Shown piece after piece: positions 1 to 64,000 of a DNA stretch of 64,000 nucleotides; the first letter of the stretch is position 1; the number at the start of each line of letters is the position of its first letter. Origin of the DNA: Bacillota bacterium (lineage in GTDB: Bacteria > Bacillota > Dehalobacteriia > UBA4068 > UBA4997); contig JAFQHN010000026.1 in NCBI GenBank assembly GCA_017397935.1, positions 1 to 64,000 of the forward strand, written 5' to 3'. The notes beneath the pieces were generated by a model. It searched no databases. It saw only the letters and a program-made list of their open reading frames with translations, and had not been told where the DNA came from. A program made the translations under genes and the position numbers.

Positions 1-1
1 A

Positions 2-226
2 AGGTCGGCAAAAAAGAAACTGGAAGGATTTGAAGATTTCCATTTTCATATGCTGAGACACACATTCACCAGTAATCTGCTATCCAACGGTGCAGCACCA
101 AAGGATGTGCAGGAACTGCTCGGACACGCTGACGTAAGTACCACAATGAACATCTACGCTCACTCTAAGAGGGAAGCGAAACGAACTTCCGCAAGACTGC
201 TTGATAAGGTGGTCGGGGAAGCCTAA
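2..226 (+). CDS. Tyrosine recombinase/integrase, C-terminal part (gene cut by window start)
   Basis: The last 74 residues of a site-specific tyrosine recombinase, open at the left edge. Visible catalytic-domain signatures are HMLRHTF (the H-x-x-R box), [10 protein letters not shown] (the conserved LGH box) and IYAH, which carries the nucleophilic tyrosine near the C-terminus. The style resembles Tn916-like and other integrative-element integrases of Bacillota. It would cut and rejoin DNA at att sites to integrate or excise an element lying mostly to the left of the window. Because int genes commonly lie at the end of their element, the boundary with the chromosome may be just downstream, where a direct repeat occurs. 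The rest of the protein and the element cannot be seen. Confidence 0.85.
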
Positions 227-348
227 ACAAAAAGTTTCCCTTGTTTGGGCTCATAAGGGCAAAAACAAGGGAAAATACATAAGGTACAAGTATTAAAATG
301 CCGATTTTCCTTGAAAATACAAGGGTTTCGGAGGATTGATTAGATAAA

Positions 349-468
349 CCAGAATTTATTAGACGCACTTTTTATTACGGTATAAAAAAAAGAATACAGT
401 TGTGTGGGAAGCAGATTGTGCTATCTAAGCCAGAATTTATTATATGCACTTTTGAGTAATGTATAAAA
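349..468. repeat. 39-bp imperfect direct repeat downstream of the integrase
   Basis: Positions 349-387 and 430-468 match at 33 of 39 bases, both beginning CCAGAATTTATTA and ending GTATAAAA. The two copies lie in the 280-bp spacer between the integrase stop and the next gene. They could be recombinase arm-type sites, att-derived sequence, or a duplicated AT-rich promoter region. No gene is evident in 227-505 apart from a six-codon ORF at 496-516. Confidence 0.5.
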
Positions 469-505
469 GGATTTGGGGGAGATGTGCCGAATAATATGAC
501 GGATA

Positions 506-1426
506 ATGCCGAATAAACGGCAAAATTTGCGAAGATTTGGATTGAGATTTATGCGAGATATGACAGGCAAACCGGCGGTGGCGCGTGGAGAAGCGGCTTT
601 TGGGCATCGCCTGCCTGACGATATGCTGGGGTGTGACCTTTGCCCGCGCTTTTGTGAGCTGAAACCCGGCGAGAAGGGCTGGTGCCAAACCCGATACAGC
701 AAAAACGGCCGCCTGTGGGCTGCCAACTATAACTGGCTTTCGCTGCTGCAATTTTCCCCGATAGAGAATGTGCCGCTGGCCGAGCACGCTAATGGCGGCG
801 CGGTTCTGCAACTGGGCAGCTTCGGCTGCAATTATGTTTCGCCCGGAGGAGAGCGAGAGCGCTTTGGCGCCCAACCGGGGCTGGGGCGCAGCATAAAGCC
901 GATTGATATTATGAATATCTGCGGCAATCTGGTGCAGCACGGCTGCGTGGGCGCGGCGTACACTTATGCCGAACCGTTGCTGTGGTATGAGTTTGTGATG
1001 CAGTGCTGTATGCTGCTGAAACAGGGGGATATGCAGAATATTCTGGCGACGGCCGGCTTTGTTAATCCGCGGCCTCTGCAAGAGCTGCTGCCATATTTGG
1101 ACGCGGTGCGCTTTGATTTGTTTGCTTTTGACCCGACATATTATCGGCAGGAAATGCGCGTGGGTTTTGATGCGGTGCTGAAATCGCTGAAAATTCTGGT
1201 GGAATCTCCCGTGCACGTAGAGGTTGCCACCCCGATCATCTTTGGCTTTAATGATGACCCGCAGATGATTGGCACGGTGGCCGCTTATCTGGGCAAAACC
1301 TATTCGCCCGAAATTCCGTATCACCTGATAGCCCCCAAGCGGACGCTCTCTGCCGAGCAGCAGGAGAAAATTATGAGCTGTGCCGATGCGGCCGGCCGTT
1401 TTTTGCACCGTGTATATTTGTCATGA
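506..1426 (+). CDS. AmmeMemoRadiSam-type (PflA-like) radical SAM protein with degenerate cluster motif
   Basis: Homologous over its length to the radical SAM enzymes of the AmrS/PflA-activator-like family. The N-terminal cysteine-rich block is intact (CDLCPRFC ... GWC, near residues 43-60), as are the later family landmarks TYAEPLLWYE, the FVNPRPLQELLPYLDAVRFDL stretch (residues 190-212) and the GFNDDP loop. At the place where the family has the 4Fe-4S motif CxxxCxxC, this protein reads GCNYVSPGG: only the first cysteine remains, the others being Ser and Gly. It may therefore not bind the radical-generating cluster. The start is uncertain: ATG 506 and ATG 551 are both possible and neither has a good ribosome-binding site. 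It lies alone between the integrase end and the arg operon. Confidence 0.7.
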   Translation: MPNKRQNLRRFGLRFMRDMTGKPAVARGEAAFGHRLPDDMLGCDLCPRFCELKPGEKGWCQTRYSKNGRLWAANYNWLSLLQFSPIENVPLAEHANGGAVLQLGSFGCNYVSPGGERERFGAQPGLGRSIKPIDIMNICGNLVQHGCVGAAYTYAEPLLWYEFVMQCCMLLKQGDMQNILATAGFVNPRPLQELLPYLDAVRFDLFAFDPTYYRQEMRVGFDAVLKSLKILVESPVHVEVATPIIFGFNDDPQMIGTVAAYLGKTYSPEIPYHLIAPKRTLSAEQQEKIMSCADAAGRFLHRVYLS

Positions 1427-1479
1427 AGCAATTTCTGATAAAATATACACGGATTTTGCATATTATAGCAAGATAAGGC

Positions 1480-1508
1480 TTGCAATTTGCGAAAACAGGG
1501 TATATAAT
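1480..1508 (+). promoter_or_regulatory. Sigma-A promoter of the arg operon
   Basis: TTGCAA at 1480-1485, a 17-bp spacer and TATAAT at 1503-1508, about 100 bp before argC. Just upstream, 1456-1471 is an AT-rich palindrome (TTGC, 8 bp, GCAA) that could be an operator. Assigning it to an arginine repressor would be inference only. Confidence 0.75.
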
Positions 1509-1610
1509 ATTCCATATAAACGGTAAATTGACCGAAATCTCAAATAACTTATTACCAAGGTGGAGGCTTTTGGCTGTTCTGCCTTGTTTGTGTTCAGGAG
1601 GCTGATTAAG

Positions 1611-2651
1611 ATGATTAAAGCTGCCGTTGTGGGTGCTGCCGGTTATGCCGGCGGAGAGGCCATTCGTCTGCTGCTGCGCCATCCCGGGGTAGAAATTGCC
1701 GCGCTGGTGGGCAACAGCAACGCCGGTAAAATGTTGGAGGAGATCTCGCCGTGGTTCCGTGAGCAGATCGACCTGCCGGTGGAGGAACTGAATGTTGACA
1801 AGCTGGCGGATTGTGATGTGGCGTTTTTGGCGCTGCCGGCCGGTGTTTCGGCCGAGACCGCTGCCCGGCTGTTGGAACGCGGTGTAAAGGTTATCGACCT
1901 GGGGGCGGACTTCCGCTTTGCCGATAAAAATGTGTATGAAAAATGGTATAAAAAACAGCATCCCCATCCGGAGCTGCTCCCCAAGGCGGTTTACGGCCTG
2001 CCGGAGATTTGGCGTGATGAGGTAAAGGGTGCCGATTTGGTGGGCAACCCCGGCTGTTATCCCACCAGCGTGCAGTTGGCGCTGTACCCGCTGCTGGCGG
2101 CAGGTCTGGCGGATTTAAGCCGCCCGGTTATTGCCGACTGTAAATCCGGTATCACGGGTGCGGGCCGCAACGCTGAAAAGCACTTGATCTTCTGTGAGGC
2201 CAATGACAGCATCAACGCTTATGGGGTGGCCGGCCACCGCCATACGCCCGAGATCGAGGGCGGGCTTTCCCGTATGGCAGGGCAGGCGGCATCGGTGCTG
2301 TTTACGCCGCATTTAACCCCGATGAGCCGCGGCATACTTTCCACCATTTATGTGGCGCTTAACCAGCCGGCGGATGAGGCCAAAATCAGAGAAATCTACA
2401 CGGCGGCGTATAAGGATGAATATTTTGTACGCTTTTTGCCGCAGGATGTCTGGCCGCACACCAAATGGGTGGCCGGCAGCAATTTCTGTGATATTAACCT
2501 GAAAATGGATGAGAGAACGGGCCTGCTGGTGGTAAGTGCCGCCATTGATAACATCGTTAAGGGTGCGGCGGGGCAAGCCATCCAGAATATGAATTTGATG
2601 TTTGGCCTGCCGGAGCAGCAGGGGTTGGAGCAGATACCCATGATGCCGTAA
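1611..2651 (+). CDS. argC: N-acetyl-gamma-glutamyl-phosphate reductase
   Basis: 346 residues, the usual ArgC length. It reduces N-acetylglutamyl phosphate to the semialdehyde with NADPH, the third step of arginine synthesis in the cytoplasm. The N-terminal Rossmann fold has GAAGYAGGE, and the catalytic cysteine lies in NPGCYPT near residue 150. ATG 1611 is chosen because it follows CAGGAGG at good distance and starts the protein at MIKAAVVG; a longer in-frame ATG at 1560 would add 17 unconserved residues. First gene of the operon argC-J-B-D-F. Confidence 0.96.
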   Translation: MIKAAVVGAAGYAGGEAIRLLLRHPGVEIAALVGNSNAGKMLEEISPWFREQIDLPVEELNVDKLADCDVAFLALPAGVSAETAARLLERGVKVIDLGADFRFADKNVYEKWYKKQHPHPELLPKAVYGLPEIWRDEVKGADLVGNPGCYPTSVQLALYPLLAAGLADLSRPVIADCKSGITGAGRNAEKHLIFCEANDSINAYGVAGHRHTPEIEGGLSRMAGQAASVLFTPHLTPMSRGILSTIYVALNQPADEAKIREIYTAAYKDEYFVRFLPQDVWPHTKWVAGSNFCDINLKMDERTGLLVVSAAIDNIVKGAAGQAIQNMNLMFGLPEQQGLEQIPMMP

Positions 2652-2690
2652 ATATATAATTATACATAAAATATACATTGACATATACAA

Positions 2691-2718
2691 GACGGAGATA
2701 TTTAGACGGAGATATTTA
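2691..2718. repeat. Perfect 14-bp tandem duplication carrying the argJ ribosome-binding site
   Basis: GACGGAGATATTTA occurs twice back to back (2691-2704 and 2705-2718), ending one base before the argJ start codon. Each copy contains the GGAG Shine-Dalgarno core; only the second is well spaced (8 nt) from ATG 2720. Confidence 0.9.
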
Positions 2719-2719
2719 G

Positions 2720-3964
2720 ATGGAAACTAAGATGAATATGACAAATTTGCAGGAAACCTGCGGCGGCGTAACTGCGGCCAAGGGTTATCTGGCGGCCGGT
2801 ATTCATGCCGGTATCAAAGCAAAGTCTGAGAAGAAGGATTTGGCAATAATTTACTCTGAACAGCCGGCGGTATGCGGCGGTGTGTTTACCACCAATAAAT
2901 TCTGCGCAGCACCGGTAAGCTGGTGCCGTCAGGTAAACGCCGGCGGCAAAGCGCAGGCCATTGTGGTGAACAGCGGCAACGCCAATGCCTGTACCGGCCA
3001 AACGGGTGCCAAACACGCCCAAATGATGGCCGAGGCTGTTGGTGCGGCGCTGAATGTGGCGGCTGATGAGGTGCTGGTTTGCAGCACCGGCGTTATCGGT
3101 GTGGAGATGCCCATTGAGGTTATCGAAAAGGGGATTGGCGAATGTGCAGCCAGGCTTTCGGCCGATGGTGCAGACGACGCGGCCACCGCAATCATGACCA
3201 CCGACACCTGCCAAAAACAATGCACCGTTACTTATGAATATCAGGGCAAACAGATCACGGTGGGCGGCATGGCCAAGGGCAGCGGTATGATCCACCCCAA
3301 CATGGCCACCATGCTCTGCTTCATCACCACCGATTTGGCGATTGAGGCAGCGGCTTTGCAGCAGGCGGTGACCGATGCCGCCGATGCCACCTTTAATATG
3401 GTGACGGTAGACGGCGATACCAGCACCAATGATACCATGCTGACGCTGGCCAACGGTGCGGCCGGCAACGCAGCTGTTACTGCCGGCGGCGAGGGTTATG
3501 CCGAGTTTGTGCAGGCGCTGACTTATGTGGCCGGCAAATTGGCCAAGCTGATGGCTTATGACGGCGAGGGCGCAACCAAGCTGCTGGAATGTAAGGTAAG
3601 CGGCGCACCCACGCTGGCGGATGCCCGTCTGGCGGCCAAGGCGGTGGTTGGTTCCAGCCTGGTAAAGGCGGCATTTTACGGCGAGGACGCCAACTGGGGC
3701 CGCATTATCTGTGCGGCAGGGTACTCCGGTGCCCAATTTGATACCGCCAAGGTAAATTTGTGGCTGGAAAGTGCGGCCGGCAAGATTGCCCTGATGGCTG
3801 ACGGCGCAGGTTTGGCTTTTGATGAGGAAACTGCCGCCACGATTTTGAAGGAGCGCGAGATCGCCATCCTGCTGGATTTGGGCAGCGGCGATGCCGAGGC
3901 GACCTCCTGGGGCTGTGACCTTAGCCATGAGTATGTAAACATCAATGCGGATTACCGCAGCTAA
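2720..3964 (+). CDS. argJ: Bifunctional ornithine acetyltransferase / N-acetylglutamate synthase
   Basis: 414 residues, full length for ArgJ. The enzyme moves the acetyl group from N-acetylornithine to glutamate, and in bifunctional members also from acetyl-CoA, so the acetyl cycle is closed. The self-cleavage site is visible as KGSGMIHPNMATML, where Thr becomes the N-terminal nucleophile of the beta chain, and the oxyanion region STGVIG is present. No argA or argE-type first step is seen in the operon, which fits a cyclic pathway; whether it is truly bifunctional cannot be told from the sequence alone. The start is ATG 2720 after GGAG; two further Met codons lie at residues 5 and 7. Confidence 0.95.
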   Translation: METKMNMTNLQETCGGVTAAKGYLAAGIHAGIKAKSEKKDLAIIYSEQPAVCGGVFTTNKFCAAPVSWCRQVNAGGKAQAIVVNSGNANACTGQTGAKHAQMMAEAVGAALNVAADEVLVCSTGVIGVEMPIEVIEKGIGECAARLSADGADDAATAIMTTDTCQKQCTVTYEYQGKQITVGGMAKGSGMIHPNMATMLCFITTDLAIEAAALQQAVTDAADATFNMVTVDGDTSTNDTMLTLANGAAGNAAVTAGGEGYAEFVQALTYVAGKLAKLMAYDGEGATKLLECKVSGAPTLADARLAAKAVVGSSLVKAAFYGEDANWGRIICAAGYSGAQFDTAKVNLWLESAAGKIALMADGAGLAFDEETAATILKEREIAILLDLGSGDAEATSWGCDLSHEYVNINADYRS

Positions 3965-4009
3965 AATAAAAACTTAAATATTTTTTGCAATAAGGGAGAT
4001 ACGGGAAAA

Positions 4010-4906
4010 ATGCGGAGTTTTTCGGCGATTGACAAGGCTTCAATTCTGGTGGAGGCCCTGCCCTATATTAAAAAATTCCACGGCAAAACGGTGGTTATTA
4101 AATACGGCGGCAACGCTATGATCAACGAGGAACTGAAAGAGGCTGTCTTGAAAGACATCGTGCTGATGCAGCTGGTGGGTATGCGGCCGGTGGTTGTCCA
4201 CGGCGGCGGCCCCGACATCAATGATATGCTGGATAAAATGAAGATCGAATCGGAGTTTATCAACGGCCAGCGCGTGACGGATGCAGACGCTATGCAGGTG
4301 GTGGAGATGGTGCTGACGGGTAAGGTAAACAGCAGCATCGTAAAATATCTTAACCAGGACGGCGGCGAGGCGGTGGGCCTTTCCGGTGCGGACGCCAATC
4401 TGCTGGTGGCACACAAAAAACGCACTACGGTGACCGCAGAAGACGGCACCGAGCATGAGGTTGACCTTGGCATGGTGGGCGAGGTGGAAAGCGTTAATGT
4501 GGATCTGCTGAATTCTCTGCTGGACCAGGGCTATATCCCCGTAATTTCGCCGGTGGCCATCGGCGCCAGGGGAGAGAGCTATAATGTGAATGCCGATTTG
4601 GCTGCCGGTGCGGTGGCGGCGGCGCTGAAAGCCGAAAAGCTGGTGCTGCTGACCGATGTTGAGGGCCTGTACCGTGATTATAAGGACAAGACCTCGCTGA
4701 TTTCCGTGCTGCCGGTGCGGCTGGTGGAGGGCCTGAAAGCCGAGGGCGTTATTGCCGGCGGTATGATCCCCAAAATCGATTGCTGTGTTCATGCCGTTAA
4801 ACAGGGCGTGGGCAGCGTGCATATTCTGGACGGCCGGGTGCTGCATTGTATCCTGTTGGAGGTTTTCACCCGCGAGGGTATCGGCACCATGGTGGTTAAT
4901 AAGTAA
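4010..4906 (+). CDS. argB: Acetylglutamate kinase
   Basis: 298 residues, normal length. It phosphorylates N-acetylglutamate with ATP, the committed and usually arginine-inhibited step. Amino-acid-kinase motifs are clear: VVIKYGGNAM for phosphate binding near residue 27, VVHGGGPDIN for substrate binding near residue 62, and VLLTDVEGLY plus GGMIPKI in the C-terminal ATP-binding half. The N-terminal helix (roughly residues 1-20) is of the kind associated with hexameric, arginine-sensitive enzymes, though that is inference. It has a GGGAGAT ribosome-binding site and lies 45 bp behind argJ. Confidence 0.96.
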   Translation: MRSFSAIDKASILVEALPYIKKFHGKTVVIKYGGNAMINEELKEAVLKDIVLMQLVGMRPVVVHGGGPDINDMLDKMKIESEFINGQRVTDADAMQVVEMVLTGKVNSSIVKYLNQDGGEAVGLSGADANLLVAHKKRTTVTAEDGTEHEVDLGMVGEVESVNVDLLNSLLDQGYIPVISPVAIGARGESYNVNADLAAGAVAAALKAEKLVLLTDVEGLYRDYKDKTSLISVLPVRLVEGLKAEGVIAGGMIPKIDCCVHAVKQGVGSVHILDGRVLHCILLEVFTREGIGTMVVNK

Positions 4907-4924
4907 ATTATAATAAGTAAATTA
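4897..4924. repeat. Perfect 14-bp tandem duplication across the argB stop codon
   Basis: TAATAAGTAAATTA is repeated at 4897-4910 and 4911-4924. The first copy contains the argB stop codon (4904-4906), and the second lies in the argB-argD spacer. Same unit length as the duplications before argJ, purM and the carboxyltransferase gene. Confidence 0.9.
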
Positions 4925-4954
4925 AAAATTTGATAAGACGAAAGGTCTGATAAT

Positions 4955-6145
4955 ATGAACAATGCGGAGATTAAGGCCAAAGGTGAAAAATACTGTATGA
5001 ATGTCTTTAACCGCCTGCCCATTGCCATGGTGCGCGGTGAAGGCTCTTATGTTTTCGATGCCGACGGCAACAAATATCTGGATTTTGTGGGCGGTATTGC
5101 CGTAAACGCCTTGGGGCACGCTCATCCTGCGGTGGCGCAGGCCATTGCCCAACAGGCAGCCACTCTTATCCACGCTTCCAATTATTATTGGCTGGAACCG
5201 CAGGTGCGGCTGGCCGAATTGCTGGTGGAAAATTCCGATTTCGATAAGGTTTTCTTTGGCAACAGCGGTGCCGAGGCCAACGAGGGTGCGGTAAAGCTGG
5301 CACGCAAATATGCCATTATGCAGGGACATCCTGAGCGCAAAGAGGTCATCACCATGAAGAACTCTTTCCACGGGCGCACTCTGCTGACGCTGACCGCTAC
5401 CGGTCAGGACAAAATGCACAAGGGTTTTGAGCCGCTGGCCCCCGGTTTTGTCTATGCCCAGTACAACAATCTGGCCGCGGTAGAGGCTGCGTTATCCGAT
5501 GAAACCTGCGCCATTATGCTGGAACCCGTGCAGGGTGAGGGCGGCGTTTATCCGGCAGAGCCTGCTTTTCTGGCGGCGCTGCGTAAAATTTGCGATGAGC
5601 GTGATATTCTGCTGATTTTTGATGAGGTACAGACGGGTATCGGCCGCACGGGCAAGCTGTTTGCTTATCAGCACGGAGATGTTAAGCCCGATATTATTAC
5701 GCTGGCCAAGGCGCTGGGCGGCGGCGCTCCCATCGGCGCTTTTATGGCCACCGATAAGGTGGCGGCGGCCTTTAACCCCGGTGATCACGGCTCCACTTTT
5801 GGCGGCAATCCGTTGGTTTGTGCGGCCGGCGTGGCGGTTATGGAGTATATGCTGGCTGAGGATCTGCCGGGCAAGGCGCTGGCCACCGGCGAATACTTAA
5901 AGGCCAAATTTGCCGGGATGATCGACAAATACCCCTTCCTGCTGGAAGTCCGCGGCCAAGGCTTGCTGCTGGGTTTGCAGCTGGCCATCCCCGGTGCGGA
6001 TATTGTGAAGAAGTGTCTGGAAAAAGGTCTGCTTATCAACTGTACCGCCGGCACGGTGCTGCGTTTTATTCCGCCGCTTAACATCAGCCGGGCTGAGGCG
6101 GACGAATTTTTGACAATTTTGGAAAGTGTTTTCCGGGAGGTATAG
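4955..6145 (+). CDS. argD: Acetylornithine aminotransferase
   Basis: 396 residues, a class-III PLP aminotransferase. It converts N-acetylglutamate semialdehyde to N-acetylornithine with glutamate as donor and may double in lysine synthesis. Visible features: the FFGNSGAEANEGA phosphate-binding segment near residue 95, FDEVQTGIGRTG with the PLP-ring aspartate, and TLAKALGGGAPIGAF with the Schiff-base lysine near residue 250. It is followed only 2 bp later by argF, so the two are likely translationally coupled. Confidence 0.95.
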   Translation: MNNAEIKAKGEKYCMNVFNRLPIAMVRGEGSYVFDADGNKYLDFVGGIAVNALGHAHPAVAQAIAQQAATLIHASNYYWLEPQVRLAELLVENSDFDKVFFGNSGAEANEGAVKLARKYAIMQGHPERKEVITMKNSFHGRTLLTLTATGQDKMHKGFEPLAPGFVYAQYNNLAAVEAALSDETCAIMLEPVQGEGGVYPAEPAFLAALRKICDERDILLIFDEVQTGIGRTGKLFAYQHGDVKPDIITLAKALGGGAPIGAFMATDKVAAAFNPGDHGSTFGGNPLVCAAGVAVMEYMLAEDLPGKALATGEYLKAKFAGMIDKYPFLLEVRGQGLLLGLQLAIPGADIVKKCLEKGLLINCTAGTVLRFIPPLNISRAEADEFLTILESVFREV

Positions 6146-6147
6146 AT

Positions 6148-7110
6148 ATGACTGAATTGATGACTTTGAAGAAGGATTACGCCGGGCGTGATTTCCTCTC
6201 GCTGCTGGATTATTCCACCGAGGATTTGCAGTATTTTTTGCAGGTGGCGGATTATTTGAAGGCTGAGCATAAGGCCGGCCGCCCCACCCCGTACTTGCAG
6301 GGCAAAACCATGGGCCTGATTTTTGAGAAAAGCTCTACCCGCACCAGAGTTTCCTTTGAGACCGGTATTTATTATCTGGGCGGCCAGGGATTGTTTTTGT
6401 CCTCCAATGATTTGCAGATTGGCCGCGGTGAGCCGATCAAGGATACTGCCCGTGTGCTTTCGCGCTTCCTTAACGGCATGATGATTCGCACATTCAGCCA
6501 TGATATTGTGACCGAGCTGGCCGAATATGCCGATATTCCCGTTATCAACGGACTGACTGATTTGCTGCACCCCTGCCAGGTGCTGGCCGATTTGCAGACC
6601 ATCCGAGAGCATAAGGGTGAACTGGCCGGCTTGAAGATGGTTTTTGTGGGTGACGGCAACAACATGGCTCATTCGATTATGAACGGCGGTGCCCGCATGG
6701 GTATGCACGTGGTTTGCGCCTGCCCCGAAGGCTACCTGCCCGACCCGGAAATTGTGGCCGCAGCCAAAGCCGCAGCCGAGCTTACCGGCGGCAGCGTTGA
6801 GGTTATGCAAGACCCGCTGATTGCCTGCCAAGATGCCGATGTTATCTACACCGACGTTTGGGCATCTATGGGCCAGGAGGGTGAAAAGGCCGAGCGTGAG
6901 GCCGTTTTTGCCGGTGTTTATCAGGTGAATGACGCCGTGATGAGCGTGGCCAAGCCCGACGCCATGGTGCTGCATTGTCTGCCTGCCCACCGTGGTGAGG
7001 AAATTACCGAGGAGGTTTTTGAGAGCCACCCCGAAATTTTTGATGAGGCCGAAAACCGCCTGTATGCTCAGATGGCAGTAATGGCTTTGCTGCTGCAAGA
7101 CGCCGAATAA
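6148..7110 (+). CDS. argF: Ornithine carbamoyltransferase
   Basis: 320 residues. It joins carbamoyl phosphate and ornithine to citrulline. Carbamoyl-phosphate-binding STRTR is at about residue 56, HPCQ at about 133, and the ornithine loop HCLPAHRGEE is near the C-terminus. It starts 2 bp behind argD with GGGAGG inside the end of argD. Its last codons and stop fall in a small GCCG-loop-CGGC hairpin followed by ATTTTT (7102-7121), a weak terminator candidate. Confidence 0.96.
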   Translation: MTELMTLKKDYAGRDFLSLLDYSTEDLQYFLQVADYLKAEHKAGRPTPYLQGKTMGLIFEKSSTRTRVSFETGIYYLGGQGLFLSSNDLQIGRGEPIKDTARVLSRFLNGMMIRTFSHDIVTELAEYADIPVINGLTDLLHPCQVLADLQTIREHKGELAGLKMVFVGDGNNMAHSIMNGGARMGMHVVCACPEGYLPDPEIVAAAKAAAELTGGSVEVMQDPLIACQDADVIYTDVWASMGQEGEKAEREAVFAGVYQVNDAVMSVAKPDAMVLHCLPAHRGEEITEEVFESHPEIFDEAENRLYAQMAVMALLLQDAE

Positions 7111-7272
7111 ACGGCATTTTTCGCAAATAATCAACTTAATTTTACAAAATATTGCGCTCTCAGCTTGCAGAGTGGGCGCAAGTGGTGTAAAATTAAATGT
7201 TAAGGATATTATTAACGCTATAAAAATTTTTAAGAATATAACATAATGTAATTTTTAAGGAGAGATGTTAAA

Positions 7273-8541
7273 ATGACTAAAAATCCCAAAGTAGTGCTGG
7301 CATATTCCGGCGGTTTGGACACTTCGATTATTATTCCGTGGCTGAAAGAAAATTACGGCTACGATGTTATTGCTATGAGCGCTGACGTTGGTCAGGGCGA
7401 GGAGTTGGCGCCGCTGAAAGAAAAGGCCATCAAAACCGGCGCCGTAAAGCTGTATATTGAGGACCTGCGTGATGAGTTTGTAACCGATTACATTTACCCC
7501 ACCATGAAGGCCGGCGCTGTTTATGAGGGCAAATATCTGCTGGGTACTTCCTTTGCCCGTCCGCTGATTGCCCGCCGTCTGGTAGAAATTGCCCGCAAAG
7601 AGGGTGCGGTTGCTATTGCTCACGGCGCCACCGGCAAGGGTAATGACCAGGTTCGTTTTGAGGCCGCAGTAAAGGCTCTGGCCCCCGATTTGAAGATCAT
7701 CGCTCCCTGGCGTGAGTGGGATATTCAGTCCCGTGAGCAGGCAGTTGACTATGCCGAGGCCCACAATGTTCCGCTGACCGTTACCAAAAAGACCAATTAC
7801 TCCATGGACCGCAACCTGTGGCATCTGAGCCATGAGGGTATGGATCTGGAAGACCCTGCCAACGAGCCCAAGGATGAAATGCTGATGATCTGCACCCCGC
7901 CGGAGCAGGCTCCCGATACCCCCACTTACATCGAGATCGAGTTTGTTCAGGGTGTTCCTGTTAAGGTAGACGGCCAGGAGTTTGGCCCTGCCGCTTTGAT
8001 TGATTACCTGAACGCCAAGGGCGCTGCCAACGGCGTGGGCATTGTGGATATGGTAGAAAACCGTCTGGTTGGCATGAAGTCCCGCGGTGTATATGAAACC
8101 CCCGGCGGCACCATTCTGTACTATGCACACCAGAAGCTGGAAGAGCTGTGCCTGGACCGTGTAACCTATCATTACAAGGAACAGATGGCCCTGCGTTATG
8201 CCGAGATGGTTTACGACGGCGTTTGGTTCTCTCCCCTGCGTGAGGCTATGGATGCTTTTGTTGACAGCACCCAGCGCACCGTTACCGGTACTGTCCGCCT
8301 GAAACTGTATAAGGGCAACATTACCGCTGCCGGCACCACCAGCCCCTATTCCCTGTATAGCCAGGACTTTGCTACCTTCGATGCCGATGATGTTTATGAC
8401 CAGTCCGATGCCGGCGGTTTCATCAACATCTTTGCTCTGCCGATGCGTGTTCGTGCCACCATCTTCCCCGAAGAAACCGCAGCTAAACTGACCGGCGGCG
8501 AGCCGACTCCCGTAGCTGTTGACCCCAACTACGAGGACTGA
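7273..8541 (+). CDS. argG: Argininosuccinate synthase
   Basis: 422 residues. It condenses citrulline and aspartate with ATP to argininosuccinate. The N-type ATP pyrophosphatase P-loop is AYSGGLDTS at residue 10, with SADVGQGEE and the [13 protein letters not shown] citrulline/aspartate-binding region. It is separated from argF by 162 bp that holds an AT-rich partial palindrome GTTAAGGATATTATTAAC (7199-7216), so it may have its own start of transcription, although no convincing promoter was found. argH is not in the window. Confidence 0.96.
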
Positions 8542-8601
8542 TTACAGACTGATTAAGCATAAAAGCTTTTTTGCCGCATAAATTTTTTAAGGAGGTGGGG
8601 A

Positions 8602-9255
8602 ATGATGGCCGATAAGCAACCGTTGGATTTCCCCACTTGGTTGGCAGCCTTAAAAAAATGCAGGCGCTGCGGATTGTGTGAAACCCGTACTCAGGCTGTG
8701 GCCGGCGAGTACCGTGAGAATCCGATGATATTTATGCTGGGCGAGGCACCCGGCGGACGCGAGGACCAGGAGGGCCGTCCGTTTTGCGGGCAGGCCGGCG
8801 GTATCCTTGATGATTTTCTGCGGCTGGCCGAGTTAAAGCGAGAGGAAGTTTACATCAGCAATGTGGTAAAATGCCGCCCCACACGCCCTTCCAATCGGGG
8901 TATTTACGGTGATTATGCCAATCGCAAGCCCACCGCCGAGGAAATCAAAACCTGCTCCCCGTGGCTGGAACTGGAACTGCGCCTGCTGGCCCCCAAGCTG
9001 CTGGTAACGCTGGGCGGTGTGCCGCTTAGCTATGTTATGGGAGGCTCCGCCGCCGTCGGCCGTTATCACGGGCAGGTGTTTTATTGGCGCACTCATAATG
9101 TGTGGGTGTATCCGCTGTATCACCCGGCGGCCCTCATCTATGATGCCTCCAAAAAAGAGGCGTATGAGCAGGATGTGCGGCGTTTGGGCCAGATGTGCCG
9201 TGATTTGACGGAAAACCCGCAAAAATGGCAGGCCCTGCTGGATGATAAACAATAG
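8602..9255 (+). CDS. Family 4 (iron-sulfur) uracil-DNA glycosylase
   Basis: 217 residues. It removes uracil arising from cytosine deamination in DNA. The family-4 signs are all present: the CRRCGLC cysteine pair, GEAPGGREDQEGRPF active-site loop, NVVKCRP and TCSPWLELEL supplying the other cluster cysteines, and the C-terminal YHPAALI motif with its histidine. Two adjacent ATG codons (8602, 8605) follow a strong AAGGAGGTGGGG site. It is close behind argG (60 bp) but functionally unrelated, and heads a short housekeeping run with coaD. Confidence 0.9.
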   Translation: MMADKQPLDFPTWLAALKKCRRCGLCETRTQAVAGEYRENPMIFMLGEAPGGREDQEGRPFCGQAGGILDDFLRLAELKREEVYISNVVKCRPTRPSNRGIYGDYANRKPTAEEIKTCSPWLELELRLLAPKLLVTLGGVPLSYVMGGSAAVGRYHGQVFYWRTHNVWVYPLYHPAALIYDASKKEAYEQDVRRLGQMCRDLTENPQKWQALLDDKQ

Positions 9256-9301
9256 CCCGCCTGATTTTTTTCAGTTAAAATTTTACAGGAGATTTTTCTG
9301 C

Positions 9302-9805
9302 ATGAAAATTGCCGTTTACGCCGGAACCTTTGACCCCATCACTCTGGGGCACATTGATATTCTGGACCGTGCCTGCCGCCTTTTTGATAAGCTGATTTTG
9401 GCGGTGGCCGAGGATAACTACAAAAATACCTTCTTCGATGCCGAAGAACGCTGCGAGATTGCCCGCAAAGCCGTGGCGCACCTGCCCAATGTGGAGGTTA
9501 AGCCGTTCAGCGGTCTGCTGGTGGAATTTTGCCGCAATGAAGGCGCGGTGGCCATCATCCGTGGGCTTCGGGCGATGGCCGACTTTGAGAAGGAATTTCA
9601 ACTGGCGCTGATGAACAAAAATGTGGCGCCGGAGATTGATTCGCTGTTTTTGATGACCGCGCCGGAGTATCAGTTCGTAAGCTCCAGCATCGTCAAAAAT
9701 TTCAGCGAGCTGGGTTATGTGCCGGACGGCATCATCTCCCCTTGCGTGGCCGAGGCTCTGCAAGAGAAATTAAACGCCCAAAAAACCGGGTGTTCCGAAG
9801 ATTAG
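9302..9805 (+). CDS. coaD: Phosphopantetheine adenylyltransferase
   Basis: 167 residues, normal for CoaD. It adenylates 4'-phosphopantetheine in coenzyme A synthesis. The nucleotidyltransferase motifs GTFDPITLGH (with the T-x-G-H box) and VSSSIVK are present, plus the IIRGLRAMADFE segment. ATG 9302 follows ACAGGAGA and matches the family start MKIAVYAGTFDP; an upstream in-frame start at 9242 would overlap the glycosylase and is rejected. Confidence 0.95.
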   Translation: MKIAVYAGTFDPITLGHIDILDRACRLFDKLILAVAEDNYKNTFFDAEERCEIARKAVAHLPNVEVKPFSGLLVEFCRNEGAVAIIRGLRAMADFEKEFQLALMNKNVAPEIDSLFLMTAPEYQFVSSSIVKNFSELGYVPDGIISPCVAEALQEKLNAQKTGCSED

Positions 9806-9808
9806 TAG

Positions 9809-9836
9809 ACAAAATTGTCCGAACAAAATTGTCCGA
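9809..9836. repeat. Perfect 14-bp tandem duplication with operator-like palindromes
   Basis: ACAAAATTGTCCGA occurs twice (9809-9822, 9823-9836). Each copy contains a short dyad (ACAA, 2-nt centre, TTGT), giving two evenly spaced operator-like sites about 26 bp upstream of the -35 box of the next gene. A 9-bp tandem repeat TTAAATTAC also occurs at 9918-9935, just before the ribosome-binding site. Confidence 0.8.
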
Positions 9837-9861
9837 CAGTATAAAAACCACCGAAAAGCGG

Positions 9862-9891
9862 TTGAAATACTGCCGGCATTTTTGCTATAAT
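9862..9891 (+). promoter_or_regulatory. Sigma-A promoter of the carboxyltransferase gene
   Basis: TTGAAA at 9862-9867, an 18-bp spacer and TATAAT at 9886-9891, 55 bp before the start codon. The tandem dyads at 9809-9836 lie just upstream. Confidence 0.7.
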
Positions 9892-9946
9892 AAACAAAAT
9901 ATAACTTAAATTATTGGTTAAATTACTTAAATTACAGGAGGATAAC

Positions 9947-11386
9947 ATGGCTGGTTTGTTCAAAAAACTGTTTGGCGGAGAATCCGCCCCCGCACCGGCG
10001 CCTGCTGCTCCGGCTGCAAAGCCTCAGGCTCCGCAGAATGTGCCTGTGAAGAAGTTTAAGGTTGGCATTACCGATACCACCCTGCGTGATGCTCATCAAA
10101 GCTTGCTGGCAACCAGAATGAATATTGATGATATTTTGTCGGTGGCGTCTGATCTGGATAAGGTCGGCTTCCACAGCATGGAGGTTTGGGGCGGTGCAAC
10201 CTTTGACAGTTGTATGCGCTTCCTTAACGAGGATCCGTGGGAACGCCTGCGCAAGATCCGCAAGGCTTGCCCCAACACCAAGCTGCAAATGCTGCTGCGC
10301 GGCCAGAACCTGCTGGGTTACCGTCATTATTCCGATGATGTTGTAGATTTGTTTGTTAAAAAGTGTATCGAAAACGGCATTGATATTATCCGTATCTTCG
10401 ACGCGCTGAACGATGTGCGCAATGTGGAAAGCGCCGTTCGCGCCACCAAAAAGTACGGCGGCCATGCCCAGGTTGCGGTATCTTACACCAACAGCCCCGT
10501 ACATAACGCCGCCCACTTTGTGGAGCTGGCCAAAAAGCTGAAAGCCATGGGCGCCGACAGTATCTGTATCAAGGATATGACCGGTTTGATTTACCCCTAC
10601 GCCGCTTATGATTTGGTAAAGGCCATCAAGGATGAGGTTGGCCTGATGGTGCAGCTGCATTGTCATTACACCACCGGTATGGCTTCGATGAGCTACATGA
10701 AGGCTATTGAGGCCGGCTGTGATGTGGTTGACTGCTCGATGAGTCCGCTGGCCATGGGTACTGCCCAGCCGGCTGATGAGGTTATGGTTTCGGTATTGCA
10801 GGGCACTCCTTATGATACCGGTATTCAGCTGGATCAGCTGCTGGCCATCGCCCCCAAGGTTAAGGAGATCCGCACCCATTACGCCGAATATGACATCTCC
10901 AACCCCGGTGTAGACCCGACTGTACTGTCCAGTCAGATCCCCGGCGGTATGATGAGCAACTTCCTCTCTCAGTTGAAGGCCGCCAACGCCCTTGACCGCA
11001 TTGATGAGGTTATGGCCGAGGTTCCCCGTGTGCGCAAGGATATGGGTTATCCGCCGCTGGTTACCCCCAGCAGCCAGATCGTCGGCTCTCAGGCCTTGAT
11101 GAATGTTTTGGCCGGCGGCCGTTACAAGATGGTTACCAACGAGGTTAAGGGTTACTTCCAGGGCCAGTACGGTCAGCCGCCTGCCCCGATGGATGAGGCC
11201 ATCAAAAAGCAGATTATCGGTGATTTGCCCAGCATTACCCACCGCCCTGCTGATGATTTGCCGCCTTATCTGGATGATGCCCGCAAGGAAATCGGTGATT
11301 TGGCCAAGACCGATGAGGATTTGCTGCTGTATATCATGTTCCCGCAGGTTGCCAAACCCTTCCTGGAACAGAAATACGCTAAATAG
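9947..11386 (+). CDS. Biotin-dependent carboxyltransferase subunit (oxaloacetate decarboxylase alpha / pyruvate carboxylase B type)
   Basis: 479 residues. The catalytic core resembles OadA, PycB and transcarboxylase 5S: DTTLRDAHQSL with metal-binding Asp near residue 42, CIKDMTG with the carboxyl-accepting lysine, and LHCHYTTGM with metal-binding histidines, followed by the conserved C-terminal domain. Two things stand out. There is no C-terminal biotinyl domain (no MKM-type motif), so carboxybiotin must come on a separate carrier. There is also a 30-residue N-terminal head with an Ala/Pro-rich stretch (APAPAPAAPAAKPQAP) of the kind normally linking biotin domains. ATG 9947 follows CAGGAGG. 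The substrate (oxaloacetate, pyruvate or methylmalonyl-CoA) cannot be decided. It is monocistronic, with its own promoter and terminator. Confidence 0.85.
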   Translation: MAGLFKKLFGGESAPAPAPAAPAAKPQAPQNVPVKKFKVGITDTTLRDAHQSLLATRMNIDDILSVASDLDKVGFHSMEVWGGATFDSCMRFLNEDPWERLRKIRKACPNTKLQMLLRGQNLLGYRHYSDDVVDLFVKKCIENGIDIIRIFDALNDVRNVESAVRATKKYGGHAQVAVSYTNSPVHNAAHFVELAKKLKAMGADSICIKDMTGLIYPYAAYDLVKAIKDEVGLMVQLHCHYTTGMASMSYMKAIEAGCDVVDCSMSPLAMGTAQPADEVMVSVLQGTPYDTGIQLDQLLAIAPKVKEIRTHYAEYDISNPGVDPTVLSSQIPGGMMSNFLSQLKAANALDRIDEVMAEVPRVRKDMGYPPLVTPSSQIVGSQALMNVLAGGRYKMVTNEVKGYFQGQYGQPPAPMDEAIKKQIIGDLPSITHRPADDLPPYLDDARKEIGDLAKTDEDLLLYIMFPQVAKPFLEQKYAK

Positions 11387-11410
11387 ATAGCTAAATATCA
11401 AGCTGAAAGC

Positions 11411-11437
11411 GCCGGGGGTTCGCCTCCGGCCTTTTTT
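11411..11437 (+). terminator. Intrinsic terminator after the carboxyltransferase gene
   Basis: GCCGGGGG-TTCG-CCTCCGGC hairpin, an 8-bp stem with one wobble pair and a stable UUCG loop, followed by CTTTTTT. Confidence 0.9.
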
Positions 11438-11462
11438 ATGGGCAGGCGGTGGTGATAACAGT

Positions 11463-11492
11463 AATAATTTAACAAATTTTGGTTAAATTATT
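11463..11492. promoter_or_regulatory. 11-bp perfect inverted repeat upstream of trmK
   Basis: AATAATTTAAC and GTTAAATTATT are separated by 8 bp. There is no GC-rich stem, so an operator is more likely than a terminator. The spacer to trmK also holds a direct repeat TTTTGGTAAAAA (11520-11531 and 11561-11572) and a doubled TAGTTGTATTT. Confidence 0.4.
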
Positions 11493-11599
11493 CGGTAAAT
11501 TCAGCAGGAAAACGCAGTTTTTTGGTAAAAATAGTTGTATTTATAGTAGTTGTATTTTTATTTTGGTAAAAACCCGTTGTGATCAAGGTGGTGTGTTTT

Positions 11600-12295
11600 A
11601 TGCGAATCAAACTTTCTAACCGCTTGCAGGCGGTGGCGCGGTATATCCCTGTCGGTTTAAGGGTGGCGGATATCGGCACCGACCACGGTTATTTGCCTGT
11701 TTATTTGGCGGTAAATGATATTTCGCCGCAGGTTATTGCTTCGGACAGAGGTAAAGGCCCTCTGGCCTCGGCCGAACAGCTGGTCGGTCTGCTCTCGCTG
11801 GAAAATCAGGTGAGTCTGCGTCTGGGTGACGGTCTTTCGGTGCTGGCCCCCGGAGAGGCAGAGGTCATCTGTATTGCCGGCATGGGCGGTATGGCCATCA
11901 CCGATATTCTGACGGCAGGCATGGCGCAGGCCAAGGCGGCCAAGCGGTTGGTGTTGCAGCCGCAGCGTAATGTGGCGGCGGTGCGGCATTTTCTGGTAGA
12001 TAACGGCTTTAAGCTGGTGGCCGAGGATTTGGCCGAGGACGACGGCTTCTATTATGAAATTATCGTGGCCGAGCCGGGAGAAATGCAGCTGACTGATTTG
12101 GATGCCGAGTTCGGGCCGCTGCTGCTGGCCAACGGCCACCCCCTGCTGAAAGATTTTCTGAGCCTCAGAGAGCGAGATTTGACCCGCCTGTTGGATGCGA
12201 TGGCCGACAACAACAGCCCCGATTCCCGACGCCGCAAAGAACAGTTGGAGCAGGAAATTTCCCGTATCGCCAAGGTGATTGCCGAGCTTGAATAA
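11600..12295 (+). CDS. trmK: tRNA (adenine(22)-N1)-methyltransferase
   Basis: 231 residues. It methylates N1 of A22 in tRNA using S-adenosylmethionine. The SAM-binding motif ADIGTDHGYLPVYL is characteristic of TrmK, followed by IAGMGGMAI and LQPQRN in the catalytic region and a C-terminal coiled-coil-like helix. ATG 11600 has an AAGGTGGTG site; a longer start at 11579 adds seven residues with no support. Next to a Nif3-like gene, an arrangement very common in Bacillota. Confidence 0.9.
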   Translation: MRIKLSNRLQAVARYIPVGLRVADIGTDHGYLPVYLAVNDISPQVIASDRGKGPLASAEQLVGLLSLENQVSLRLGDGLSVLAPGEAEVICIAGMGGMAITDILTAGMAQAKAAKRLVLQPQRNVAAVRHFLVDNGFKLVAEDLAEDDGFYYEIIVAEPGEMQLTDLDAEFGPLLLANGHPLLKDFLSLRERDLTRLLDAMADNNSPDSRRRKEQLEQEISRIAKVIAELE

Positions 12296-12328
12296 CTTCG
12301 CTTGATTAGATATGGATGAGGTAAAAAT

Positions 12329-13132
12329 ATGCTGAAAATTGCTGATATTTGCCATGCGTTGGAGGAGTTTGCGCCGAAATCTCTGGCCGCCCCATGGGAC
12401 AACCCCGGTTTGCTGCTGGGGGATGCAGGGGCCGAGTGCGCCTCGGTAATGGTGGCGCTGGATTTGACGGACAGCGTACTTCGGCAGGCCGAGCAGGCCG
12501 GCTGCGGCTTGATTATCACGCACCACCCGTTTATTTTTGCGGCGCAGAAGCAGGTGCTGGCCGGCCGCTATGAGGGCGATATGATTTTGGCCCTGGCACA
12601 GAAGAAAATGGCTGCTGTGGCTTGTCACACCAACTGGGATAACGCCCTGGGCGGCATAAATTATACGCTGGCCGAGGCGCTGGGTTTGCAGAATATCACG
12701 CCCATCTGCACGCCGCAGGAGGATGAAATTTTGCTGCTATGCGGCGAATTTCCGTCTGCTTTGTCGGCGGCGGATTTGACCAAAACTGTCTGTGCGGCGC
12801 TGGGTTTGCCGGTTCTCCGCGCGGCAGGCTTGGATGACAACAAAACTTACCGTAAGCTGGCCGTTTGCGGCGGTGCGGGTATGGATTTCTGGCCCAAGGC
12901 AGCCGCAGCCGGTTGTGATGCTCTGCTTTCGGCCGACCCTAAACACCACGAGGGATTTCAGGCGGCACACGCCGATTTTGCCCTGCTGGACGGCACGCAT
13001 TTTGCCACCGAGGTCATCGGTATCCGCCGCCTTGGCCGAATTTTGCAGCAAAAACTGCCGGATTTGACGGTGCATTTTGCCGATGAACAGGACGCCTGGC
13101 AGTTTCGGGATAAAGAGGGCCGCAAATATTAA
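12329..13132 (+). CDS. Nif3-like dinuclear metal centre protein
   Basis: 267 residues, a compact member of the Nif3/YqfO (DUF34) family, without the PII-like insert found in longer homologues. The metal ligands are visible in TIIxTHHP style as LIITHHPFIF near residue 64 and in SADPKHHEGF plus the C-terminal LLDGTHFATE. The family forms toroidal hexamers; its role is unsettled, with a GTP cyclohydrolase-like activity suggested for some members. It lies 33 bp behind trmK and is probably co-transcribed. Confidence 0.88.
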   Translation: MLKIADICHALEEFAPKSLAAPWDNPGLLLGDAGAECASVMVALDLTDSVLRQAEQAGCGLIITHHPFIFAAQKQVLAGRYEGDMILALAQKKMAAVACHTNWDNALGGINYTLAEALGLQNITPICTPQEDEILLLCGEFPSALSAADLTKTVCAALGLPVLRAAGLDDNKTYRKLAVCGGAGMDFWPKAAAAGCDALLSADPKHHEGFQAAHADFALLDGTHFATEVIGIRRLGRILQQKLPDLTVHFADEQDAWQFRDKEGRKY

Positions 13133-13156
13133 AAAATAATCTCAAAAAATGTTATC

Positions 13157-13193
13157 AAAACCGCCTGCCGTGATAATTCGGGGCGGTTTTATT
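13157..13193 (+). terminator. Intrinsic terminator after the Nif3-like gene
   Basis: AAAACCGCC pairs with GGCGGTTTT (13182-13190) around a 16-nt loop, followed by ATTGTG. The stem itself ends in T4. Confidence 0.75.
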
Positions 13194-13205
13194 GTGTAAA
13201 AATAA

Positions 13206-13234
13206 TTGCATATACGGCAGAAAAATGCTATAAT
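13206..13234 (+). promoter_or_regulatory. Sigma-A promoter of rnpB
   Basis: TTGCAT at 13206-13211, a 17-bp spacer and TATAAT at 13229-13234. Transcription would begin near 13241, some 40 nt before the folded RNase P RNA. Confidence 0.75.
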
Positions 13235-13279
13235 AAAATGTCAATAGAATTAAACTGTTATTGTTGGCTTTTATTGACT

Positions 13280-13667
13280 TTTGCCAAAAAATAAGCCGAG
13301 TAAGCTAAACGGACGCGGAGAGAAATCCCAAAAGGCTCACTCTGAGGAAAGTCCGGGCTTCATAGGGCAGGGTGCCGGCTAACGGCCGGTGAAAGTGATT
13401 TTAAGGAAAGTGCCACAGAAACAAACCGCCTAAGCGCTTCGGCGCCGGCAAGGATGGAACGGTGCGGTAAGAGCGCACCAGCAGGCGGGAGACCGTCTGG
13501 CTAGGCAAACCCCACCCGAAGCAAGGCCAAAAAGGGAACGCATAAGGCTGCCCGTCTTGTTCCTGAAAAGGGCCGCAAGAGGCGGCTGGCAACAGCCGCA
13601 CCAGATAGATGTCCGTTCACGACAGAACCCGGCTTACAGGCTTGCTGGGCTTATCGGTTTTGGCAAA
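13280..13667 (+). ncRNA. rnpB: RNase P RNA
   Basis: The catalytic RNA that removes tRNA 5' leaders. Universally conserved blocks are visible: GAGGAAAGTCCGGGCT near 13351, ACAGAAACAAACCGCC near 13415, GGTAAGAGCGCACCAGC near 13466, AGATAGATG near 13604 and GACAGAACCCGGCTTACAG near 13621. The 5' and 3' ends pair: TAAGCC (13292-13297) with GGGCTTA (13648-13654), and a further perfect 10-bp pairing joins 13280-13289 with 13658-13667, so the terminal P1 helix is unusually long. The ends given are those of this helix. The architecture looks like bacterial type A. Confidence 0.95.
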
Positions 13668-13693
13668 CCGAAATTGAAGGGAGAATGAATTTT

Positions 13694-14038
13694 ATGGAAA
13701 CTTTATTTGCCAAGCTCTGTGAATATTTGCAGATGAAAGAGGATATTTCGTTTGCCGAATTTTCTGCATATTATAGACAAGTGCTGGCCGAGTTTATGGC
13801 CAACTTCAAATCCTATGACCGCGATACCATGATCAAAGCGGCGGCAATCTCTACCGTGGTGGCTGCCAACGCCATTGACCGCGGCAAGCAGAAGGATGTT
13901 AACGCCAAAAAGTTTAAGAAGTACGCTGAAAAGCTCTCCTTCTGGGCCGAATCTATCGCGCTGCGTCTGGAAAGAGAATACGGTCTTTCCAAGAGCGATG
14001 TTGACCGAGAAATTGATAAATTGCTGGCCGATGTATAA
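13694..14038 (+). CDS. Small protein of unknown function
   Basis: 114 residues, mostly alpha-helical by composition, with many charged residues and a central Ala/Val-rich helix (residues 40-60). No signal peptide or membrane span and no motif I recognise. ATG 13694 is preferred over ATG 13685, because AGGGAGA abuts the latter but is well spaced from the former. It directly follows rnpB with no terminator U-tract between, so it may be transcribed from the rnpB promoter. It is probably real, given the ribosome-binding site and a codon pattern like its neighbours. Confidence 0.65.
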   Translation: METLFAKLCEYLQMKEDISFAEFSAYYRQVLAEFMANFKSYDRDTMIKAAAISTVVAANAIDRGKQKDVNAKKFKKYAEKLSFWAESIALRLEREYGLSKSDVDREIDKLLADV

Positions 14039-14077
14039 CGGTGGGCCCCTTTGGGGCTTGCCTTAATTGCAGCGGCC

Positions 14078-14118
14078 ATTTTTAATTTTTTATTTTAATT
14101 TTATATTTTAATTTTTTA
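14078..14118. repeat. AT-rich tandem repeats upstream of trmB-thrC
   Basis: Three imperfect copies of a TATTTTAATTTT-like unit in a row; no hairpin or promoter hexamers. Of the same kind as the other short tandem repeats in the window's spacers. Confidence 0.6.
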
Positions 14119-14168
14119 TGCAGGCCGCTTTAATAACAAAAATTTTTTGGTAAAGGAATTGGCAATTT

Positions 14169-16337
14169 ATGCGTTTGCGATATGTGGCCGGCAGTCGGGA
14201 AAAACTGCTGGCAGAACCGCAGCTTGTGCTTAATCCGGACACTGCGCCGGCCGGGCATTGGCGGGAATTTTTTGCGGCCAAGGGCAGCAAGGCCACCAGG
14301 CTTTGTCTGGAAATCGGCTGCGGCAGAGGGCGCTTTTGTAATGATTTAGCCAAAAGCTGCCCCGATATGAATATCATCGGCTTAGAGGTTGTGGATGGCG
14401 TGCTTTCTGCGGCGGTGGATAAATACCGTGAGAATGGGGCGGCTAATCTGGCCTTTCTCTGGCAGGATGCCCAAAAGCTGACCGAAAGCTTTGCCCCCGG
14501 TGAGCTTGACCGTATCTACCTTAACTTCTCTGACCCCTGGCCGAAGAAGCGGCACGCCAAGCGCCGTTTGACATACGATAAGTTTCTGGCGGTGTACGCG
14601 CAGATTTTGGCGCACCACGGCGAGATTTGGTTCAAAACCGATAACCGCCCCCTGTTTGATTTTTCGGCCGACAGATTGTTGGCCTGCGGTTGGCGTTTGC
14701 ACGATGTTGACTATAATTATCCGCAGGAGGCTGCTGCCGAAGACCGCATGACGGAGTATGAAAACCGTTTTCGGCGTCTGGGTCAGCCCATCAACCGTTT
14801 GTGCGCGGCAAAACCGCAAAATAATTTTGATTATGAGGTGAAACCCATGCAATATATCAGCACCCGCGGCAATTATCAGCCGATAAGCAGTGCAGCAGCT
14901 ATCCGCACCGGTATGGTGCCCGGCGGCGGCCTTTTTGTGCCGCAGGAACTGCCCAAATTTAACTTCACCTGGGATGAGTTGGCCGCTATGAGTTATCAAA
15001 CGCTGGCCGAGCAGGTTTTGGGCCTGTTCCTCACGGATTATTCCCCTGAGCGTCTGGCGGAGATTGTTAAGGCGTCTTACGGCAGCAATTTTGCCGATGA
15101 AAAAATCGTACCCCTGCAAAAGCTGGCCGACGGTTTGCATATTCTGGAGCTTTGGCACGGCCCCACGGCGGCGTTTAAGGATATGGCGCTGCAAATTCTG
15201 CCCCGCCTGCTGACCGAGGCCGTAAAGCTGGAAGGCGGCGGCAGCGAGGTGGATATTCTGGTGGCAACCTCCGGCGATACCGGCAAGGCTGCGCTGGAAG
15301 GCTTCAAAAATGTGCCCGGCATCAAGGTTATCTGCTTTTATCCCGACGGCGGCGTAAGCCGTGCCCAGTATTTGCAGATGGCCACCACCGACGGCGAAAA
15401 TACCAATGTGGTGGCGGTGCGCGGCAATTTTGATAACTGCCAGACAGGTGTTAAGCAAATTTTCGGTGATACTGCGGTGGCCGAGCGTATGGCTGCGGCC
15501 GGCAAGGAGTTTTCCTCGGCCAATTCCATCAACTGGGGCCGCCTGTGTCCGCAGATCATTTACTATTTTTGGAGTTATGCCGAGCTGCTGCGTCAGCAGA
15601 GCGTAAAGCCCGGCGAGGAATTTAATGTGGTGGTGCCCACCGGCAACTTCGGCAACATTCTGGCCGCTTATTATGCCCGGGAAATGGGCCTGCCGATCAA
15701 ACATCTGGTTTGCGCCAGCAACAGCAACAAGGTGCTGGCCGATGTGCTGGAAACCGGCGTTTATGACCGCCGCCGTGAGTTTGTAAAAACCACCAGTCCC
15801 AGCATGGATATCCTCATCAGCAGCAACTTTGAGCGTTTTTACTTTGCCATGACGGGCAACGATGCCGAAAAACTCTCGGCCGCTTATGCTGCGCTGGATG
15901 CCGATGGTGTATTCACCGCCGATGAGGCCGCCAAAGAGCGTTGGCAGCAGCTGATGAGCGGCGGTTGGGCTGATGAAGAGCGGGTGGCTGCCACCATCAA
16001 AAAATATTTTACCGAGCAGCATTACGCGCTGGACCCGCACACCGCCGTGGCCGTCGCCGTATATGAGGATTACGCAGCCAAAACCGGCGATACCACCCCC
16101 GTGGTGGTAGCCTCCACCGCCAGCCCGTTTAAGTTCGGCCGTGCGGTATTGGCCGCCCTCGGTGAGGAAACTGCCGAGGATGCCGCTGAAAATGCGGTTT
16201 TACAGCAGCTGGCCGATGTTATCAAGCAGCCGGTACACCGCGCGCTGGCTGATGTTGAACAGAAACCGATTCTGCACAACACCGTGGTGGATGTGGCCGA
16301 AATGCCTGCCATCGTAGCGAAAATTCTGGAAATCTAA
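14169..16337 (+). CDS. Fusion of tRNA (guanine-N7)-methyltransferase (TrmB) and threonine synthase (ThrC)
   Basis: One 722-residue open frame. Residues 1-226 are a TrmB: SAM motif LEIGCGRGRF, then IYLNFSDPWPKKRHAKRR, the family signature, then the target-binding end MTEYENRF. Residues 227-722 are a full threonine synthase of about 496 residues, starting MQYISTRG, with HGPTAAFKDMALQ carrying the PLP lysine and ATSGDTGKAAL. TrmB makes m7G46 in tRNA; ThrC makes threonine from phosphohomoserine. There is no stop codon between the parts, but GAGGTG at 14834-14839 lies 7 nt before the ThrC Met (14847), so ThrC could also be made alone from an internal start. Neither half shows damage. Functional linkage of the two activities is not obvious, so stop-codon loss between neighbours is the simplest origin. 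Confidence 0.88.
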   Translation: MRLRYVAGSREKLLAEPQLVLNPDTAPAGHWREFFAAKGSKATRLCLEIGCGRGRFCNDLAKSCPDMNIIGLEVVDGVLSAAVDKYRENGAANLAFLWQDAQKLTESFAPGELDRIYLNFSDPWPKKRHAKRRLTYDKFLAVYAQILAHHGEIWFKTDNRPLFDFSADRLLACGWRLHDVDYNYPQEAAAEDRMTEYENRFRRLGQPINRLCAAKPQNNFDYEVKPMQYISTRGNYQPISSAAAIRTGMVPGGGLFVPQELPKFNFTWDELAAMSYQTLAEQVLGLFLTDYSPERLAEIVKASYGSNFADEKIVPLQKLADGLHILELWHGPTAAFKDMALQILPRLLTEAVKLEGGGSEVDILVATSGDTGKAALEGFKNVPGIKVICFYPDGGVSRAQYLQMATTDGENTNVVAVRGNFDNCQTGVKQIFGDTAVAERMAAAGKEFSSANSINWGRLCPQIIYYFWSYAELLRQQSVKPGEEFNVVVPTGNFGNILAAYYAREMGLPIKHLVCASNSNKVLADVLETGVYDRRREFVKTTSPSMDILISSNFERFYFAMTGNDAEKLSAAYAALDADGVFTADEAAKERWQQLMSGGWADEERVAATIKKYFTEQHYALDPHTAVAVAVYEDYAAKTGDTTPVVVASTASPFKFGRAVLAALGEETAEDAAENAVLQQLADVIKQPVHRALADVEQKPILHNTVVDVAEMPAIVAKILEI

Positions 16338-16386
16338 TCAGGAATTTAAGGCGTATATAACGCTTGAATATAGGGAGGAAACCCAA

Positions 16387-16899
16387 ATGAAGAAAGTTCT
16401 GATCGTTATGGGCAGCGATTCTGACCTGCCCGTTATGCAAAACGCCTGTAAGGTGCTGGATGAGCTGGGTGTGGCTTATGAGGTTCGTATTTCCTCGGCC
16501 CACCGTGCGCCCGCCAAAACTGCCGCTCTGGCCGCAGGTGCCGCAGACGCAGGCTTCGGTGTGATTATTGCCGGTGCAGGCGGCGCTGCCCATCTGGCCG
16601 GTGTTATCGCCGCGGAAACTCCGCTGCCGGTAATTGCCGTGCCCATTAAATCCGGTGCGCTGGTCGGCTTTGATGCGCTGCTGGCCATGGTGCAGATGCC
16701 TGCCGGTATCCCTGTCGCCACCGTAGCCATCGACGGCGCCCGTAATGCCGGTATTCTGGCTGCCCAGATTTTGGCTGTGGGCGAGCCTGCCCTGCTGGAC
16801 AAGCTGGTGGAATTCAAGGCCGGTCTGCTGGCCGGTGTTGAGGCCAAGGATGCCAAATTGCAGCAGCTGGGCGTAGAAGCTTATCTGGCGCAGAAATAA
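16387..16899 (+). CDS. purE: N5-carboxyaminoimidazole ribonucleotide mutase, class I
   Basis: 170 residues. It makes 4-carboxy-AIR in de novo purine synthesis. The signature GSDSDLPVM at residue 10 binds phosphate, and [10 protein letters not shown] carries the catalytic histidine; [10 protein letters not shown] and [12 protein letters not shown] complete the active site. GGGAGG ribosome-binding site. First gene of a pur operon, 49 bp behind thrC, with no terminator between. purK is not in the window. Confidence 0.95.
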
Positions 16900-16932
16900 T
16901 TTTCAAGACTTTGTGGGAGATGGGGTGGAACG

Positions 16933-18231
16933 GTGATTGCTCGATATAGATTGCCGGAGATGGAGAAGATATGGTCGGATGATAACCACTTGCAGCAGAT
17001 GTTGCAGGTAGAGCTTTACGCATGCGAGGCGATGAAGGACAGCGGCCGGCTTAGTGATAAAGAGTATAAAGAAATCGTAGAGCGTGCCAGCGTTGGTTTG
17101 CAGCGGGTGAATGAGATTGAAGAGGTAGTCAAGCACGATGTGGCCGCCTTTCTGGAAACCGTGGCCGAACAGGTGGGGCCGGATTTGGCCAAACATCTGC
17201 ATTGGGGCATGACAGCCTCTGATATTGTGGATACGGCCATGGCGGTGCAGATGACGCAGGCGGTGGATTTGATTATCGGCAAGCTTTACCAGCTGCGTGA
17301 TATTCTGGCTGAGCTGGCCAAAAAGCACAAATACACCCTGATGGTGGGCCGTACGCACGGTATCCACGCCGAACCGATGAGTTTTGGTATGAAGATGGTT
17401 GTCTGGGTGGCCGAGATTGACCGCACCATTGCCCGTATGCAGCAGGCACGGCAAGCGGTGGCGGTGGGCAAGGTCTCCGGTGTAACCGGCCTTTATGCCC
17501 ATATCGAGCCTTTTGTCGAGGAGCACGTCTGCCGCCGTCTGGATTTGAAGCAGGCCACTGCCTCCTCTCAGATTTTGCAGCGGGATCGTCACGCCGAGCT
17601 GCTGATGACGCTGGCCATTCTGGGCTCCACGCTGGACAAATTCGCTGTTGACATCCGCACCTTAGAGCGCTCCGAGATCCGTGAGATCTACGAGCCCTTG
17701 GAGGCGGGCATGATCGGCGCATCGGCGCTGCCGCATAAGGTAAACCCCGTTAAGACCGAGCGTATCAGCGGTCTGGCACGGGTGCTTCGGGCCAATGCCC
17801 TGGCCGCACTGGAGGACGTTGCCCTCTGGGATGAGCGTGATTTAACTCATTCCTCCACCGAGCGTATTATCATTCAGGACAGCTGCCTGTTGGCTGATTT
17901 TATGTTGCAGCAGATGATTGATACCTTAAAGCGTATGCAGGTCAACCACGAGCAAATGGAGAATAATCTGGATATGACACGCGGCCTCATCTTCTCTCAG
18001 CGGGTGTTGATGAAGCTGATGGAGAGGGGAGTCCCCCGCAAACAGGCTTATCTTATGGTGCAGCGCAACGCCATGGATTCCTTCAATCAGCAGACAGACT
18101 TTGCTTATCAGCTGATGCAGGATGATGAGATCATGGCCTTTATCCTGCCCGAGGAGCTGGATGCGCTGTTCGATTATGAGTATTACCTGCGCCACATTGA
18201 TTATGTTTATAAACGGGCCGGTATCTTTTGA
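16933..18231 (+). CDS. purB: Adenylosuccinate lyase
   Basis: 432 residues. It catalyses two eliminations of fumarate, from SAICAR and from adenylosuccinate. The fumarase/aspartase superfamily signature is GASALPHKVNPVKTE near residue 260, including the flexible loop serine region; GMTASDIVDTA and THGIHAEPMSFG are the other conserved regions. The start is GTG 16933, preceded by GGGAGATGGGG. It lies 33 bp behind purE. Confidence 0.95.
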   Translation: MIARYRLPEMEKIWSDDNHLQQMLQVELYACEAMKDSGRLSDKEYKEIVERASVGLQRVNEIEEVVKHDVAAFLETVAEQVGPDLAKHLHWGMTASDIVDTAMAVQMTQAVDLIIGKLYQLRDILAELAKKHKYTLMVGRTHGIHAEPMSFGMKMVVWVAEIDRTIARMQQARQAVAVGKVSGVTGLYAHIEPFVEEHVCRRLDLKQATASSQILQRDRHAELLMTLAILGSTLDKFAVDIRTLERSEIREIYEPLEAGMIGASALPHKVNPVKTERISGLARVLRANALAALEDVALWDERDLTHSSTERIIIQDSCLLADFMLQQMIDTLKRMQVNHEQMENNLDMTRGLIFSQRVLMKLMERGVPRKQAYLMVQRNAMDSFNQQTDFAYQLMQDDEIMAFILPEELDALFDYEYYLRHIDYVYKRAGIF

Positions 18232-18260
18232 TGCCCCCTGTTAAAATAAAATTTTAGATA

Positions 18261-18294
18261 ACAGAACTTTAACAACAGAACTTTAACAACAGAA
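18261..18294. repeat. 14-bp tandem duplication before purM
   Basis: ACAGAACTTTAACA is repeated at 18261-18274 and 18275-18288, followed by a partial third ACAGAA that runs into the AAAGGA ribosome-binding site. Confidence 0.9.
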
Positions 18295-18309
18295 AGGACG
18301 GTTTGAGAA

Positions 18310-19332
18310 ATGGCAATTTCCTATAAAGACGCCGGTGTAGATATTGATGCCGGTAATCTGGCCGTAGAAAAAATGAAAGGTTTTGTGCAAAGCACTTACC
18401 GCCCCGAGGTTCTGACCGATTTGGGCAGCTTTGCCGGCCTGTTCCAGCTGGACATCAGCAAATATAAGGAACCCGTGCTGCTCTCCGGTACAGATGGTGT
18501 GGGCACCAAGCTGCGTGTTGCTCAGATTTTGGACAAGCATGACACCATCGGTATCGACGCCGTTGCCATGTGTGTAAACGATATTCTGGTGCAGGGCGCC
18601 GAGCCGCTGTTCTTCCTTGATTACATCGCGGTGGGCAAGCTCTTCCCCGACCGTGTGGCTGACATCGTAAAGGGTGTGGCCGAAGGCTGCAAACAGTCCA
18701 ACTGCTCGCTTATCGGCGGCGAAACTGCCGAGATGCCCGGTTTTTATCCCGTGGATGAGTACGATATTGCCGGCTTTGCCGTGGGCGTGGCTGATAAAAG
18801 CAAGATTTTGACCGGTGAGAAAGTTGCTGCCGGTGATGTGCTGATCGGTCTGCCTTCCACCGGCCTGCACAGCAACGGCTTCTCTCTGGCCCGTCGTGTA
18901 TTGTTGGAGGGCGAACTTAACGCCGACACCTATGTTGAGGAATTGGGCATGACGGTGGGCGAGGCTATGCTTGTCCCCACCCGCATTTATGTCAAAGATG
19001 TTCTGCCGCTGGTAGACCGGGTAGACATCAAGGGTATGTGCCATATCACCGGCGGCGGCCTGCTGGAAAACCTGCCCCGTGTTTATGCCAAAAACCTTAC
19101 CGCGCAGATTGACAGCACCGCTTGGGAACGCCCTGCCATCTTCAAGCTGATTCAGCGCCTGGGCGAGATTGCCGATAACGAGATGTACCGCGTTTTCAAT
19201 ATGGGCATCGGTTATGTTATTATGGTTGACGCCGCCGATGTTGACAAAGTGCTGGCTGCCTGCCCCGACGGCAAGGTAATCGGTAAGATGATTGAACGCG
19301 CCGAGGGTATGGAAGGCGTAGTTATCGACTAA
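18310..19332 (+). CDS. purM: Phosphoribosylformylglycinamidine cyclo-ligase (AIR synthetase)
   Basis: 340 residues. It closes the imidazole ring of FGAM with ATP to give AIR. PurM/ThiL-superfamily features: the N-terminal [12 protein letters not shown] stretch, [22 protein letters not shown] and [14 protein letters not shown]. Length and ends match the family. The substrate-forming PurL is not in this window. Confidence 0.95.
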
Positions 19333-19377
19333 AAATCAAGTAACATTAAAATATAAATTTGAGAGTGGGGTTTTGTA

Positions 19378-19989
19378 ATGCAGAAGTTGAAAATCGGCGT
19401 GTTGGCCAGCGGCAGCGGCTCCAATTTGCAGGCCATTATTGATGAGGCGGCGGCCGGTCTGCTGCCGGTAGAAATTGTAATGGTGCTTAGTGATAAGCCC
19501 GATGCCTATGCGCTGACACGTGCTGAACAGGCCGGCATTATGACGGCGGTGGTGCTGCCCAAGGATTATGCCACCCGGGAAGAATACGATGCCCGGGTGG
19601 TAAAGCTGCTCACTCTGGCCGGTGCCGAGGCGGTGGCTTTGGCCGGTTATCTGCGTATCGTTACCAAAACCCTGCTGGATGCCTTCCCCGGCCGTGTGCT
19701 TAACATTCACCCGGCGCTGCTGCCCGCCTTTCCCGGCCTGCACGGTCAGCGTCAGGCGTTTGAGTACGGCGTAAAGGTGGCCGGCTGTACGGTACATTTT
19801 GTGGATGAAGGCCTGGACAGCGGCCCCATTATCTTGCAGGCCCCCGTGCCCGTGCTGGATGACGACGATGAAGAAACCCTCACCGCCCGTATCTTGCAGC
19901 AGGAGCATATCATTTATCCCCTGGCACTTAAACTGCTGGCTGAGGGTAAACTGACGGTGGAAGGCCGCAAAGTCCGTATCTCTGACTGA
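19378..19989 (+). CDS. purN: Phosphoribosylglycinamide formyltransferase 1
   Basis: 203 residues. It transfers formyl from 10-formyl-THF to GAR. Motifs: VLASGSGSNLQAI at the phosphate site, the NIHPALLPAFPG active site with Asn and His, and VHFVDEGLDSGPI with the catalytic aspartate. Preceded by GAGAGTGGGG. Confidence 0.94.
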   Translation: MQKLKIGVLASGSGSNLQAIIDEAAAGLLPVEIVMVLSDKPDAYALTRAEQAGIMTAVVLPKDYATREEYDARVVKLLTLAGAEAVALAGYLRIVTKTLLDAFPGRVLNIHPALLPAFPGLHGQRQAFEYGVKVAGCTVHFVDEGLDSGPIILQAPVPVLDDDDEETLTARILQQEHIIYPLALKLLAEGKLTVEGRKVRISD

Positions 19990-20014
19990 TACCTTGACCG
20001 AGGAGGTACATTTT

Positions 20015-20227
20015 ATGGAAAAACAACAGTATGTCTGCCCCAAGTGCGGCTGCCGTTCCTTTGATACCGACCAGTTTCGGGCAACCGGCGGCGCATTGGC
20101 GCAGATGTTTGATGTGCAGAATAAGAAATTTATCACGGTAAGCTGCCATGATTGCGGCTATACCGAGCTTTACCGAGAGCAATCCGGCACCGGCATGAAT
20201 GTGCTGGACTTTTTGCTGGGCGGCTAA
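20015..20227 (+). CDS. Small zinc-ribbon protein inside the pur operon
   Basis: 70 residues. Two CxxC-type knuckles, CPKCGC near residue 9 and CHDCGY near residue 46, form a zinc ribbon like that of small nucleic-acid-binding proteins (DUF2082-like). It ends with GMNVLDFLLGG, a conserved-looking tail. ATG 20015 follows AGGAGGT at ideal distance; an in-frame TTG at 19994 is rejected. The function is unknown. It lies only 25 bp after purN and before purH, so it shares the operon. Confidence 0.8.
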   Translation: MEKQQYVCPKCGCRSFDTDQFRATGGALAQMFDVQNKKFITVSCHDCGYTELYREQSGTGMNVLDFLLGG

Positions 20228-20242
20228 TAAAAATACAAAAAA

Positions 20243-20262
20243 TCAAAACAATTCAAAACAAT
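20243..20262. repeat. 10-bp tandem duplication before purH
   Basis: TCAAAACAAT is repeated perfectly at 20243-20252 and 20253-20262. Confidence 0.8.
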
Positions 20263-20285
20263 GTAAGCGAAAGGCAGGATAAATT

Positions 20286-21833
20286 ATGGCTTCCAGAAGA
20301 GCTTTGATTAGTGTATCGGACAAAACCGGCGTGTTGGAGTTTGCCAAAGCGCTGGTAGAATTGGATTTTGAGATTGTTTCCACCGGCGGCACCTATAAGG
20401 CGATTGCCGATGCCGGTATCCCTGTTACTTATGTCAGCGAGGTCACCGGTTTCCCCGAGATTTTGGACGGCCGTGTAAAAACGCTGAACCCTTACATCCA
20501 CGGCGGCATTTTGGCTATGCGTACGCCCGACCATCTGCGCCAGTTGGAGGAGCACAACATCACTCTGATTGATTTGGTGGCCGTAAACCTGTACCCCTTC
20601 CGCCAGACCATCGAAAAACCCGGCGTGGATTTGGCCGAGGCGATTGAGAATATCGACATCGGCGGCCCGTCTATGGTGCGCGCTGCCGCCAAAAATAACA
20701 AATATGTAACCATCGTTACCAATCCTGCCAAATATCCCGAGGTTATTGCCAAGATGACCGATGGCACGCTGGATGAGGCGTACCGCTTGGAGCTGGCGGC
20801 GGCTGCTTTCCGCCATACTGCCGAGTATGATACCTTCATCTCCACTTATTTGCAGAGCATTACCGGCACCGCCGAGAAGTTCCCTGATCAGTTCCTGCTG
20901 CTGGGTGAGAAGAAAATGCCCCTGCGTTACGGCGAAAACGCCCAGCAAAAGGCCTATTTCTATACCCGCTTCGGCGAGGATGAGGTAGGCGTGGGCAGCG
21001 CCGAGCAGTTGGGCGGTCAGGCACTTTCCTATAACAACACGCTGGACTTTGATGCCGCGCTGGAACTGGTGCGTGAGTTTGAGCAGCCCGCTGCCACCAT
21101 CATCAAACACACCAACCCCTGCGGCATGGCCGTGGCCGATGACATCTGTACTGCCTATAAGCGTGCCTATGATGGCGATACTCTGGCTGCTTACGGCGGC
21201 ATTGTGGCCCTGAACCGAGAGGTTGATGCCGCAACTGCCCGTGAAATCACCAAGCATTTCTTAGAGGGCGTAATTGCCCCCGGTTACACCCCCGAGGCGC
21301 TGGGGATTTTGAAGGTTAAACCCAATCTGCGCCTGCTCAAAGTCAGCAAGGACGGCAAACTGACCCCTGCCGCCCCCCGCATGACATTCTATCCCGTAAA
21401 CGGCGGCCTGCTGGTACAGGAGACTGATATGCTGCGTCCCGCTGATGAGGAGTTTACCGTGGTCAGCAAGCGTCAGCCCACCGCCGAGGAGATCGACCAG
21501 ATGCGCTTCGCCATGACGGTGGCCAAGCACGTTAAATCCAACGCTGTGGTTCTGGCCAACAATTATCAGGTGGTTGGTGTCGGTGCCGGCCAGATGAGCC
21601 GTATCGGTTCGATTGAAATGGCCTTTAATGTAGCCGAACATCGCAGCTTCGGTGCCGTTTTGGCGGCAGACGCTTTCTTTACCTTCCGTGATACTGTGGA
21701 TGCCTGCGCCAAGCGTGGCGTTTCGGCAATCATCCAGCCGGGCGGCTCCATCTATGATGCCAACTCCATCGCTGCTGCGGATGAGGCCGGTATCGCCATG
21801 GTATTCACCGGTGTTCGTCATTTCCATTATTAA
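20286..21833 (+). CDS. purH: Bifunctional AICAR formyltransferase / IMP cyclohydrolase
   Basis: 515 residues, catalysing the last two steps to IMP. The N-terminal cyclohydrolase (about residues 1-195) has the MGS-like start RRALISVSDKTGVLEFA and DGRVKTLNPYIHGG. The C-terminal formyltransferase has the KHTNPCGMA catalytic motif near residue 275 and ends GVRHFHY, the usual PurH terminus. Start at ATG 20286. Confidence 0.96.
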   Translation: MASRRALISVSDKTGVLEFAKALVELDFEIVSTGGTYKAIADAGIPVTYVSEVTGFPEILDGRVKTLNPYIHGGILAMRTPDHLRQLEEHNITLIDLVAVNLYPFRQTIEKPGVDLAEAIENIDIGGPSMVRAAAKNNKYVTIVTNPAKYPEVIAKMTDGTLDEAYRLELAAAAFRHTAEYDTFISTYLQSITGTAEKFPDQFLLLGEKKMPLRYGENAQQKAYFYTRFGEDEVGVGSAEQLGGQALSYNNTLDFDAALELVREFEQPAATIIKHTNPCGMAVADDICTAYKRAYDGDTLAAYGGIVALNREVDAATAREITKHFLEGVIAPGYTPEALGILKVKPNLRLLKVSKDGKLTPAAPRMTFYPVNGGLLVQETDMLRPADEEFTVVSKRQPTAEEIDQMRFAMTVAKHVKSNAVVLANNYQVVGVGAGQMSRIGSIEMAFNVAEHRSFGAVLAADAFFTFRDTVDACAKRGVSAIIQPGGSIYDANSIAAADEAGIAMVFTGVRHFHY

Positions 21834-21862
21834 AAATTATTGCGCTGTATGAGGTGATAAGC

Positions 21863-23143
21863 ATGAAGATTTTGGTAGTCGGCGGCGGCGGCCGGGAGCA
21901 CGCTATTGTGTGGAAGCTGGCCCAAAGCCCCAAGGCAGAGCAGATTTACTGCGCACCGGGCAACGCCGGTATTGCGGATTTGGCTGATTGCGTGAATATT
22001 CCGGCCGAGGATGTTGATACCCTGCTGGAATTTGCTCAGGCCGAGCAGATTGATTTGACGGTGGTCGGCCCGGAGGCCCCCCTGGCCGCCGGTATCGTAG
22101 ATAAATTTGAGCAGGCCGGTTTGAAGATTTTTGGCCCCAGCCAGCGTGCCGCGCTGATTGAGGGCAGCAAGGATCTGGCCAAGCAGATTATGTATAAATA
22201 TAATGTCCCCACGGCTAAATATGCAACATTCAGTGATAAGGATGCCGCCCTTGCCTATGTTAAAGAGCAGGGTGCGCCCATCGTTATCAAGGCCGACGGT
22301 CTGGCTGCCGGCAAAGGCGTGGTAGTCGCCATGACTCTGGATGAGGCCGTAAGCGCCGTCGAGGATATGCTGTCCGGCAACGCCTTTGGTGACGCCGGCT
22401 CCAAGGTGGTCATCGAGGAGTTTTTGGACGGCGAGGAAGTCAGCGTGCTGGCTTTCAGCGACGGTCACACCGTGCTCCCCATGGTTTCGGCGCAGGACCA
22501 CAAGCGTGCTTTCGATGGCGACCAAGGCCCCAACACCGGCGGTATGGGTGCGTATTCCCCTGCCCCCGTTTATACTGCCGAGATGGCCGATTTTGTGCAG
22601 CGAGAGGTTTTGCAGCGCACGGTTGACGGCATGGCCGCCGAGGGCCGCCTGTATAAAGGTGTGCTTTACGCTGGGCTTATGCTCACCAAGGGCGGTATTA
22701 AGGTGCTGGAATTCAACGCCCGCTTCGGAGACCCCGAAACCCAGGCTGTTTTGATGCGCCTGAAATCCGATTTGGTAGAGGTTATGCTGGCCGTTATCGA
22801 GAATCGTCTGGCCGAGGTTGAGCTGGAATGGTATGATGACCCTGCGGTTTGCGTAGTAGTGGCTTCCGGCGGTTATCCGGGCAAGTATGCCAAGGGCCAG
22901 CTTATCACCGGTTTGGATGAAGAGAGCGAGGATACCGTGGTTTTCCACGCCGGCACCGCTTTTGCAGGCCAGCAGATCGTGGCCAACGGCGGCCGTGTGC
23001 TGGGTGTTACCGCCCGCGGAGAAAATATCCGCACCGCTATCGACCGTGCTTATCAAATGGTGGATAAAATTCATTACGACAGCTGTTTCAGCCGCCGCGA
23101 CATCGGTTACCGTGCCTTGCAGCATGAGGCTGAAAACAGATAA
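21863..23143 (+). CDS. purD: Phosphoribosylamine-glycine ligase
   Basis: 426 residues, an ATP-grasp enzyme making GAR from phosphoribosylamine, glycine and ATP. The N-terminal VVGGGGREHAI and central DQGPNTGGMGAYSPAP are PurD signatures; FNARFGDPETQ supplies the metal ligands. ATG 21863 follows GAGGTGATAAGC; a GTG at 21854 would put the site inside the coding region. Last gene of this pur run. Confidence 0.95.
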   Translation: MKILVVGGGGREHAIVWKLAQSPKAEQIYCAPGNAGIADLADCVNIPAEDVDTLLEFAQAEQIDLTVVGPEAPLAAGIVDKFEQAGLKIFGPSQRAALIEGSKDLAKQIMYKYNVPTAKYATFSDKDAALAYVKEQGAPIVIKADGLAAGKGVVVAMTLDEAVSAVEDMLSGNAFGDAGSKVVIEEFLDGEEVSVLAFSDGHTVLPMVSAQDHKRAFDGDQGPNTGGMGAYSPAPVYTAEMADFVQREVLQRTVDGMAAEGRLYKGVLYAGLMLTKGGIKVLEFNARFGDPETQAVLMRLKSDLVEVMLAVIENRLAEVELEWYDDPAVCVVVASGGYPGKYAKGQLITGLDEESEDTVVFHAGTAFAGQQIVANGGRVLGVTARGENIRTAIDRAYQMVDKIHYDSCFSRRDIGYRALQHEAENR

Positions 23144-23189
23144 AAAATGTATAGATAATGTATATTTTGCAGAGAGGAGATGAAGAATA

Positions 23190-23840
23190 ATGGACAGAAA
23201 AGTTCTGCATAAGCTAAGTTACGGCCTGTATGTGGTCACCACCACCTTCGAGGGCCGTATGAACGGTCAGATTGCCGATGCGGTGATGCAGGTAAACGCC
23301 GCTCCCAAGCAGACGGTGGCGCTTAGCCTGAACAATGACAACTTCACTACCGAGCTGGTTAAAAAATCCGGCAAAATCGCGCTCAGCATTCTCTCGCAGA
23401 ATTATGATCCGCAGATCATCACCAATTTCGGTATGCAATCAGGCCGTAATGTTGATAAATTTGCCGTCTTCCCGCCCCAAATCAGCGCCAGCGGCCTGCC
23501 GTATTACACCGGCAGCGGCTTTTGCGGCTGGTTAGAGGGCACGGTCATCGAGCAGCAAACGGTTGGCTCTCACACCATTTTTGTGATTGAGGTGACCGAG
23601 GGCGCTCTGTGTGATGATTTGCAGCCGCTTATTTACGCCGATTATCTTAACCGCAAGCGTCAGCCGCAGACCACAGCAGAGCCCGTGCCTCAGACCGAGG
23701 TTAAGGCTGCCGAGCCTGCCGCCGGTGATGAGCCGACCTGGCGCTGCACAATTTGCGGCCACACGGTGCAAGGTGATTTGGATGAGAATTATCGCTGCCC
23801 CCTGTGCGGCGTAGGCAGAGAGCTGTTCGAGCGAATTTAA
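23190..23840 (+). CDS. Flavin reductase-rubredoxin fusion (high-molecular-weight rubredoxin type)
   Basis: 216 residues. Residues 1-155 form an FMN-binding flavin-reductase-like split barrel, followed by a Pro/Glu/Ala linker (about 160-178) and a compact C-terminal rubredoxin with CTICG and CPLCG cysteine pairs holding one iron. Related two-domain proteins in anaerobes (Hrb) pass electrons from NAD(P)H to oxygen- or NO-reducing flavodiiron proteins. No partner is in the window. AGGAGATG-type ribosome-binding site. Confidence 0.88.
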   Translation: MDRKVLHKLSYGLYVVTTTFEGRMNGQIADAVMQVNAAPKQTVALSLNNDNFTTELVKKSGKIALSILSQNYDPQIITNFGMQSGRNVDKFAVFPPQISASGLPYYTGSGFCGWLEGTVIEQQTVGSHTIFVIEVTEGALCDDLQPLIYADYLNRKRQPQTTAEPVPQTEVKAAEPAAGDEPTWRCTICGHTVQGDLDENYRCPLCGVGRELFERI

Positions 23841-23844
23841 CCCC

Positions 23845-24147
23845 ATGGCCTATGTTTATATGCTGGAATGTGCCGACGGCAGCTTATACACCGGTTTTGC
23901 GCTGGATGTTGAGGCCCGCGTGGCCTGCCATAATGCCGGTTTGGGTGCCAAATACACCCGTTCACGTCTGCCGGTGCGCCTGGTTTGGCGGCAGCAGCTG
24001 CCCACGCCCCGTCTGGCCCGCCGTGCGGAAGCCTACATCAAACGCCTGACGCGGCAGCAAAAACAGCGGTTGGCGGCCGGGCAAATCAGCCTGATGCAGG
24101 CCTGCCCCCAGCTTTCGGCGGAGATGATGCAGGACAATAACCAATAA
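23845..24147 (+). CDS. GIY-YIG nuclease-domain protein, UPF0213 (YhbQ) type
   Basis: 100 residues. The domain starts AYVYMLECADGSLYTGF, the GIY-YIG core, then GAKYTRSRLPVRLVW and EAYIKRLTRQQK. The family consists of stand-alone single-domain nucleases with a poorly known role in DNA metabolism. It starts 4 bp after the preceding stop and so is probably translationally coupled; there is no strong ribosome-binding site of its own. Confidence 0.88.
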   Translation: MAYVYMLECADGSLYTGFALDVEARVACHNAGLGAKYTRSRLPVRLVWRQQLPTPRLARRAEAYIKRLTRQQKQRLAAGQISLMQACPQLSAEMMQDNNQ

Positions 24148-24162
24148 AAGAGAGGGCCAAAA

Positions 24163-24417
24163 ATGTTTTTCGTATCACCCAACAAGCAGCGTGTGGATTA
24201 TCTGGAAAACGCCTTCGAGGCAGACATTTTGCGGCAGGTGCTGGATGATCACAAGATTCCTGCGCTCATTCTGTCCAATGATTCCAACGCATACGGCGAT
24301 CTGTTCCAGATCCGGCAGGGTTGGGGGGCGGTCTATGCCGAGGAGCAATATCATCAGCAAATTCGCCGTCTTTTGCAGGAAATCAGGCAGACGCCCTCAT
24401 TTCCGGTTGACGATTAG
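24163..24417 (+). CDS. DUF2007-like small protein
   Basis: 84 residues, resembling the DUF2007 putative signal-transducing family: an N-terminal segment on inhibitor-like competition for subunits (NAFEADILRQVLDDHKIPALI) followed by a short alpha/beta fold (FQIRQGWGAVYAEEQ). No catalytic residues recognised. It sits in a tight run with the GIY-YIG gene and the deaminase. Confidence 0.6.
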   Translation: MFFVSPNKQRVDYLENAFEADILRQVLDDHKIPALILSNDSNAYGDLFQIRQGWGAVYAEEQYHQQIRRLLQEIRQTPSFPVDD

Positions 24418-24428
24418 GAGTGTTGCTT

Positions 24429-24911
24429 ATGGATTTTAATGCGGAATTTGTGCATAAAATGATGCGCCTGGCGTTGGATGAGGGGGCGCGCGGCAGCAGC
24501 TGCGGCGATGGCGGACCCTTTGGTGCGGTTATCGTGGATGCCAAGGGCAACCTGCTGGCCGCGGCACATAACCGTGTGCTGGTAGACCATGATCCCACCG
24601 CCCATGCCGAGGTCACCGCTATCAGAGAGGCCTGCCGGCGGCTGGGTACGCATGATTTAAGCGGCTGTACGCTTTTTTCCTCCTGCGAACCTTGCCCGAT
24701 GTGCCTTTCTGCCGTGATTTGGGCCAACATAAAGCTGCTGTATTTTGGCGGCACGCGGCATGATGCAGCCAAAATCGGTTTCCGCGACCAGGCTATTTAC
24801 GATTATTTGGCCGGTGATGATACGCTGGGCTTGCAGGTGGTGGCGCTTTCTCCCGCTGACTGCCGGGCACTTTTTGCTGAATATCAGCAGAACCAAGGCC
24901 AAATGTATTAA
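24429..24911 (+). CDS. guaD: Guanine deaminase-like cytidine/deoxycytidylate deaminase family protein
   Basis: 160 residues. Zinc-site motifs are TAHAEVTAI and SCEPCPMCL. The overall pattern GGPFGAVIVDAKGNLL, DPTAHAEVTAIR and GFRDQAIYDYL fits GuaD, which converts guanine to xanthine, more than TadA; a separate TadA is encoded at 29377. ATG 24429 is 8 nt after AGGAG, while GTG 24420 overlaps that site. Substrate assignment is by similarity. Confidence 0.78.
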   Translation: MDFNAEFVHKMMRLALDEGARGSSCGDGGPFGAVIVDAKGNLLAAAHNRVLVDHDPTAHAEVTAIREACRRLGTHDLSGCTLFSSCEPCPMCLSAVIWANIKLLYFGGTRHDAAKIGFRDQAIYDYLAGDDTLGLQVVALSPADCRALFAEYQQNQGQMY

Positions 24912-24981
24912 ACAAATTTTGGATATTAAATGTATAAAAATGCAAATTTAAGCAGTTGCTTGTAAAGGGGAGGTTTTTAAG

Positions 24982-25755
24982 ATGTTGGTATTAACTGAGA
25001 AGAAAAACGGTGTGGGTTGGCTGTATCTTAACCGACCGGAGGCGCTGAACAGCCTGACTGCCGGGTTGGTCGAGGAGCTGTCGGCGGCCATCGGGCAGCT
25101 CGCGGCCGATGACGAGGTGCGTGTGCTGGTGTTCAGCGGCCAGGGCCGTGCTTTTTGCGCCGGCGGAGATTTGGCATCCTTGAAGGCGCTGACGGATGAA
25201 CAGCAGGCGGCTGATTTTGTGGCCAGCTGCGGTGCGGCCGCCCAGGCTCTGTATGATTGCCCCAAACCGGTCATCGCCATGGTAAACGGCGTGGCTGCTG
25301 GTGCCGGCTTCAATCTGGCGCTGGCCTGTGATATTGTGCTGGCGGCCGAGGGCGTAAAGTTCATCCAGAGTTTCAGCAACATCGGTCTGGTACCCGATTG
25401 CGGCGGTCATTATTTCCTGCCCCGCGCTATCGGCAGCTGGCACGCCAAGCAGGCCATGTTCGAGGCTTCTCCCATCACGGCCGAGCAGGGCAAGGCATAC
25501 GGTTTTGTCAACGCCATTTATCCGGCGGCTGATTTGGCGGCCGAGACCGCAAAGTACGCCGAGATGCTGGCCAAGCGTGCTCCCCTCTCCTTGCAGGGCT
25601 GCAAAAATCTGCTCAACCGGGGCGGCAGCTTCACTCTGGCCGAGATTTTGGCGGCCGAGGCCGAATTGCAGGGCAAGCTGGTTTGCAGCGCCGATTGCAA
25701 AGAAGGTCTGGCAGCGTTTGCCGAAAAGCGTGCTGCCAACTTCCGGGGCAAATAA
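24982..25755 (+). CDS. Enoyl-CoA hydratase/isomerase family protein
   Basis: 257 residues, a crotonase-fold enzyme acting on an acyl-CoA. The oxyanion-hole segments are AFCAGGDLASL near residue 57 and NGVAAGAGFNLALACD near residue 102. The catalytic region reads FSNIGLVPDCGGHYFLPR: an Asp replaces the second hydratase glutamate and the first is also absent, a pattern seen in PaaG-type isomerases rather than true hydratases. Substrate unknown, and no fatty-acid genes are nearby. Own GGGGAGG ribosome-binding site and a terminator behind it. Confidence 0.85.
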   Translation: MLVLTEKKNGVGWLYLNRPEALNSLTAGLVEELSAAIGQLAADDEVRVLVFSGQGRAFCAGGDLASLKALTDEQQAADFVASCGAAAQALYDCPKPVIAMVNGVAAGAGFNLALACDIVLAAEGVKFIQSFSNIGLVPDCGGHYFLPRAIGSWHAKQAMFEASPITAEQGKAYGFVNAIYPAADLAAETAKYAEMLAKRAPLSLQGCKNLLNRGGSFTLAEILAAEAELQGKLVCSADCKEGLAAFAEKRAANFRGK

Positions 25756-25790
25756 TCATTCCATCAACCAAAATTACATAAAAAACAGCA

Positions 25791-25824
25791 AAGCAGCGGT
25801 GCCAAACACATCGCTGCTTTTTTA
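25791..25824 (+). terminator. Intrinsic terminator after the crotonase gene
   Basis: AAGCAGCG (25791-25798) pairs with CGCTGCTT (25812-25819), followed by a T-run. It may also serve the converging VanY gene. Confidence 0.85.
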
Positions 25825-25847
25825 TATTCAGTTGCGGTGGCGATAAA

Positions 25848-26753
25848 TCAGGCCGCCGTACGGGGTTGCAGAAAGCCGACACTTACCGCTTCTCTGGCCC
25901 ACGCCGTTAAAATGCTGCTGATACGCGAGGTTTTGGTGGTGATGATATACCCACCTGCGTTGTCCGAGGATACACTCTGCACACCATCAAACTCCTGCAA
26001 GGTATCGTCCGTCCAATAAATCTGCCACAGTACATCATCGTCGGCAGGGTCCGCAAACTCCACCATGCCCTGCTGCTGCAAGGTGCTGATGTATTCCTCC
26101 AACACCCAGTCATTTTCACGCATGATCAGCGAGTGCGGCAGGCCCACATAGCGGTAATGCCACGGCTCATAGGCGATGGCCGTTTCCCTGGTCTTGTTCT
26201 CATCATACCGCAGAACAAAACCGTAATCCCAGCAGTTAGCCAGCAGCCACTTGCCCTGCACCGTGTTGCGGAAGTTGTTGGAGAGCGCCGCATTGGTGGA
26301 TAAATCAATCGCCAGGCCGGTCTGATGCTCGCTGGTGCCGGGTTGGGCGGTGTAGAGCAGAGTGTTGCGGTAAGCGGTGTTGTAGCTCTGCCCGGCCTGC
26401 TGGCGGTGGTTCAGCTTAGATAAAAACAGTCGCTTCTGGTAAGCATAATCACGGTAGCCGGAGATAGAATAAACAGCCTGCCTGTGCTCGGCGCGGTAAG
26501 CGTCAATCATCTGCACATAAGCCTCGGCCGCCGGTGCTGCCAGCTTCATGCTGCCCTTTTTAGAGGGCGCACGGTCGGCAATATCCTGCAAATTGTCGGG
26601 CTGATACGCCGCGTCCAGCCGGTGGGCGGAGTTCACCAAAATCAGCAGGTGGTCATCGGCCGCAGTATCAAAACCGTAGGCAGGCGCACAGCAAAGCGTC
26701 AGCAGCAGCACCAACAGCGGCAGAATTGCCGGCCTTAATTTCTTGCAAAGCAT
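25848..26753 (-). CDS. D-alanyl-D-alanine carboxypeptidase, VanY/M15B family
   Basis: 301 residues, with an N-terminal Sec signal (hydrophobic residues 9-25, probable cleavage after APAYG). It trims the terminal D-Ala from peptidoglycan stem peptides outside the membrane. The zinc-site motifs are SGYRDYAYQ, PGTSEHQTGLAIDL and EPWHYRYVG. The C-terminal 90 residues beyond the domain are unassigned. The gene is expressed from its own consensus promoter and converges on the crotonase gene. Clinical-type vancomycin resistance is not implied, as no vanHAX or vanRS genes are seen. Confidence 0.9.
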   Translation of the reverse strand: MLCKKLRPAILPLLVLLLTLCCAPAYGFDTAADDHLLILVNSAHRLDAAYQPDNLQDIADRAPSKKGSMKLAAPAAEAYVQMIDAYRAEHRQAVYSISGYRDYAYQKRLFLSKLNHRQQAGQSYNTAYRNTLLYTAQPGTSEHQTGLAIDLSTNAALSNNFRNTVQGKWLLANCWDYGFVLRYDENKTRETAIAYEPWHYRYVGLPHSLIMRENDWVLEEYISTLQQQGMVEFADPADDDVLWQIYWTDDTLQEFDGVQSVSSDNAGGYIITTKTSRISSILTAWAREAVSVGFLQPRTAA

Positions 26754-26862
26754 ATAAAAACTCCCATATAATCACGATTGCGACCTTAGACCGCAAATTT
26801 TATTCCAAATTTTGTCCTAAAATATCCGGTCGCATATTGTCGCTTATATTACAGTCGCATAT

Positions 26863-26891
26863 ATTATAGTAGAAAAAAAATGTCTTGTCAA
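26863..26891 (-). promoter_or_regulatory. Consensus sigma-A promoter for the VanY-type gene
   Basis: On the - strand: TTGACA (26891-26886), a 17-bp spacer and TATAAT (26868-26863), about 110 bp upstream of the start codon. Downstream, the region 26829-26860 holds repeated GTCGCATAT-like units that could be an operator. Confidence 0.8.
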
Positions 26892-26923
26892 ACGGCCCGG
26901 CCAATTTGCCGCTTAAAATTAGC

Positions 26924-26952
26924 TTGTCAAATATAGGCGCATTTGTTAGAAT
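26924..26952 (+). promoter_or_regulatory. Sigma-A promoter of the nucleotidyltransferase gene
   Basis: TTGTCA at 26924-26929, a 17-bp spacer and TAGAAT at 26947-26952. It is divergent from the VanY promoter, with -35 boxes about 35 bp apart. Confidence 0.65.
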
Positions 26953-26997
26953 AAGCATAACAGGGCTTAACAGGCATGGCCGGTGAGATAAGCCGGT

Positions 26998-27062
26998 GTG
27001 ATAAGGTATTGTGATGAGGTATCGTGATGAGGTATTGCGATGAGGTATTGCGATGAGGTATT
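26998..27062 (+). repeat. Five-copy 13-bp tandem array carrying Shine-Dalgarno sequences
   Basis: Units at 26998, 27011, 27024, 27037 and 27050, consensus GTGATGAGGTATT with one or two changes per copy. Units 2 to 5 contain GATGAGGT, and the last lies at the right distance from ATG 27068. Unit 5 also puts an in-frame ATG at 27053. Confidence 0.95.
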
Positions 27063-27067
27063 GTGAT

Positions 27068-27823
27068 ATGACAAAAACAAGTTCAGATAAAACAGCAGCA
27101 TCGCTCTGCGGCGTAATTTTGGCGGCAGGTGCAGGCAGCCGCCTTGGTTACCCCAATGAGATTGGCGGCAAGCCGATGGTGCCGGTGGCAGGAGATCCGC
27201 TGGTGGCGCACAATCTGCGGCGTCTGGCGGCGGCAGGCGTAGATGAGGTGGCGCTGGTGGTCAACCCCGTCAACCGCCCGGTGATCGAGGCCTTTGTGGG
27301 CAGCGGCGCGGATTTTGGCGTGCAGGTGACTTATGTTATGCAGGAGGTGCCGCTGGGGATAGCCCATGCACTCTCTCTCTGCGCGGATTTTGCGGCGGGG
27401 CGGCACGTGCTGCTGCTGCTGGTGGATAACCTGTTCTCAGCGGATATTGGGGCGGCGGTGGCGCAATACCGTGAGCAGGGCGGCGACAAGGCCGAGATTT
27501 TCCTGCTGCCCGTACCCAACCCGCAGGATTACGGCGTGGCGGTGCTGCAAGATAACCGCTTGCAGGCGCTGGTGGAGAAGCCTAAGCCGCCGGTCAGCAA
27601 TCTGGCGGTCATCGGGCTGTATCTGTATCCGCCAACGGCCTTTGATTATATCCCTTCGCTGGTTCCGTCCGCCCGCGGAGAGTTGGAGATCACCGACTTA
27701 AACAGCCTGTTCTTGCAGCAGGGGCTGCTTAATTATCAGCTGCTGGACGGTTGGTGGCTGGATGTCGGGACACCTGAACGCCTGGCCGAGGCGGAGCAAA
27801 TGCTGAAAAATAGCCGAAAATAA
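27068..27823 (+). CDS. Sugar-phosphate nucleotidyltransferase (RmlA/GlmU-like)
   Basis: 251 residues. The GT-A-like NTP-transferase signature is GVILAAGAGSRLGYP followed by GKPMVPVAGDP; further DNLF, VEKPKP and GELEITDLNSLF segments match glucose-1-phosphate thymidylyl- or uridylyltransferases. The lysine of GGKPM is the usual phosphate binder. It probably makes a nucleotide sugar for surface polysaccharide; the exact sugar is unknown. The start is ATG 27068 (MTKTSS), after the GAGGT of the last 13-bp repeat; ATG 27053 would lie inside the repeat. Confidence 0.82.
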   Translation: MTKTSSDKTAASLCGVILAAGAGSRLGYPNEIGGKPMVPVAGDPLVAHNLRRLAAAGVDEVALVVNPVNRPVIEAFVGSGADFGVQVTYVMQEVPLGIAHALSLCADFAAGRHVLLLLVDNLFSADIGAAVAQYREQGGDKAEIFLLPVPNPQDYGVAVLQDNRLQALVEKPKPPVSNLAVIGLYLYPPTAFDYIPSLVPSARGELEITDLNSLFLQQGLLNYQLLDGWWLDVGTPERLAEAEQMLKNSRK

Positions 27824-27880
27824 CAGAAAATAATCGAAAATAGCAGAAAATAATCTAAAAAAGCCTAAAAACCAGCCAAA
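27801..27880. repeat. Helically phased A-tracts, 10-bp period
   Basis: Eight successive 10-bp units, most ending in AAAA (such as TAACAGAAAA, TAATCGAAAA, TAGCAGAAAA), run across the end of the nucleotidyltransferase gene and its stop codon into the spacer. A-tracts repeated every 10 bp are the classic feature of intrinsically curved DNA. Confidence 0.85.
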
Positions 27881-27965
27881 ACCCCTGTATGCCATGCATA
27901 ATCGCCGTAATTTTGGGAAAACTCCTCAATATGCAGCGAAACATTCCAGATACAGGGGGCAGGCT

Positions 27966-28613
27966 ATGCGAATTCCGGAGCATTTGGCGGTGATACCTGA
28001 CGGCAACCGGCGTTGGGCCGAACATCACGGCATGAAGAAAGAGCAGGGGTATCAGTTTGGGTTGGCGCCGGGGGTGCAGCTGCTGCGGCAGGCCAAGGCC
28101 GGCGGCATCAAGGAGCTGACCTTTTACGGGTTTACCACCGATAACTGCAAGCGGCCGCGCGCCCAGCGTGAGAGCTTCTCGGCGGCGTGCGTGGAGGCGG
28201 TGCGCCTGCTGGCGGCGGAGGGTGCGGATTTGCTGGTGCTGGGCAACTATGAATCGGCGAATTTTCCACCGGAATTACTGCCTTATCAACAGCGGAGAAG
28301 GGTGGCCGGCGGCGGCATTAAGCTGAATTTTCTGGTGAATTACGGCTGGGAGTGGGACCTGGCCGGGCTGGCTGATGAGGGCGAAAACCCAAGCAGGGCG
28401 CGGATTTGCGGCTGTTTGCGGTCGGCGGATGTGTCGAGGATCGACCTGGTGGTGCGCTGGGGCGGTATGCGGAGGTTATCCGGTTTGCTGCCGGTGCAGG
28501 CGGTGTATGCGGATTTTTTTGTGGTGGAGGCGCTTTGGCCTGATTGGCAGCCGGAGCATTTGCAGGAGGCGCTGGGTTGGTATCAGCAGCAGGATGTGAC
28601 TCTTGGCGGCTGA
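27966..28613 (+). CDS. Short undecaprenyl diphosphate synthase-like (cis-prenyltransferase) protein
   Basis: 215 residues, versus about 240-255 for housekeeping UppS. It has the catalytic HLAVIPDGNRRWAEHHG region with the Asp that binds pyrophosphate, the FYGFTTDNCKRP segment (normally TLYAFSxENxxRP), and the C-terminal RWGGMRRLSGLLPVQ and ALWPDWQ motifs that bind isopentenyl diphosphate. The central region is shorter than usual. Probably a paralogue; product chain length cannot be predicted. ATG 27966 follows CAGGGGGCAGG; an earlier frame start at 27894 adds unconserved residues. It may act with the upstream sugar nucleotidyltransferase on a lipid-linked glycan, which is inference. Confidence 0.8.
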   Translation: MRIPEHLAVIPDGNRRWAEHHGMKKEQGYQFGLAPGVQLLRQAKAGGIKELTFYGFTTDNCKRPRAQRESFSAACVEAVRLLAAEGADLLVLGNYESANFPPELLPYQQRRRVAGGGIKLNFLVNYGWEWDLAGLADEGENPSRARICGCLRSADVSRIDLVVRWGGMRRLSGLLPVQAVYADFFVVEALWPDWQPEHLQEALGWYQQQDVTLGG

Positions 28614-29039
28614 AAAAAACGCCGAGAGGGGCCTAAAAAACGGCCGGGGTGAGTAATTGTCAACCAAACGGTGATGCTTGCGTAAACAATCGGCCGGATT
28701 TGACCGGATTTGGCGTATCTGCGGCCGCAAAACAGGTGAAAATCCACCTCAAAATAGTATAAAAATGCTATAAAAACGGCCAAAAAGCGGTGGAAAAGTG
28801 GAAATTAGGGGCGCTGACGGGTTTTGAGCAGAAAATCAGCCTGCCAAATTGCATTTTTACCGTATTTTACCGTGAGCCGGACCATGCAAACAGGTCGGTT
28901 GGCGGTGAGGTCATGGGCGGAACGCAAAGCAGTTATCGACACTGACGAGGATAGCAGGCGAGAGTTGGGGTCATGGGCGGCGTAAGAGAAAAAATCGGTG
29001 GTTAAAATATAAAAAATGTAAAAAATTACAAAATTACTC
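28614..29039. other. Gene-free spacer before the tRNA genes
   Basis: No supported ORF. It holds two small GC hairpins without T-runs near 28602-28645 (the first begins inside the UppS-like gene), AT-rich TATAAAAA repeats near 28757-28776, and a GGTCATGGGCGG-like 15-bp direct repeat at 28906-28920 and 28966-28980, exactly 60 bp apart. Otherwise I see nothing. Confidence 0.5.
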
Positions 29040-29068
29040 TTGACCTTTGCCGCAGGATGGGGTATAAT
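29040..29068 (+). promoter_or_regulatory. Sigma-A promoter of the tRNA genes
   Basis: TTGACC at 29040-29045, a 17-bp spacer and TATAAT at 29063-29068, 21 bp before the first tRNA. Confidence 0.85.
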
Positions 29069-29089
29069 AGACAAGCGTTAAACACACGG

Positions 29090-29166
29090 GTGTTTGTAGC
29101 TCAGTTGGATAGAGCGGTCGCCTCCTAAGCGACAGGTCGCAGGTTCGATTCCTGTCAAGCACACCA
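29090..29166 (+). tRNA. tRNA-Arg (anticodon CCT)
   Basis: Complete cloverleaf of 77 nt with encoded CCA. Acceptor stem GTGTTTG/CAAGCAC, D-arm TAGCTCAGTTGGATAGAGC, anticodon loop CTCCTAA giving CCU for AGG codons, T-arm with GGTTCGATTCC. Confidence 0.95.
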
Positions 29167-29232
29167 GCCAGCCGCATCCGTGAATTTAACAGAAAATATT
29201 TTCACGGGTGCGATTATGGCATCCAGGCATAA

Positions 29233-29307
29233 TGGGGTATGGCCAAGCGGTAAGGCACTGGTTTCTGGCACCAGCATTCCTAGGTTCGAATCCTAGTACC
29301 CCAGCCA
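29233..29307 (+). tRNA. tRNA-Gln (anticodon CTG)
   Basis: 75 nt including CCA. Acceptor stem TGGGGTA/TACCCCA, anticodon stem CTGGT/ACCAG with loop TTCTGGC, anticodon CUG reading CAG, T-arm with GGTTCGAATCC. Confidence 0.95.
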
Positions 29308-29311
29308 TATA

Positions 29312-29343
29312 AAGCCTTCCAAGTTTTTGGGAGGCTTTTCTTG
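29312..29343 (+). terminator. Intrinsic terminator after tRNA-Gln
   Basis: AAGCCTTCC pairs with GGGAGGCTT around an 8-nt loop, followed by TTCTTG. It ends the tRNA unit ahead of tadA. Confidence 0.8.
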
Positions 29344-29376
29344 TATTTATTCTGCGGTGATTAAGGGGGATGTGCG

Positions 29377-29835
29377 GTGGATTACCGTTTTTATATGCAG
29401 CGGGCGATTGAGCTGGCACGGCAGGCGGCGGCTGTGGGAGAGGTGCCGGTGGGGGCCCTGCTTGTGCGGCACACGGGCGGCGTGGATGAGGTGGTGGCTG
29501 AGGCTGCCAACCGCACCGAGGAGGTGGGGTCTCCGCTGGCGCACGCTGAGTTGCTGGCGCTTTTTGCGGCGCAGGAAAAGCTGGGCGAGCGGTATCTGAC
29601 GGACTGCACGCTGGTGGTGACGATGGAGCCTTGCCCGATGTGTGCCGGTGCGCTGATTCTGGCACGGGTGGGGCAGGTGGTTTATGGCTGCCCGGACAGC
29701 CGCTGGGGGGCGTGCGGTTCGGTGTTTAATATCCCGGAGCATACGGCCAGCCCCTGTAAGCCGCAGCTGGTTGGCGGGATTTGCGAGGAGGAATGTCGGG
29801 CCGTTTTGCAGGAGTTCTTTCGGCAGCGGCGCTGA
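29377..29835 (+). CDS. tadA: tRNA-specific adenosine deaminase
   Basis: 152 residues. It deaminates A34 to inosine in tRNA-Arg(ACG). Zinc/catalytic motifs are LAHAELLAL with the proton-shuttling Glu, and MEPCPMCAGAL; VVYGCPDSRWGACGSVFN matches TadA. GTG 29377 follows AAGGGGGA. The gene is directly downstream of two tRNA genes, a common chromosomal setting. Confidence 0.92.
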   Translation: MDYRFYMQRAIELARQAAAVGEVPVGALLVRHTGGVDEVVAEAANRTEEVGSPLAHAELLALFAAQEKLGERYLTDCTLVVTMEPCPMCAGALILARVGQVVYGCPDSRWGACGSVFNIPEHTASPCKPQLVGGICEEECRAVLQEFFRQRR

Positions 29836-29885
29836 AAAATCCGCAAAAAAAATTATGATATGACCGCAAAATTGGACAAGAGCTA

Positions 29886-29914
29886 TTGCTATTTTGCCGA
29901 AAAAAAGCTAAAAT
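29886..29914 (+). promoter_or_regulatory. Probable sigma-A promoter of pyrG
   Basis: TTGCTA at 29886-29891, a 17-bp spacer and TAAAAT at 29909-29914, giving a leader of about 130 nt. Confidence 0.55.
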
Positions 29915-29948
29915 TATATAGATGTAGAGTGAATTGCTGTGAGATTTC

Positions 29949-29968
29949 ACCGGATGATACGGTTTTTT
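29949..29968 (+). terminator. Possible attenuator in the pyrG leader
   Basis: A short ACCG-loop-CGGT stem followed by a T-run lies between the promoter and pyrG. pyrG of some Bacillota is controlled by leader attenuation, so position fits, but the 4-bp stem is weak. Confidence 0.3.
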
Positions 29969-30049
29969 GCTGCTGATTATTGATGTTGGCTTAAAAACCG
30001 CTTTTGATATGCAGATTTTGCAGTATTAAATGATTTGGAGGACAAAACA

Positions 30050-31669
30050 ATGCCAACAAATACCCCGACTAAATATGTTTTTGTGACCGGCGGTGTGGTA
30101 TCCGGCCTGGGCAAAGGTATTACGGCTGCGTCTATCGGCAGATTGCTGAAAGCCAGAGGCGTGCGCGTGACCATGCAGAAGCTGGACCCGTATTTGAATA
30201 TCGACCCCGGCACCATGAGCCCCATCCAGCACGGTGAGGTTTTTGTGACCGATGACGGCGCCGAGACCGACCTGGATCTGGGCCACTATGAGCGTTTTAT
30301 CGACGAAAGCCTGAACAGATATTCCAACCGTACCTCCGGCCGTATTTTTGACAGCGTGCTGAAAGAGGAGCGCGGCGGCTGCTATGAGGGCGGCACCGTG
30401 CAGATGATCCCGCACATTACCAACAAAATCAAGGAAACCATCCGCCTGAATGTGGAAACTGCCAACGCCGATGTGGCCATCATTGAGGTGGGCGGCACGG
30501 TGGGCGATATTGAATCTCTGCCGTTTATTGAAGCTATCCGTCAGTTTGCCAATGATGTGGGGCGTGAGAACAGCGTTTATGTTCATGTGGTGCTGGTGCC
30601 TTATCTGGCCAAGTCCTGCGAGATCAAGACCAAGCCGGCGCAGCACAGTATTCGTCAGCTGCTTAGCCAGGGTATCCAGGCCGATGTGGTGGTTTGCCGT
30701 ACCGAAGTCCCGCTCTCGGACGATGCGCGCTTTAAGATTTCTCAGCAGTGCAACGTGCCGGTGAAGATGGTTATTGAGAATAAGGACCTGGACAGCCTCT
30801 ATGCTATTCCGCTGGCTTTGGAGGAAGAAGGCCTGTGCAATATTGTGGTGGAGAAGCTGCATTTGGATTGCGGCGAGCCTGATTTGACTGATTGGCAGGC
30901 GATGGTTGAGGTGGCCAGAAACCCCAAGCATACCGTAAAAATCGCCTTGGTGGGCAAGTATGTGGCCCTGCACGATTCTTATTTGAGCGTGGTGGAGGCA
31001 TTGAAGCACGGCGGTTTTGCGCATAATTCTGCGGTGGAGATCAAATGGGTGGATTCGGAGGACATTACCCCCGAAACTGTTGCGGAAATTTTGGGCGATG
31101 TTGACGGTGTGCTGGTGCCCGGCGGTTTTGGCACCCGTGGTGTAGAGGGCAAAATTCTGGCCGCCAAGTATGCCCGCGAGAACGGCAAGCCGTACTTTGG
31201 TATCTGCCTGGGTATGCAGATTGCACTGATTGAGTTCTGCCGCCATGTGTTGGGCTGGGAGGATGCGAATTCCGGCGAGTTTGATGCCGCGACCACGCAT
31301 CCGGTTATCAACTATCTGCCCGGTCAGCACGACGAGATAGACATTGGCGGTACTCTGCGTTTGGGAGCATATCCCTGCGAGCTGGTGGAGGGCACTAAGG
31401 CGCACGAGATTTACGGTGCTGATTTGATCCAGGAGCGTCATCGTCACCGTTATGAGGTAAACAACGATTATCTGGCGGATTATGAGGCGGCCGGCCTGGT
31501 GCTGTGCGGCCATGCGCCGGATAAGAGCGTTATCGAGATGATTGAAATTCCGACTCATCCGTGGTTTGTGGCCTGCCAGTTCCATCCGGAGTTGAAGAGC
31601 CGCCCGAACAAGCCGCATCCGCTGTTTGCTTCGTTCATCGAGGCCAGCCTGGCGGGGCAGAGCAAATAA
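30050..31669 (+). CDS. pyrG: CTP synthase (glutamine-hydrolysing)
   Basis: 539 residues, complete. The N-terminal synthetase has [17 protein letters not shown]; the C-terminal class-I glutaminase has the nucleophile in [13 protein letters not shown] and the His/Glu pair in [11 protein letters not shown]. It amidates UTP to CTP. ATG 30050 (MPTNTP) follows TTGGAGG; a TTG at 30035 would overlap that site. Worth contrasting with the two purine enzymes nearby that cannot use glutamine. Confidence 0.97.
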
Positions 31670-31752
31670 TTTTGTTATGAATATTATCTTCACTCCCCCA
31701 AAAAGGGTGAACGGTAATGTTTGGTTGTATTGATAGATTGGAGGAAAGTGGA

Positions 31753-32739
31753 ATGTGTGTATTGACTGACAAGCGTCCCGAAACTATGGAGCGTATTACC
31801 ACCCCCGAATTGGCGGAGAAATTTATCGCTGAGCAGGTGGAGGCTATCCGCGCACAGGTGGGTGACAAAAAGGTGCTGCTGGCTCTCTCCGGCGGTGTGG
31901 ATTCTTCCGTTGTGGCGGCTTTGCTGATCAAGGCTATCGGCAAGCAGCTGATTTGCGTGCACGTTAATCACGGCTTGATGCGTAAAGGCGAAAGCGAGCA
32001 GGTTATCGAGGTTTTTGGCAAGGAATTGGACGCCAACCTGATTTATATTGACGCTACCGACCGTTTCTTGGATCTGCTGGCCGGTGTATCGGAGCCGGAA
32101 AAGAAGCGCAAAATCATCGGCGGCGAATTTATTAAGGTATTTGATGAGGAATCTGCCAAATTGGAGGGTATTTCCTTCCTGGCGCAGGGCACCATTTACC
32201 CCGATATTTTGGAAAGTGACGGCGTAAAGGCGCACCACAATGTGGGCGGTCTGCCGGAGGATATGCAGATGGAACTGGTTGAGCCCGTCCGCCTGCTGTA
32301 TAAGGATGAGGTTCGCGTGGTGGGCGAGGCTTTGGGTCTGCCTTGGGGCATGGTTTACCGTCAGCCGTTCCCGGGGCCCGGCTTGGGTGTACGCTGTCTG
32401 GGTGCCATCACCCGTGACCGTCTGCACGCTTTGCGCGAAGCCGACGCAATTTTGCGCGAGGAATTTGAGCAGGCCGGTTTGGTGGGCAAGGTTTGGCAGT
32501 ACTTTATCGCTGTGCCTGACACCAAGAGCGTGGGTGTAAAGGATGGCAAGCGTTATGAGGGTTGGCCGGCTATTATTCGTGCCGTGAACACTACCGACGC
32601 TATGAGCGCCACCATTGAGGAGCTGCCCTATCCGCTGCTGCATCGCATTACTGACCGCATTACCCATGAGGTGGAAGGCATTAACCGTGTGTTGTATGAC
32701 CTGACCCCGAAGCCGATCGGCACTATTGAGTGGGAATAA
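31753..32739 (+). CDS. GMP synthase ATP-pyrophosphatase subunit without glutaminase domain
   Basis: 328 residues, against about 510-525 for ordinary GuaA. It starts directly with the ATP pyrophosphatase domain (LALSGGVDSSV near residue 40, HVNHGLMRKGE) and ends with the full dimerisation domain (QPFPGPGLGVRCLGAI and the terminal KPIGTIEWE). The class-I glutaminase that normally forms the N-terminal 190 residues is absent, and the DNA upstream is the end of pyrG, so it was not simply missed. It adenylates XMP and aminates it to GMP using ammonia. A separate glutaminase subunit, as in archaea, may be elsewhere. ATG 31753 follows TTGGAGG; a longer start at 31717 would include that site. Confidence 0.88.
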   Translation: MCVLTDKRPETMERITTPELAEKFIAEQVEAIRAQVGDKKVLLALSGGVDSSVVAALLIKAIGKQLICVHVNHGLMRKGESEQVIEVFGKELDANLIYIDATDRFLDLLAGVSEPEKKRKIIGGEFIKVFDEESAKLEGISFLAQGTIYPDILESDGVKAHHNVGGLPEDMQMELVEPVRLLYKDEVRVVGEALGLPWGMVYRQPFPGPGLGVRCLGAITRDRLHALREADAILREEFEQAGLVGKVWQYFIAVPDTKSVGVKDGKRYEGWPAIIRAVNTTDAMSATIEELPYPLLHRITDRITHEVEGINRVLYDLTPKPIGTIEWE

Positions 32740-32796
32740 GATTTTGAGGGTATTAAAGCCTTTCATGGCAACAATTTCATAATGAGTTAACAAAAA

Positions 32797-32829
32797 GAGC
32801 TAACTGATTTTGGTTAAGTCAGTTAGCTC
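32797..32829 (-). terminator. Terminator of the LysR gene
   Basis: A perfect 11-bp inverted repeat, GAGCTAACTGA and TCAGTTAGCTC, with an 11-nt loop; on the - strand it is followed by TTTTTG. It can also help end the converging guaA transcript. Confidence 0.85.
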
Positions 32830-32861
32830 ATAGTTCTCTTTTATGCTGAAATTGGTATTTT

Positions 32862-33734
32862 TTACTTGATCAGATCCAGAAATGCTTTGGCGGCATAAGA
32901 AAGCGGTGCATTTTTCAGGTAGGCACAGCCGATGCTTCTTGAAGGAAGCGGTGGGTTAAGGGGTAATTTTTTGATCAGGCCCTTTTTCAGTTCTTCTTCG
33001 GAAAATTGCTCGATAACGCATGAAACGCCGAGATGGATTGAAGCGAAGCGGATGAGCAGATCGTGGGCGGCAATTTCAATCTGCGGGTGCAAGGATATTT
33101 TTTTCTCCTTGAAAATTGCGTTGAGAAAGCGGCGTGATGATGAATTTTTTTCCAGCAGGATAAGCGGCAGATCTGCCACATCCTTCCAGGAATAAGAAGA
33201 TTTTGTCTCAAAATCAGGGCCGCAGACGAAGATGTCGTTAATCTCAAAGCAGGGTTCTATCACCAGCTCATCATCTGTTAAGGGCATATTGACGAATGCT
33301 AGGTCAGCCTTGCCCTCTTTTACCAGGGAGAGCATTTGAGAGGAATAGGAGTTGGCCATTTCTATTCTTACATCGGGATAGGAGGCGTGAAATTCTTCGA
33401 GAGGTTTGAGCAGGAAATGGCTGGTTATGGAATCGCCCGCTGCGATTTTAAGTTCTCCGGATTCGAGATGACGGAGCCTTTCCAGCTGGCTTTCGCCTTG
33501 TTCTATGGAGTTGATGGCGCTTTCAACTTTTAAGAAGAGCAGCTGGCCCTCATTGGTTAGCGATACGCCTTGTCTGGTGCGGATAAAAAGTTTGACACCG
33601 AGTGCATCTTCCAGCTGATGTATGCATTGGGAGATGGCTGACTGAGAAATATATAAATGTTGGGCAGCATCTGAAAACGAACGGCAGCGTGCGGTTTCGT
33701 AAAAAACGCGGTAATAATCGAGTTTTGTTTTCAT
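32862..33734 (-). CDS. LysR-family transcriptional regulator
   Basis: 290 residues. The N-terminal winged helix-turn-helix (residues 4-63) contains RSFSDAAQHLYISQSAISQ; the rest is the substrate-binding-like effector domain. AAGGAGAGC ribosome-binding site. It is divergent from the CofE-like gene across 106 bp with overlapping promoters, so that gene is the likely target. The effector is unknown. Confidence 0.9.
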   Translation of the reverse strand: MKTKLDYYRVFYETARCRSFSDAAQHLYISQSAISQCIHQLEDALGVKLFIRTRQGVSLTNEGQLLFLKVESAINSIEQGESQLERLRHLESGELKIAAGDSITSHFLLKPLEEFHASYPDVRIEMANSYSSQMLSLVKEGKADLAFVNMPLTDDELVIEPCFEINDIFVCGPDFETKSSYSWKDVADLPLILLEKNSSSRRFLNAIFKEKKISLHPQIEIAAHDLLIRFASIHLGVSCVIEQFSEEELKKGLIKKLPLNPPLPSRSIGCAYLKNAPLSYAAKAFLDLIK

Positions 33735-33771
33735 ATAAGCTCTCCTTATTATGGTTGTAAGTATTATATGC

Positions 33772-33800
33772 TTTACTTATGTCTGCGTTTGTATTATAAA
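33772..33800 (+). promoter_or_regulatory. Probable promoter of the CofE-like gene
   Basis: TTTACT at 33772-33777, a 17-bp spacer and TATAAA at 33795-33800. It overlaps the LysR promoter on the other strand, as expected for LysR-type control. Confidence 0.5.
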
Positions 33801-33822
33801 TATTAGTAGAATAATATGTCAA
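33793..33822 (-). promoter_or_regulatory. Sigma-A promoter of the LysR gene
   Basis: On the - strand: TTGACA (33822-33817), an 18-bp spacer and TATAAT (33798-33793). Its -10 region overlaps that of the divergent CofE-like promoter. Confidence 0.7.
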
Positions 33823-33840
33823 TAGTTGGAGGGAAAATTT

Positions 33841-35040
33841 ATGAGCAGAGTTTTTGGAACAGTTTCAATGGGAATTCGTGCTCCAATTATCCGCCAGGGT
33901 GACAACCTGACAGAAATCGTAACCGGGTCTATCGTTGAGGCTATGAAGGTGGAAGGTCTTACTCCCAGAGACCGGGATGTGGTTTGCATGACCGAGGCCA
34001 TTGTGGCCCGTGCGCAGGGCAATTATGCCAGCGTGGATGATATTGCCGCCGATGTGCGCAGCAAGTTTGGCGGTGAGACTGTCGGTGTTATCTTCCCGAT
34101 TCTCAGCCGCAACCGCTTTGCAATTTGTCTGCGCGGTATTGCCAAGGGCTGCAAAAAAGTTGTGCTGATGCTGAGCTACCCCTCTGATGAAGTGGGGAAT
34201 CATCTGGTGGATATGGACCTGCTGGATGAAAAAGGCATCAATCCTTATACCGATGTGCTGACCGAGGCTAAGTGGCGTGAGCTGTTTGGTGCGCCCAAGC
34301 ATACCTTTACCGGTGTTGATTATGTGGAATATTACTCCGGCCTGATTCGTGAGTGCGGTGCGGAGGTTGAGGTTATCTTTGCCAACGATTGCCGTGCGGT
34401 TTTGCAGTACACCAAGAATGTGCTGAACTGTGATATTCACAGCCGTGTACGCACCAAGCGTCTGTTGAAGGCGGCCGGTGCGGAGAAGGTTTTTGGTCTG
34501 GACGAAATTATGACCGAATCTGTTAACGGCAGCGGCTGGAATGCCCGTTATGGTCTGCTTGGTTCCAATAAGGCAACTGAGGACACCGTAAAGCTGTTCC
34601 CCAGAGAGGAATGTCAGCAGATGGTGGAGGATATTCAGGCCAAACTGCTGGAAATTACCGGTAAGCATATTGAGGTTATGGTTTACGGTGACGGTGCGTT
34701 TAAGGACCCCATTGGCAAGATTTGGGAGCTGGCTGATCCTGTTGTTTCCCCGGCATATACACCGGGTTTGGAGGGTACCCCCAATGAGCTGAAACTGAAA
34801 TATCTGGCTGACAATGATTTCTCCGGCTTGTCCGGCAAGGAATTGCAGGAGGCAATCAAGGGGAAAATCATGCAGAAGGACGGATCTTCTCTGGTGGGCG
34901 ATATGTCCTCTCAGGGAACTACTCCCCGCCGTCTGACCGATTTGATCGGCTCTCTTTGCGATTTGACCTCCGGCTCCGGTGATAAGGGAACTCCGATCGT
35001 ATATATTCAGGGCTATTTTGATAATTACACACATGAATAA
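33841..35040 (+). CDS. CofE-like (coenzyme F420:L-glutamate ligase family) protein
   Basis: 399 residues. The N-terminal half matches the CofE/FbiB ligase fold (RDRDVVCMTEAIVARAQGN, a stretch binding GTP and metal, and later YGDGAFKDPIGKIWELADP). True CofE adds glutamate to F420-0 in archaea and actinobacteria. No F420 synthesis genes are visible here and Bacillota generally lack that cofactor, so the acceptor is probably different. It is longer than archaeal CofE (about 250 residues). ATG 33841 follows TTGGAGGG. Followed after 26 bp by purC; LysR divergent. Confidence 0.78.
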   Translation: MSRVFGTVSMGIRAPIIRQGDNLTEIVTGSIVEAMKVEGLTPRDRDVVCMTEAIVARAQGNYASVDDIAADVRSKFGGETVGVIFPILSRNRFAICLRGIAKGCKKVVLMLSYPSDEVGNHLVDMDLLDEKGINPYTDVLTEAKWRELFGAPKHTFTGVDYVEYYSGLIRECGAEVEVIFANDCRAVLQYTKNVLNCDIHSRVRTKRLLKAAGAEKVFGLDEIMTESVNGSGWNARYGLLGSNKATEDTVKLFPREECQQMVEDIQAKLLEITGKHIEVMVYGDGAFKDPIGKIWELADPVVSPAYTPGLEGTPNELKLKYLADNDFSGLSGKELQEAIKGKIMQKDGSSLVGDMSSQGTTPRRLTDLIGSLCDLTSGSGDKGTPIVYIQGYFDNYTHE

Positions 35041-35066
35041 TTTTACAGAATGATTGAGGTGTCAAT

Positions 35067-35756
35067 ATGGAAAACTTGAAGTTGTTATATACCGGCAAAA
35101 CCAAGAATGTTTACGCTCTGCCCAACGGCAACTGCCTGCTGCTGTTTAAGGATGACTGCACCGGCAAGGACGGCGTATTTGATCCCGGCGAGAACTCTGT
35201 CGGCCTGACTATTGAGGGTGTGGGCGATGTAAACCTGCGTATGTCCATTTATTACTTTGAGAAGATCAACGCTGCCGGCATCCGTACCCACTATGTTTCC
35301 GCTGATCTGGACAACACCACTATGGAGGTTCTGCCTGCCAAGGTATTTGGTAAAGGTCTGGAAGTTATCTGCCGCCGCAAGGCTGTTGGTTCTTTCTATC
35401 GCCGTTACAACCAGTATTGCACCGAGGGCCAGGATCTGCCCTATTATGTGGAGACTACCTTTAAGAACGATGCTCTGGGCGACCCGCTGGTTACCAAGGA
35501 CGGTCTGGTTGATTTGGGCGTTATGACTGCCGAGCAGTATGACTCCTTGAAGGAGCAGACCCAGGCCATCACCAAAATTGTGGCCGAGGATATGGCTGCC
35601 AAGGGTTTGGAGCTGTACGACATCAAGTTTGAGTTTGGCTATGACGCCGACGGCAAGGTTATGCTGATCGACGAGGTGGCCTCCGGCAATATGCGCGTTT
35701 ATAAGGACGGCCAGTATATTGACCCGATGACTTTGAACAAGCTGTTCTTTGTTTAA
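35067..35756 (+). CDS. purC: SAICAR synthetase
   Basis: 229 residues. It joins aspartate to CAIR with ATP. Motifs: YTGKTKNVY near residue 9, [14 protein letters not shown], and the [16 protein letters not shown] metal/ATP region near residue 195 (usually IDExxxDxxR). The C-terminal region is shorter than in the E. coli enzyme only by a few residues. A second purine locus, separated from purE-D by 12 kb. Confidence 0.93.
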
Positions 35757-35777
35757 TTTGTATAAAATGTGTCTGGC

Positions 35778-35803
35778 GCAGGGGTAAGGCAGCTTATCCC
35801 TGC
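35778..35803 (+). other. Intercistronic stem-loop between purC and purF-like gene
   Basis: GCAGGGGTAAG pairs with CTTATCCCTGC (11 bp, one wobble) around a 4-nt loop. No T-run follows, so it is more likely a processing or stability element than a terminator. Confidence 0.6.
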
Positions 35804-35834
35804 ACTATAAATTTCCGGAAAGGAATTGTTGGAG

Positions 35835-37256
35835 ATGGGTGGATTTTTTGGTGCAGTATCCAGCACTAACTGCAAATATGATGTGTTTTTTGGCACGGAC
35901 TACAATTCTCATTTGGCTACCAAAACCGGTGGTATGGTCTTTTATGACAAGGAGAAGGGGTATCATCGCCAGATCCATAGCATTGAAAGTACGCCGTTTC
36001 GCACCAAATTTGAAAGAGATTTGGAGACGATGGACGGCACGGTTGGCCTTGGCTGTATTTCCGATTCTGATCCGCAGCCGCTGTTGGTACGCAGCCACCT
36101 GGGCCTTTTTGCCGTGGCGACTGTCGGCAAGATCAACAATGAGGAGGAGCTGGTGGAGAAAACCTTTGCCAATACGGGCAACCATTTTATGGCCATGTCC
36201 TCCGGTAAGGTCAACTCTACCGAGCTGGTTGCCAACCTGATCAGCAAATGTGATAATGTTGTTGACGGTATCCGCTATGCCCAGGAGGTGATTGACGGCT
36301 CCTGCACCATCCTTATGATGAACTCCGATTCTATCATTGTGGCGCGTGATAAGCTGGGCCGCCTGCCGGTGGAGATCGGCAAGAAGGATACGGGTTTTTG
36401 TGCCTGCATAGAATCCTTTGCCTTCCAGAAATTGGGGTACAGCTGGCATTATAATATGGGCCCGGGTGAAATCATCAAAATGACTGCCGACGGCATTGAG
36501 CAGTTATCCAAGCCCGGCGATAAAATGAGGGTTTGCGCCTTTATGTGGACGTATTACGGCTATCCGAACTCCAAGTATGAGGGAGTGAATGTGGAGGTAA
36601 TGCGCTGCAAAAACGGTGAGATTATGGCACGGGATGAGGCGGAACACGGCGGTATCCCCGATGTGGATTATGTTGCCGGTGTTCCGGATTCCGGTCTGCC
36701 GCACGCCATTGGCTATTCCAATGCCTCCGGTAAGCCTTTTGCCCGCCCGTTTATCAAATATACGCCTACCTGGGCACGCTCTTTTACCCCTTCTAATCAG
36801 GAAATGCGCAATCTGGTGGCGGAGATGAAGCAGATTCCGGTTCCGGAAATGATTGAGGGCAAGAAGCTGCTGTTGGTGGACGATTCTATCGTGCGTGGTA
36901 CGCAGCTGCGTGAAACGGTGGATTTTCTGTATGAATCCGGCGCCAAAGAGGTTCATATGCGTTCTGCGTGCCCGCCGATTATGTATAACTGTAAGTATCT
37001 GAACTTCTCGCGCAGTAATTCGGAGATGGAGCTGCTGGCGCGGAGAATTATCCATGAGCAGGAAGGCGAGGAGGGCAAGGCTCATATTGCCGAATACGCC
37101 GATGCCAGAACGGAGAGAGGCCAATGCCTGCTGAAAACCATTTGTGAGCAGATGGGCCTTGACTCTCTGGGGTATCAAAGCCTGGACGGTATGCTGGAAG
37201 CGATTGGCTTGGACCGTGATAAGGTTTGCACCTATTGCTGGACGGGTGAAGAATAA
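35835..37256 (+). CDS. PurF-like amidophosphoribosyltransferase lacking the N-terminal catalytic cysteine
   Basis: 473 residues. The phosphoribosyltransferase domain is intact, with the PRPP loop LLVDDSIVRGTQL near residue 350. The N-terminal Ntn-glutaminase-like domain begins MGGFFGAVSS where PurF has a propeptide and then CGVFGI: the nucleophilic Cys is Gly and the start gives no propeptide. Glutamine hydrolysis is therefore not expected. This short-start PurF-like clade is, to my knowledge, found in several anaerobes next to pur genes; ammonia use or a different role are both open. ATG 35835 follows AGGA at 10 nt; TTG 35826 would not supply a cysteine either. Clustered with purC. Confidence 0.82.
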   Translation: MGGFFGAVSSTNCKYDVFFGTDYNSHLATKTGGMVFYDKEKGYHRQIHSIESTPFRTKFERDLETMDGTVGLGCISDSDPQPLLVRSHLGLFAVATVGKINNEEELVEKTFANTGNHFMAMSSGKVNSTELVANLISKCDNVVDGIRYAQEVIDGSCTILMMNSDSIIVARDKLGRLPVEIGKKDTGFCACIESFAFQKLGYSWHYNMGPGEIIKMTADGIEQLSKPGDKMRVCAFMWTYYGYPNSKYEGVNVEVMRCKNGEIMARDEAEHGGIPDVDYVAGVPDSGLPHAIGYSNASGKPFARPFIKYTPTWARSFTPSNQEMRNLVAEMKQIPVPEMIEGKKLLLVDDSIVRGTQLRETVDFLYESGAKEVHMRSACPPIMYNCKYLNFSRSNSEMELLARRIIHEQEGEEGKAHIAEYADARTERGQCLLKTICEQMGLDSLGYQSLDGMLEAIGLDRDKVCTYCWTGEE

Positions 37257-37267
37257 TATTTAAGAAT

Positions 37268-37320
37268 AGCGTTTAATTTGTTGATAAGGGCAGCTGATTT
37301 GTTTATCGGCTGCCTTTTTT
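37268..37320 (+). terminator. Repeated terminator element, copy 1
   Basis: GGCAGCTGAT pairs with ATCGGCTGCC, followed by T6, ending the purC-purF transcript. The whole 53-bp stretch recurs at 63496-63548 with four differences. Confidence 0.88.
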
Positions 37321-37383
37321 GTATTATATTGACCGGATAATATATGGAAGATACGGAAGGATACGGCAAAATACGGTAAAAAA

Positions 37384-37430
37384 CAGCACGGAAATGTGGA
37401 GAAATATCTCTGCTATGTCCGTGCTTTTTT
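37384..37430 (+). terminator. Second terminator downstream of the purF-like gene
   Basis: AGCACGGA (37384-37391) pairs with TCCGTGCT (37417-37424), then a T-run. Just before it, 37351-37380 holds three 10-bp ATACGG repeats. Confidence 0.75.
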
Positions 37431-37449
37431 AGCGGCGGGCAGCACAATA

Positions 37450-37563
37450 ACACCCTCTGTTCAGATTTTTTTGGAAATCATGGGGAGGGTGTGTTTTCGT
37501 ATGCTCAAAAATCGGTCGGACCGTGGGTGGTGATAGAAAAGTATAACATAATACGAATTATGT
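37450..37563. promoter_or_regulatory. Regulatory spacer before the surface-fibre operon
   Basis: The 37257-37676 spacer has no supported gene. Besides the two terminators it holds an 8-bp inverted repeat ACACCCTC/GAGGGTGT (37450-37457 and 37485-37492) with a T4 run, and a dyad ACATAAT-ACGA-ATTATGT (37546-37563) that could be an operator. No good -35/-10 pair or known riboswitch was recognised. Confidence 0.4.
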
Positions 37564-37676
37564 CACAAAAAGCTGCGATAAACCCGACATGGCAAGATCA
37601 TAATCGCGGCTGTGGTGGAGGTATATATAACCGGCAGAGATTTTTGGTAATCGGAATGAGAGTGATGCATAAGATT

Positions 37677-38237
37677 ATGAGCAAGACCATAAAAAGAGTA
37701 TGGGAACATATCACAGCTGTTTTGGTGGCAATTATTGTGGTGCTGGCGATTCTGCTGGCCGGCGTGCGGCTGGTGGGCTTGCAGCCTATGCAGGTGCTTT
37801 CCGGTTCTATGGAGCCTGTCTATCCCGTGGGCAGTTTGATATATGTGAAAGCGGTGGATTACACCAAGCTGGCGGCCGGCGATGTAATTACCTTTATGCT
37901 GGATGAGGACACCCTGGCCACACACCGCATCGTAGAGGTGGTGCCGGATGAGGAAGCCCCGGCCGTTTTGCGTTATCGTACCAAGGGTGATGCGAACGAT
38001 GCCGAGGACGGCTCTCTGGTCCACTATAAAAATGTGGTGGGGACGCCGGTGTTCTCCATGCCGCAGTTGGGTTACTTGGCGAACTATATCCAAAATCCGC
38101 CCGGTACATATATTGCGGTTTCGGTTGGTGCGGTTTTGCTGCTGCTGGTGCTGCTGCCCGACCTGTTTGGCGGTAATGATGAGAAGGCGGCGAAGAAAAA
38201 GCGGGATGAGGCTGAGGAGCCCGGAAATTCTGAGTGA
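37677..38237 (+). CDS. SipW-type signal peptidase I
   Basis: 186 residues from ATG 37677 (ATG 37656 and 37665 are also possible). One N-terminal membrane span (about residues 10-35), then LSGSMEPVYPVGS with the catalytic Ser, and DTLATHRIVEV with a His where ordinary bacterial enzymes have Lys, the mark of ER/SipW-type peptidases; TKGDANDAEDGSLV follows. A second membrane span ends the protein (about 143-163). SipW removes the special signal peptides of TasA-like fibre proteins; five such proteins follow on the same strand, so they are its likely substrates. Confidence 0.92.
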   Translation: MSKTIKRVWEHITAVLVAIIVVLAILLAGVRLVGLQPMQVLSGSMEPVYPVGSLIYVKAVDYTKLAAGDVITFMLDEDTLATHRIVEVVPDEEAPAVLRYRTKGDANDAEDGSLVHYKNVVGTPVFSMPQLGYLANYIQNPPGTYIAVSVGAVLLLLVLLPDLFGGNDEKAAKKKRDEAEEPGNSE

Positions 38238-38285
38238 GGGTAAGGTTGTATAGCCTGCCATATAAAAATTTTAAGGAGGTTTGAG

Positions 38286-38957
38286 ATGAAAACAAAAAAT
38301 AAGGTGCTGCTGCTGATGATGTGTGCCGTTGTGCTGGTGGCCGGCTCGATATTCGGAACGCTGGCTTACCTGGCGGATAACGATGCGGTTACCAATACAT
38401 TTACCGTCGGGCAGGTGCACATGAAGCTGGATGAGGCAAAGGTTGAGCCTGACGGAGCTTATGTGACCGACAAGAGCAACCGTGTCACCGAAAACGAGTA
38501 TCATCTTATCCCCGGCCACACTTATATCAAGGACCCGACCGTGCATATCAGCGATGACAGCGAGGACTGCTATCTTTTCGTGAAGGTGGAGAACAGCATC
38601 GAGGATATTGAGACAGACGAAGAAGGCAGGACGATTGCAAGCCAGATGGAGCGTTTGAATTGGGCGGCGGTTGAGGGCGTGGATAATGTGTATGTGCTGG
38701 CTAAGGGTGGCGCTGATAAATATGCGGTTTCCGGGGGTGCTGATGTCGTGGTTTTCGAGAGCTTTACCATTGACGGCGAGACTGTTGATAACGATAAAAT
38801 TGCGGAATATGACACCATGCAGCATGAAACGGTGATCAGGGTAACGGCCTATGCTGTGCAGGCGGCCGGTTTTGAAAATCAGACACCAAGTGAGATTTGG
38901 GGGGCTGCCTTTGGTGCTGATAACGGTGCTGATAACGGCGGCAAGTCCCTCAACTGA
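38286..38957 (+). CDS. TasA/camelysin-like exported protein A
   Basis: 223 residues. The SipW-dependent type of signal: basic MKTKNK, a hydrophobic stretch, then the cleavage region FGTLAYLADNDAVTNTFTVG. The mature part is predicted as a beta-rich fold with family features: HLIPGHTYIKDPTVHIS, SEDCYLFVKVEN and VIRVTAYAVQAAGF. An unstructured GADNGADNGGK tail ends it. AAGGAGG site 9 nt before ATG. Likely a fibre or surface subunit; not assigned to major or minor. Confidence 0.85.
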   Translation: MKTKNKVLLLMMCAVVLVAGSIFGTLAYLADNDAVTNTFTVGQVHMKLDEAKVEPDGAYVTDKSNRVTENEYHLIPGHTYIKDPTVHISDDSEDCYLFVKVENSIEDIETDEEGRTIASQMERLNWAAVEGVDNVYVLAKGGADKYAVSGGADVVVFESFTIDGETVDNDKIAEYDTMQHETVIRVTAYAVQAAGFENQTPSEIWGAAFGADNGADNGGKSLN

Positions 38958-39055
38958 TAAATATTTGATTTCATCAGATGCTGAGCCTTTGTGTTCCTCC
39001 ATCTGCTGAAATATACGGCAATTCTGTAAATCTTTGAAGAAAGGAGGAACGCAAA

Positions 39056-39682
39056 ATGAAGAAAAAAGTGATAGCTCTGGCACTTGGCTGTGCTGTGACG
39101 CTTGGTTGTGCCATCGGCGGTACCTTGGCCTGGCTGACTGATAGTACGAATGAGGTGCAGAATGTGTTTACCACCAGCGATATTACTGTTGCGTTGGCCG
39201 AAACAACCGGCGATGATTACAGGATGATCCCCGGCTGGACGATTGACAAGGACCCTGTGGTCACGGTAAAGGCAGGCTCGGAGGATTGCTGGGTGTTTAT
39301 CGAGGTGGTGGAAAGCGGCGGTGAGGTGACTGTGGACGGCACGGCTTACAGCTTCGATGACTTTATCGCTTATCAAATCGACGAAAACAACTGGGAGCAG
39401 CTGCGGGACGGTGCGCAAAACCCGGTGCCCGGTGTCTATGTTGGCAAGGCCCCCTGCAAGGACATCAAAGTTGACCGTGCGATGAAGGTGCTGCTGAACA
39501 ATCAGGTAACGGTTGATGAAGCTGTGACCAAGGAGATGATGAATGCCTTGACAGCTGACGATTATCCCACCCTGACCTTTAAGGCTTATGCTTCTCAGCT
39601 GATGAAGGACAACGAAACGGAGTTTGCGTCTTATGAGGCATGGCTTAATATCGCTGATCCCGGCGGTGCAGCCAATGCGTAA
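39056..39682 (+). CDS. TasA/camelysin-like exported protein B
   Basis: 208 residues. Signal region MKKKVIALALGCAVTLGC then IGGTLAWLTDSTNEVQNVFT. The mature part has YRMIPGWTIDKDPVVTV, SEDCWVFIEV and LTFKAYASQLM, the same order as protein A, so these two are closest to each other in plan. The two Cys in the signal do not make a proper lipobox. AAAGGAGG ribosome-binding site. Confidence 0.85.
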   Translation: MKKKVIALALGCAVTLGCAIGGTLAWLTDSTNEVQNVFTTSDITVALAETTGDDYRMIPGWTIDKDPVVTVKAGSEDCWVFIEVVESGGEVTVDGTAYSFDDFIAYQIDENNWEQLRDGAQNPVPGVYVGKAPCKDIKVDRAMKVLLNNQVTVDEAVTKEMMNALTADDYPTLTFKAYASQLMKDNETEFASYEAWLNIADPGGAANA

Positions 39683-39757
39683 TTTTAACCTTGTTTAACC
39701 AGTTCTGCTTATATAAAACATACTGCAAATTTTACAAAATGGAAGGGGTGCAAAACA

Positions 39758-40531
39758 ATGAAAAAGAAATTTTTATCCCTTACTCTCGCTGTCGGTCTGC
39801 TGGCCACCGCTGCCATCGGCGGTACCCTGGCATATTTTACTGATACCGATGCCCAGACGAACACCTTTACCACCGGCAACGTAGCCATTGACCTATGGGA
39901 AGATTTTGGCGACAACGACGGCCTGGAAAAACTGCTGCCTGCTACCGGTTCTGCTCAGGATGGTACCTTGAAGAACGGCATTGAGAAGGAAGTTTATGTT
40001 AAGAACACCGGCTCGGAGGATGCTTATGTCCGTGTGCATATTGCCATCCCCCGGATTTTGGACGACGGTGCAGATACCTTTAATGCTGCCGCCAATGTTC
40101 TGCATTTTAACTATGCCGAGGAGTCTGTTGGCGAGGGCAAGTGGGATTGGTCTAAGGCGGCTGACGATAACAAGTATGTCGGCGATTGGAACTACTATAC
40201 CACGCAGATTGGTGACATCTGGTATAACGTTTATGTGGTGACCCATGCCGGCAAGCTGTCCGAGGGATATGCAACGGTGGATGCTATCAGCCAGGTTTAC
40301 TTGGATGCCCAGACTACCAATGAGGACATCACGGCTATCAAGCAGGTTTTGGGTGACGAATGGAAGATTGCTGTGGTGGCAGAAGGCACCCAGGCAGAAG
40401 GCTTTGATAATGCTTATGATGCGCTGAATACGGCTTTTGGTGTGCCCGGTGAGGATTATACTGTTGATTTCAGCAATCAGATTGCCGAAAACGAGACCTG
40501 GCTTGATACTGTGTCTTCTCAGAACAAGTGA
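39758..40531 (+). CDS. TasA/camelysin-like exported protein C
   Basis: 257 residues, the longest of the set and closest to TasA. Signal MKKKFLSLTLAVGLLATAAI, then GGTLAYFTDTDAQTNTFTTG. KEVYVKNTGSEDAYVRVHIAIP and WYNVYVVTHAGKLSEG are the recognisable core strands. Followed by two stem-loops (40560-40624) that separate it from protein D, an arrangement often found behind an abundant subunit. GGAAGGGG ribosome-binding site. Confidence 0.87.
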   Translation: MKKKFLSLTLAVGLLATAAIGGTLAYFTDTDAQTNTFTTGNVAIDLWEDFGDNDGLEKLLPATGSAQDGTLKNGIEKEVYVKNTGSEDAYVRVHIAIPRILDDGADTFNAAANVLHFNYAEESVGEGKWDWSKAADDNKYVGDWNYYTTQIGDIWYNVYVVTHAGKLSEGYATVDAISQVYLDAQTTNEDITAIKQVLGDEWKIAVVAEGTQAEGFDNAYDALNTAFGVPGEDYTVDFSNQIAENETWLDTVSSQNK

Positions 40532-40559
40532 TTACATATCAGCACATAATTTGCGGCTC

Positions 40560-40624
40560 CCCCTGCCTTGCGCAGGGGCGGGCCACATGAGGGTATCCGG
40601 CTTAATATGGGTACTTTCATGTGG
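40560..40624 (+). other. Two stem-loops between TasA-like genes C and D
   Basis: CCCCTGC/GCAGGGG (40560-40566 with 40572-40578) and CCACATGA/TCATGTGG (40583-40590 with 40617-40624). Neither has a T-run. They may protect the upstream mRNA or reduce downstream expression. Confidence 0.65.
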
Positions 40625-40684
40625 CTTGGTATCAGGCCATAAGCATACCTGCCGAAAGGAGCAAGGAAAAAGGAGCTGGGAAAA

Positions 40685-41353
40685 ATGAAGAAGAAAATTT
40701 TGGTCCTCGCTGCGGCTGCACTCTCGCTTACTGCCGCAGTTTCCGGGACATTGGCATATTTCACCGATACCGGCACTGCCCACAACATCATCACCACCGG
40801 CGGCGTGGATATTGTGCTGGTGGAGACTACCGATAAACAGGATGAGCATGGCAATTTTCTGCCTTTTAAGGATGTTGACGGCGTGATGCCCGGTGCGGCT
40901 GTTTCCAAAATCGTTCAGGTAGAAAACATCGGCAAAACTGACGCCTGGATCCGCGTTAAGGTTGAACCGAAAATTACGGATAAGGCCGGCAGGGAGCTGC
41001 CCCTGACCTTTGGTGCGGAGAATACGCCTGTAATTACTTGGGATGTGGGTGAGGATTGGCTGCAAGACGGTGATTACTATTATTACAAGCACGTTATGCG
41101 GTATGATGTCGAAAAGGCGGCCAACAACCTGACCACGCCGCTGTTCAGAGAGGTTAAATTCAACCGGCTGATGGGTAATGAGTACCAAAACTGCCGGGTT
41201 GAAATCAAGGTTACTGCTCAGGCTGCCCAGTTCAAAAACAATGACCCCAGAGAGACGGATGAAGAACTGTCGGCCGGGTTGGCGGCCCAAATCAAAGGCT
41301 GGCCCGCAGATGATAAAGTTAAAGAGCAACCGGAGACCGAAGCTGACGAATGA
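40685..41353 (+). CDS. TasA/camelysin-like exported protein D
   Basis: 222 residues. Signal MKKKILVLAAAALSLTAAV, then SGTLAYFTDTGTAHNIITTG. The mature core has VSKIVQVENIGKTDAWIRVKVEP and CRVEIKVTAQAAQF; the C-terminal 25 residues are acidic and likely disordered. AAAGGAGCTGGG site. It lies 19 bp before the large adhesin gene, so the two are probably translated from one message. Confidence 0.86.
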   Translation: MKKKILVLAAAALSLTAAVSGTLAYFTDTGTAHNIITTGGVDIVLVETTDKQDEHGNFLPFKDVDGVMPGAAVSKIVQVENIGKTDAWIRVKVEPKITDKAGRELPLTFGAENTPVITWDVGEDWLQDGDYYYYKHVMRYDVEKAANNLTTPLFREVKFNRLMGNEYQNCRVEIKVTAQAAQFKNNDPRETDEELSAGLAAQIKGWPADDKVKEQPETEADE

Positions 41354-41372
41354 GAAAGGAGATGTGTAAACC

Positions 41373-44300
41373 ATGAAAAAAAGCAGATTTCGTAAAATTG
41401 TGGCGATAATCCTTTGCATCTCCATGATATTCTCGATGAATGGCTGGGCTTACGCTGATGAAGAAAGTATCGTTGTAAGTGATATTGCTGTTTCTGCCGA
41501 TGAGGGTAATGGCACCGAAACGGAGGATGAAGCACCTGCTGACGGGGCTAATGGTGTTGAAACGAAGGATGAAGCACCTGCCGATGAGGGTAATGGTGCT
41601 GAATCGGAGGGTGGAACGCCTGCTGATGTGGATAATGGTGCTGAATCGGAGAGTGGAACGCCTGCTGATGTGGATAATGGCACCGAAACGGAGGATGAAG
41701 CACCTGCTGACGGGGCTAATGGTGTTGAAACGAAGGATGAAGCACCTGCTGACGGGGCTAATGGTGTTGAAACGAAGGATGAAGCACCTGCCGATGAGGG
41801 TAATGGTGCTGAAATGGAGGACGGAATGCCTGCCGATGAGAATATTGACGGCGGCAGTGCTGTCCTTGCTGAGGATGAGGCATTTACGCTGTGCCCTGAG
41901 TGCGGTATGGCCGGCATACACATGGTAAGCTGTCCTGGATACACTTGCCCTGAATGTGGCGGGGCAGAGAGCCATGCTGCCGATTGCCCGCAGAATATAC
42001 CTGCCGAGCCGGAGACTTCGGCGGCAGAAGTACTTTTGGGTGCGGCCAGCGTTGAGGAAATGTATATTGGTGTTTTGGCGCTTATGAATACCGCCCCGGA
42101 TGCTCTTATGGCGCTGACCGAGGAGGAAATAGCCGCCCTGCGTGCCCGCATCAATGAGCTTGACCCTGAGGGCGATGATGCCGATGCCATAGATTTGCTG
42201 GATACCCTGGCTTTTCTGCCCAACGGTGCGGAAGCTTCATTTTGTACTTGTGAGGCGGCCGAGGGTGAGGCGCATCGTTTTGGCTGTACGCTTTACGAGA
42301 AGCCGGAGATTCCCCGGTGTGATTGTCATTGGTGGACTAAATGGTTGGCCGATGATTTGCAGAAGCATGATGAGGACTGCGCTCTGCGCCTTTTCTGCGC
42401 CGAGGTTGTACGGGATATGTCGGTTGAGGAGCTGGCTAACGAACTTTGGAATGAACTGCCGTTGTTGGCCAAGAATTATCTTTGGGATAATCTGACCGCC
42501 GAGGAGCAGGCCGCTATGGCTGTATATGGCATTGGCGAGCCTGCTGATACGGCTGCTGCGGTGATAAATGCTGCCGATGTTTATGCTGATGAGGACTATA
42601 CACAGATAGAAAAATACAGCAGGGAGGCTCCCTTGGATGTGGAGACCTGCGGCGAGACGATTTATGTTACTGCCTCTGCCGAAGCGCAGGAAGTTTATTT
42701 TGCCCGTGCCGATGGTGCTGAATTTTCCACCGCGGATGCTGATAGTGCTCAGGTAACACCTGAGGACAAAATGGGGCTGCTGCATACCGATTATTACCGA
42801 AAAGCAACACTAACCCTTGCCCCCGGTTTGCAGGCAGGTGATACTGTATGTTTTACTGCTGAATGGCTGGATATTCATTGGGGGGCTTGGCCCGAAACAG
42901 TTATCAAAACCATAACTGTTAAGATTATCGCTCCTAAAACGGAGGCTCCTGTGGTGCCTGAGGTACAGGTGCCGGAGTGTGATTGCGGCGAGGGTGCTCC
43001 TGAAAATATTGCTTATCATGTTGACAGCTGTCCTCGTAAGGCATATATCAAAACATTGTTTGACGGCAAGGCTGCTGAGGAAATTTACGCCTTGTGGGAA
43101 AACTATGATGAAGCTGTTCAGACCGATCTGCTGAATATGCTGCAAGTGTGGGATAACGCCAAATATGAGGAACTGAAAAAGCTAATTGCCCAAATAGATA
43201 ATTCCAGCGGATTTGATATTGTATATGTCGAATATGCAGGTACTGCTGAGAACGGTATTGGGGCAAAAATTCTTGCTGCGGCAGGCTCTTTCCCTGATGG
43301 AACTACTGTATCTGTTGCTGATGCCGATGTATCCGATTCTGAGGTGGCATACGTTGTTGATGATGAAATTTTGGGAATTGTTGCTGTTGACATCAGCTTT
43401 GGCGGGACAGAACCCTTGAATGACGTTATGGTTTCTTTGGATATTCCCGCAGAAGAAGTACCGGCTGCCGCAAACAAAGTAATCATCGTCCATATGGGTA
43501 GCATTGGGCCTGAAATAGTTGCTGCCAAATATCTGAATAGTGCAGATTCTGGGGAAACGATTGCCTTTAAGACCAATAGTTTTTCCAGTTATGCGGCTGT
43601 ATTTGTGAATGGCAAGTACAATGCTCAGAAAATGAGTAGTATTTTGCAGGACAATGATACATATAAAATCTCTACATTTAATGTAGACTTGTTTGACTAT
43701 GATCCTGTCAAAATGAATAACGCTCTTAATGCGGCAACGACTGATGGAAACGGTTTTCACCTGACAGGCTACGGTATAGCCGGTATGGGATCCAATACCG
43801 GCATTAACAACTCGGCATCAGAGTATGCTAAACAGGGAATTTTGCAAAATAACTTATCAGATGGTTTTCCTGTAATTAACTTTTTGAATGGAACTGATGC
43901 CGGTGCCGCTACGGGTAAAATTCTGTTTGCTGATTCTTATTCTGTTGAGGGCAAAACTATATATAACGATATTCCGTTTGAGTTTGTTTATAATAAAAAT
44001 ACTGGCTATTACGAATACAAAAGTTCGGCAAACCATGCTCAGCTAAACGATGCTGAGAACAAAATTGAATTGTATGCAGATACTCTGTCCACCGAGAACA
44101 ATTATGTCGCAACCCTGGATTTAAGCACAGCAAACGGAACAAGTGATTATAGTTCTCATAATGAAAGCGTGAGTGGCTTTGATGGTATTGTGTCTGATAC
44201 AAATTCTAATAAAAGGCTTGATCCGTATGTTTTGTTTACTGTGGATAATGTGGCAGCAAATGATGTGGGACAGATTTACATTAAAGCAAAAGTTCCTGCA

Positions 44301-46136
44301 AATGTTGGTGCCAACCAGTTCCAATTATTCTTTACAACAGATAAGGCAACCAGATGGGATGAAGCAAAGTCTTTTGGTAATACGACATACAGCAAGGAGA
44401 TTCCGTATACGGCCAATGGCGATTGGATTGAGTTTGTAATTGATACAAGCGAAAATAATAATTGGCAGGATACGATTACAGCGGTGCGTGTTGACCTTTT
44501 TGACAGTAACAAAGGTGATGTGGATACAACGGGCTCTTATTCTGTCGAAATTGATGAAATCCGATTCATTAAAAAGGATTACGATGCTTACGCAACACGT
44601 GGCGGTTTCTATCCCTTCTCTGAGATTCAGGATTCGTATCCCGGCAATAACACTGGATTTGAGTATAATGCTTGGGAAAGCCTGTTTACGGATGACAGTC
44701 TTACTATGGCACGTGCAAGCCGTTCTATTTTTAATCCTGCACCAGTTTCCGAGGCACTCAGATATGAAGAATTGGCCTATGGTATGGTTATGGAATTTGA
44801 CTTCTATATGCCTGTGAATAGAGAGGAGAAAGATTTAACTTATTATTTTAATGGTGATGACGACCTATGGGTGTTCGTTGATAATCAGCTTGTACTGGAT
44901 ATTGGCGGCGGTCACGGTGCTATCACCGGTATTGTTGATTTTTCACAAGGGACAACAAGAGTAGAGAATGCTGTGACGGTTACCGGTTATAACAGTGGTG
45001 CAGACGGCACCCCGGCAGCGCAGGAAGAAACTATTGAAGAAGCATTGTTGAATCCCGGCAAGCATACTATGAAAATATTTTATCTGGAACGCGGTGGTTC
45101 GGTTTCTAATTGCTTTATGAAATTCAATCTGCCGCAAACACCGGAAGCTGCTGTAACAGTCAGTAAAGATGTAAGGATGAGCGATGGCAGCAAAACGGAT
45201 TTGGCGGATAAGCCGTTTAAGTTCCAAATTACAACAGAATATAACGGTACCAAAATTGATGGTGAAATTTATCCTGATGGCAAAAATTTGACATATACTC
45301 TTATCGGCGATAATTTGGTTGACGATCAAAAAGAACCTGTCAGCTTTCTTACCCGCAGCACAGATGAAGATGGCTGTTTCTACTTATTAGATGGCCAATA
45401 TGCAATGTTTGATATTCAGGAAAATTACAAAGTAACCATTGTTGAAATTGCTGATAGCGATGGAGATGAAAATGTTTTTGATGAATACGGCAATATTTAT
45501 GCAGGCAAAAAGAAATTTGAATATGATGAAGCCCAAAGTGGTGTTTTAATTAACAATAAAGAACCTGAAAAAAAGGACGATTATACCAATTTAACTGTTG
45601 AAGATGGCTCGTTGATATATGCATTTACCAATGTCTATAAGGAACTCAACAAAGCCAACCTGACTATTATTAAAGAAGTTGATACCAAAAATCCGGAACA
45701 GGATTTTTATTTCCAACTTCAAGATACTGCTGCTAATACAGTTTGGGATATTATTATTCCTGCCAGCGATATTATTGTTGGTAAGAATTTCATTACTATT
45801 GCAGATTTACCTGTGGGAGAGTATAAAGTTACTGAAAAAACTGATTGGTCTTGGCGATATAAGTTTAAGGAAGTAACTGCTGAGCAGGATAATTCTGCTG
45901 CCCAAGAAGGCACGAGTATTACTTTTGATTTTGCCTATGTTGGAGAAACTGTTACCTTTACCAACGTCCGTGATACTGACATCTGGATAGACGGCAATAC
46001 CCGGTGCCGGAACATCTTTAACAGCACAGACGGTTCCGGGCAGCAGACCCCTGAGCTGCCTGATAAAGCGTCGGTACCTGCTCAATTAGCTGTCCTCCGT
46101 GAGGAAGATAGCCCGACGCTGATTGCCATAGTCTGA
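41373..46136 (+). CDS. Giant secreted adhesin with 14-residue repeats, CCHC motifs and a fibro-slime (PA14-like) domain
   Basis: 1587 residues. Ordinary Sec signal peptide (residues 1-28, cleavage after WAYA). Residues 42-153: eight 14-residue acidic repeats of the form ADGANGVETKDEAP. Residues 174-660: five short C-x(1-2)-C...H...C motifs (such as CPECGMAGIHMVSC and CDCGEGAPENIAYHVDSC) between helical segments. Around residues 1110-1260: a fibro-slime domain with YYFNGDDDLWVFVDNQLVL and DIGGGHGAITG. Then two Cna-B/pilin-like beta domains (about 1265-1380 and 1415-1530), ending in an FTNVRDTD segment. No LPxTG-like signal or membrane anchor is visible, so it is secreted or held by other components. 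AAAGGAG ribosome-binding site. Probable adhesin; ligand unknown. Confidence 0.88.
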   Translation: MKKSRFRKIVAIILCISMIFSMNGWAYADEESIVVSDIAVSADEGNGTETEDEAPADGANGVETKDEAPADEGNGAESEGGTPADVDNGAESESGTPADVDNGTETEDEAPADGANGVETKDEAPADGANGVETKDEAPADEGNGAEMEDGMPADENIDGGSAVLAEDEAFTLCPECGMAGIHMVSCPGYTCPECGGAESHAADCPQNIPAEPETSAAEVLLGAASVEEMYIGVLALMNTAPDALMALTEEEIAALRARINELDPEGDDADAIDLLDTLAFLPNGAEASFCTCEAAEGEAHRFGCTLYEKPEIPRCDCHWWTKWLADDLQKHDEDCALRLFCAEVVRDMSVEELANELWNELPLLAKNYLWDNLTAEEQAAMAVYGIGEPADTAAAVINAADVYADEDYTQIEKYSREAPLDVETCGETIYVTASAEAQEVYFARADGAEFSTADADSAQVTPEDKMGLLHTDYYRKATLTLAPGLQAGDTVCFTAEWLDIHWGAWPETVIKTITVKIIAPKTEAPVVPEVQVPECDCGEGAPENIAYHVDSCPRKAYIKTLFDGKAAEEIYALWENYDEAVQTDLLNMLQVWDNAKYEELKKLIAQIDNSSGFDIVYVEYAGTAENGIGAKILAAAGSFPDGTTVSVADADVSDSEVAYVVDDEILGIVAVDISFGGTEPLNDVMVSLDIPAEEVPAAANKVIIVHMGSIGPEIVAAKYLNSADSGETIAFKTNSFSSYAAVFVNGKYNAQKMSSILQDNDTYKISTFNVDLFDYDPVKMNNALNAATTDGNGFHLTGYGIAGMGSNTGINNSASEYAKQGILQNNLSDGFPVINFLNGTDAGAATGKILFADSYSVEGKTIYNDIPFEFVYNKNTGYYEYKSSANHAQLNDAENKIELYADTLSTENNYVATLDLSTANGTSDYSSHNESVSGFDGIVSDTNSNKRLDPYVLFTVDNVAANDVGQIYIKAKVPANVGANQFQLFFTTDKATRWDEAKSFGNTTYSKEIPYTANGDWIEFVIDTSENNNWQDTITAVRVDLFDSNKGDVDTTGSYSVEIDEIRFIKKDYDAYATRGGFYPFSEIQDSYPGNNTGFEYNAWESLFTDDSLTMARASRSIFNPAPVSEALRYEELAYGMVMEFDFYMPVNREEKDLTYYFNGDDDLWVFVDNQLVLDIGGGHGAITGIVDFSQGTTRVENAVTVTGYNSGADGTPAAQEETIEEALLNPGKHTMKIFYLERGGSVSNCFMKFNLPQTPEAAVTVSKDVRMSDGSKTDLADKPFKFQITTEYNGTKIDGEIYPDGKNLTYTLIGDNLVDDQKEPVSFLTRSTDEDGCFYLLDGQYAMFDIQENYKVTIVEIADSDGDENVFDEYGNIYAGKKKFEYDEAQSGVLINNKEPEKKDDYTNLTVEDGSLIYAFTNVYKELNKANLTIIKEVDTKNPEQDFYFQLQDTAANTVWDIIIPASDIIVGKNFITIADLPVGEYKVTEKTDWSWRYKFKEVTAEQDNSAAQEGTSITFDFAYVGETVTFTNVRDTDIWIDGNTRCRNIFNSTDGSGQQTPELPDKASVPAQLAVLREEDSPTLIAIV
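41496..41831 (+). repeat. Eight 42-bp tandem repeats within the adhesin gene
   Basis: In-frame 42-bp units encoding 14 residues. Units 6 and 7 are nearly identical at DNA level, pointing to recent expansion. Copy number likely varies between strains. Confidence 0.95.
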
Positions 46137-46154
46137 GAAAGGAGGCCAAAGCCA

Positions 46155-46745
46155 ATGAAAATGCAACATAAATCCATAATCCTGCTGGTCTCCATGGCCT
46201 TGGTGTTCGGTATCGGTATTGTCGGTACGCTGACCTATATGGCAGACAGTACCGGCGATGTCGCAAACATCTTTCAACCTGTCAGCGTTCCGCCTGAGGT
46301 TATTGAGGAGTTTGACGGCGATGTCAAAGAGAATGTTCAAATCCGCAACACGGGCAATATCGACGCTTATATCCGTGCGCAGATTGTTGCAAACTGGGTC
46401 AGTGTGGATGATGCCGATAATGTTATCGGCATTTACGGTGGCGCGGTGCCGGTGTTTGGTGAAGATTACAGCTATATTATTGGTGAAAAATGGACCGAAG
46501 GCTCTGACGGTTATTACTATTATAACAGCTCGGTTGCGGCCAATGACAGCACGGATAGTCTGTTGACCGAGGGCAAGGTTTTGAGCACGGCAACTGTTCC
46601 CAATGGTTGCAGGCTTTCCATCGAAATCCTTGCTCAGACTATTCAGGCCCGTCCGGATGAAGCTGTGGGGCAGGCTTGGAGCAGCGATAAGGTGATTGTA
46701 ACAGGCCAGGACGGGACTCTTTCCGTCAACACAAGAAGCAATTAA
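46155..46745 (+). CDS. TasA/camelysin-like exported protein E
   Basis: 196 residues. Signal MKMQHKSIILLVSMALVFGI, then VGTLTYMADSTGDVANIF, a variant of the SipW-type cleavage region (GTLTYMAD instead of GTLAYFTD). KENVQIRNTGNIDAYIRAQIV is the family core strand pair; CRLSIEILAQTIQARPDEA corresponds to the C-terminal strand. It differs most from the other four, and lies after the adhesin, so it may be an accessory or tip/base protein (inference). AAAGGAGG ribosome-binding site. Confidence 0.83.
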   Translation: MKMQHKSIILLVSMALVFGIGIVGTLTYMADSTGDVANIFQPVSVPPEVIEEFDGDVKENVQIRNTGNIDAYIRAQIVANWVSVDDADNVIGIYGGAVPVFGEDYSYIIGEKWTEGSDGYYYYNSSVAANDSTDSLLTEGKVLSTATVPNGCRLSIEILAQTIQARPDEAVGQAWSSDKVIVTGQDGTLSVNTRSN

Positions 46746-46760
46746 GGGAGGATGGCGACG

Positions 46761-48155
46761 ATGGTGACAAGGTTTACAATGAAGAAAATATTGCAGAGAC
46801 TCACCACCCTTCTGCTGGCCGCCGCACTTTGTATCGGTATGGCGAGCACAGCTTTGGCCGATACCACTACCATCACTTACAAAGGGAAAGCCGCAGGCGG
46901 CTTGGGTTTCTTGATTCCGACATCCGACTATACCAATGAATACACGGAAAGTGATTTGTTTGATAACTTTAAGAATGTTATGCCCGGTGATGAATTGCAG
47001 CAAACGGTAATTGTAAATAATCAATCCAACAGCTCTGTTAAGCTGTTTATGCGGGCTCAGGTGGATGAGCCGACTTATGACAGAGATTTGGCTGACGCCG
47101 AGGGAAAGCAGAGTGAAACTGCTGCCACTATGGCCGATTTTCTCTCCCGGCTTTCTATGAAGGTTTACAACGGTGACCGGCTTATCTATGGAGATACCGA
47201 AGCCGAGGACAACTGGGTGTCTGCCGACCAGCTTGACGGTTTGAGAGAAAATAAATTGCTTGGTAATATAGCGGCAAACCAGAGTATTGAGCTTACTGTT
47301 TATTTGCGGGTGCCGGGCGAGCTGGATAATAGCTATGCCAACCGTGTCGGCGAGGTCGATTGGGTGTTCAGCATCGAGGAAACAGGTGGCGGTGATAACC
47401 CCGGTGGCGGTGGAGATGATGATACTGTGTCCCGTACTGTGTATAAGGTATGGCAGGATAGTGATGAGAGCAAACGGCCGGAAAGTATCACAGTTACCTT
47501 GGTCGGTACGGATAGGGAGACCGGCAGGGTGGTGGAAGAAAAAAACGCAACCCTTAATGCCGAAAACCAGTGGACCTGCTCCTGGACGGGGCTGGATAGT
47601 GTGTATCAATGGGACGTTAAGGAAATCAATGTTCCCGACGGCTATACTGCCGGCTATGAGCGCTCTCAATCCGGTCGTGTAATAACTATTATCAACAGTG
47701 ACGGAGGCGGCGGGAACCCCGGCGGCAGCACACCCGGCGGTGATACTCCCGGTACCGACACCCCCGACGGCCCGGTATTTACCGCTGACCTGACGGTGAT
47801 AAAAGCCTGGGATGACGATAACGCCACGAACCGCCCGAATACGGTTACCTTGCAGCTTTACAACGGAGCCGCCGCTGTTGATACCGTTACTCTCAGTGCG
47901 GCCGGCGGCTGGACTTATACCTGGGAGGATTTGGCAGCCGACGGCGAGTGGCGTGTCATCGAGGTGGATATTCCCGACGGCTATACGCCTGTTTACAGCA
48001 TGGCTGATGGGGTGATCACCATTACCAACACCGAAAGCCTGATCGATGCCGGTCAAATGAATTGGCCTGTACCGGTGCTGGGCGGCCTGGGCGTGCTGGT
48101 GCTGGTATCGGGCATTGTGTTGATGCGCAGGAAGAATGACCATGCGGCAGAATAA
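46761..48155 (+). CDS. Cna-B-domain surface protein with C-terminal sorting signal
   Basis: 464 residues. Classical Sec signal (cleavage about ALAD, residue 33). An N-terminal domain of about 175 residues has MPGDELQQTVIVNNQSNSSVKLF, resembling the TasA-type bead fold. Two Cna-B repeats follow (YKVWQDSDESKRPESITVTL and IKAWDDDNATNRPNTVTLQL), with Gly/Pro/Asp-rich linkers. The C-terminus is TESLIDAGQMNWPVPVLGG, a hydrophobic span and RRKNDH, which looks like the LIxTGQxNWPVP class of sorting signals. A sortase gene overlaps its end. ATG 46761 is chosen since AGGGAGG touches the earlier ATG 46752. Likely the wall-anchored base of the surface structure. Confidence 0.87.
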   Translation: MVTRFTMKKILQRLTTLLLAAALCIGMASTALADTTTITYKGKAAGGLGFLIPTSDYTNEYTESDLFDNFKNVMPGDELQQTVIVNNQSNSSVKLFMRAQVDEPTYDRDLADAEGKQSETAATMADFLSRLSMKVYNGDRLIYGDTEAEDNWVSADQLDGLRENKLLGNIAANQSIELTVYLRVPGELDNSYANRVGEVDWVFSIEETGGGDNPGGGGDDDTVSRTVYKVWQDSDESKRPESITVTLVGTDRETGRVVEEKNATLNAENQWTCSWTGLDSVYQWDVKEINVPDGYTAGYERSQSGRVITIINSDGGGGNPGGSTPGGDTPGTDTPDGPVFTADLTVIKAWDDDNATNRPNTVTLQLYNGAAAVDTVTLSAAGGWTYTWEDLAADGEWRVIEVDIPDGYTPVYSMADGVITITNTESLIDAGQMNWPVPVLGGLGVLVLVSGIVLMRRKNDHAAE

Positions 48156-48744
48156 AGCAGGGCTTGCCCTGATGATGTTGGGAGCAGCGCTGATAGCCTC
48201 GGCGCTGCTCCTTTTTGGCTGGAACAGGGCGGAGGATGAGAATGCAGGGCAGCAGGCCGCAATAATGCTGCAAAGGGTGCAGGAAACCATACCGGAAAAG
48301 AAGATGGAGCCTGCCAAACTGACGGTAACAGAAATTGGCGGCTATGAATACATCGGCTATGTATCAATACCCAGGCTGGAAGTGGAGCTGCCGGTGATGG
48401 CCGGGTGGGATTATGACCGCCTGAAAATCGCGCCCTGCCGTCATTTTGGTTCGCCGGAATCGGATGACCTGGTGATTGCGGCGCATAATTACAAGAATCA
48501 TTTTGGGCGTCTGGCCAGGCTGAAAGCGGAGGATGTGGTGCTTTTCAGCGATATGGAGGGCGGCAGCAGCACCTATGCTGTGCGCTCGGTAACACGGGTG
48601 GAGCCGACGGACATGGAAGCCGTGCAGAACAGCGGGTATGACCTGGTGCTTTACACCTGTGCTTTCAGCGGCGATCAGCGCATCATTGTGGGCTGCGAGC
48701 GATTGGCGGAGGACAAGACCGCACCGTCAGGCGGTGATGTTTAG
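48142..48744 (+). CDS. Sortase
   Basis: 200 residues. An N-terminal membrane span (about residues 7-25) with the catalytic domain outside. The catalytic His is in VIAAHNYKNHFG, the Cys in LVLYTCAFSGDQRIIVG, and Arg follows in the same strand. The class is uncertain (B- or D-like). It cleaves sorting signals and joins proteins to the cell wall or to each other. It overlaps the CnaB gene by 14 bp, which makes that protein its most likely substrate. ATG 48142 follows AGGAAGA; ATG 48136 is too close to the site. Confidence 0.9.
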   Translation: MRQNKAGLALMMLGAALIASALLLFGWNRAEDENAGQQAAIMLQRVQETIPEKKMEPAKLTVTEIGGYEYIGYVSIPRLEVELPVMAGWDYDRLKIAPCRHFGSPESDDLVIAAHNYKNHFGRLARLKAEDVVLFSDMEGGSSTYAVRSVTRVEPTDMEAVQNSGYDLVLYTCAFSGDQRIIVGCERLAEDKTAPSGGDV

Positions 48745-48783
48745 CGGCGGTGTTTGTTATCTTATACAATCAGCTTTATATAA

Positions 48784-49698
48784 TCAGTTTAGCAAAAGTT
48801 CCCAGCGTTCCTCAATAACACCGTCGCCCCATTCGGATTTATCATAGGATGCTGTTTTATAAAATCCGTGAGTTTCATAAACATGACGGGCAATAACCTG
48901 TGCTGTAATTGTCAGCAGGAACACTTTCTTATATCCTTTTTGTCGGCAAAAATCAAGCGCCATATCCATAAGACGGTTGCCGTATCCCCGCTGCCGCATT
49001 TCGGGTTCTAACATGAAGAAGCGAAGCTGTGCTGTTTGGAAATCGACCTTGGCAATAGCGATACTTCCGGCGGGGACACCGTTACATTCCAATATTTTCA
49101 GACAATCGGTCTGTGCATTGAAATTGTCCACAAAGCGATAGACAATTTCATCCACATAGGCTGAGAATGTACCGCTTAAATGGCGCTCGGCATAGTAAAG
49201 GGTTTTGTGGCGGGAAATAACGTATTCAATATCGCTCTGAGTGAATGGACGAATGGTTATCACATCATTCGCGTCACTCAGTTTATTTTTTATCAGCACC
49301 ATTGACTGCCATACGATCTGTTGATCCTCCTGGCTTAGTTTGTTGAAAATGGAGCCGATATGATTGCTTTGAATATCACTGAGGCGGTTGATTTCTTTTC
49401 GTCCAAGCTCGGTCAGCCGAACATAACGAATACGGTTGTCGGTCTGAGAGGGTGTTTTCTCAATCAGCCCGTGTTTTTCAAACTTTGCTATCATTCGGCT
49501 CATATAGCTGCGGTCAATGCTTAGCTGCTGTATTAAAATATTGGCTGTGCATCGTTCCGTTTTGCTGATTTCAAGCAAAACATCTTTCTCGGTAAGTGTA
49601 TATCCTGTTTTCAGAATAGCAGAGTCGATCTGCTTTAATAAGTTTTGATATACTTTGTTAAAGCCCTGTATATCGGCTATTTGGTCAGCAGAAAACAT
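48784..49698 (-). CDS. MarR-type regulator fused to GNAT acetyltransferase
   Basis: 304 residues. Residues 1-145: a MarR winged helix (TEKDVLLEISKTERCTANIL, IDRSYMSRMIAKFEKHGLIEK, then the wing PSQTDNRIRYVRLT). Residues 155-304: a GNAT fold with the acetyl-CoA loop MRQRGYGNRLMDMALD and HVYETHGFYKTASY. This two-domain form is a recognised family with unclear substrates. ATG 49698 (lower strand) follows AAGGAGGTAAAG. It lies 10 bp behind the EamA gene and is co-transcribed with it; it probably represses their shared promoter. Confidence 0.88.
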   Translation of the reverse strand: MFSADQIADIQGFNKVYQNLLKQIDSAILKTGYTLTEKDVLLEISKTERCTANILIQQLSIDRSYMSRMIAKFEKHGLIEKTPSQTDNRIRYVRLTELGRKEINRLSDIQSNHIGSIFNKLSQEDQQIVWQSMVLIKNKLSDANDVITIRPFTQSDIEYVISRHKTLYYAERHLSGTFSAYVDEIVYRFVDNFNAQTDCLKILECNGVPAGSIAIAKVDFQTAQLRFFMLEPEMRQRGYGNRLMDMALDFCRQKGYKKVFLLTITAQVIARHVYETHGFYKTASYDKSEWGDGVIEERWELLLN

Positions 49699-49708
49699 CT
49701 TTACCTCC

Positions 49709-50584
49709 TTAATCTTTGGCCTGGGGAGAGATTTCATTCCAGAGTGTAAATCCAAGAATTAACATACCGCCTGCTGCCTGCCACAATGTCATTGATTCGC
49801 TTAAAACGGTAACGGAAATTAAAACTGCAACCAGAGGGTCGATATAACTGAGGATGGCTGCTTTTTGTCCGGGCAATTCCTTTAAGGAGGAAAAATACAT
49901 ACAGTATGTAACACCTGTGTGGATAAGGCCGACAATCAGCAGGTTTGCCCAACCTATGCTGTTAAGGTTTCCTAAGGTTACACCGCTTGTCAGCATAACA
50001 TAAGGCAGCAGGATTATAATGGCAGCCAGAAATTGCAGGAAGGTTCGGTGGATGCCTTCCACATTTTTGATGAATTTATTCAGCAGAATTACCGTCGCAT
50101 AAAAGACCGCGGCACCCAGACCGAACAATATGCCGATAAAATCGCTTCCGCCGCCGACATCACCAATGCCGGTGATCATTACCAGACCGAGTGTTGACAT
50201 CACAAAGCAAACGATTTGCTTGCCTGTTAGTTTCTCTTTGAAAAGAAAAGGGCAGACGGCGGTGACGATAACAGGCGCAAAATAATAACTTAATGTGGCG
50301 ACAGAAACAGTTGTATATTTGTATGACTCAAAAAGAAGGATCCAGTTAATGCCCATTGATACGCCTGAGGCAATAAGCAGGGGGACTTCCTTTTTGATGT
50401 TTGCAAACGGAATATGCTGGCCGGTTAAAAGCAGGAATACCGCAATCAACAATGCCGCCAAAACAGCACGGTACAAAGCTAATTCTCCGGAAGATACAGG
50501 AATGTTTCTGACAAAGATACCCAATGTACCGAAGATGGTCATTGAAGCAATCAGCATCAAGCGTGGATTCATAACTGTTTTCAT
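49709..50584 (-). CDS. EamA/DMT-family transporter
   Basis: 291 residues with about ten hydrophobic spans in two EamA halves, typical of drug/metabolite exporters. The tandem repeat is visible as FGTLGIFVRNIPVSSGELALYR in the first half and a matching helix set after residue 145. The ATG at 50584 follows AGAGGATAT on the lower strand. It heads a two-gene operon with the MarR-GNAT regulator, suggesting export of a compound that the regulator senses. Substrate unknown. Confidence 0.88.
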   Translation of the reverse strand: MKTVMNPRLMLIASMTIFGTLGIFVRNIPVSSGELALYRAVLAALLIAVFLLLTGQHIPFANIKKEVPLLIASGVSMGINWILLFESYKYTTVSVATLSYYFAPVIVTAVCPFLFKEKLTGKQIVCFVMSTLGLVMITGIGDVGGGSDFIGILFGLGAAVFYATVILLNKFIKNVEGIHRTFLQFLAAIIILLPYVMLTSGVTLGNLNSIGWANLLIVGLIHTGVTYCMYFSSLKELPGQKAAILSYIDPLVAVLISVTVLSESMTLWQAAGGMLILGFTLWNEISPQAKD

Positions 50585-50614
50585 AATATATCCTCTCATT
50601 CTGCCAACGCTAAA

Positions 50615-50663
50615 ATAGTTGACGCAGTCCATTATATCATTGTTTGTGGACACTGTCAACTAT
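50615..50663 (-). promoter_or_regulatory. Consensus promoter embedded in a large inverted repeat (probable MarR operator)
   Basis: On the - strand: TTGACA (50659-50654), a 17-bp spacer and TATAAT (50636-50631). The inverted repeat ATAGTTGAC/GTCAACTAT (50615-50623 and 50655-50663), extending to 14 of 17 matched positions, flanks the -10 and covers the -35 box. Binding there would block RNA polymerase. Confidence 0.8.
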
Positions 50664-50723
50664 CAGCCGGGCCTGTCGGTCATTGATTATGTAAACACCT
50701 TGATTATATAGGACTGGATTGCA

Positions 50724-50752
50724 TTGACGAAATAGCACGAAATATGTTAAAA
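50724..50752 (+). promoter_or_regulatory. Promoter of the peptide-use cluster
   Basis: TTGACG at 50724-50729, a 17-bp spacer and TTAAAA at 50747-50752, about 70 bp before the DUF1177 gene. Confidence 0.6.
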
Positions 50753-50822
50753 TAAAAGGGTTGCAGATAGATGTATGCAGTATGCAGTATAAAATTTTAA
50801 GTGTATTTGGAGGAATGTGCTG

Positions 50823-51761
50823 ATGTTATTGAAGCAGGTTTTGGAATTGTTTGATTTGTTGGATACCCCGCAGGCTAATGGCGAGGTTATTAAAGAGTTG
50901 ATGTTGGCACGCGGTGTGGATGAGGCTGCGGTGGAAACTGTTACCGGCCCCAAGGGCAGCACCGATTGCGTAAAGTTTTTGATTAAGGGCAGCAACGGCA
51001 AGTCATCCGGCGGCACGGCACCCACCTTGGGTATTATCGGCCGTTTGGGCGGCTTGGGTGCGCGTCCTGAGGTTATTGGTTTTGTATCGGACGGCGACGG
51101 TGCGCTGGCTGCGCTGGCTGCGGGCTTGAAGCTGGCCGAGATGCACAGCCGCGGCGATGTTTTGGCCGGTGACGTTATCGTGTCCACTCACATCTGCCCC
51201 AATGCCCCCACGCAGGACCACTTCCCGGTACCTTTTATGGATTCTCCTATTGATATGCAGCTGTGCAACCGCATGGATGTTGATGACCGCATGGACGCCA
51301 TTCTCTCCATCGACACCACCAAGGGCAACCGCGTTATCAATCTTAACGGTATTGCAATCTCCAACACCATTAAAGAGGGTTATATTTTGGAGGTCAGCAA
51401 CGATTTGATGGATGTGATGACCCGTGTTACCGGCAAGCTGCCTGCAATCTTTGCCTGCGCGCAGCAGGACATTACCCCTTACGGCAACGATTTGCACCAT
51501 CTGAACAGTATTTTGCAGCCTGCCACTGCCACCAATTCTCCTGTTGTGGGTGTGGCCATTACCACCGAGCAGGCCGTGGCCGGTTGTGCCACCGGCGCCA
51601 GCCATCCGCAGGATGTTGAGGTTGCTGCACGCTTTGCGGTTGAGGTTGCCAAGGGTTATGGCGAGGGCAAAATCAGCTTCTATGATGAGAAGGAATATGC
51701 TCACCTGTTGAAGCTGTACGGTGCCATGAATCGCTTCCAGACCTTTGGTGACTGCGAATAA
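50823..51761 (+). CDS. DUF1177 family protein
   Basis: 312 residues, full-length match in style to DUF1177, a family of unknown function usually found beside AroM and peptidase or transporter genes. Glycine-rich segments (SGGTAPTLGIIGRLGGLGARPE) and HICPNAPTQDHFPVPFMDSP are characteristic. No signal peptide. ATG 50823 follows TTGGAGGA with 8-nt spacing; GTG 50817 is too close. The two His/Asp clusters could bind metal, which is a guess. Confidence 0.8.
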   Translation: MLLKQVLELFDLLDTPQANGEVIKELMLARGVDEAAVETVTGPKGSTDCVKFLIKGSNGKSSGGTAPTLGIIGRLGGLGARPEVIGFVSDGDGALAALAAGLKLAEMHSRGDVLAGDVIVSTHICPNAPTQDHFPVPFMDSPIDMQLCNRMDVDDRMDAILSIDTTKGNRVINLNGIAISNTIKEGYILEVSNDLMDVMTRVTGKLPAIFACAQQDITPYGNDLHHLNSILQPATATNSPVVGVAITTEQAVAGCATGASHPQDVEVAARFAVEVAKGYGEGKISFYDEKEYAHLLKLYGAMNRFQTFGDCE

Positions 51762-51782
51762 GGCGAGTGTCAGGTATCGGAA

Positions 51783-52463
51783 ATGAATGAACAGAAGATT
51801 TTGGCGGCCATTACCGTTGGACAAGCGCCCCGTGTGGACATTACGGCGGATATTCTGCCGCTGCTGCCGCCAAATGTTATCCTGCGGGAGTACGGTGCGC
51901 TGGATGAACTGACCTTTGATGAGGTGACCGCTGCTTTTGCTCCCCAAGAGGGTGATGAGGTTTTGGTATCCCGGATGCGGGACGGGCGGCAGGTTAAATT
52001 TACCCAGCCGTACATTGTGCCGCTGGTGCAGCAGAAGATTACACAGGCCGAGCAGGAGGGTGCCGATGCGATTTTGCTGCTGTGTACGGGGGTATTCCCC
52101 AAATTTGAGCATAAAGTGCTGATGTTGGAGCCGCAGGGCCTGCTGCACGCCGTGGCCGGGAAATTGACCGGCGGCAAAAAGGTGGGCCTGCTGGTGCCCA
52201 TGCCGGACCAGGTTGAACAGGCTTACCGCTTTTGGGGTGAGAGTGGCCTGGATGTGGTGGTGACCAGTGCATCACCGTATTTGGAGTTTGCCAAGGTGCG
52301 TGAGGCGGCAGAGTTTTTCTGTGATAAGGATGTGGCCTTTATCTGCACCGATTGCATGGGATATTCTGTGGCCATGAAGCAGGCCGTGCAGCAGGTGACC
52401 GGTTTGCCGGTGATTTTGCCGCGCACCCTGCTTATCCGTGTGGTTAATGAGCTTTTTGCGTAA
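51783..52463 (+). CDS. AroM family protein
   Basis: 226 residues, similar in length and plan to E. coli AroM: it starts with ILAAITVGQAPRVDIT and contains ILLLCTGVFP and TDCMGYSVAMKQ, resembling the Asp/Glu-racemase-like fold with two Cys at the expected places (CTG and DCMG). Its reaction is unknown. It follows DUF1177 by 21 bp, a recurrent pairing. The ribosome-binding site is weak. Confidence 0.82.
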   Translation: MNEQKILAAITVGQAPRVDITADILPLLPPNVILREYGALDELTFDEVTAAFAPQEGDEVLVSRMRDGRQVKFTQPYIVPLVQQKITQAEQEGADAILLLCTGVFPKFEHKVLMLEPQGLLHAVAGKLTGGKKVGLLVPMPDQVEQAYRFWGESGLDVVVTSASPYLEFAKVREAAEFFCDKDVAFICTDCMGYSVAMKQAVQQVTGLPVILPRTLLIRVVNELFA

Positions 52464-52504
52464 GATTCGTTAAATTATTTGCTGAATTTTCAAGGAGTAA
52501 ATCC

Positions 52505-53809
52505 ATGAATAACGCTTTGTTTGATTTTATCCAAAATGGCCCCAGCTGTTATCATGTGGTGGCAGAAATTGCCGAAAAGCTGACGGCAGAAGGCTATACT
52601 GAGCTGGAAGAAGGCTGCCGTTGGCAGATCACAGCCGGCGGTAAATATTTTGTACGCCGCAATCTCTCCACCATTTTGGCTTTCCGCATACCGGAGGGCG
52701 AGGCGAAGGGTTATCAGATTGCCGCATCGCATTGTGATTCTCCGGCTTTTAAGTTGAAGGAAAATATGGATTTGGTGGTGGACGGCAGTTATACCCGCCT
52801 GAATGTGGAAAAATACGGCGGTATGCTGTGTGCCCCGTGGTTTGACCGTCCGCTTTCCGTCGCCGGCAAGGTGGTGGTTAAGGAGGGCGGCAAGCTGGTA
52901 TCCAGGCTGGTGCATATTGACCGTGACCTGCTGATGATACCCAATCTGGCCATCCACATGAACCGTGAGGTGAATGACGGCTATAAGTACAGCATCCAGA
53001 GTGATATGCTGCCCCTGCTGGGCGATGAAAACGCCAAGGGGCAGATGCAGGAGCTGATCGCGGAGGCCGCCGGTGTGGATAAGGCGGATATTCTGGGGGC
53101 GGATATGTTTGTTTATTGCCGTCAGCGCGGTACGGTTTGGGGTGCGGCCGGCGAGTATGTATCGGCACCGCGACTGGACGATTTACAGTGCACCTTTGCC
53201 AATTTGCAGGGCTTTTTGCAGGGCAGCCACCAAAACGGTATTGCGGTTTATGCCGTGTTTGATAACGAGGAGGTGGGCAGCGGCACCAAGCAGGGTGCGG
53301 CTTCTACTGTGCTGGCCGATGTTTTGACCCGCATTAACGAGGCCCTGGGCGGCAATCGGGAGGATTATCTGGTGCGGCTGGCCAACAGCTTTATGGTATC
53401 GGCGGACAATGCCCATGCCACTCATCCTGCCCATTTGGCGGCGGCTGACCCGACACATCATCCGCACATGAACAAGGGTGTGGTGATAAAGCACAGCGGC
53501 AACCAGAAGTACTGCACCGATTCGGTTTCGGCGGCTATCTTCCGGGAGATTTGTGCCCGTGCTGATGTTCCCACCCAGGCTTTCTTTAATCACTCGGATA
53601 TTTTGGGCGGCAGCACGCTGGGTAATTTATCCAACGCGCAGGTGTCTTTGAATATGGTGGATGTGGGTTTGGCGCAGCTGGCCATGCACTCTCCGTATGA
53701 AACCGCCGGCGCCATGGATACCGAGTATTTGGTGCGGGCGATGACCGAGTTTTATAACACGATGGTGCTGGCCGAGGGCGGCGGCAGTTATACGCTGCAA
53801 AGGGCGTAG
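52505..53809 (+). CDS. apeB: M18 family aminopeptidase (aspartyl aminopeptidase type)
   Basis: 434 residues. A co-catalytic zinc peptidase removing N-terminal residues, preferably acidic in relatives. Metal ligands and catalytic acid can be placed in ASHCDSPAFKLK, DNEEVGSGTKQGA and SADNAHATHP, with HSGNQKY and the terminal SPYETAGAMD segment. Cytosolic, no signal. Forms dodecamers in relatives. CAAGGAG ribosome-binding site. It fits with the neighbouring peptide importer. Confidence 0.93.
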   Translation: MNNALFDFIQNGPSCYHVVAEIAEKLTAEGYTELEEGCRWQITAGGKYFVRRNLSTILAFRIPEGEAKGYQIAASHCDSPAFKLKENMDLVVDGSYTRLNVEKYGGMLCAPWFDRPLSVAGKVVVKEGGKLVSRLVHIDRDLLMIPNLAIHMNREVNDGYKYSIQSDMLPLLGDENAKGQMQELIAEAAGVDKADILGADMFVYCRQRGTVWGAAGEYVSAPRLDDLQCTFANLQGFLQGSHQNGIAVYAVFDNEEVGSGTKQGAASTVLADVLTRINEALGGNREDYLVRLANSFMVSADNAHATHPAHLAAADPTHHPHMNKGVVIKHSGNQKYCTDSVSAAIFREICARADVPTQAFFNHSDILGGSTLGNLSNAQVSLNMVDVGLAQLAMHSPYETAGAMDTEYLVRAMTEFYNTMVLAEGGGSYTLQRA

Positions 53810-53938
53810 AAAACCGCTTGCTGTCTGCAATAAAGGCAGTTGTAAGAAATATTTTACACTTGCAAAAAAACGCATATTATAGTATTTTATTTATAAATAG
53901 AGGGTTTTTTTGCGGTTGGAAAGGTTAAACAGACTTTG

Positions 53939-55138
53939 ATGCAAAAAAATACAGAGATTAAAAGCTTAACTTACAGCCGTGCGCTGGAATTGCAGGATGA
54001 ACTGGTGACTTATCGCCGTCATCTGCATCAAATTCCGGAGCTTGGCTTTGATTTGCCTCAGACCACCGCTTTTGTGCTGGAAAGACTGAGAGAGTTTGGG
54101 TATCAGCCGCAGATGGTGGGCAAAGCAGGCATTACCTGTACCGTGGGGCAGGGCGGCCCCACCATTATGCTGCGCGGAGATATGGATGCTCTGCCGATGC
54201 AGGAACAGACGGGGCTGGAATTTGCCTCGACCAACGGTTGTATGCACGCCTGCGGCCATGATTTTCATACCACGGCCATGCTGGGTGCGGCCAAGCTGTT
54301 GAAGGAGCGTGAGGCGGAGTTGAAGGGCACGGTAAAGCTGCTCTTCCAGCCGGCCGAGGAGTTTATGAACGGCGCCGAGGATGTTTTTAACCACGGTATC
54401 TTGCAGAACCCGTCGGTGGATGCGGCGCTGGCTTTGCACGTGGTGCACGCCCCGCTGGGTACGGCCGGTTATACCACGGGGTACGCTTGTGGGTCCAGCG
54501 ATGTTTTTACGATTACTGTTTGCGGCAAAGGCGGCCACGGTGCTGCCCCGCATAGGAATATTGACCCGGTTAATGTGGCCTCGCATATTGTGCTGGCGCT
54601 GCAAACCATTAACAGCCGTGAGGTTAACCCCAATGAGCTTATCGTGCTGACGATTTGTTCTTTCCATGCAGGCTCGGCAGCCAATGTGATGCCGGCGGAG
54701 GCGGTGCTTAAAGGTACCATCCGTACCATGAATATGGAGGTTAAGGCCTTTGCGCGTCAGCGTTTGCAGGAGATTTGCCAAAATGTCTGCCGTGCCTTCC
54801 GTGCGGATTGCAGGGTGGAGTTCAGCGGCAACGGCATACCCCCGATGCTGAATAATGATGAGCTTTGTGCTGATGTGGCCGCTTATGTGGATGAGATGCT
54901 GGGCGAGGGTACCGCTTATCATATTGAACGCATGACCGGATCGGAGGATTTTTCGGTATTTTCTCATCATATCCCCTGTGCGCTGTTCTGGTTTGGTACC
55001 GGCAGCGATGAGGAAGGTTATTTTTACGGAGTACATGACCCCAGAGTTATCTTTAATGAGGCTGCACTGCCTATGATGGCGGCGGTGTATGCCGAGTGCG
55101 GTATGCGCTGGCTGAATGACCACTCTGTTAAAAAATAA
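53939..55138 (+). CDS. M20 family amidohydrolase (N-acyl amino acid / hippurate hydrolase type)
   Basis: 399 residues. Metal-binding residues are in MHACGHDFHT, QPAEEFMNGAED and ALHVVHAP. The lid domain with GKGGHGAAPHR is inserted at about residues 185-300. Cytosolic. Relatives release amino acids from N-acyl or N-carbamoyl compounds or cleave dipeptides. The ribosome-binding site GGAAAGG is rather distant. Located 31 bp before the peptide-binding lipoprotein gene. Confidence 0.88.
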   Translation: MQKNTEIKSLTYSRALELQDELVTYRRHLHQIPELGFDLPQTTAFVLERLREFGYQPQMVGKAGITCTVGQGGPTIMLRGDMDALPMQEQTGLEFASTNGCMHACGHDFHTTAMLGAAKLLKEREAELKGTVKLLFQPAEEFMNGAEDVFNHGILQNPSVDAALALHVVHAPLGTAGYTTGYACGSSDVFTITVCGKGGHGAAPHRNIDPVNVASHIVLALQTINSREVNPNELIVLTICSFHAGSAANVMPAEAVLKGTIRTMNMEVKAFARQRLQEICQNVCRAFRADCRVEFSGNGIPPMLNNDELCADVAAYVDEMLGEGTAYHIERMTGSEDFSVFSHHIPCALFWFGTGSDEEGYFYGVHDPRVIFNEAALPMMAAVYAECGMRWLNDHSVKK

Positions 55139-55168
55139 AAAAAGAATAGAAATGGAGTTGTAAGAAAA

Positions 55169-56773
55169 ATGAAAAAGAAGCTTCTCTCTCTGCTTCTGGT
55201 TGGCGCGATGTCGCTGTGTATGCTGGCAGGCTGCGGCGGCGACGACCAGAAGGACCCGGCAGCTAATGCCGGTGATGTGGCAGCAAGCAACGGCACTTTG
55301 ACTGTGTCTTTGTCCTCCTCTGCTGCCAAACTGGACCCTATCCATTACAGCGGTACTTATGAAAGCCAGATCATTCAGCAGATCTGCGACCGTCTGGTAG
55401 AGTACAACGACACTATGGATGACTATGTGCCTTCTTTGGCCACCAGTTGGAGTGTTTCTCCCGACGGCGTAACCTATGTATTCCAGATCCGTCAGGGTGT
55501 ACACTTCCAGAACACCCAGTATGCTCAGGGCCGTGAGATGACCGCTGAGGACGTTGCTTATTCCTTGAACCGTTCTGCTCAGTACTCCGATAACAACCGC
55601 TTGTCTATGCTGGACAAGGCCGAGGTTACCGGTGATTGGGAAGTTACCTGTACCTTGAAGGGCGCAAACGCTTCCTTCCTGACCGCGTTGACCGACGCCG
55701 GCAACTCTGTAATTGCTAAGGAAGAAGTTGAAGGCTGGGGCGACAACTTTGGTTACAATCTGTCCGGTACCGGCCCCTTCTACATGGAGAAATTTGAACT
55801 GGACGAGCAGGCTGTGCTGGTTGCCAACGATGAGTATTGGCTGGGCGAGCCCGCTTTGGATAAGCTGGTATTCAAATTCATCACCGATTCTAACCAGGCT
55901 GCCAATGCTTTGCTGACCGGTGCCGTAGATATTGCTACCTCCTTGTCCGGTGAAGCCATCAACACCGTAGATAAGGCTGAGAATGTTGAGCTGTTGAAGA
56001 TTGAGGACTTGAAGATCAACTATGTTCGTTTCAACTCTCAGCAGGGTCCCACGGCTGATATCCGTGTTCGTCAGGCTTTGGCTGCTGCTGTTGATTTCGA
56101 CGCAGTTCGCAAGGCTTTGTACCGTTATGATGAAGTTAAGGCCGGTTATCTGCCGCTGCCTTACGGTTCTTGGGGTTATGATGCTTCTTTGGAAGCTTTG
56201 GCACCCACTTATGATGTGGACAAGGCTAAACAGCTGCTGGCTGATGCCGGCTACGCTGACGGCTTTGAAATCACCATCAACGTATCCAACACCGAAGAGC
56301 GCAAAACTCTGGCTACCATGTTGCAGGGTTACTGGGCTGAAATCGGCGTAACCGCCAAGGTTGCCGTAAACGAGTGGGGTACTTTCTCTGACACCGTATG
56401 CTCCGGTCAATCCGACGTATACGCTATGAGCTGGAGCTGGTATCCGGACCCGTACTTCTTCCTGAACAAGCTGTTCTCCTCCGAGGAAACTACTGCCATC
56501 GGTAACGGTGCCGGCTATGTTAACGATTATGTTGACGAAATGCTGACCAAGGCCTTCGAGACCACCGATATTGCCGAGCGTGCCGATTACTACGGCAAGG
56601 CTATGGAGCAGGCCATGAAGGACTGCGTTGGTATTTACTACGCCAACCCCTACGGTATGTACGGCATCAATGGCCGCGTACAGGATTTTGTAGCCCGTGC
56701 TGACGGTCGTCTGCGCTTTATCGTATCCGAGGACGGCAATACCGTAAGCCGCAACGTATCTGTTGTGGACTAA
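55169..56773 (+). CDS. Oligopeptide ABC transporter substrate-binding lipoprotein
   Basis: 534 residues. The lipobox MLAGCGG puts the lipidated cysteine at residue 23. The mature protein is an SBP family-5 (OppA/DppA) type: DRLVEYNDTMDDYVPSLATS, IRQGVHFQN, TSLSGEAINTV and VNEWGTFSDTV. It captures peptides outside the membrane and passes them to the permeases downstream. Codon usage with many GCT/TCC/GGT codons suggests high expression relative to neighbours. Followed by strong stem-loops before the permeases. Confidence 0.94.
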   Translation: MKKKLLSLLLVGAMSLCMLAGCGGDDQKDPAANAGDVAASNGTLTVSLSSSAAKLDPIHYSGTYESQIIQQICDRLVEYNDTMDDYVPSLATSWSVSPDGVTYVFQIRQGVHFQNTQYAQGREMTAEDVAYSLNRSAQYSDNNRLSMLDKAEVTGDWEVTCTLKGANASFLTALTDAGNSVIAKEEVEGWGDNFGYNLSGTGPFYMEKFELDEQAVLVANDEYWLGEPALDKLVFKFITDSNQAANALLTGAVDIATSLSGEAINTVDKAENVELLKIEDLKINYVRFNSQQGPTADIRVRQALAAAVDFDAVRKALYRYDEVKAGYLPLPYGSWGYDASLEALAPTYDVDKAKQLLADAGYADGFEITINVSNTEERKTLATMLQGYWAEIGVTAKVAVNEWGTFSDTVCSGQSDVYAMSWSWYPDPYFFLNKLFSSEETTAIGNGAGYVNDYVDEMLTKAFETTDIAERADYYGKAMEQAMKDCVGIYYANPYGMYGINGRVQDFVARADGRLRFIVSEDGNTVSRNVSVVD

Positions 56774-56823
56774 TTAAAGCAGTTGTGATTTAAGCTTTTA
56801 ATCAGGCTGTTGATTATGATAGA

Positions 56824-56936
56824 ACCAAGGGACGCATAATCCTGTGCGCCCCTTCGGTGCTATCTTTTTGGTGCTGCTGCGCGTCATATTAAGTATACCT
56901 GCCGAACCGGATGTTGGGCTGTGATACTTAATATGA
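56824..56936 (+). other. Two stem-loops between the binding protein and permease genes
   Basis: An imperfect GC stem at about 56824-56859 (GGGACGCA against TGCGCCCC) and a perfect AT-rich stem CATATTAAGTAT/ATACTTAATATG (56885-56896 with 56924-56935, extended by one pair) with a 27-nt loop. No T-run follows the second. Such elements often let the binding protein be made in excess of the permeases. Confidence 0.65.
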
Positions 56937-56986
56937 TGGGCCGTGTGCCCGTTATATAAAAGACTTGAAGAAAATGTGGTGATTAT

Positions 56987-57946
56987 ATGCTGAAAACTGT
57001 TTTGAAGAGAATTTTACAATGTATCCCGACTCTGTTCATTGTAATGACCTTCACTTTTATTCTTACCCGCATGATTCCCGGTAATCCGGCGGCTACCATT
57101 CTGGGCCCGCAGGCATCGGCGGCGGATATTGCGGCGATGGAGGTTAAGCTGGGTCTGGATTTGCCCAAGTGGCAGCAATATATCAATTATATTGTTGATG
57201 TGCTGCAACTGGATTTTGGTACGTCTTATATGTATAACCAGCCCGTACTGGATTTGATTGCCGAGCGTATCCCCAATACCCTGCAAATTTCGTTGGTGGC
57301 ATTGGTGGTGGCGCTGATTTTGGGCGTGGGTGCCGGTATGTTCTCGGCGCTGCATCAGTATTCGGTGCTGGATTATGTGCTGATGATTTTGGCATTGGTC
57401 GGCGTGTCCATCCCGATTTTCTGGCTGGGCCTGATGCTGGTTAATGTGTTCTCGGTAGAGCTGGGCTGGCTGCCGCCGCTGGGTCGTGGTTCGCTGGAAA
57501 ACGGCCTGTGGGATGTTGTATCGCACATGATTTTGCCCTGCGCCTGTCTGTGTACCATCCCCATGGCTACCTTTGCCCGCATTACCCGTTCCAGTATGCT
57601 GGAAGTTATCCATAACGATTCGATCAAGGCTCTGCGTGCCCGTGGTATCAGCGAGACCAGCGTTATCTGGAAGCACGCTCTGAAAAACGCCCTGCCGCCG
57701 ATTGTGACGGTGTTGGGTTTGCAGATTGCCAGCTGCTTTACCGGTGCCATTCTGACCGAGACCATCTTCTCGTGGCCGGGCATGGGTACGATGATTGTAA
57801 ACGCCATTACCAACCGTGACTATATGCTGATTCAGGGTGTGGTATTGTTCTTTGCGCTGGTATTTGTACTGGTAAACCTGCTGGTGGATATGATTTATAT
57901 GTTGATCAATCCCCGTGTAAGCTATGAGGGAGGCGATAAAAAATGA
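56987..57946 (+). CDS. Oligopeptide ABC transporter permease (DppB/OppB type)
   Basis: 319 residues and six predicted membrane spans. The EAA loop with RARGISETSVIWKHALKNALPP (residues about 213-234) contacts the ATPases. The N-terminus MLKTVLKRILQCIPTLFIVM is typical of the B-type permease. Its stop overlaps the next start by 4 bp (ATGA). Confidence 0.93.
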   Translation: MLKTVLKRILQCIPTLFIVMTFTFILTRMIPGNPAATILGPQASAADIAAMEVKLGLDLPKWQQYINYIVDVLQLDFGTSYMYNQPVLDLIAERIPNTLQISLVALVVALILGVGAGMFSALHQYSVLDYVLMILALVGVSIPIFWLGLMLVNVFSVELGWLPPLGRGSLENGLWDVVSHMILPCACLCTIPMATFARITRSSMLEVIHNDSIKALRARGISETSVIWKHALKNALPPIVTVLGLQIASCFTGAILTETIFSWPGMGTMIVNAITNRDYMLIQGVVLFFALVFVLVNLLVDMIYMLINPRVSYEGGDKK

Positions 57947-58863
57947 TGGAAAACAAAGAACCCGTTACTGCCGGCGGCGATGCGCTGGGAATGCAGTACA
58001 GCGAGGAGTTGCTGAAGCGTGAACGCAAAGCCAACAGCGCCTGGAACAAGCTGCGCCGCAATAAAACCGCCATGGTGGGTCTGTTTATCGTTTCTCTGAT
58101 GATTTTTATTGCTGTGTTTGCGCCCCTGCTGACGCCTTTTGACCATGCCAAAATCAACCCGGCCGAGGCTTTTATGGCCCCCGGTGAGGGTGGGCATATC
58201 TTTGGTACTGACCATGTCGGCCGCGATTTGCTGACCCGTGTGTTCTACGGCGCGCGGGTGTCCTTGATTGTGGCTTTTGGCGGTACTGTGGTGGCCGGCT
58301 GCCTGGGTGTAATCCTTGGCTTGGTGGCCGGTTTCTTCGGCGGCGTGGTGGATAGCGTCATCATGCGTATTATGGACGGTATGCTGGCCTTCCCCTTCAT
58401 TTTGCTGGCTATTATTTTGATGACGGTGCTGGGTGACGGCATCTTCAACGTGATATTGGCGATAGGTATTGGTAATGTGCCAAGCTTTGCCCGTGTTGTC
58501 CGCGGTGAGGTACATATCATTAAGAACGAGGAATATTGCAACGCCGCGCGGGTTATCGGTGTTTCTAATGTGCGGATGCTGTTTACGCATATTTTGCCCA
58601 ACACCATTTCTCCGCTGATCGTTTATGCTACTTTGGGTATTGCCGGTGCCATTATCTCCGAGGCTGCGCTGAGCTTTTTGGGCCTTGGTATCAGCGAGCC
58701 GACCGCATCCTGGGGCAGTATTTTGCAGACCGGTAAAAACTGGATGGACGGCTCTCCGCATATCGCCACGCTCTCCGGCGCTTTTATTCTGGTGACGGTA
58801 CTGGGCTTTAACCTGCTGGGTGACGGTATCCGCGATGTACTTGACCCCAAGATGAAGAAGTAA
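57943..58863 (+). CDS. Oligopeptide ABC transporter permease (DppC/OppC type)
   Basis: 306 residues. It has the longer cytoplasmic N-terminus usual for C-type permeases, the GTDHVGRDLLTRVFYGARVSL segment and an EAA loop CNAARVIGVSNVRMLFTHILPN. ATG 57943 overlaps the upstream stop; ATG 57946 is an alternative. Partner of the B permease. Confidence 0.93.
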   Translation: MMENKEPVTAGGDALGMQYSEELLKRERKANSAWNKLRRNKTAMVGLFIVSLMIFIAVFAPLLTPFDHAKINPAEAFMAPGEGGHIFGTDHVGRDLLTRVFYGARVSLIVAFGGTVVAGCLGVILGLVAGFFGGVVDSVIMRIMDGMLAFPFILLAIILMTVLGDGIFNVILAIGIGNVPSFARVVRGEVHIIKNEEYCNAARVIGVSNVRMLFTHILPNTISPLIVYATLGIAGAIISEAALSFLGLGISEPTASWGSILQTGKNWMDGSPHIATLSGAFILVTVLGFNLLGDGIRDVLDPKMKK

Positions 58864-58875
58864 AGAAGGTATACC

Positions 58876-60069
58876 ATGCAGAACAGAGAGTTTTATAAAG
58901 ACAGGGTGTGCACCCGTGTGGATGAGGTTATGCCGCAGCTGATTGCGCTCTCCGATACCATCTGGCAGCACCCGGAATATAATTTTCAGGAGTTCCACGC
59001 CTGTGAGGCGATGAGTAATTGCCTGGAAGAGTTGGGCTTTGCGGTGGAAACCGGCGTCGGCGGTATTGAAACATCCGTGCGTGCGGTTTATGACAGCGGC
59101 AAGGTTGGGCCTAATCTGGGTATTTTTGGTGAGTTTGACGCTGTGCCCGGTATGGGCCATGCCTGCGGCCACAATCTGATGTGTGCCATGGCGGTGGGTG
59201 CGGGTGCCGGCTTAAAGGCTGTGGTGGACGAGCTTGGCGGTAAGGTTACGGTGCTGGGCTGCCCTGCCGAGGAAGGCGGCGGCGGTAAAATTATCATGTT
59301 GAAGAACGGCGCTTTTGCCGGTTTGGATATTGGTTTGCTGCTGCATTCGGCCAGCGATACGGTGGTTAATGATATTTCGTACTCTCGGACGGATGTGCGC
59401 GTGCATTTTTACGGCAAAAAAGCCCATGCTGCCACCTGGCCGGAGGAAGGAATAAGCGCGCTGACCCCGGTGTTGGAGCTCTTCCAGGTGGTAAATGCGC
59501 TGAAACCGGAGATCGGTGATAAGGGCAAGATGCTGGGCATTATCCGTGACGGCGGTGATGAGGCCATTTATGTGCCCGACCATTGTTCAGCCGAGTTTAC
59601 CATTCGTTCTTTCAGCATGAAGTATAAGCTGGAATTGCTGGAAAGATTTTTGCATATCTGCGAGCATCTGGCGGCTATCACCAATACCCGCTTTGAATAC
59701 GAAGAAATCGGCCTCTCTTATGAGGATATTCGCAACAATCCTGTGCTGGAAGATTTGCTGGAACGCAATTTTACCGATTTGGGTGAGGTTGTGAAGCCGC
59801 GTGAGCGAGCGTTGGGTATCGGCTGCACCGATATGGGCAACGTTACCCATGAGCTGCCGGCGCTGCAATCTTATGTGCTGGTGAAGGCGGCCACCCGCGG
59901 TCATACACCGGAGTTTGAGGAGGCAGTTGGCGGCCCGCTGGGGCACCGAGCCATCGGTGTGGGTGCCAAGGCTATGGCCCTGACCGGGCTGGATATTTTG
60001 ATGGACCCCTCAAAGCTTGCTGAGGTTAAGCAGGCCTTTGCCGAGATGAAGCAGCGATATGAGGGTTAA
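58876..60069 (+). CDS. M20 family peptidase (AbgB-like amidohydrolase)
   Basis: 397 residues. Metal sites are in GHACGHNLMC, CPAEEGGGGK and the C-terminal TRGHTPEF. YDSGKVGPNLGIFGEFDAVPGMGH is characteristic of the AbgB/peptidase M20 domain-containing group, which acts on p-aminobenzoyl-glutamate or related dipeptides. It is inserted between the permease and ATPase genes, evidence that it acts on the imported substrate. Ribosome-binding site GAAGG. Confidence 0.87.
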   Translation: MQNREFYKDRVCTRVDEVMPQLIALSDTIWQHPEYNFQEFHACEAMSNCLEELGFAVETGVGGIETSVRAVYDSGKVGPNLGIFGEFDAVPGMGHACGHNLMCAMAVGAGAGLKAVVDELGGKVTVLGCPAEEGGGGKIIMLKNGAFAGLDIGLLLHSASDTVVNDISYSRTDVRVHFYGKKAHAATWPEEGISALTPVLELFQVVNALKPEIGDKGKMLGIIRDGGDEAIYVPDHCSAEFTIRSFSMKYKLELLERFLHICEHLAAITNTRFEYEEIGLSYEDIRNNPVLEDLLERNFTDLGEVVKPRERALGIGCTDMGNVTHELPALQSYVLVKAATRGHTPEFEEAVGGPLGHRAIGVGAKAMALTGLDILMDPSKLAEVKQAFAEMKQRYEG

Positions 60070-60078
60070 GGAGGAACC

Positions 60079-61101
60079 ATGAGCGAAAGTTTGCTGACAG
60101 TCAATGGACTGAAAACATATTTCTATACGGCCAGCGGCGTTTCCCGTGCGGTGGACGGCGTCAGCTTCACATTGGAGGCCGGCGAGGTTATGGGCATTGT
60201 GGGTGAGTCCGGTTCGGGCAAAAGTGTCACCTCCAACTCGATTATTCGTCTGCTGCCCCCTGCCGGCAAAATTGTCGCCGGCGAGGTTAAGTTTGAGGGC
60301 CGCGATATTCTGGCCATGAGTAAAAAGGAGCTGCAAGAGTTCCGCGGCAGCGATATTGCCACTATCTTCCAGGACCCCATGACATCGCTTGACCCGGTTT
60401 TCAAAATCGGCAAGCAGATGGTGGAGATGATTTGCGCTCACCAGAAAATCAGCAAGGAGGACGCCAAAAAACTGGCCATCTCCGCGTTGGAGAGAGTGGG
60501 TATCCCCGAGCCTGCCAAGCGCATGGAGTCTTATCCTTATGAGCTCTCGGGCGGTATGTGCCAGCGTGTTATTATTGCTATGGCCGTTTGCTGCAAGCCC
60601 AAGTTTATTCTGGCTGATGAGCCGACCACCGCGCTGGATGTTACCGTGCAGGCGCAGGTGCTGGATTTGTTGAAGGATTTGCAGCGAGAGATGAACACCT
60701 CTATTCTGCTGATCACCCATAACCTGGGCGTGGTTTGGGAGATGTGCGACAAGGTAATGGTAATGTATGCCGGCAACACCGTGGAAAGTGCCGACACCAA
60801 GGAGCTTTATGCCAACCCGCTGCATCCTTACACCTGGGGTTTGCTGGATTCTATCCCCAAGCTGTCCGATGAAAACAAGAGCGAGCTGCAAACCATCCCC
60901 GGTACGCCGCCGGATTTGCGTCTGACGGGCAAATGCTGCAACTTCTACAACCGCTGTCCGTATATGACCGAGGCTTGCTGTCAATCGGTTCCGCCGCTGG
61001 TGGAGGTTGAGCCGGGACATTTTGTGGCCTGCCACCGCCAAAACGGCGTTAATAAATTGGTGAGAAACGAAGCCAGAGGGGAGGTAAGCTGCCATGACTA
61101 A
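60079..61101 (+). CDS. Oligopeptide ABC transporter ATP-binding protein (DppD/OppD type)
   Basis: 340 residues. Walker A GESGSGKSV near residue 40, signature LSGGMCQRV, Walker B KFILADEPTTALD, H-loop ITHNLG. The C-terminal oligopeptide-transporter extension carries four cysteines around CCNFYNRCPYMTEACC, probably an iron-sulfur cluster as in DppD homologues. It overlaps the next gene by 8 bp. Confidence 0.93.
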   Translation: MSESLLTVNGLKTYFYTASGVSRAVDGVSFTLEAGEVMGIVGESGSGKSVTSNSIIRLLPPAGKIVAGEVKFEGRDILAMSKKELQEFRGSDIATIFQDPMTSLDPVFKIGKQMVEMICAHQKISKEDAKKLAISALERVGIPEPAKRMESYPYELSGGMCQRVIIAMAVCCKPKFILADEPTTALDVTVQAQVLDLLKDLQREMNTSILLITHNLGVVWEMCDKVMVMYAGNTVESADTKELYANPLHPYTWGLLDSIPKLSDENKSELQTIPGTPPDLRLTGKCCNFYNRCPYMTEACCQSVPPLVEVEPGHFVACHRQNGVNKLVRNEARGEVSCHD

Positions 61102-62086
61102 TACGGATTCCAGACAACCCCTGATGCGGATTTCTCATCTGACCAAGGAATTTAAGCTGAAAAGCAAGCGTTTTGGCCAAAAGCCGCAGATTCTGCACGC
61201 CCTTAGTGATGTATCGCTGGATGTGTATGAGGGCGAAACGCTGGGTATTATCGGTGAGTCCGGCTGCGGTAAATCCACGCTGGGCCGTACCATTATTCAA
61301 CTGCACAAGGCAACCTCCGGCACGGTGGAGTATCAGAGCAAAAACATCTTTGATTTGAAGGGTGCCGAGCTGAAAAACATTAAAAAGGATATTCAGATGG
61401 TTTTTCAGGATCCTTTTTCCTCTCTGGACCCCCGAAACACCTGCGAGGATATTATTGCTGAGCCGATCAAGGTGCATAACATCATCTCCGACCCTAAGAA
61501 ACGGCAGGAGCGTGTGCTTAGCCTGATGCGGGAGGTCGGCCTGGATGTGCAGCACATGAACCGTTATCCGCATGAGTTCTCGGGCGGTCAGCGTCAGCGC
61601 ATTAACGTGGCGCGTGCGCTGGCCCTTAACCCCAAAATCATCGTGTGTGATGAGCCGGTTTCGGCGCTGGACGTTTCTATTCAGGCGCAGGTGCTTAATC
61701 TGTTCAACCGCCTGCAAAAGCAGCATAACCTTACTTACATTTTTATCTCGCATGACTTGGGTGTTATCAAGCACATCAGCGACCGTATTGCCATTATGTA
61801 TCTGGGCCGCGTGGTGGAGCTGTGTGAGGCCGGGCAGATTTATGCCAACCCCCTGCATCCGTATACCCGTGCTCTGCTTTCGGCGATCCCGCCCGAATCT
61901 CCGTTTGAGAAGAAGGAGCGCATTGTGCTGAAAGGTGAGATCCCCAGCCCCATTGGCGAGCAGATTGGCTGCCCTCTGGCCGGCCGCTGCCCCAACTGCA
62001 TGGAGCGCTGTACCAGGGAAATCCCCACCCTGCGTGATGTTGGTGACGGACATCAGGTGGCCTGCTTCTTGCACCACAATGATTAA
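61094..62086 (+). CDS. Oligopeptide ABC transporter ATP-binding protein (DppF/OppF type)
   Basis: 330 residues. Walker A GESGCGKSTLGR, signature FSGGQRQRIN, Walker B KIIVCDEPVSALD, H-loop ISHDLGV. The C-terminal CPLAGRCPNCMERC is a cysteine cluster like that of OppD. Completes a five-component importer. Confidence 0.94.
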   Translation: MTNTDSRQPLMRISHLTKEFKLKSKRFGQKPQILHALSDVSLDVYEGETLGIIGESGCGKSTLGRTIIQLHKATSGTVEYQSKNIFDLKGAELKNIKKDIQMVFQDPFSSLDPRNTCEDIIAEPIKVHNIISDPKKRQERVLSLMREVGLDVQHMNRYPHEFSGGQRQRINVARALALNPKIIVCDEPVSALDVSIQAQVLNLFNRLQKQHNLTYIFISHDLGVIKHISDRIAIMYLGRVVELCEAGQIYANPLHPYTRALLSAIPPESPFEKKERIVLKGEIPSPIGEQIGCPLAGRCPNCMERCTREIPTLRDVGDGHQVACFLHHND

Positions 62087-62108
62087 ATTTTATAATTAAA
62101 TAAACGCT

Positions 62109-62159
62109 TTGCCTCGCTGTTTTTTACAAAATCGGCGGGGCAATCGCCTGTAAAACAGC
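62109..62159 (+). other. Two mutually exclusive stem-loops between oppF-type gene and M20 gene
   Basis: Stem A pairs 62109-62119 with 62133-62143; stem B pairs 62116-62128 with 62149-62159 and shares 62116-62119 with A. The layout resembles an antiterminator switch, but neither is followed by a T-run. Confidence 0.4.
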
Positions 62160-62170
62160 AGTTTAAGTTT

Positions 62171-62221
62171 GTGATATTAAGAATTTTGTGATATTGAAAA
62201 ATTTGTGATTTGGAAAAGAGG
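62171..62221. repeat. 17-bp period imperfect tandem repeat
   Basis: GTGATATTA-like units start at 62171, 62188 and 62205, just before the start of the M20 gene. Confidence 0.7.
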
Positions 62222-62222
62222 A

Positions 62223-63494
62223 ATGATGATATTGACCAATGTTACCCGTGCCGATGTGCATAAGCTGGCCCAGGAGCGCAGCGCAGAACTTATCAAGCTG
62301 GTATCCGACCTTATCCGCATCCCCAGCGAGAACCCCACCGGCAGTCAGCGTCAGGTGGTGGATTTTGCCGAGCAGTATCTGGCCGAAGCCGGTATCGCTT
62401 ATGAGGAAGTGGGCGAGAACCCCGAATTCCCCTGCATTGTTGCCAAAATGGGCAGCGATGAGGGTTTCAGCGTTATTTTGAACGGCCATTTGGATGTAGT
62501 GCCCGCCGGTGATTTGGCACAATGGAATTATGACCCTTACTGCGGTACCGTGACCGATACCCAGATTCTGGGCCGCGGTACCTCTGATATGAAAGCCGGT
62601 GTGGCCGGTCTGCTGTTTGCCATGAAGGTGCTGAAAGATTCCGGTGCTAAGCTTAACGGCAATATTCGCCTGCATTTGGTGTCTGATGAGGAAAGCGGCG
62701 GCGAGTTTGGTTCCACCTGGCTGTGCAACCACGGCTACGCCGATAACGCTGATGCCTGCCTGATTGCCGAGCCGACTTCCAGTGATAATATCGAGATTGG
62801 CCAGAAGGGCGGTCTGCATATTGTGCTGCGTGCCCAGGGCCGTTCTGCTCATGGCAGCCTGGGCGGCTTTAAGGGCGATAACGCCATCATTAAATTATCG
62901 AAGATTTTGGATAAATTGCCGCAGCTCACCACCATTGAAGGTCATTTTCTGCCCAGCCAGCAGCACGCGCTGGAAAATTCCATCCGTGTGGCTGATAAAA
63001 AAATCGGTGAGCCCGGTGCCGGTGAGGTTATCCGCCATGTTTCGGCCAATGTGGGCATTATTCAGGGCGGCACCCGCCCCAACATGGTGCCGGACAGCTG
63101 TGAGGCCATTGTGGATGTGCGCCTGCCCATTGGTGTGGACCATGCCGAGATTGAGGCTATGCTGGCCAAAATTGTGGCCGAAAGCGGTGTGGAGGGCATT
63201 ACCTATGATTTGCTGTGGAAGAGCGAGGGCAATTATACCGACGAGGATGCGGTTATTGTGCAGACGGTGAAGAAAAACGCCGAGGCCCTGTGGCAGCATG
63301 AGGTGGTGCCGGCTTATCAGTGGGCCTCCTCTGATGCGCGTGAATACCGCCGTGTGGGTATCCCCACCATTCAGTACGGTCCCTCCAACACCGAGGGTAT
63401 TCACTCTTATAACGAGAACGTGGATATTGAGGATGTTTTGAAATCCGGCAGCATTTATGTGTTGTCGTTGTGCGATATGCTGGGCGTAAAATAA
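62223..63494 (+). CDS. M20 family peptidase, ArgE/DapE type
   Basis: 423 residues from ATG 62223 (ATG 62226 and TTG 62232 also fit AGAGGA; the TTG has the best spacing). Metal ligands are in LNGHLDVVPAGD, GRGTSDMKAG and SDEESGGEFG, with RSAHGS in the lid domain, and STE near the end. Members deacetylate ornithine or succinyl-diaminopimelate, or cleave dipeptides. Location after the peptide importer argues for a peptide or acyl-amino-acid substrate rather than ArgE, as ArgJ makes ArgE unnecessary. Confidence 0.88.
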   Translation: MMILTNVTRADVHKLAQERSAELIKLVSDLIRIPSENPTGSQRQVVDFAEQYLAEAGIAYEEVGENPEFPCIVAKMGSDEGFSVILNGHLDVVPAGDLAQWNYDPYCGTVTDTQILGRGTSDMKAGVAGLLFAMKVLKDSGAKLNGNIRLHLVSDEESGGEFGSTWLCNHGYADNADACLIAEPTSSDNIEIGQKGGLHIVLRAQGRSAHGSLGGFKGDNAIIKLSKILDKLPQLTTIEGHFLPSQQHALENSIRVADKKIGEPGAGEVIRHVSANVGIIQGGTRPNMVPDSCEAIVDVRLPIGVDHAEIEAMLAKIVAESGVEGITYDLLWKSEGNYTDEDAVIVQTVKKNAEALWQHEVVPAYQWASSDAREYRRVGIPTIQYGPSNTEGIHSYNENVDIEDVLKSGSIYVLSLCDMLGVK

Positions 63495-63495
63495 C

Positions 63496-63548
63496 AGCGT
63501 TTAATTTGTTGATAAGGGCGGCCGGTTTGGTTATCGGCTGCCTTTTTT
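63496..63548 (+). terminator. Repeated terminator element, copy 2
   Basis: GGCGGCCGGT pairs with ATCGGCTGCC (some wobble pairs), then a T-run. It matches 37268-37320 at 49 of 53 positions and ends the peptide cluster. Confidence 0.88.
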
Positions 63549-63572
63549 TATGGCGCTGTGCCGGCGGTTTGG

Positions 63573-63601
63573 TTGACATCCGGGCGGTTTCAAGGTATAA
63601 T
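63573..63601 (+). promoter_or_regulatory. Consensus sigma-A promoter of the MATE gene
   Basis: TTGACA at 63573-63578, a 17-bp spacer and TATAAT at 63596-63601. It is followed by a 13-bp repeat TGATTATGCGATA at 63619-63631 and 63634-63646. Confidence 0.85.
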
Positions 63602-63677
63602 GACCGCAGCTTGAAGCATGATTATGCGATACGTGATTATGCGATAAAGGATGTTTTGAGGTATAGACAGTTGTAAT

Positions 63678-64000
63678 ATGAACAGTTATGATCTGTATGT
63701 GAAGACGCCGCCGTTAAAGCTGTTTTTGCTGGTGTCGGTGCCCGGCAGTATCAGTATGCTGGCCGGTTCTTTATGGGGGCTGTTTGACGGCATTTTTGTG
63801 GGGCAGCTGCTGGGGGAAACCGCTTTTGCCGCGCTGAATCTGGCTTTTCCGCTGGTGTTTATCAACTTCTCGCTGGCGGATCTGATCGGTGTCGGGTCAT
63901 CGGTGCCCATTTCCATCGCCCTGGGGCGTAAGCAGAAGCAGGAGGCCGGCAATTATTTCTCCTGTGCGCTGCTGTTGATATGGCTCACCGGCATTTTTAT
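63678..64000 (+). CDS. MATE family efflux transporter, N-terminal part (cut by window end)
   Basis: The first 107 residues, open at the right edge. MNSYDLYVKTPPLKLFLLVSVPGSI and the following GLFDGIFVGQLLGETAFAALNLAFP are typical of MATE/NorM-like exporters of the Bacillota. At least three membrane spans are visible. ATG 63678 has no good ribosome-binding site (GAGG is 16 nt away). Substrate unknown. Confidence 0.85.
   Translation, partial: MNSYDLYVKTPPLKLFLLVSVPGSISMLAGSLWGLFDGIFVGQLLGETAFAALNLAFPLVFINFSLADLIGVGSSVPISIALGRKQKQEAGNYFSCALLLIWLTGIF

Follow-up and report, generated by a model that had tools for sequence, protein, structure and literature searches.

The window, i.e., the 64,000-nucleotide stretch of DNA that was analysed, derives from a gut bacterium and contains nine genes on the plus strand at positions 37677 to 48744, all of which are intact open reading frames in the order that had been claimed in an earlier note on this DNA. 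The first, sipW (37677..38237), encodes an archaeal/ER-type (Ser-His) signal peptidase, in agreement with its earlier reading as a SipW-type enzyme (TIGR02228, 94.5 bits versus a cut-off of 51.85; SipW model E 1.1e-32, below threshold). It is followed by genes for four TasA-like subunits, designated A1 (38286..38957), A2 (39056..39682), A3 (39758..40531), and A4 (40685..41353), a giant adhesin (41373..46136), a fifth subunit, A5 (46155..46745), a CnaB-domain protein designated the anchor (46752..48155), and a sortase of the anchor type (48136..48744). The ribosome-binding site, which was said to be strong before every gene, matches at only four of six positions at 15 nt in the case of sipW and is moderate in the case of A3. 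The anchor gene is more likely to start at 46761 than at 46752.

The five proteins with SipW-type signals that were listed in the earlier note were all recovered, and their relationship to TasA holds at the level of sequence. The TIGR04088 model scored above its cut-off in three of the five, including A1 and A3 (34.8 bits), and A2 reached 18.3 bits against a cut-off of 19, or 19.2 bits when its frame neighbours were included. A5 was detected solely via the BsaA-family model TIGR04090 (E 1.1e-11), which also matches A3 (E 1.2e-7) and A4 (E 2.5e-12), thereby tying A3 to A5 to the BsaA matrix family. This model matches 11 of 17 subunits (best E 3.1e-15), the window subunits remaining below its curated cut-off of 60 bits with a best score of 47.1 bits. 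In a tree of 31 subunits the proteins fell into five positional groups with four changes, which is the minimum, versus a mean of 19.3 after shuffling; A1 belongs to such a positional group, and the slot clades of A2, A4, and A5 have support values of 100/100, 100/99, and 94/86, respectively. Fold models are moderate (pLDDT 65-70) and their structural matches weak (TM 0.28-0.35): that of A3 (pLDDT 69.8) is a beta sandwich weakly resembling TasA, with the TasA fibre 8aur at rank 31 (E 0.059). Searches of PDB sequences with a profile of the wider subunit alignment retrieved no TasA, and profiles of cassette-only alignments gave no convincing match. TapA was not found among the nine cassette genes.

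The giant adhesin has the 1587 residues noted earlier, and its assignment as a fibro-slime protein falls just short of the threshold (Fibro_Slime, 43.2 versus 45 bits; TIGR02148, E 4e-11), as does its PA14 match (PF07691, E 0.0022, 18.2 bits versus a cut-off of 24). The protein combines an ordinary Sec signal with a PA14/fibro-slime-like head, lacks a sorting signal, and has a conserved, putative C-terminal docking domain (45615..46067, with the pattern ..WSWRY..W(L/I)(D/N)G..NIF). A hidden Markov model of this domain detects the giants of all cassettes at E < 1e-40 and no other open reading frame below 1e-4. The giant is modular, i.e., the head varies among copies and the C-terminal domain is conserved, and the GC content of the head is 33-45% versus 52%.

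The anchor, which the earlier note had also read as a CnaB protein, contains two Cna_B domains (E 3.5e-28), and its sorting signal is LIDAG (48039..48053) rather than LPXTG. It is followed by a hydrophobic stretch and a positively charged tail, and the LPXTG model scores 12.5 against a cut-off of 15.9. In LIDAG, alanine replaces threonine at the cleavage position, and the anchors of five related cassettes carry LI(D/Q/H)TG. LIxTG as a cassette-specific motif was rejected, as two sortase-pilus anchors carry LIQTG and LIQSG. The sortase gene shares 20 nt with the anchor gene, in line with the overlap described before, and its product (PF04203, E 2.9e-17; TIGR01076 above cut-off) has the catalytic residues H117, C175, and R182. 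A genome search revealed two sortases, one per cassette, and therefore no separate pilin polymerase.

In its N-terminal domain (46857..47380) the anchor is homologous to TasA. From all PDB sequences, a profile of the wider anchor alignment retrieved TasA alone (E 4e-4), the top Foldseek match of the domain model is TasA 5of1 (probability 0.99, E 3.2e-3), the archaeal bundling pilus 7ueg ranking seventh, and hhalign relates the domain to the subunits (96.6%, E 4.8e-10). The domain stands where ordinary sortase-pilus anchors have a SpaA-like domain, and class C sortase-pilus loci that have the same kind of sortase encode anchors without it. Moreover, proteins combining a TasA domain with an LPXTG-type tail occur in five distant SipW loci, in three of which a sortase lies directly downstream. 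The way in which the anchor is built, and the finding of this design in distant loci, thus lend strength to the idea in the earlier note that TasA-like fibres may be anchored by sortase. That first reading had not included this TasA-like domain, the conserved C-terminal domain of the giant, the second copy of the locus, or the recombinase switch.

A second full copy of the cassette, on contig C4, is present in the same genome in the same order, with best matches falling in the same slot. The order is also kept in a congener (partial or complete copies), in Cuneatibacter caecimuris and Hungatella UBA5385, on a contig of a metagenome-assembled 'Coriobacteriia' genome, and on a human-faecal contig. 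With a second full copy and related copies elsewhere, a chance assembly or scattering of the genes is ruled out, and the genes that might have proved scattered in relatives are instead kept in order across unrelated hosts. A plasmid-borne cassette was rejected, since the plasmid matches listed cover at most 44% of the CnaB protein, over its CnaB region. In viral contigs nothing related to the window sortase was found, and the sortase profile gave one short match; one phage-labelled contig, MT835649, carries a complete cassette, yet is bacterial in appearance.

Upstream of sipW the window holds remnants of a recombination switch. A tyrosine-recombinase gene fragment (37370..37432, plus strand) shares 85% identity across 65 bp with the 5' portion of a recombinase gene on another contig of this genome (C13). 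Next to it lies what was once the right-hand half of an invertible promoter segment, with its flank (37433..37603, plus strand), which matches the corresponding half of the intact C13 segment at 82% identity across 170 bp. Within it lies a single recombination site, ACATAATACGAATTATGT (37546..37563), the sole zero-mismatch match in the window. Paired inverted sites are present on C13 and in Cuneatibacter; three loci carry a recombinase together with an outward promoter and inverted repeats of 18 and 25 bp, and a recombinase with paired inverted sites around a promoter was found at L007, at L002, and in the C13 relic. L007 belongs to Cuneatibacter caecimuris DSM 29486, whose switch is intact, with the segment at L007:1307-1605. 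On one congener contig, two divergent cassettes flank one integrase and one promoter. A search for inverted repeats next to the Hungatella cassette (L006) and next to that on the human-faecal contig (L077) gave none. Each assembly shows one orientation of the segment, and the inverted orientation was seen in none. As just one site and a recombinase fragment remain in the window, the switch of this copy is broken. Having lost the recombinase, one site, and the half of the segment that bears the promoter, the window copy is probably locked, and to judge from these remnants its expression would be weak or absent unless transcription enters from upstream.

Several known systems resemble the cassette in part. 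The TapA-SipW-TasA fibre of Bacillus subtilis (PMC9674648) likewise has SipW-processed TasA-fold subunits and a dedicated signal peptidase in the operon, although here the TasA likeness comes from sequence and the subunit fold model resembles TasA weakly; the five positional subunits, the giant, the TasA-domain anchor with its sorting signal, and the sortase set the present locus apart. In B. subtilis, anchoring of the TasA fibre has been attributed to TapA. The TasA-CalY-CapP filaments of Bacillus cereus (PMC13082335) are a SipW-dependent heteropolymer, to which the cassette is likened from its genes, but they are described as sortase-independent, with attachment to the wall via a disordered CapP domain. 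The sipW-bsaABCRSD locus of Clostridium perfringens shares SipW and a BsaA-family protein, and there too a sortase gene adjoins sipW; the available part of that report (PMC7395162) describes one BsaA and a two-component regulator, and neither a five-subunit set nor a giant. In the class C sortase pili of Bacillota (L034, L035, L037, L038, L060-L067), a related CnaB anchor bears an (L)(P/I)xTGxLxWP tail and is encoded beside the same kind of sortase, but SipW is missing. The nine genes include neither the LPXTG backbone pilin nor the class C polymerase of those loci, and a canonical sortase pilus is thereby ruled out. Finally, recombinase-controlled invertible promoters of other surface loci similarly comprise a tyrosine recombinase, an outward promoter, and inverted sites spaced by about 280 bp; here such a switch would act on a TasA/sortase cassette.

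Taken together, these findings make it likely that the product of the locus is a TasA-type surface fibre anchored by sortase, with the assembly, adhesin attachment, and phase variation in related copies as proposed here. SipW would cleave the special signal peptides of A1 to A5 and expose their N-terminal strands, and the subunits would polymerise by donor-strand exchange, as TasA does, each at its own position. The giant may sit on the fibre, most likely at its tip, via its conserved C-terminal domain, and its head is expected to bind a ligand. The anchor would form the base, its TasA-like domain pairing with a subunit and its two CnaB domains serving as a stalk, and the overlapping sortase would join its LIxTG-type tail to the wall. 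In related copies the tyrosine recombinase is predicted to flip the promoter beside sipW, which would make the cassette phase-variable. The alanine in LIDAG, the weak fold matches, and the single orientation in assemblies count against this model.

The window copy could, with a plausibility that stays below even, be a silent archive that donates sequence to expressed copies through recombination, in which case the C4 copy would supply the working fibre. Its switch is deleted, a forward promoter was sought for it and not found, and its sorting motif is altered, and the C4 copy has a fixed promoter-like site (TTGCTA-17-TATATT). The nine open reading frames are nevertheless intact over 11 kb, with dN < dS versus both the C4 copy and the congener. 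This reading and a sortase-anchored fibre can both be true.

It is unlikely that the TasA-like proteins constitute a released matrix polymer, as BsaA does, with the sortase attaching the CnaB protein to the wall in its own right. None of the five window subunits has a sorting signal, and in C. perfringens (PMC7395162) deletion of srtB, the sortase gene beside sipW-bsaA, altered neither the BsaA polymers, which are mostly extracellular, nor the pellicles, which also weighs against the sortase-anchored model. Here, however, the wall-attached protein itself has a TasA-homologous domain, the pairing recurs in distant loci, and two Cuneatibacter loci encode a fusion of an A4-like domain with an anchor-type domain that has a membrane tail. 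That A1 to A5 do not polymerise and instead serve, after export by SipW, as decoys or small surface proteins with separate ligands would fit the weakly TasA-like subunit model and the strong divergence between copies (36-52% identity), but is improbable in view of five ancient fixed slots, the BsaA-family matches, and a mature N-terminus conserved, as in B. subtilis TasA, where the donor strand lies.

No account of the combination seen in this cassette was found in full-text searches of an open-access library. How TasA-type fibres are held to the cell is not well settled, and the TasA-domain protein with a sorting signal, which occurs in cassette copies from several hosts as well as in five distant SipW loci, suggests covalent wall attachment by sortase. 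Tentatively, and as somewhat less than an even prospect, the sortase-anchored fibre may represent a distinct class of Gram-positive appendage, namely a TasA-type pilus built from five subunits, with an exchangeable adhesin at its tip, a covalent link to the wall through a sortase substrate that carries a TasA domain, and control by site-specific recombination, which would include a choice of one or the other of two divergent cassettes served by a common invertible promoter. The cassette links two appendage types that are usually treated apart. It suggests that a fixed set of five subunits goes with an exchangeable adhesin, and that gut bacteria may display TasA-type fibres in a phase-variable manner.

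The nine same-strand genes that the earlier note had claimed at 37677-48744 of the window are there, on the + strand, and proved intact; purine-pathway genes upstream of them end at 37256. By domain searches, one gene codes for a SipW-like signal peptidase and five for proteins carrying SipW-type signals (A1 to A5, numbered by position). Of the other three products, the CnaB protein contains two CnaB domains, the sortase has its catalytic residues, and the giant protein of 1587 residues shows a near-threshold fibro-slime domain. The strong ribosome-binding site ascribed to every gene is missing at sipW, and the proposed sorting signal of the CnaB protein reads LIDAG and not LPXTG.

The locus is a genuine cassette, both conserved and modular. 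A second complete copy with the gene order of the window lies on contig C4 of the host genome (1.59 Mb in 28 contigs, 99.4% complete). In it the best match of each gene is the gene at the same position (identities: sipW 72%, A1 36%, A2 49%, A3 52%, A4 48%, A5 37%, CnaB 54%, sortase 83%). A third, partial copy is on the short contig C2. The order recurs in a congener, which has several copies, in Cuneatibacter caecimuris and Hungatella UBA5385, and on the human-faecal contig MT835649; the scatter across related genomes that would have spoken against the locus was thus not seen. A Coriobacteriia-binned contig beginning inside A2 keeps the order without A3; transfer or misbinning may account for the cassette there. 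The cassette is rare, being present in 2 of 10 genomes of the host family. Among 397 genomes sampled from the Cuneatibacter family, the two carriers already known gave the best sortase matches, and the weaker matches that were opened gave no cassette, most being sortase-pilus loci; a sortase profile found no further cassettes in 398 genomes sampled from the phylum.

The third sipW-A1-A2 is carried by two contigs, L002 and L003, which are 99.97% identical over 3449 bp; it stops short of A3, probably because the assembly broke within a repeated cassette. The cassette of MT835649.1 (11581-19668) is complete with no adjoining sortase; the contig was deposited as phage and looks bacterial.

TasA is known to polymerise by donor-strand exchange (PMC9674648). 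Filaments of TasA, CalY and CapP in Bacillus cereus are described as sortase-independent (PMC13082335), and Clostridium perfringens BsaA is SipW-dependent with a dispensable neighbouring srtB (PMC7395162). The largely open-access literature searched gave no description of a TasA/sortase combination or of such a locus under an invertible promoter.

In the CnaB anchor, some 175 residues form an N-terminal domain ahead of the CnaB domains. The predicted structure of this domain (pLDDT 64.9, pTM 0.65) had TasA (5of1) as its top match among 350,542 PDB chains (probability 0.99, though E is 3.2e-3 and TM 0.35); the archaeal bundling pilus 7ueg, which is TasA-like, ranked 7th. An HMM of the domain picks up A4 subunits (E 5e-6 to 2.5e-3) as well as two proteins from other SipW loci of Cuneatibacter, both tandem TasA-like with a membrane tail (E 2.9e-18 and 1e-15). 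It did not match the anchors of the sortase-pilus loci examined, the N-domains of which look SpaA-like by inspection. Run against all PDB sequences, a profile of eleven anchors brought back TasA and nothing else (8aur E 4.3e-4, 5of1 4.4e-4); it matched the subunit profile with 96.6% probability. The sortase-pilus loci hold the nearest relatives of the window sortase outside cassettes, there adjoining CnaB anchors whose tails read, for example, LPQTGQLWWPVP. This is most simply read as a domain swap, in which a TasA-like domain was joined to a stalk, a tail and a sortase from a pilus anchor.

Five distant loci from four other genomes, found through the BsaA family, all have an anchor-domain protein (E 1.7e-14 to 5.9e-7) adjoining TasA-like subunits, with tails including MPKTGE, LPKTN and LPQTGE. 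A sortase-like gene lies downstream in three of the five; the one scanned, in locus L072, is a sortase by TIGR01076. The MT835649 anchor is TasA-like with a TPPTG tail, and lacks CnaB domains and an adjoining sortase. In two Cuneatibacter SipW loci without sortase (L057 and L058), the tandem TasA-like protein has a terminal membrane tail and is possibly a membrane-anchored counterpart. AP2/HNH-like proteins recur beside sortase loci (L002:1133-1849; L018 (rc) 6167-7114; L061:10896-11711; L062 (rc) 4511-5494; L078:2747-3565); a Pfam scan of part of the one on C2 gave no match.

In a maximum-likelihood tree built from 31 subunits, position can be explained by four changes, the minimum possible for five slots (shuffled mean 19.3), with strong support for slots 2 and 4, moderate for 5 and weak for 1 and 3, and pairwise dN was below dS throughout. 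By this grouping the five subunits had diverged before the cassette spread, and they probably differ in role. The heads of the giants vary (PA14/fibro-slime-like in the window, Listeria-Bacteroides repeats in C4, VWA in Cuneatibacter and Hungatella); common to all is a C-terminal domain marked by WSWRY and W(L/I)(D/N)G motifs (E < 1e-40), and sorting signals are absent throughout. In the window giant, GC is 33-45% over much of the head versus 52% for the window, consistent with head exchange, and the giant may be a tip adhesin. Its N-terminal part (41373-42500) contains short acidic tandem repeats and paired-cysteine motifs (CPECG..H..CP), similar to those of the C4 giant.

Between a tyrosine recombinase gene and the sipW that lies downstream of it, Cuneatibacter has a perfect inverted repeat of 18 bp, its two copies 281 bp apart; on C2 the repeat is 25 bp. 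Near the left repeat in Cuneatibacter, C2 and host contig C13 lies an extended promoter-like site (1.2-2.6% chance in shuffles, each site taken alone), which inversion would point at sipW. The assemblies showed no inverted orientation of the segment, so that switching by inversion is an inference. C13 (12800-14100) retains the recombinase and both sites and has lost the cassette, its flank running directly into the final 51 bp of a sortase gene. In the window the reverse is seen, a cassette without a working switch: a 65-bp recombinase fragment has become joined to the segment's right half, which carries one site, with loss of the recombinase, the left site and the promoter. A search for a forward sigma-70-like promoter at the window copy found none, and at the C4 copy there is a promoter-like site that is fixed. 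On congener contig C190 (3593-6350) two divergent cassettes stand head to head around one Tn916-type integrase. Both sipW genes have a 24-bp inverted match upstream, and a single promoter-like site points at one cassette only, which suggests either/or switching.

The least certain elements are polymerisation as such, where the giant protein sits, and expression of the window copy. The only two sortases of the host genome both sit inside cassettes and therefore appear dedicated, and it is probably by sortase that the TasA-type fibres are attached to the wall.
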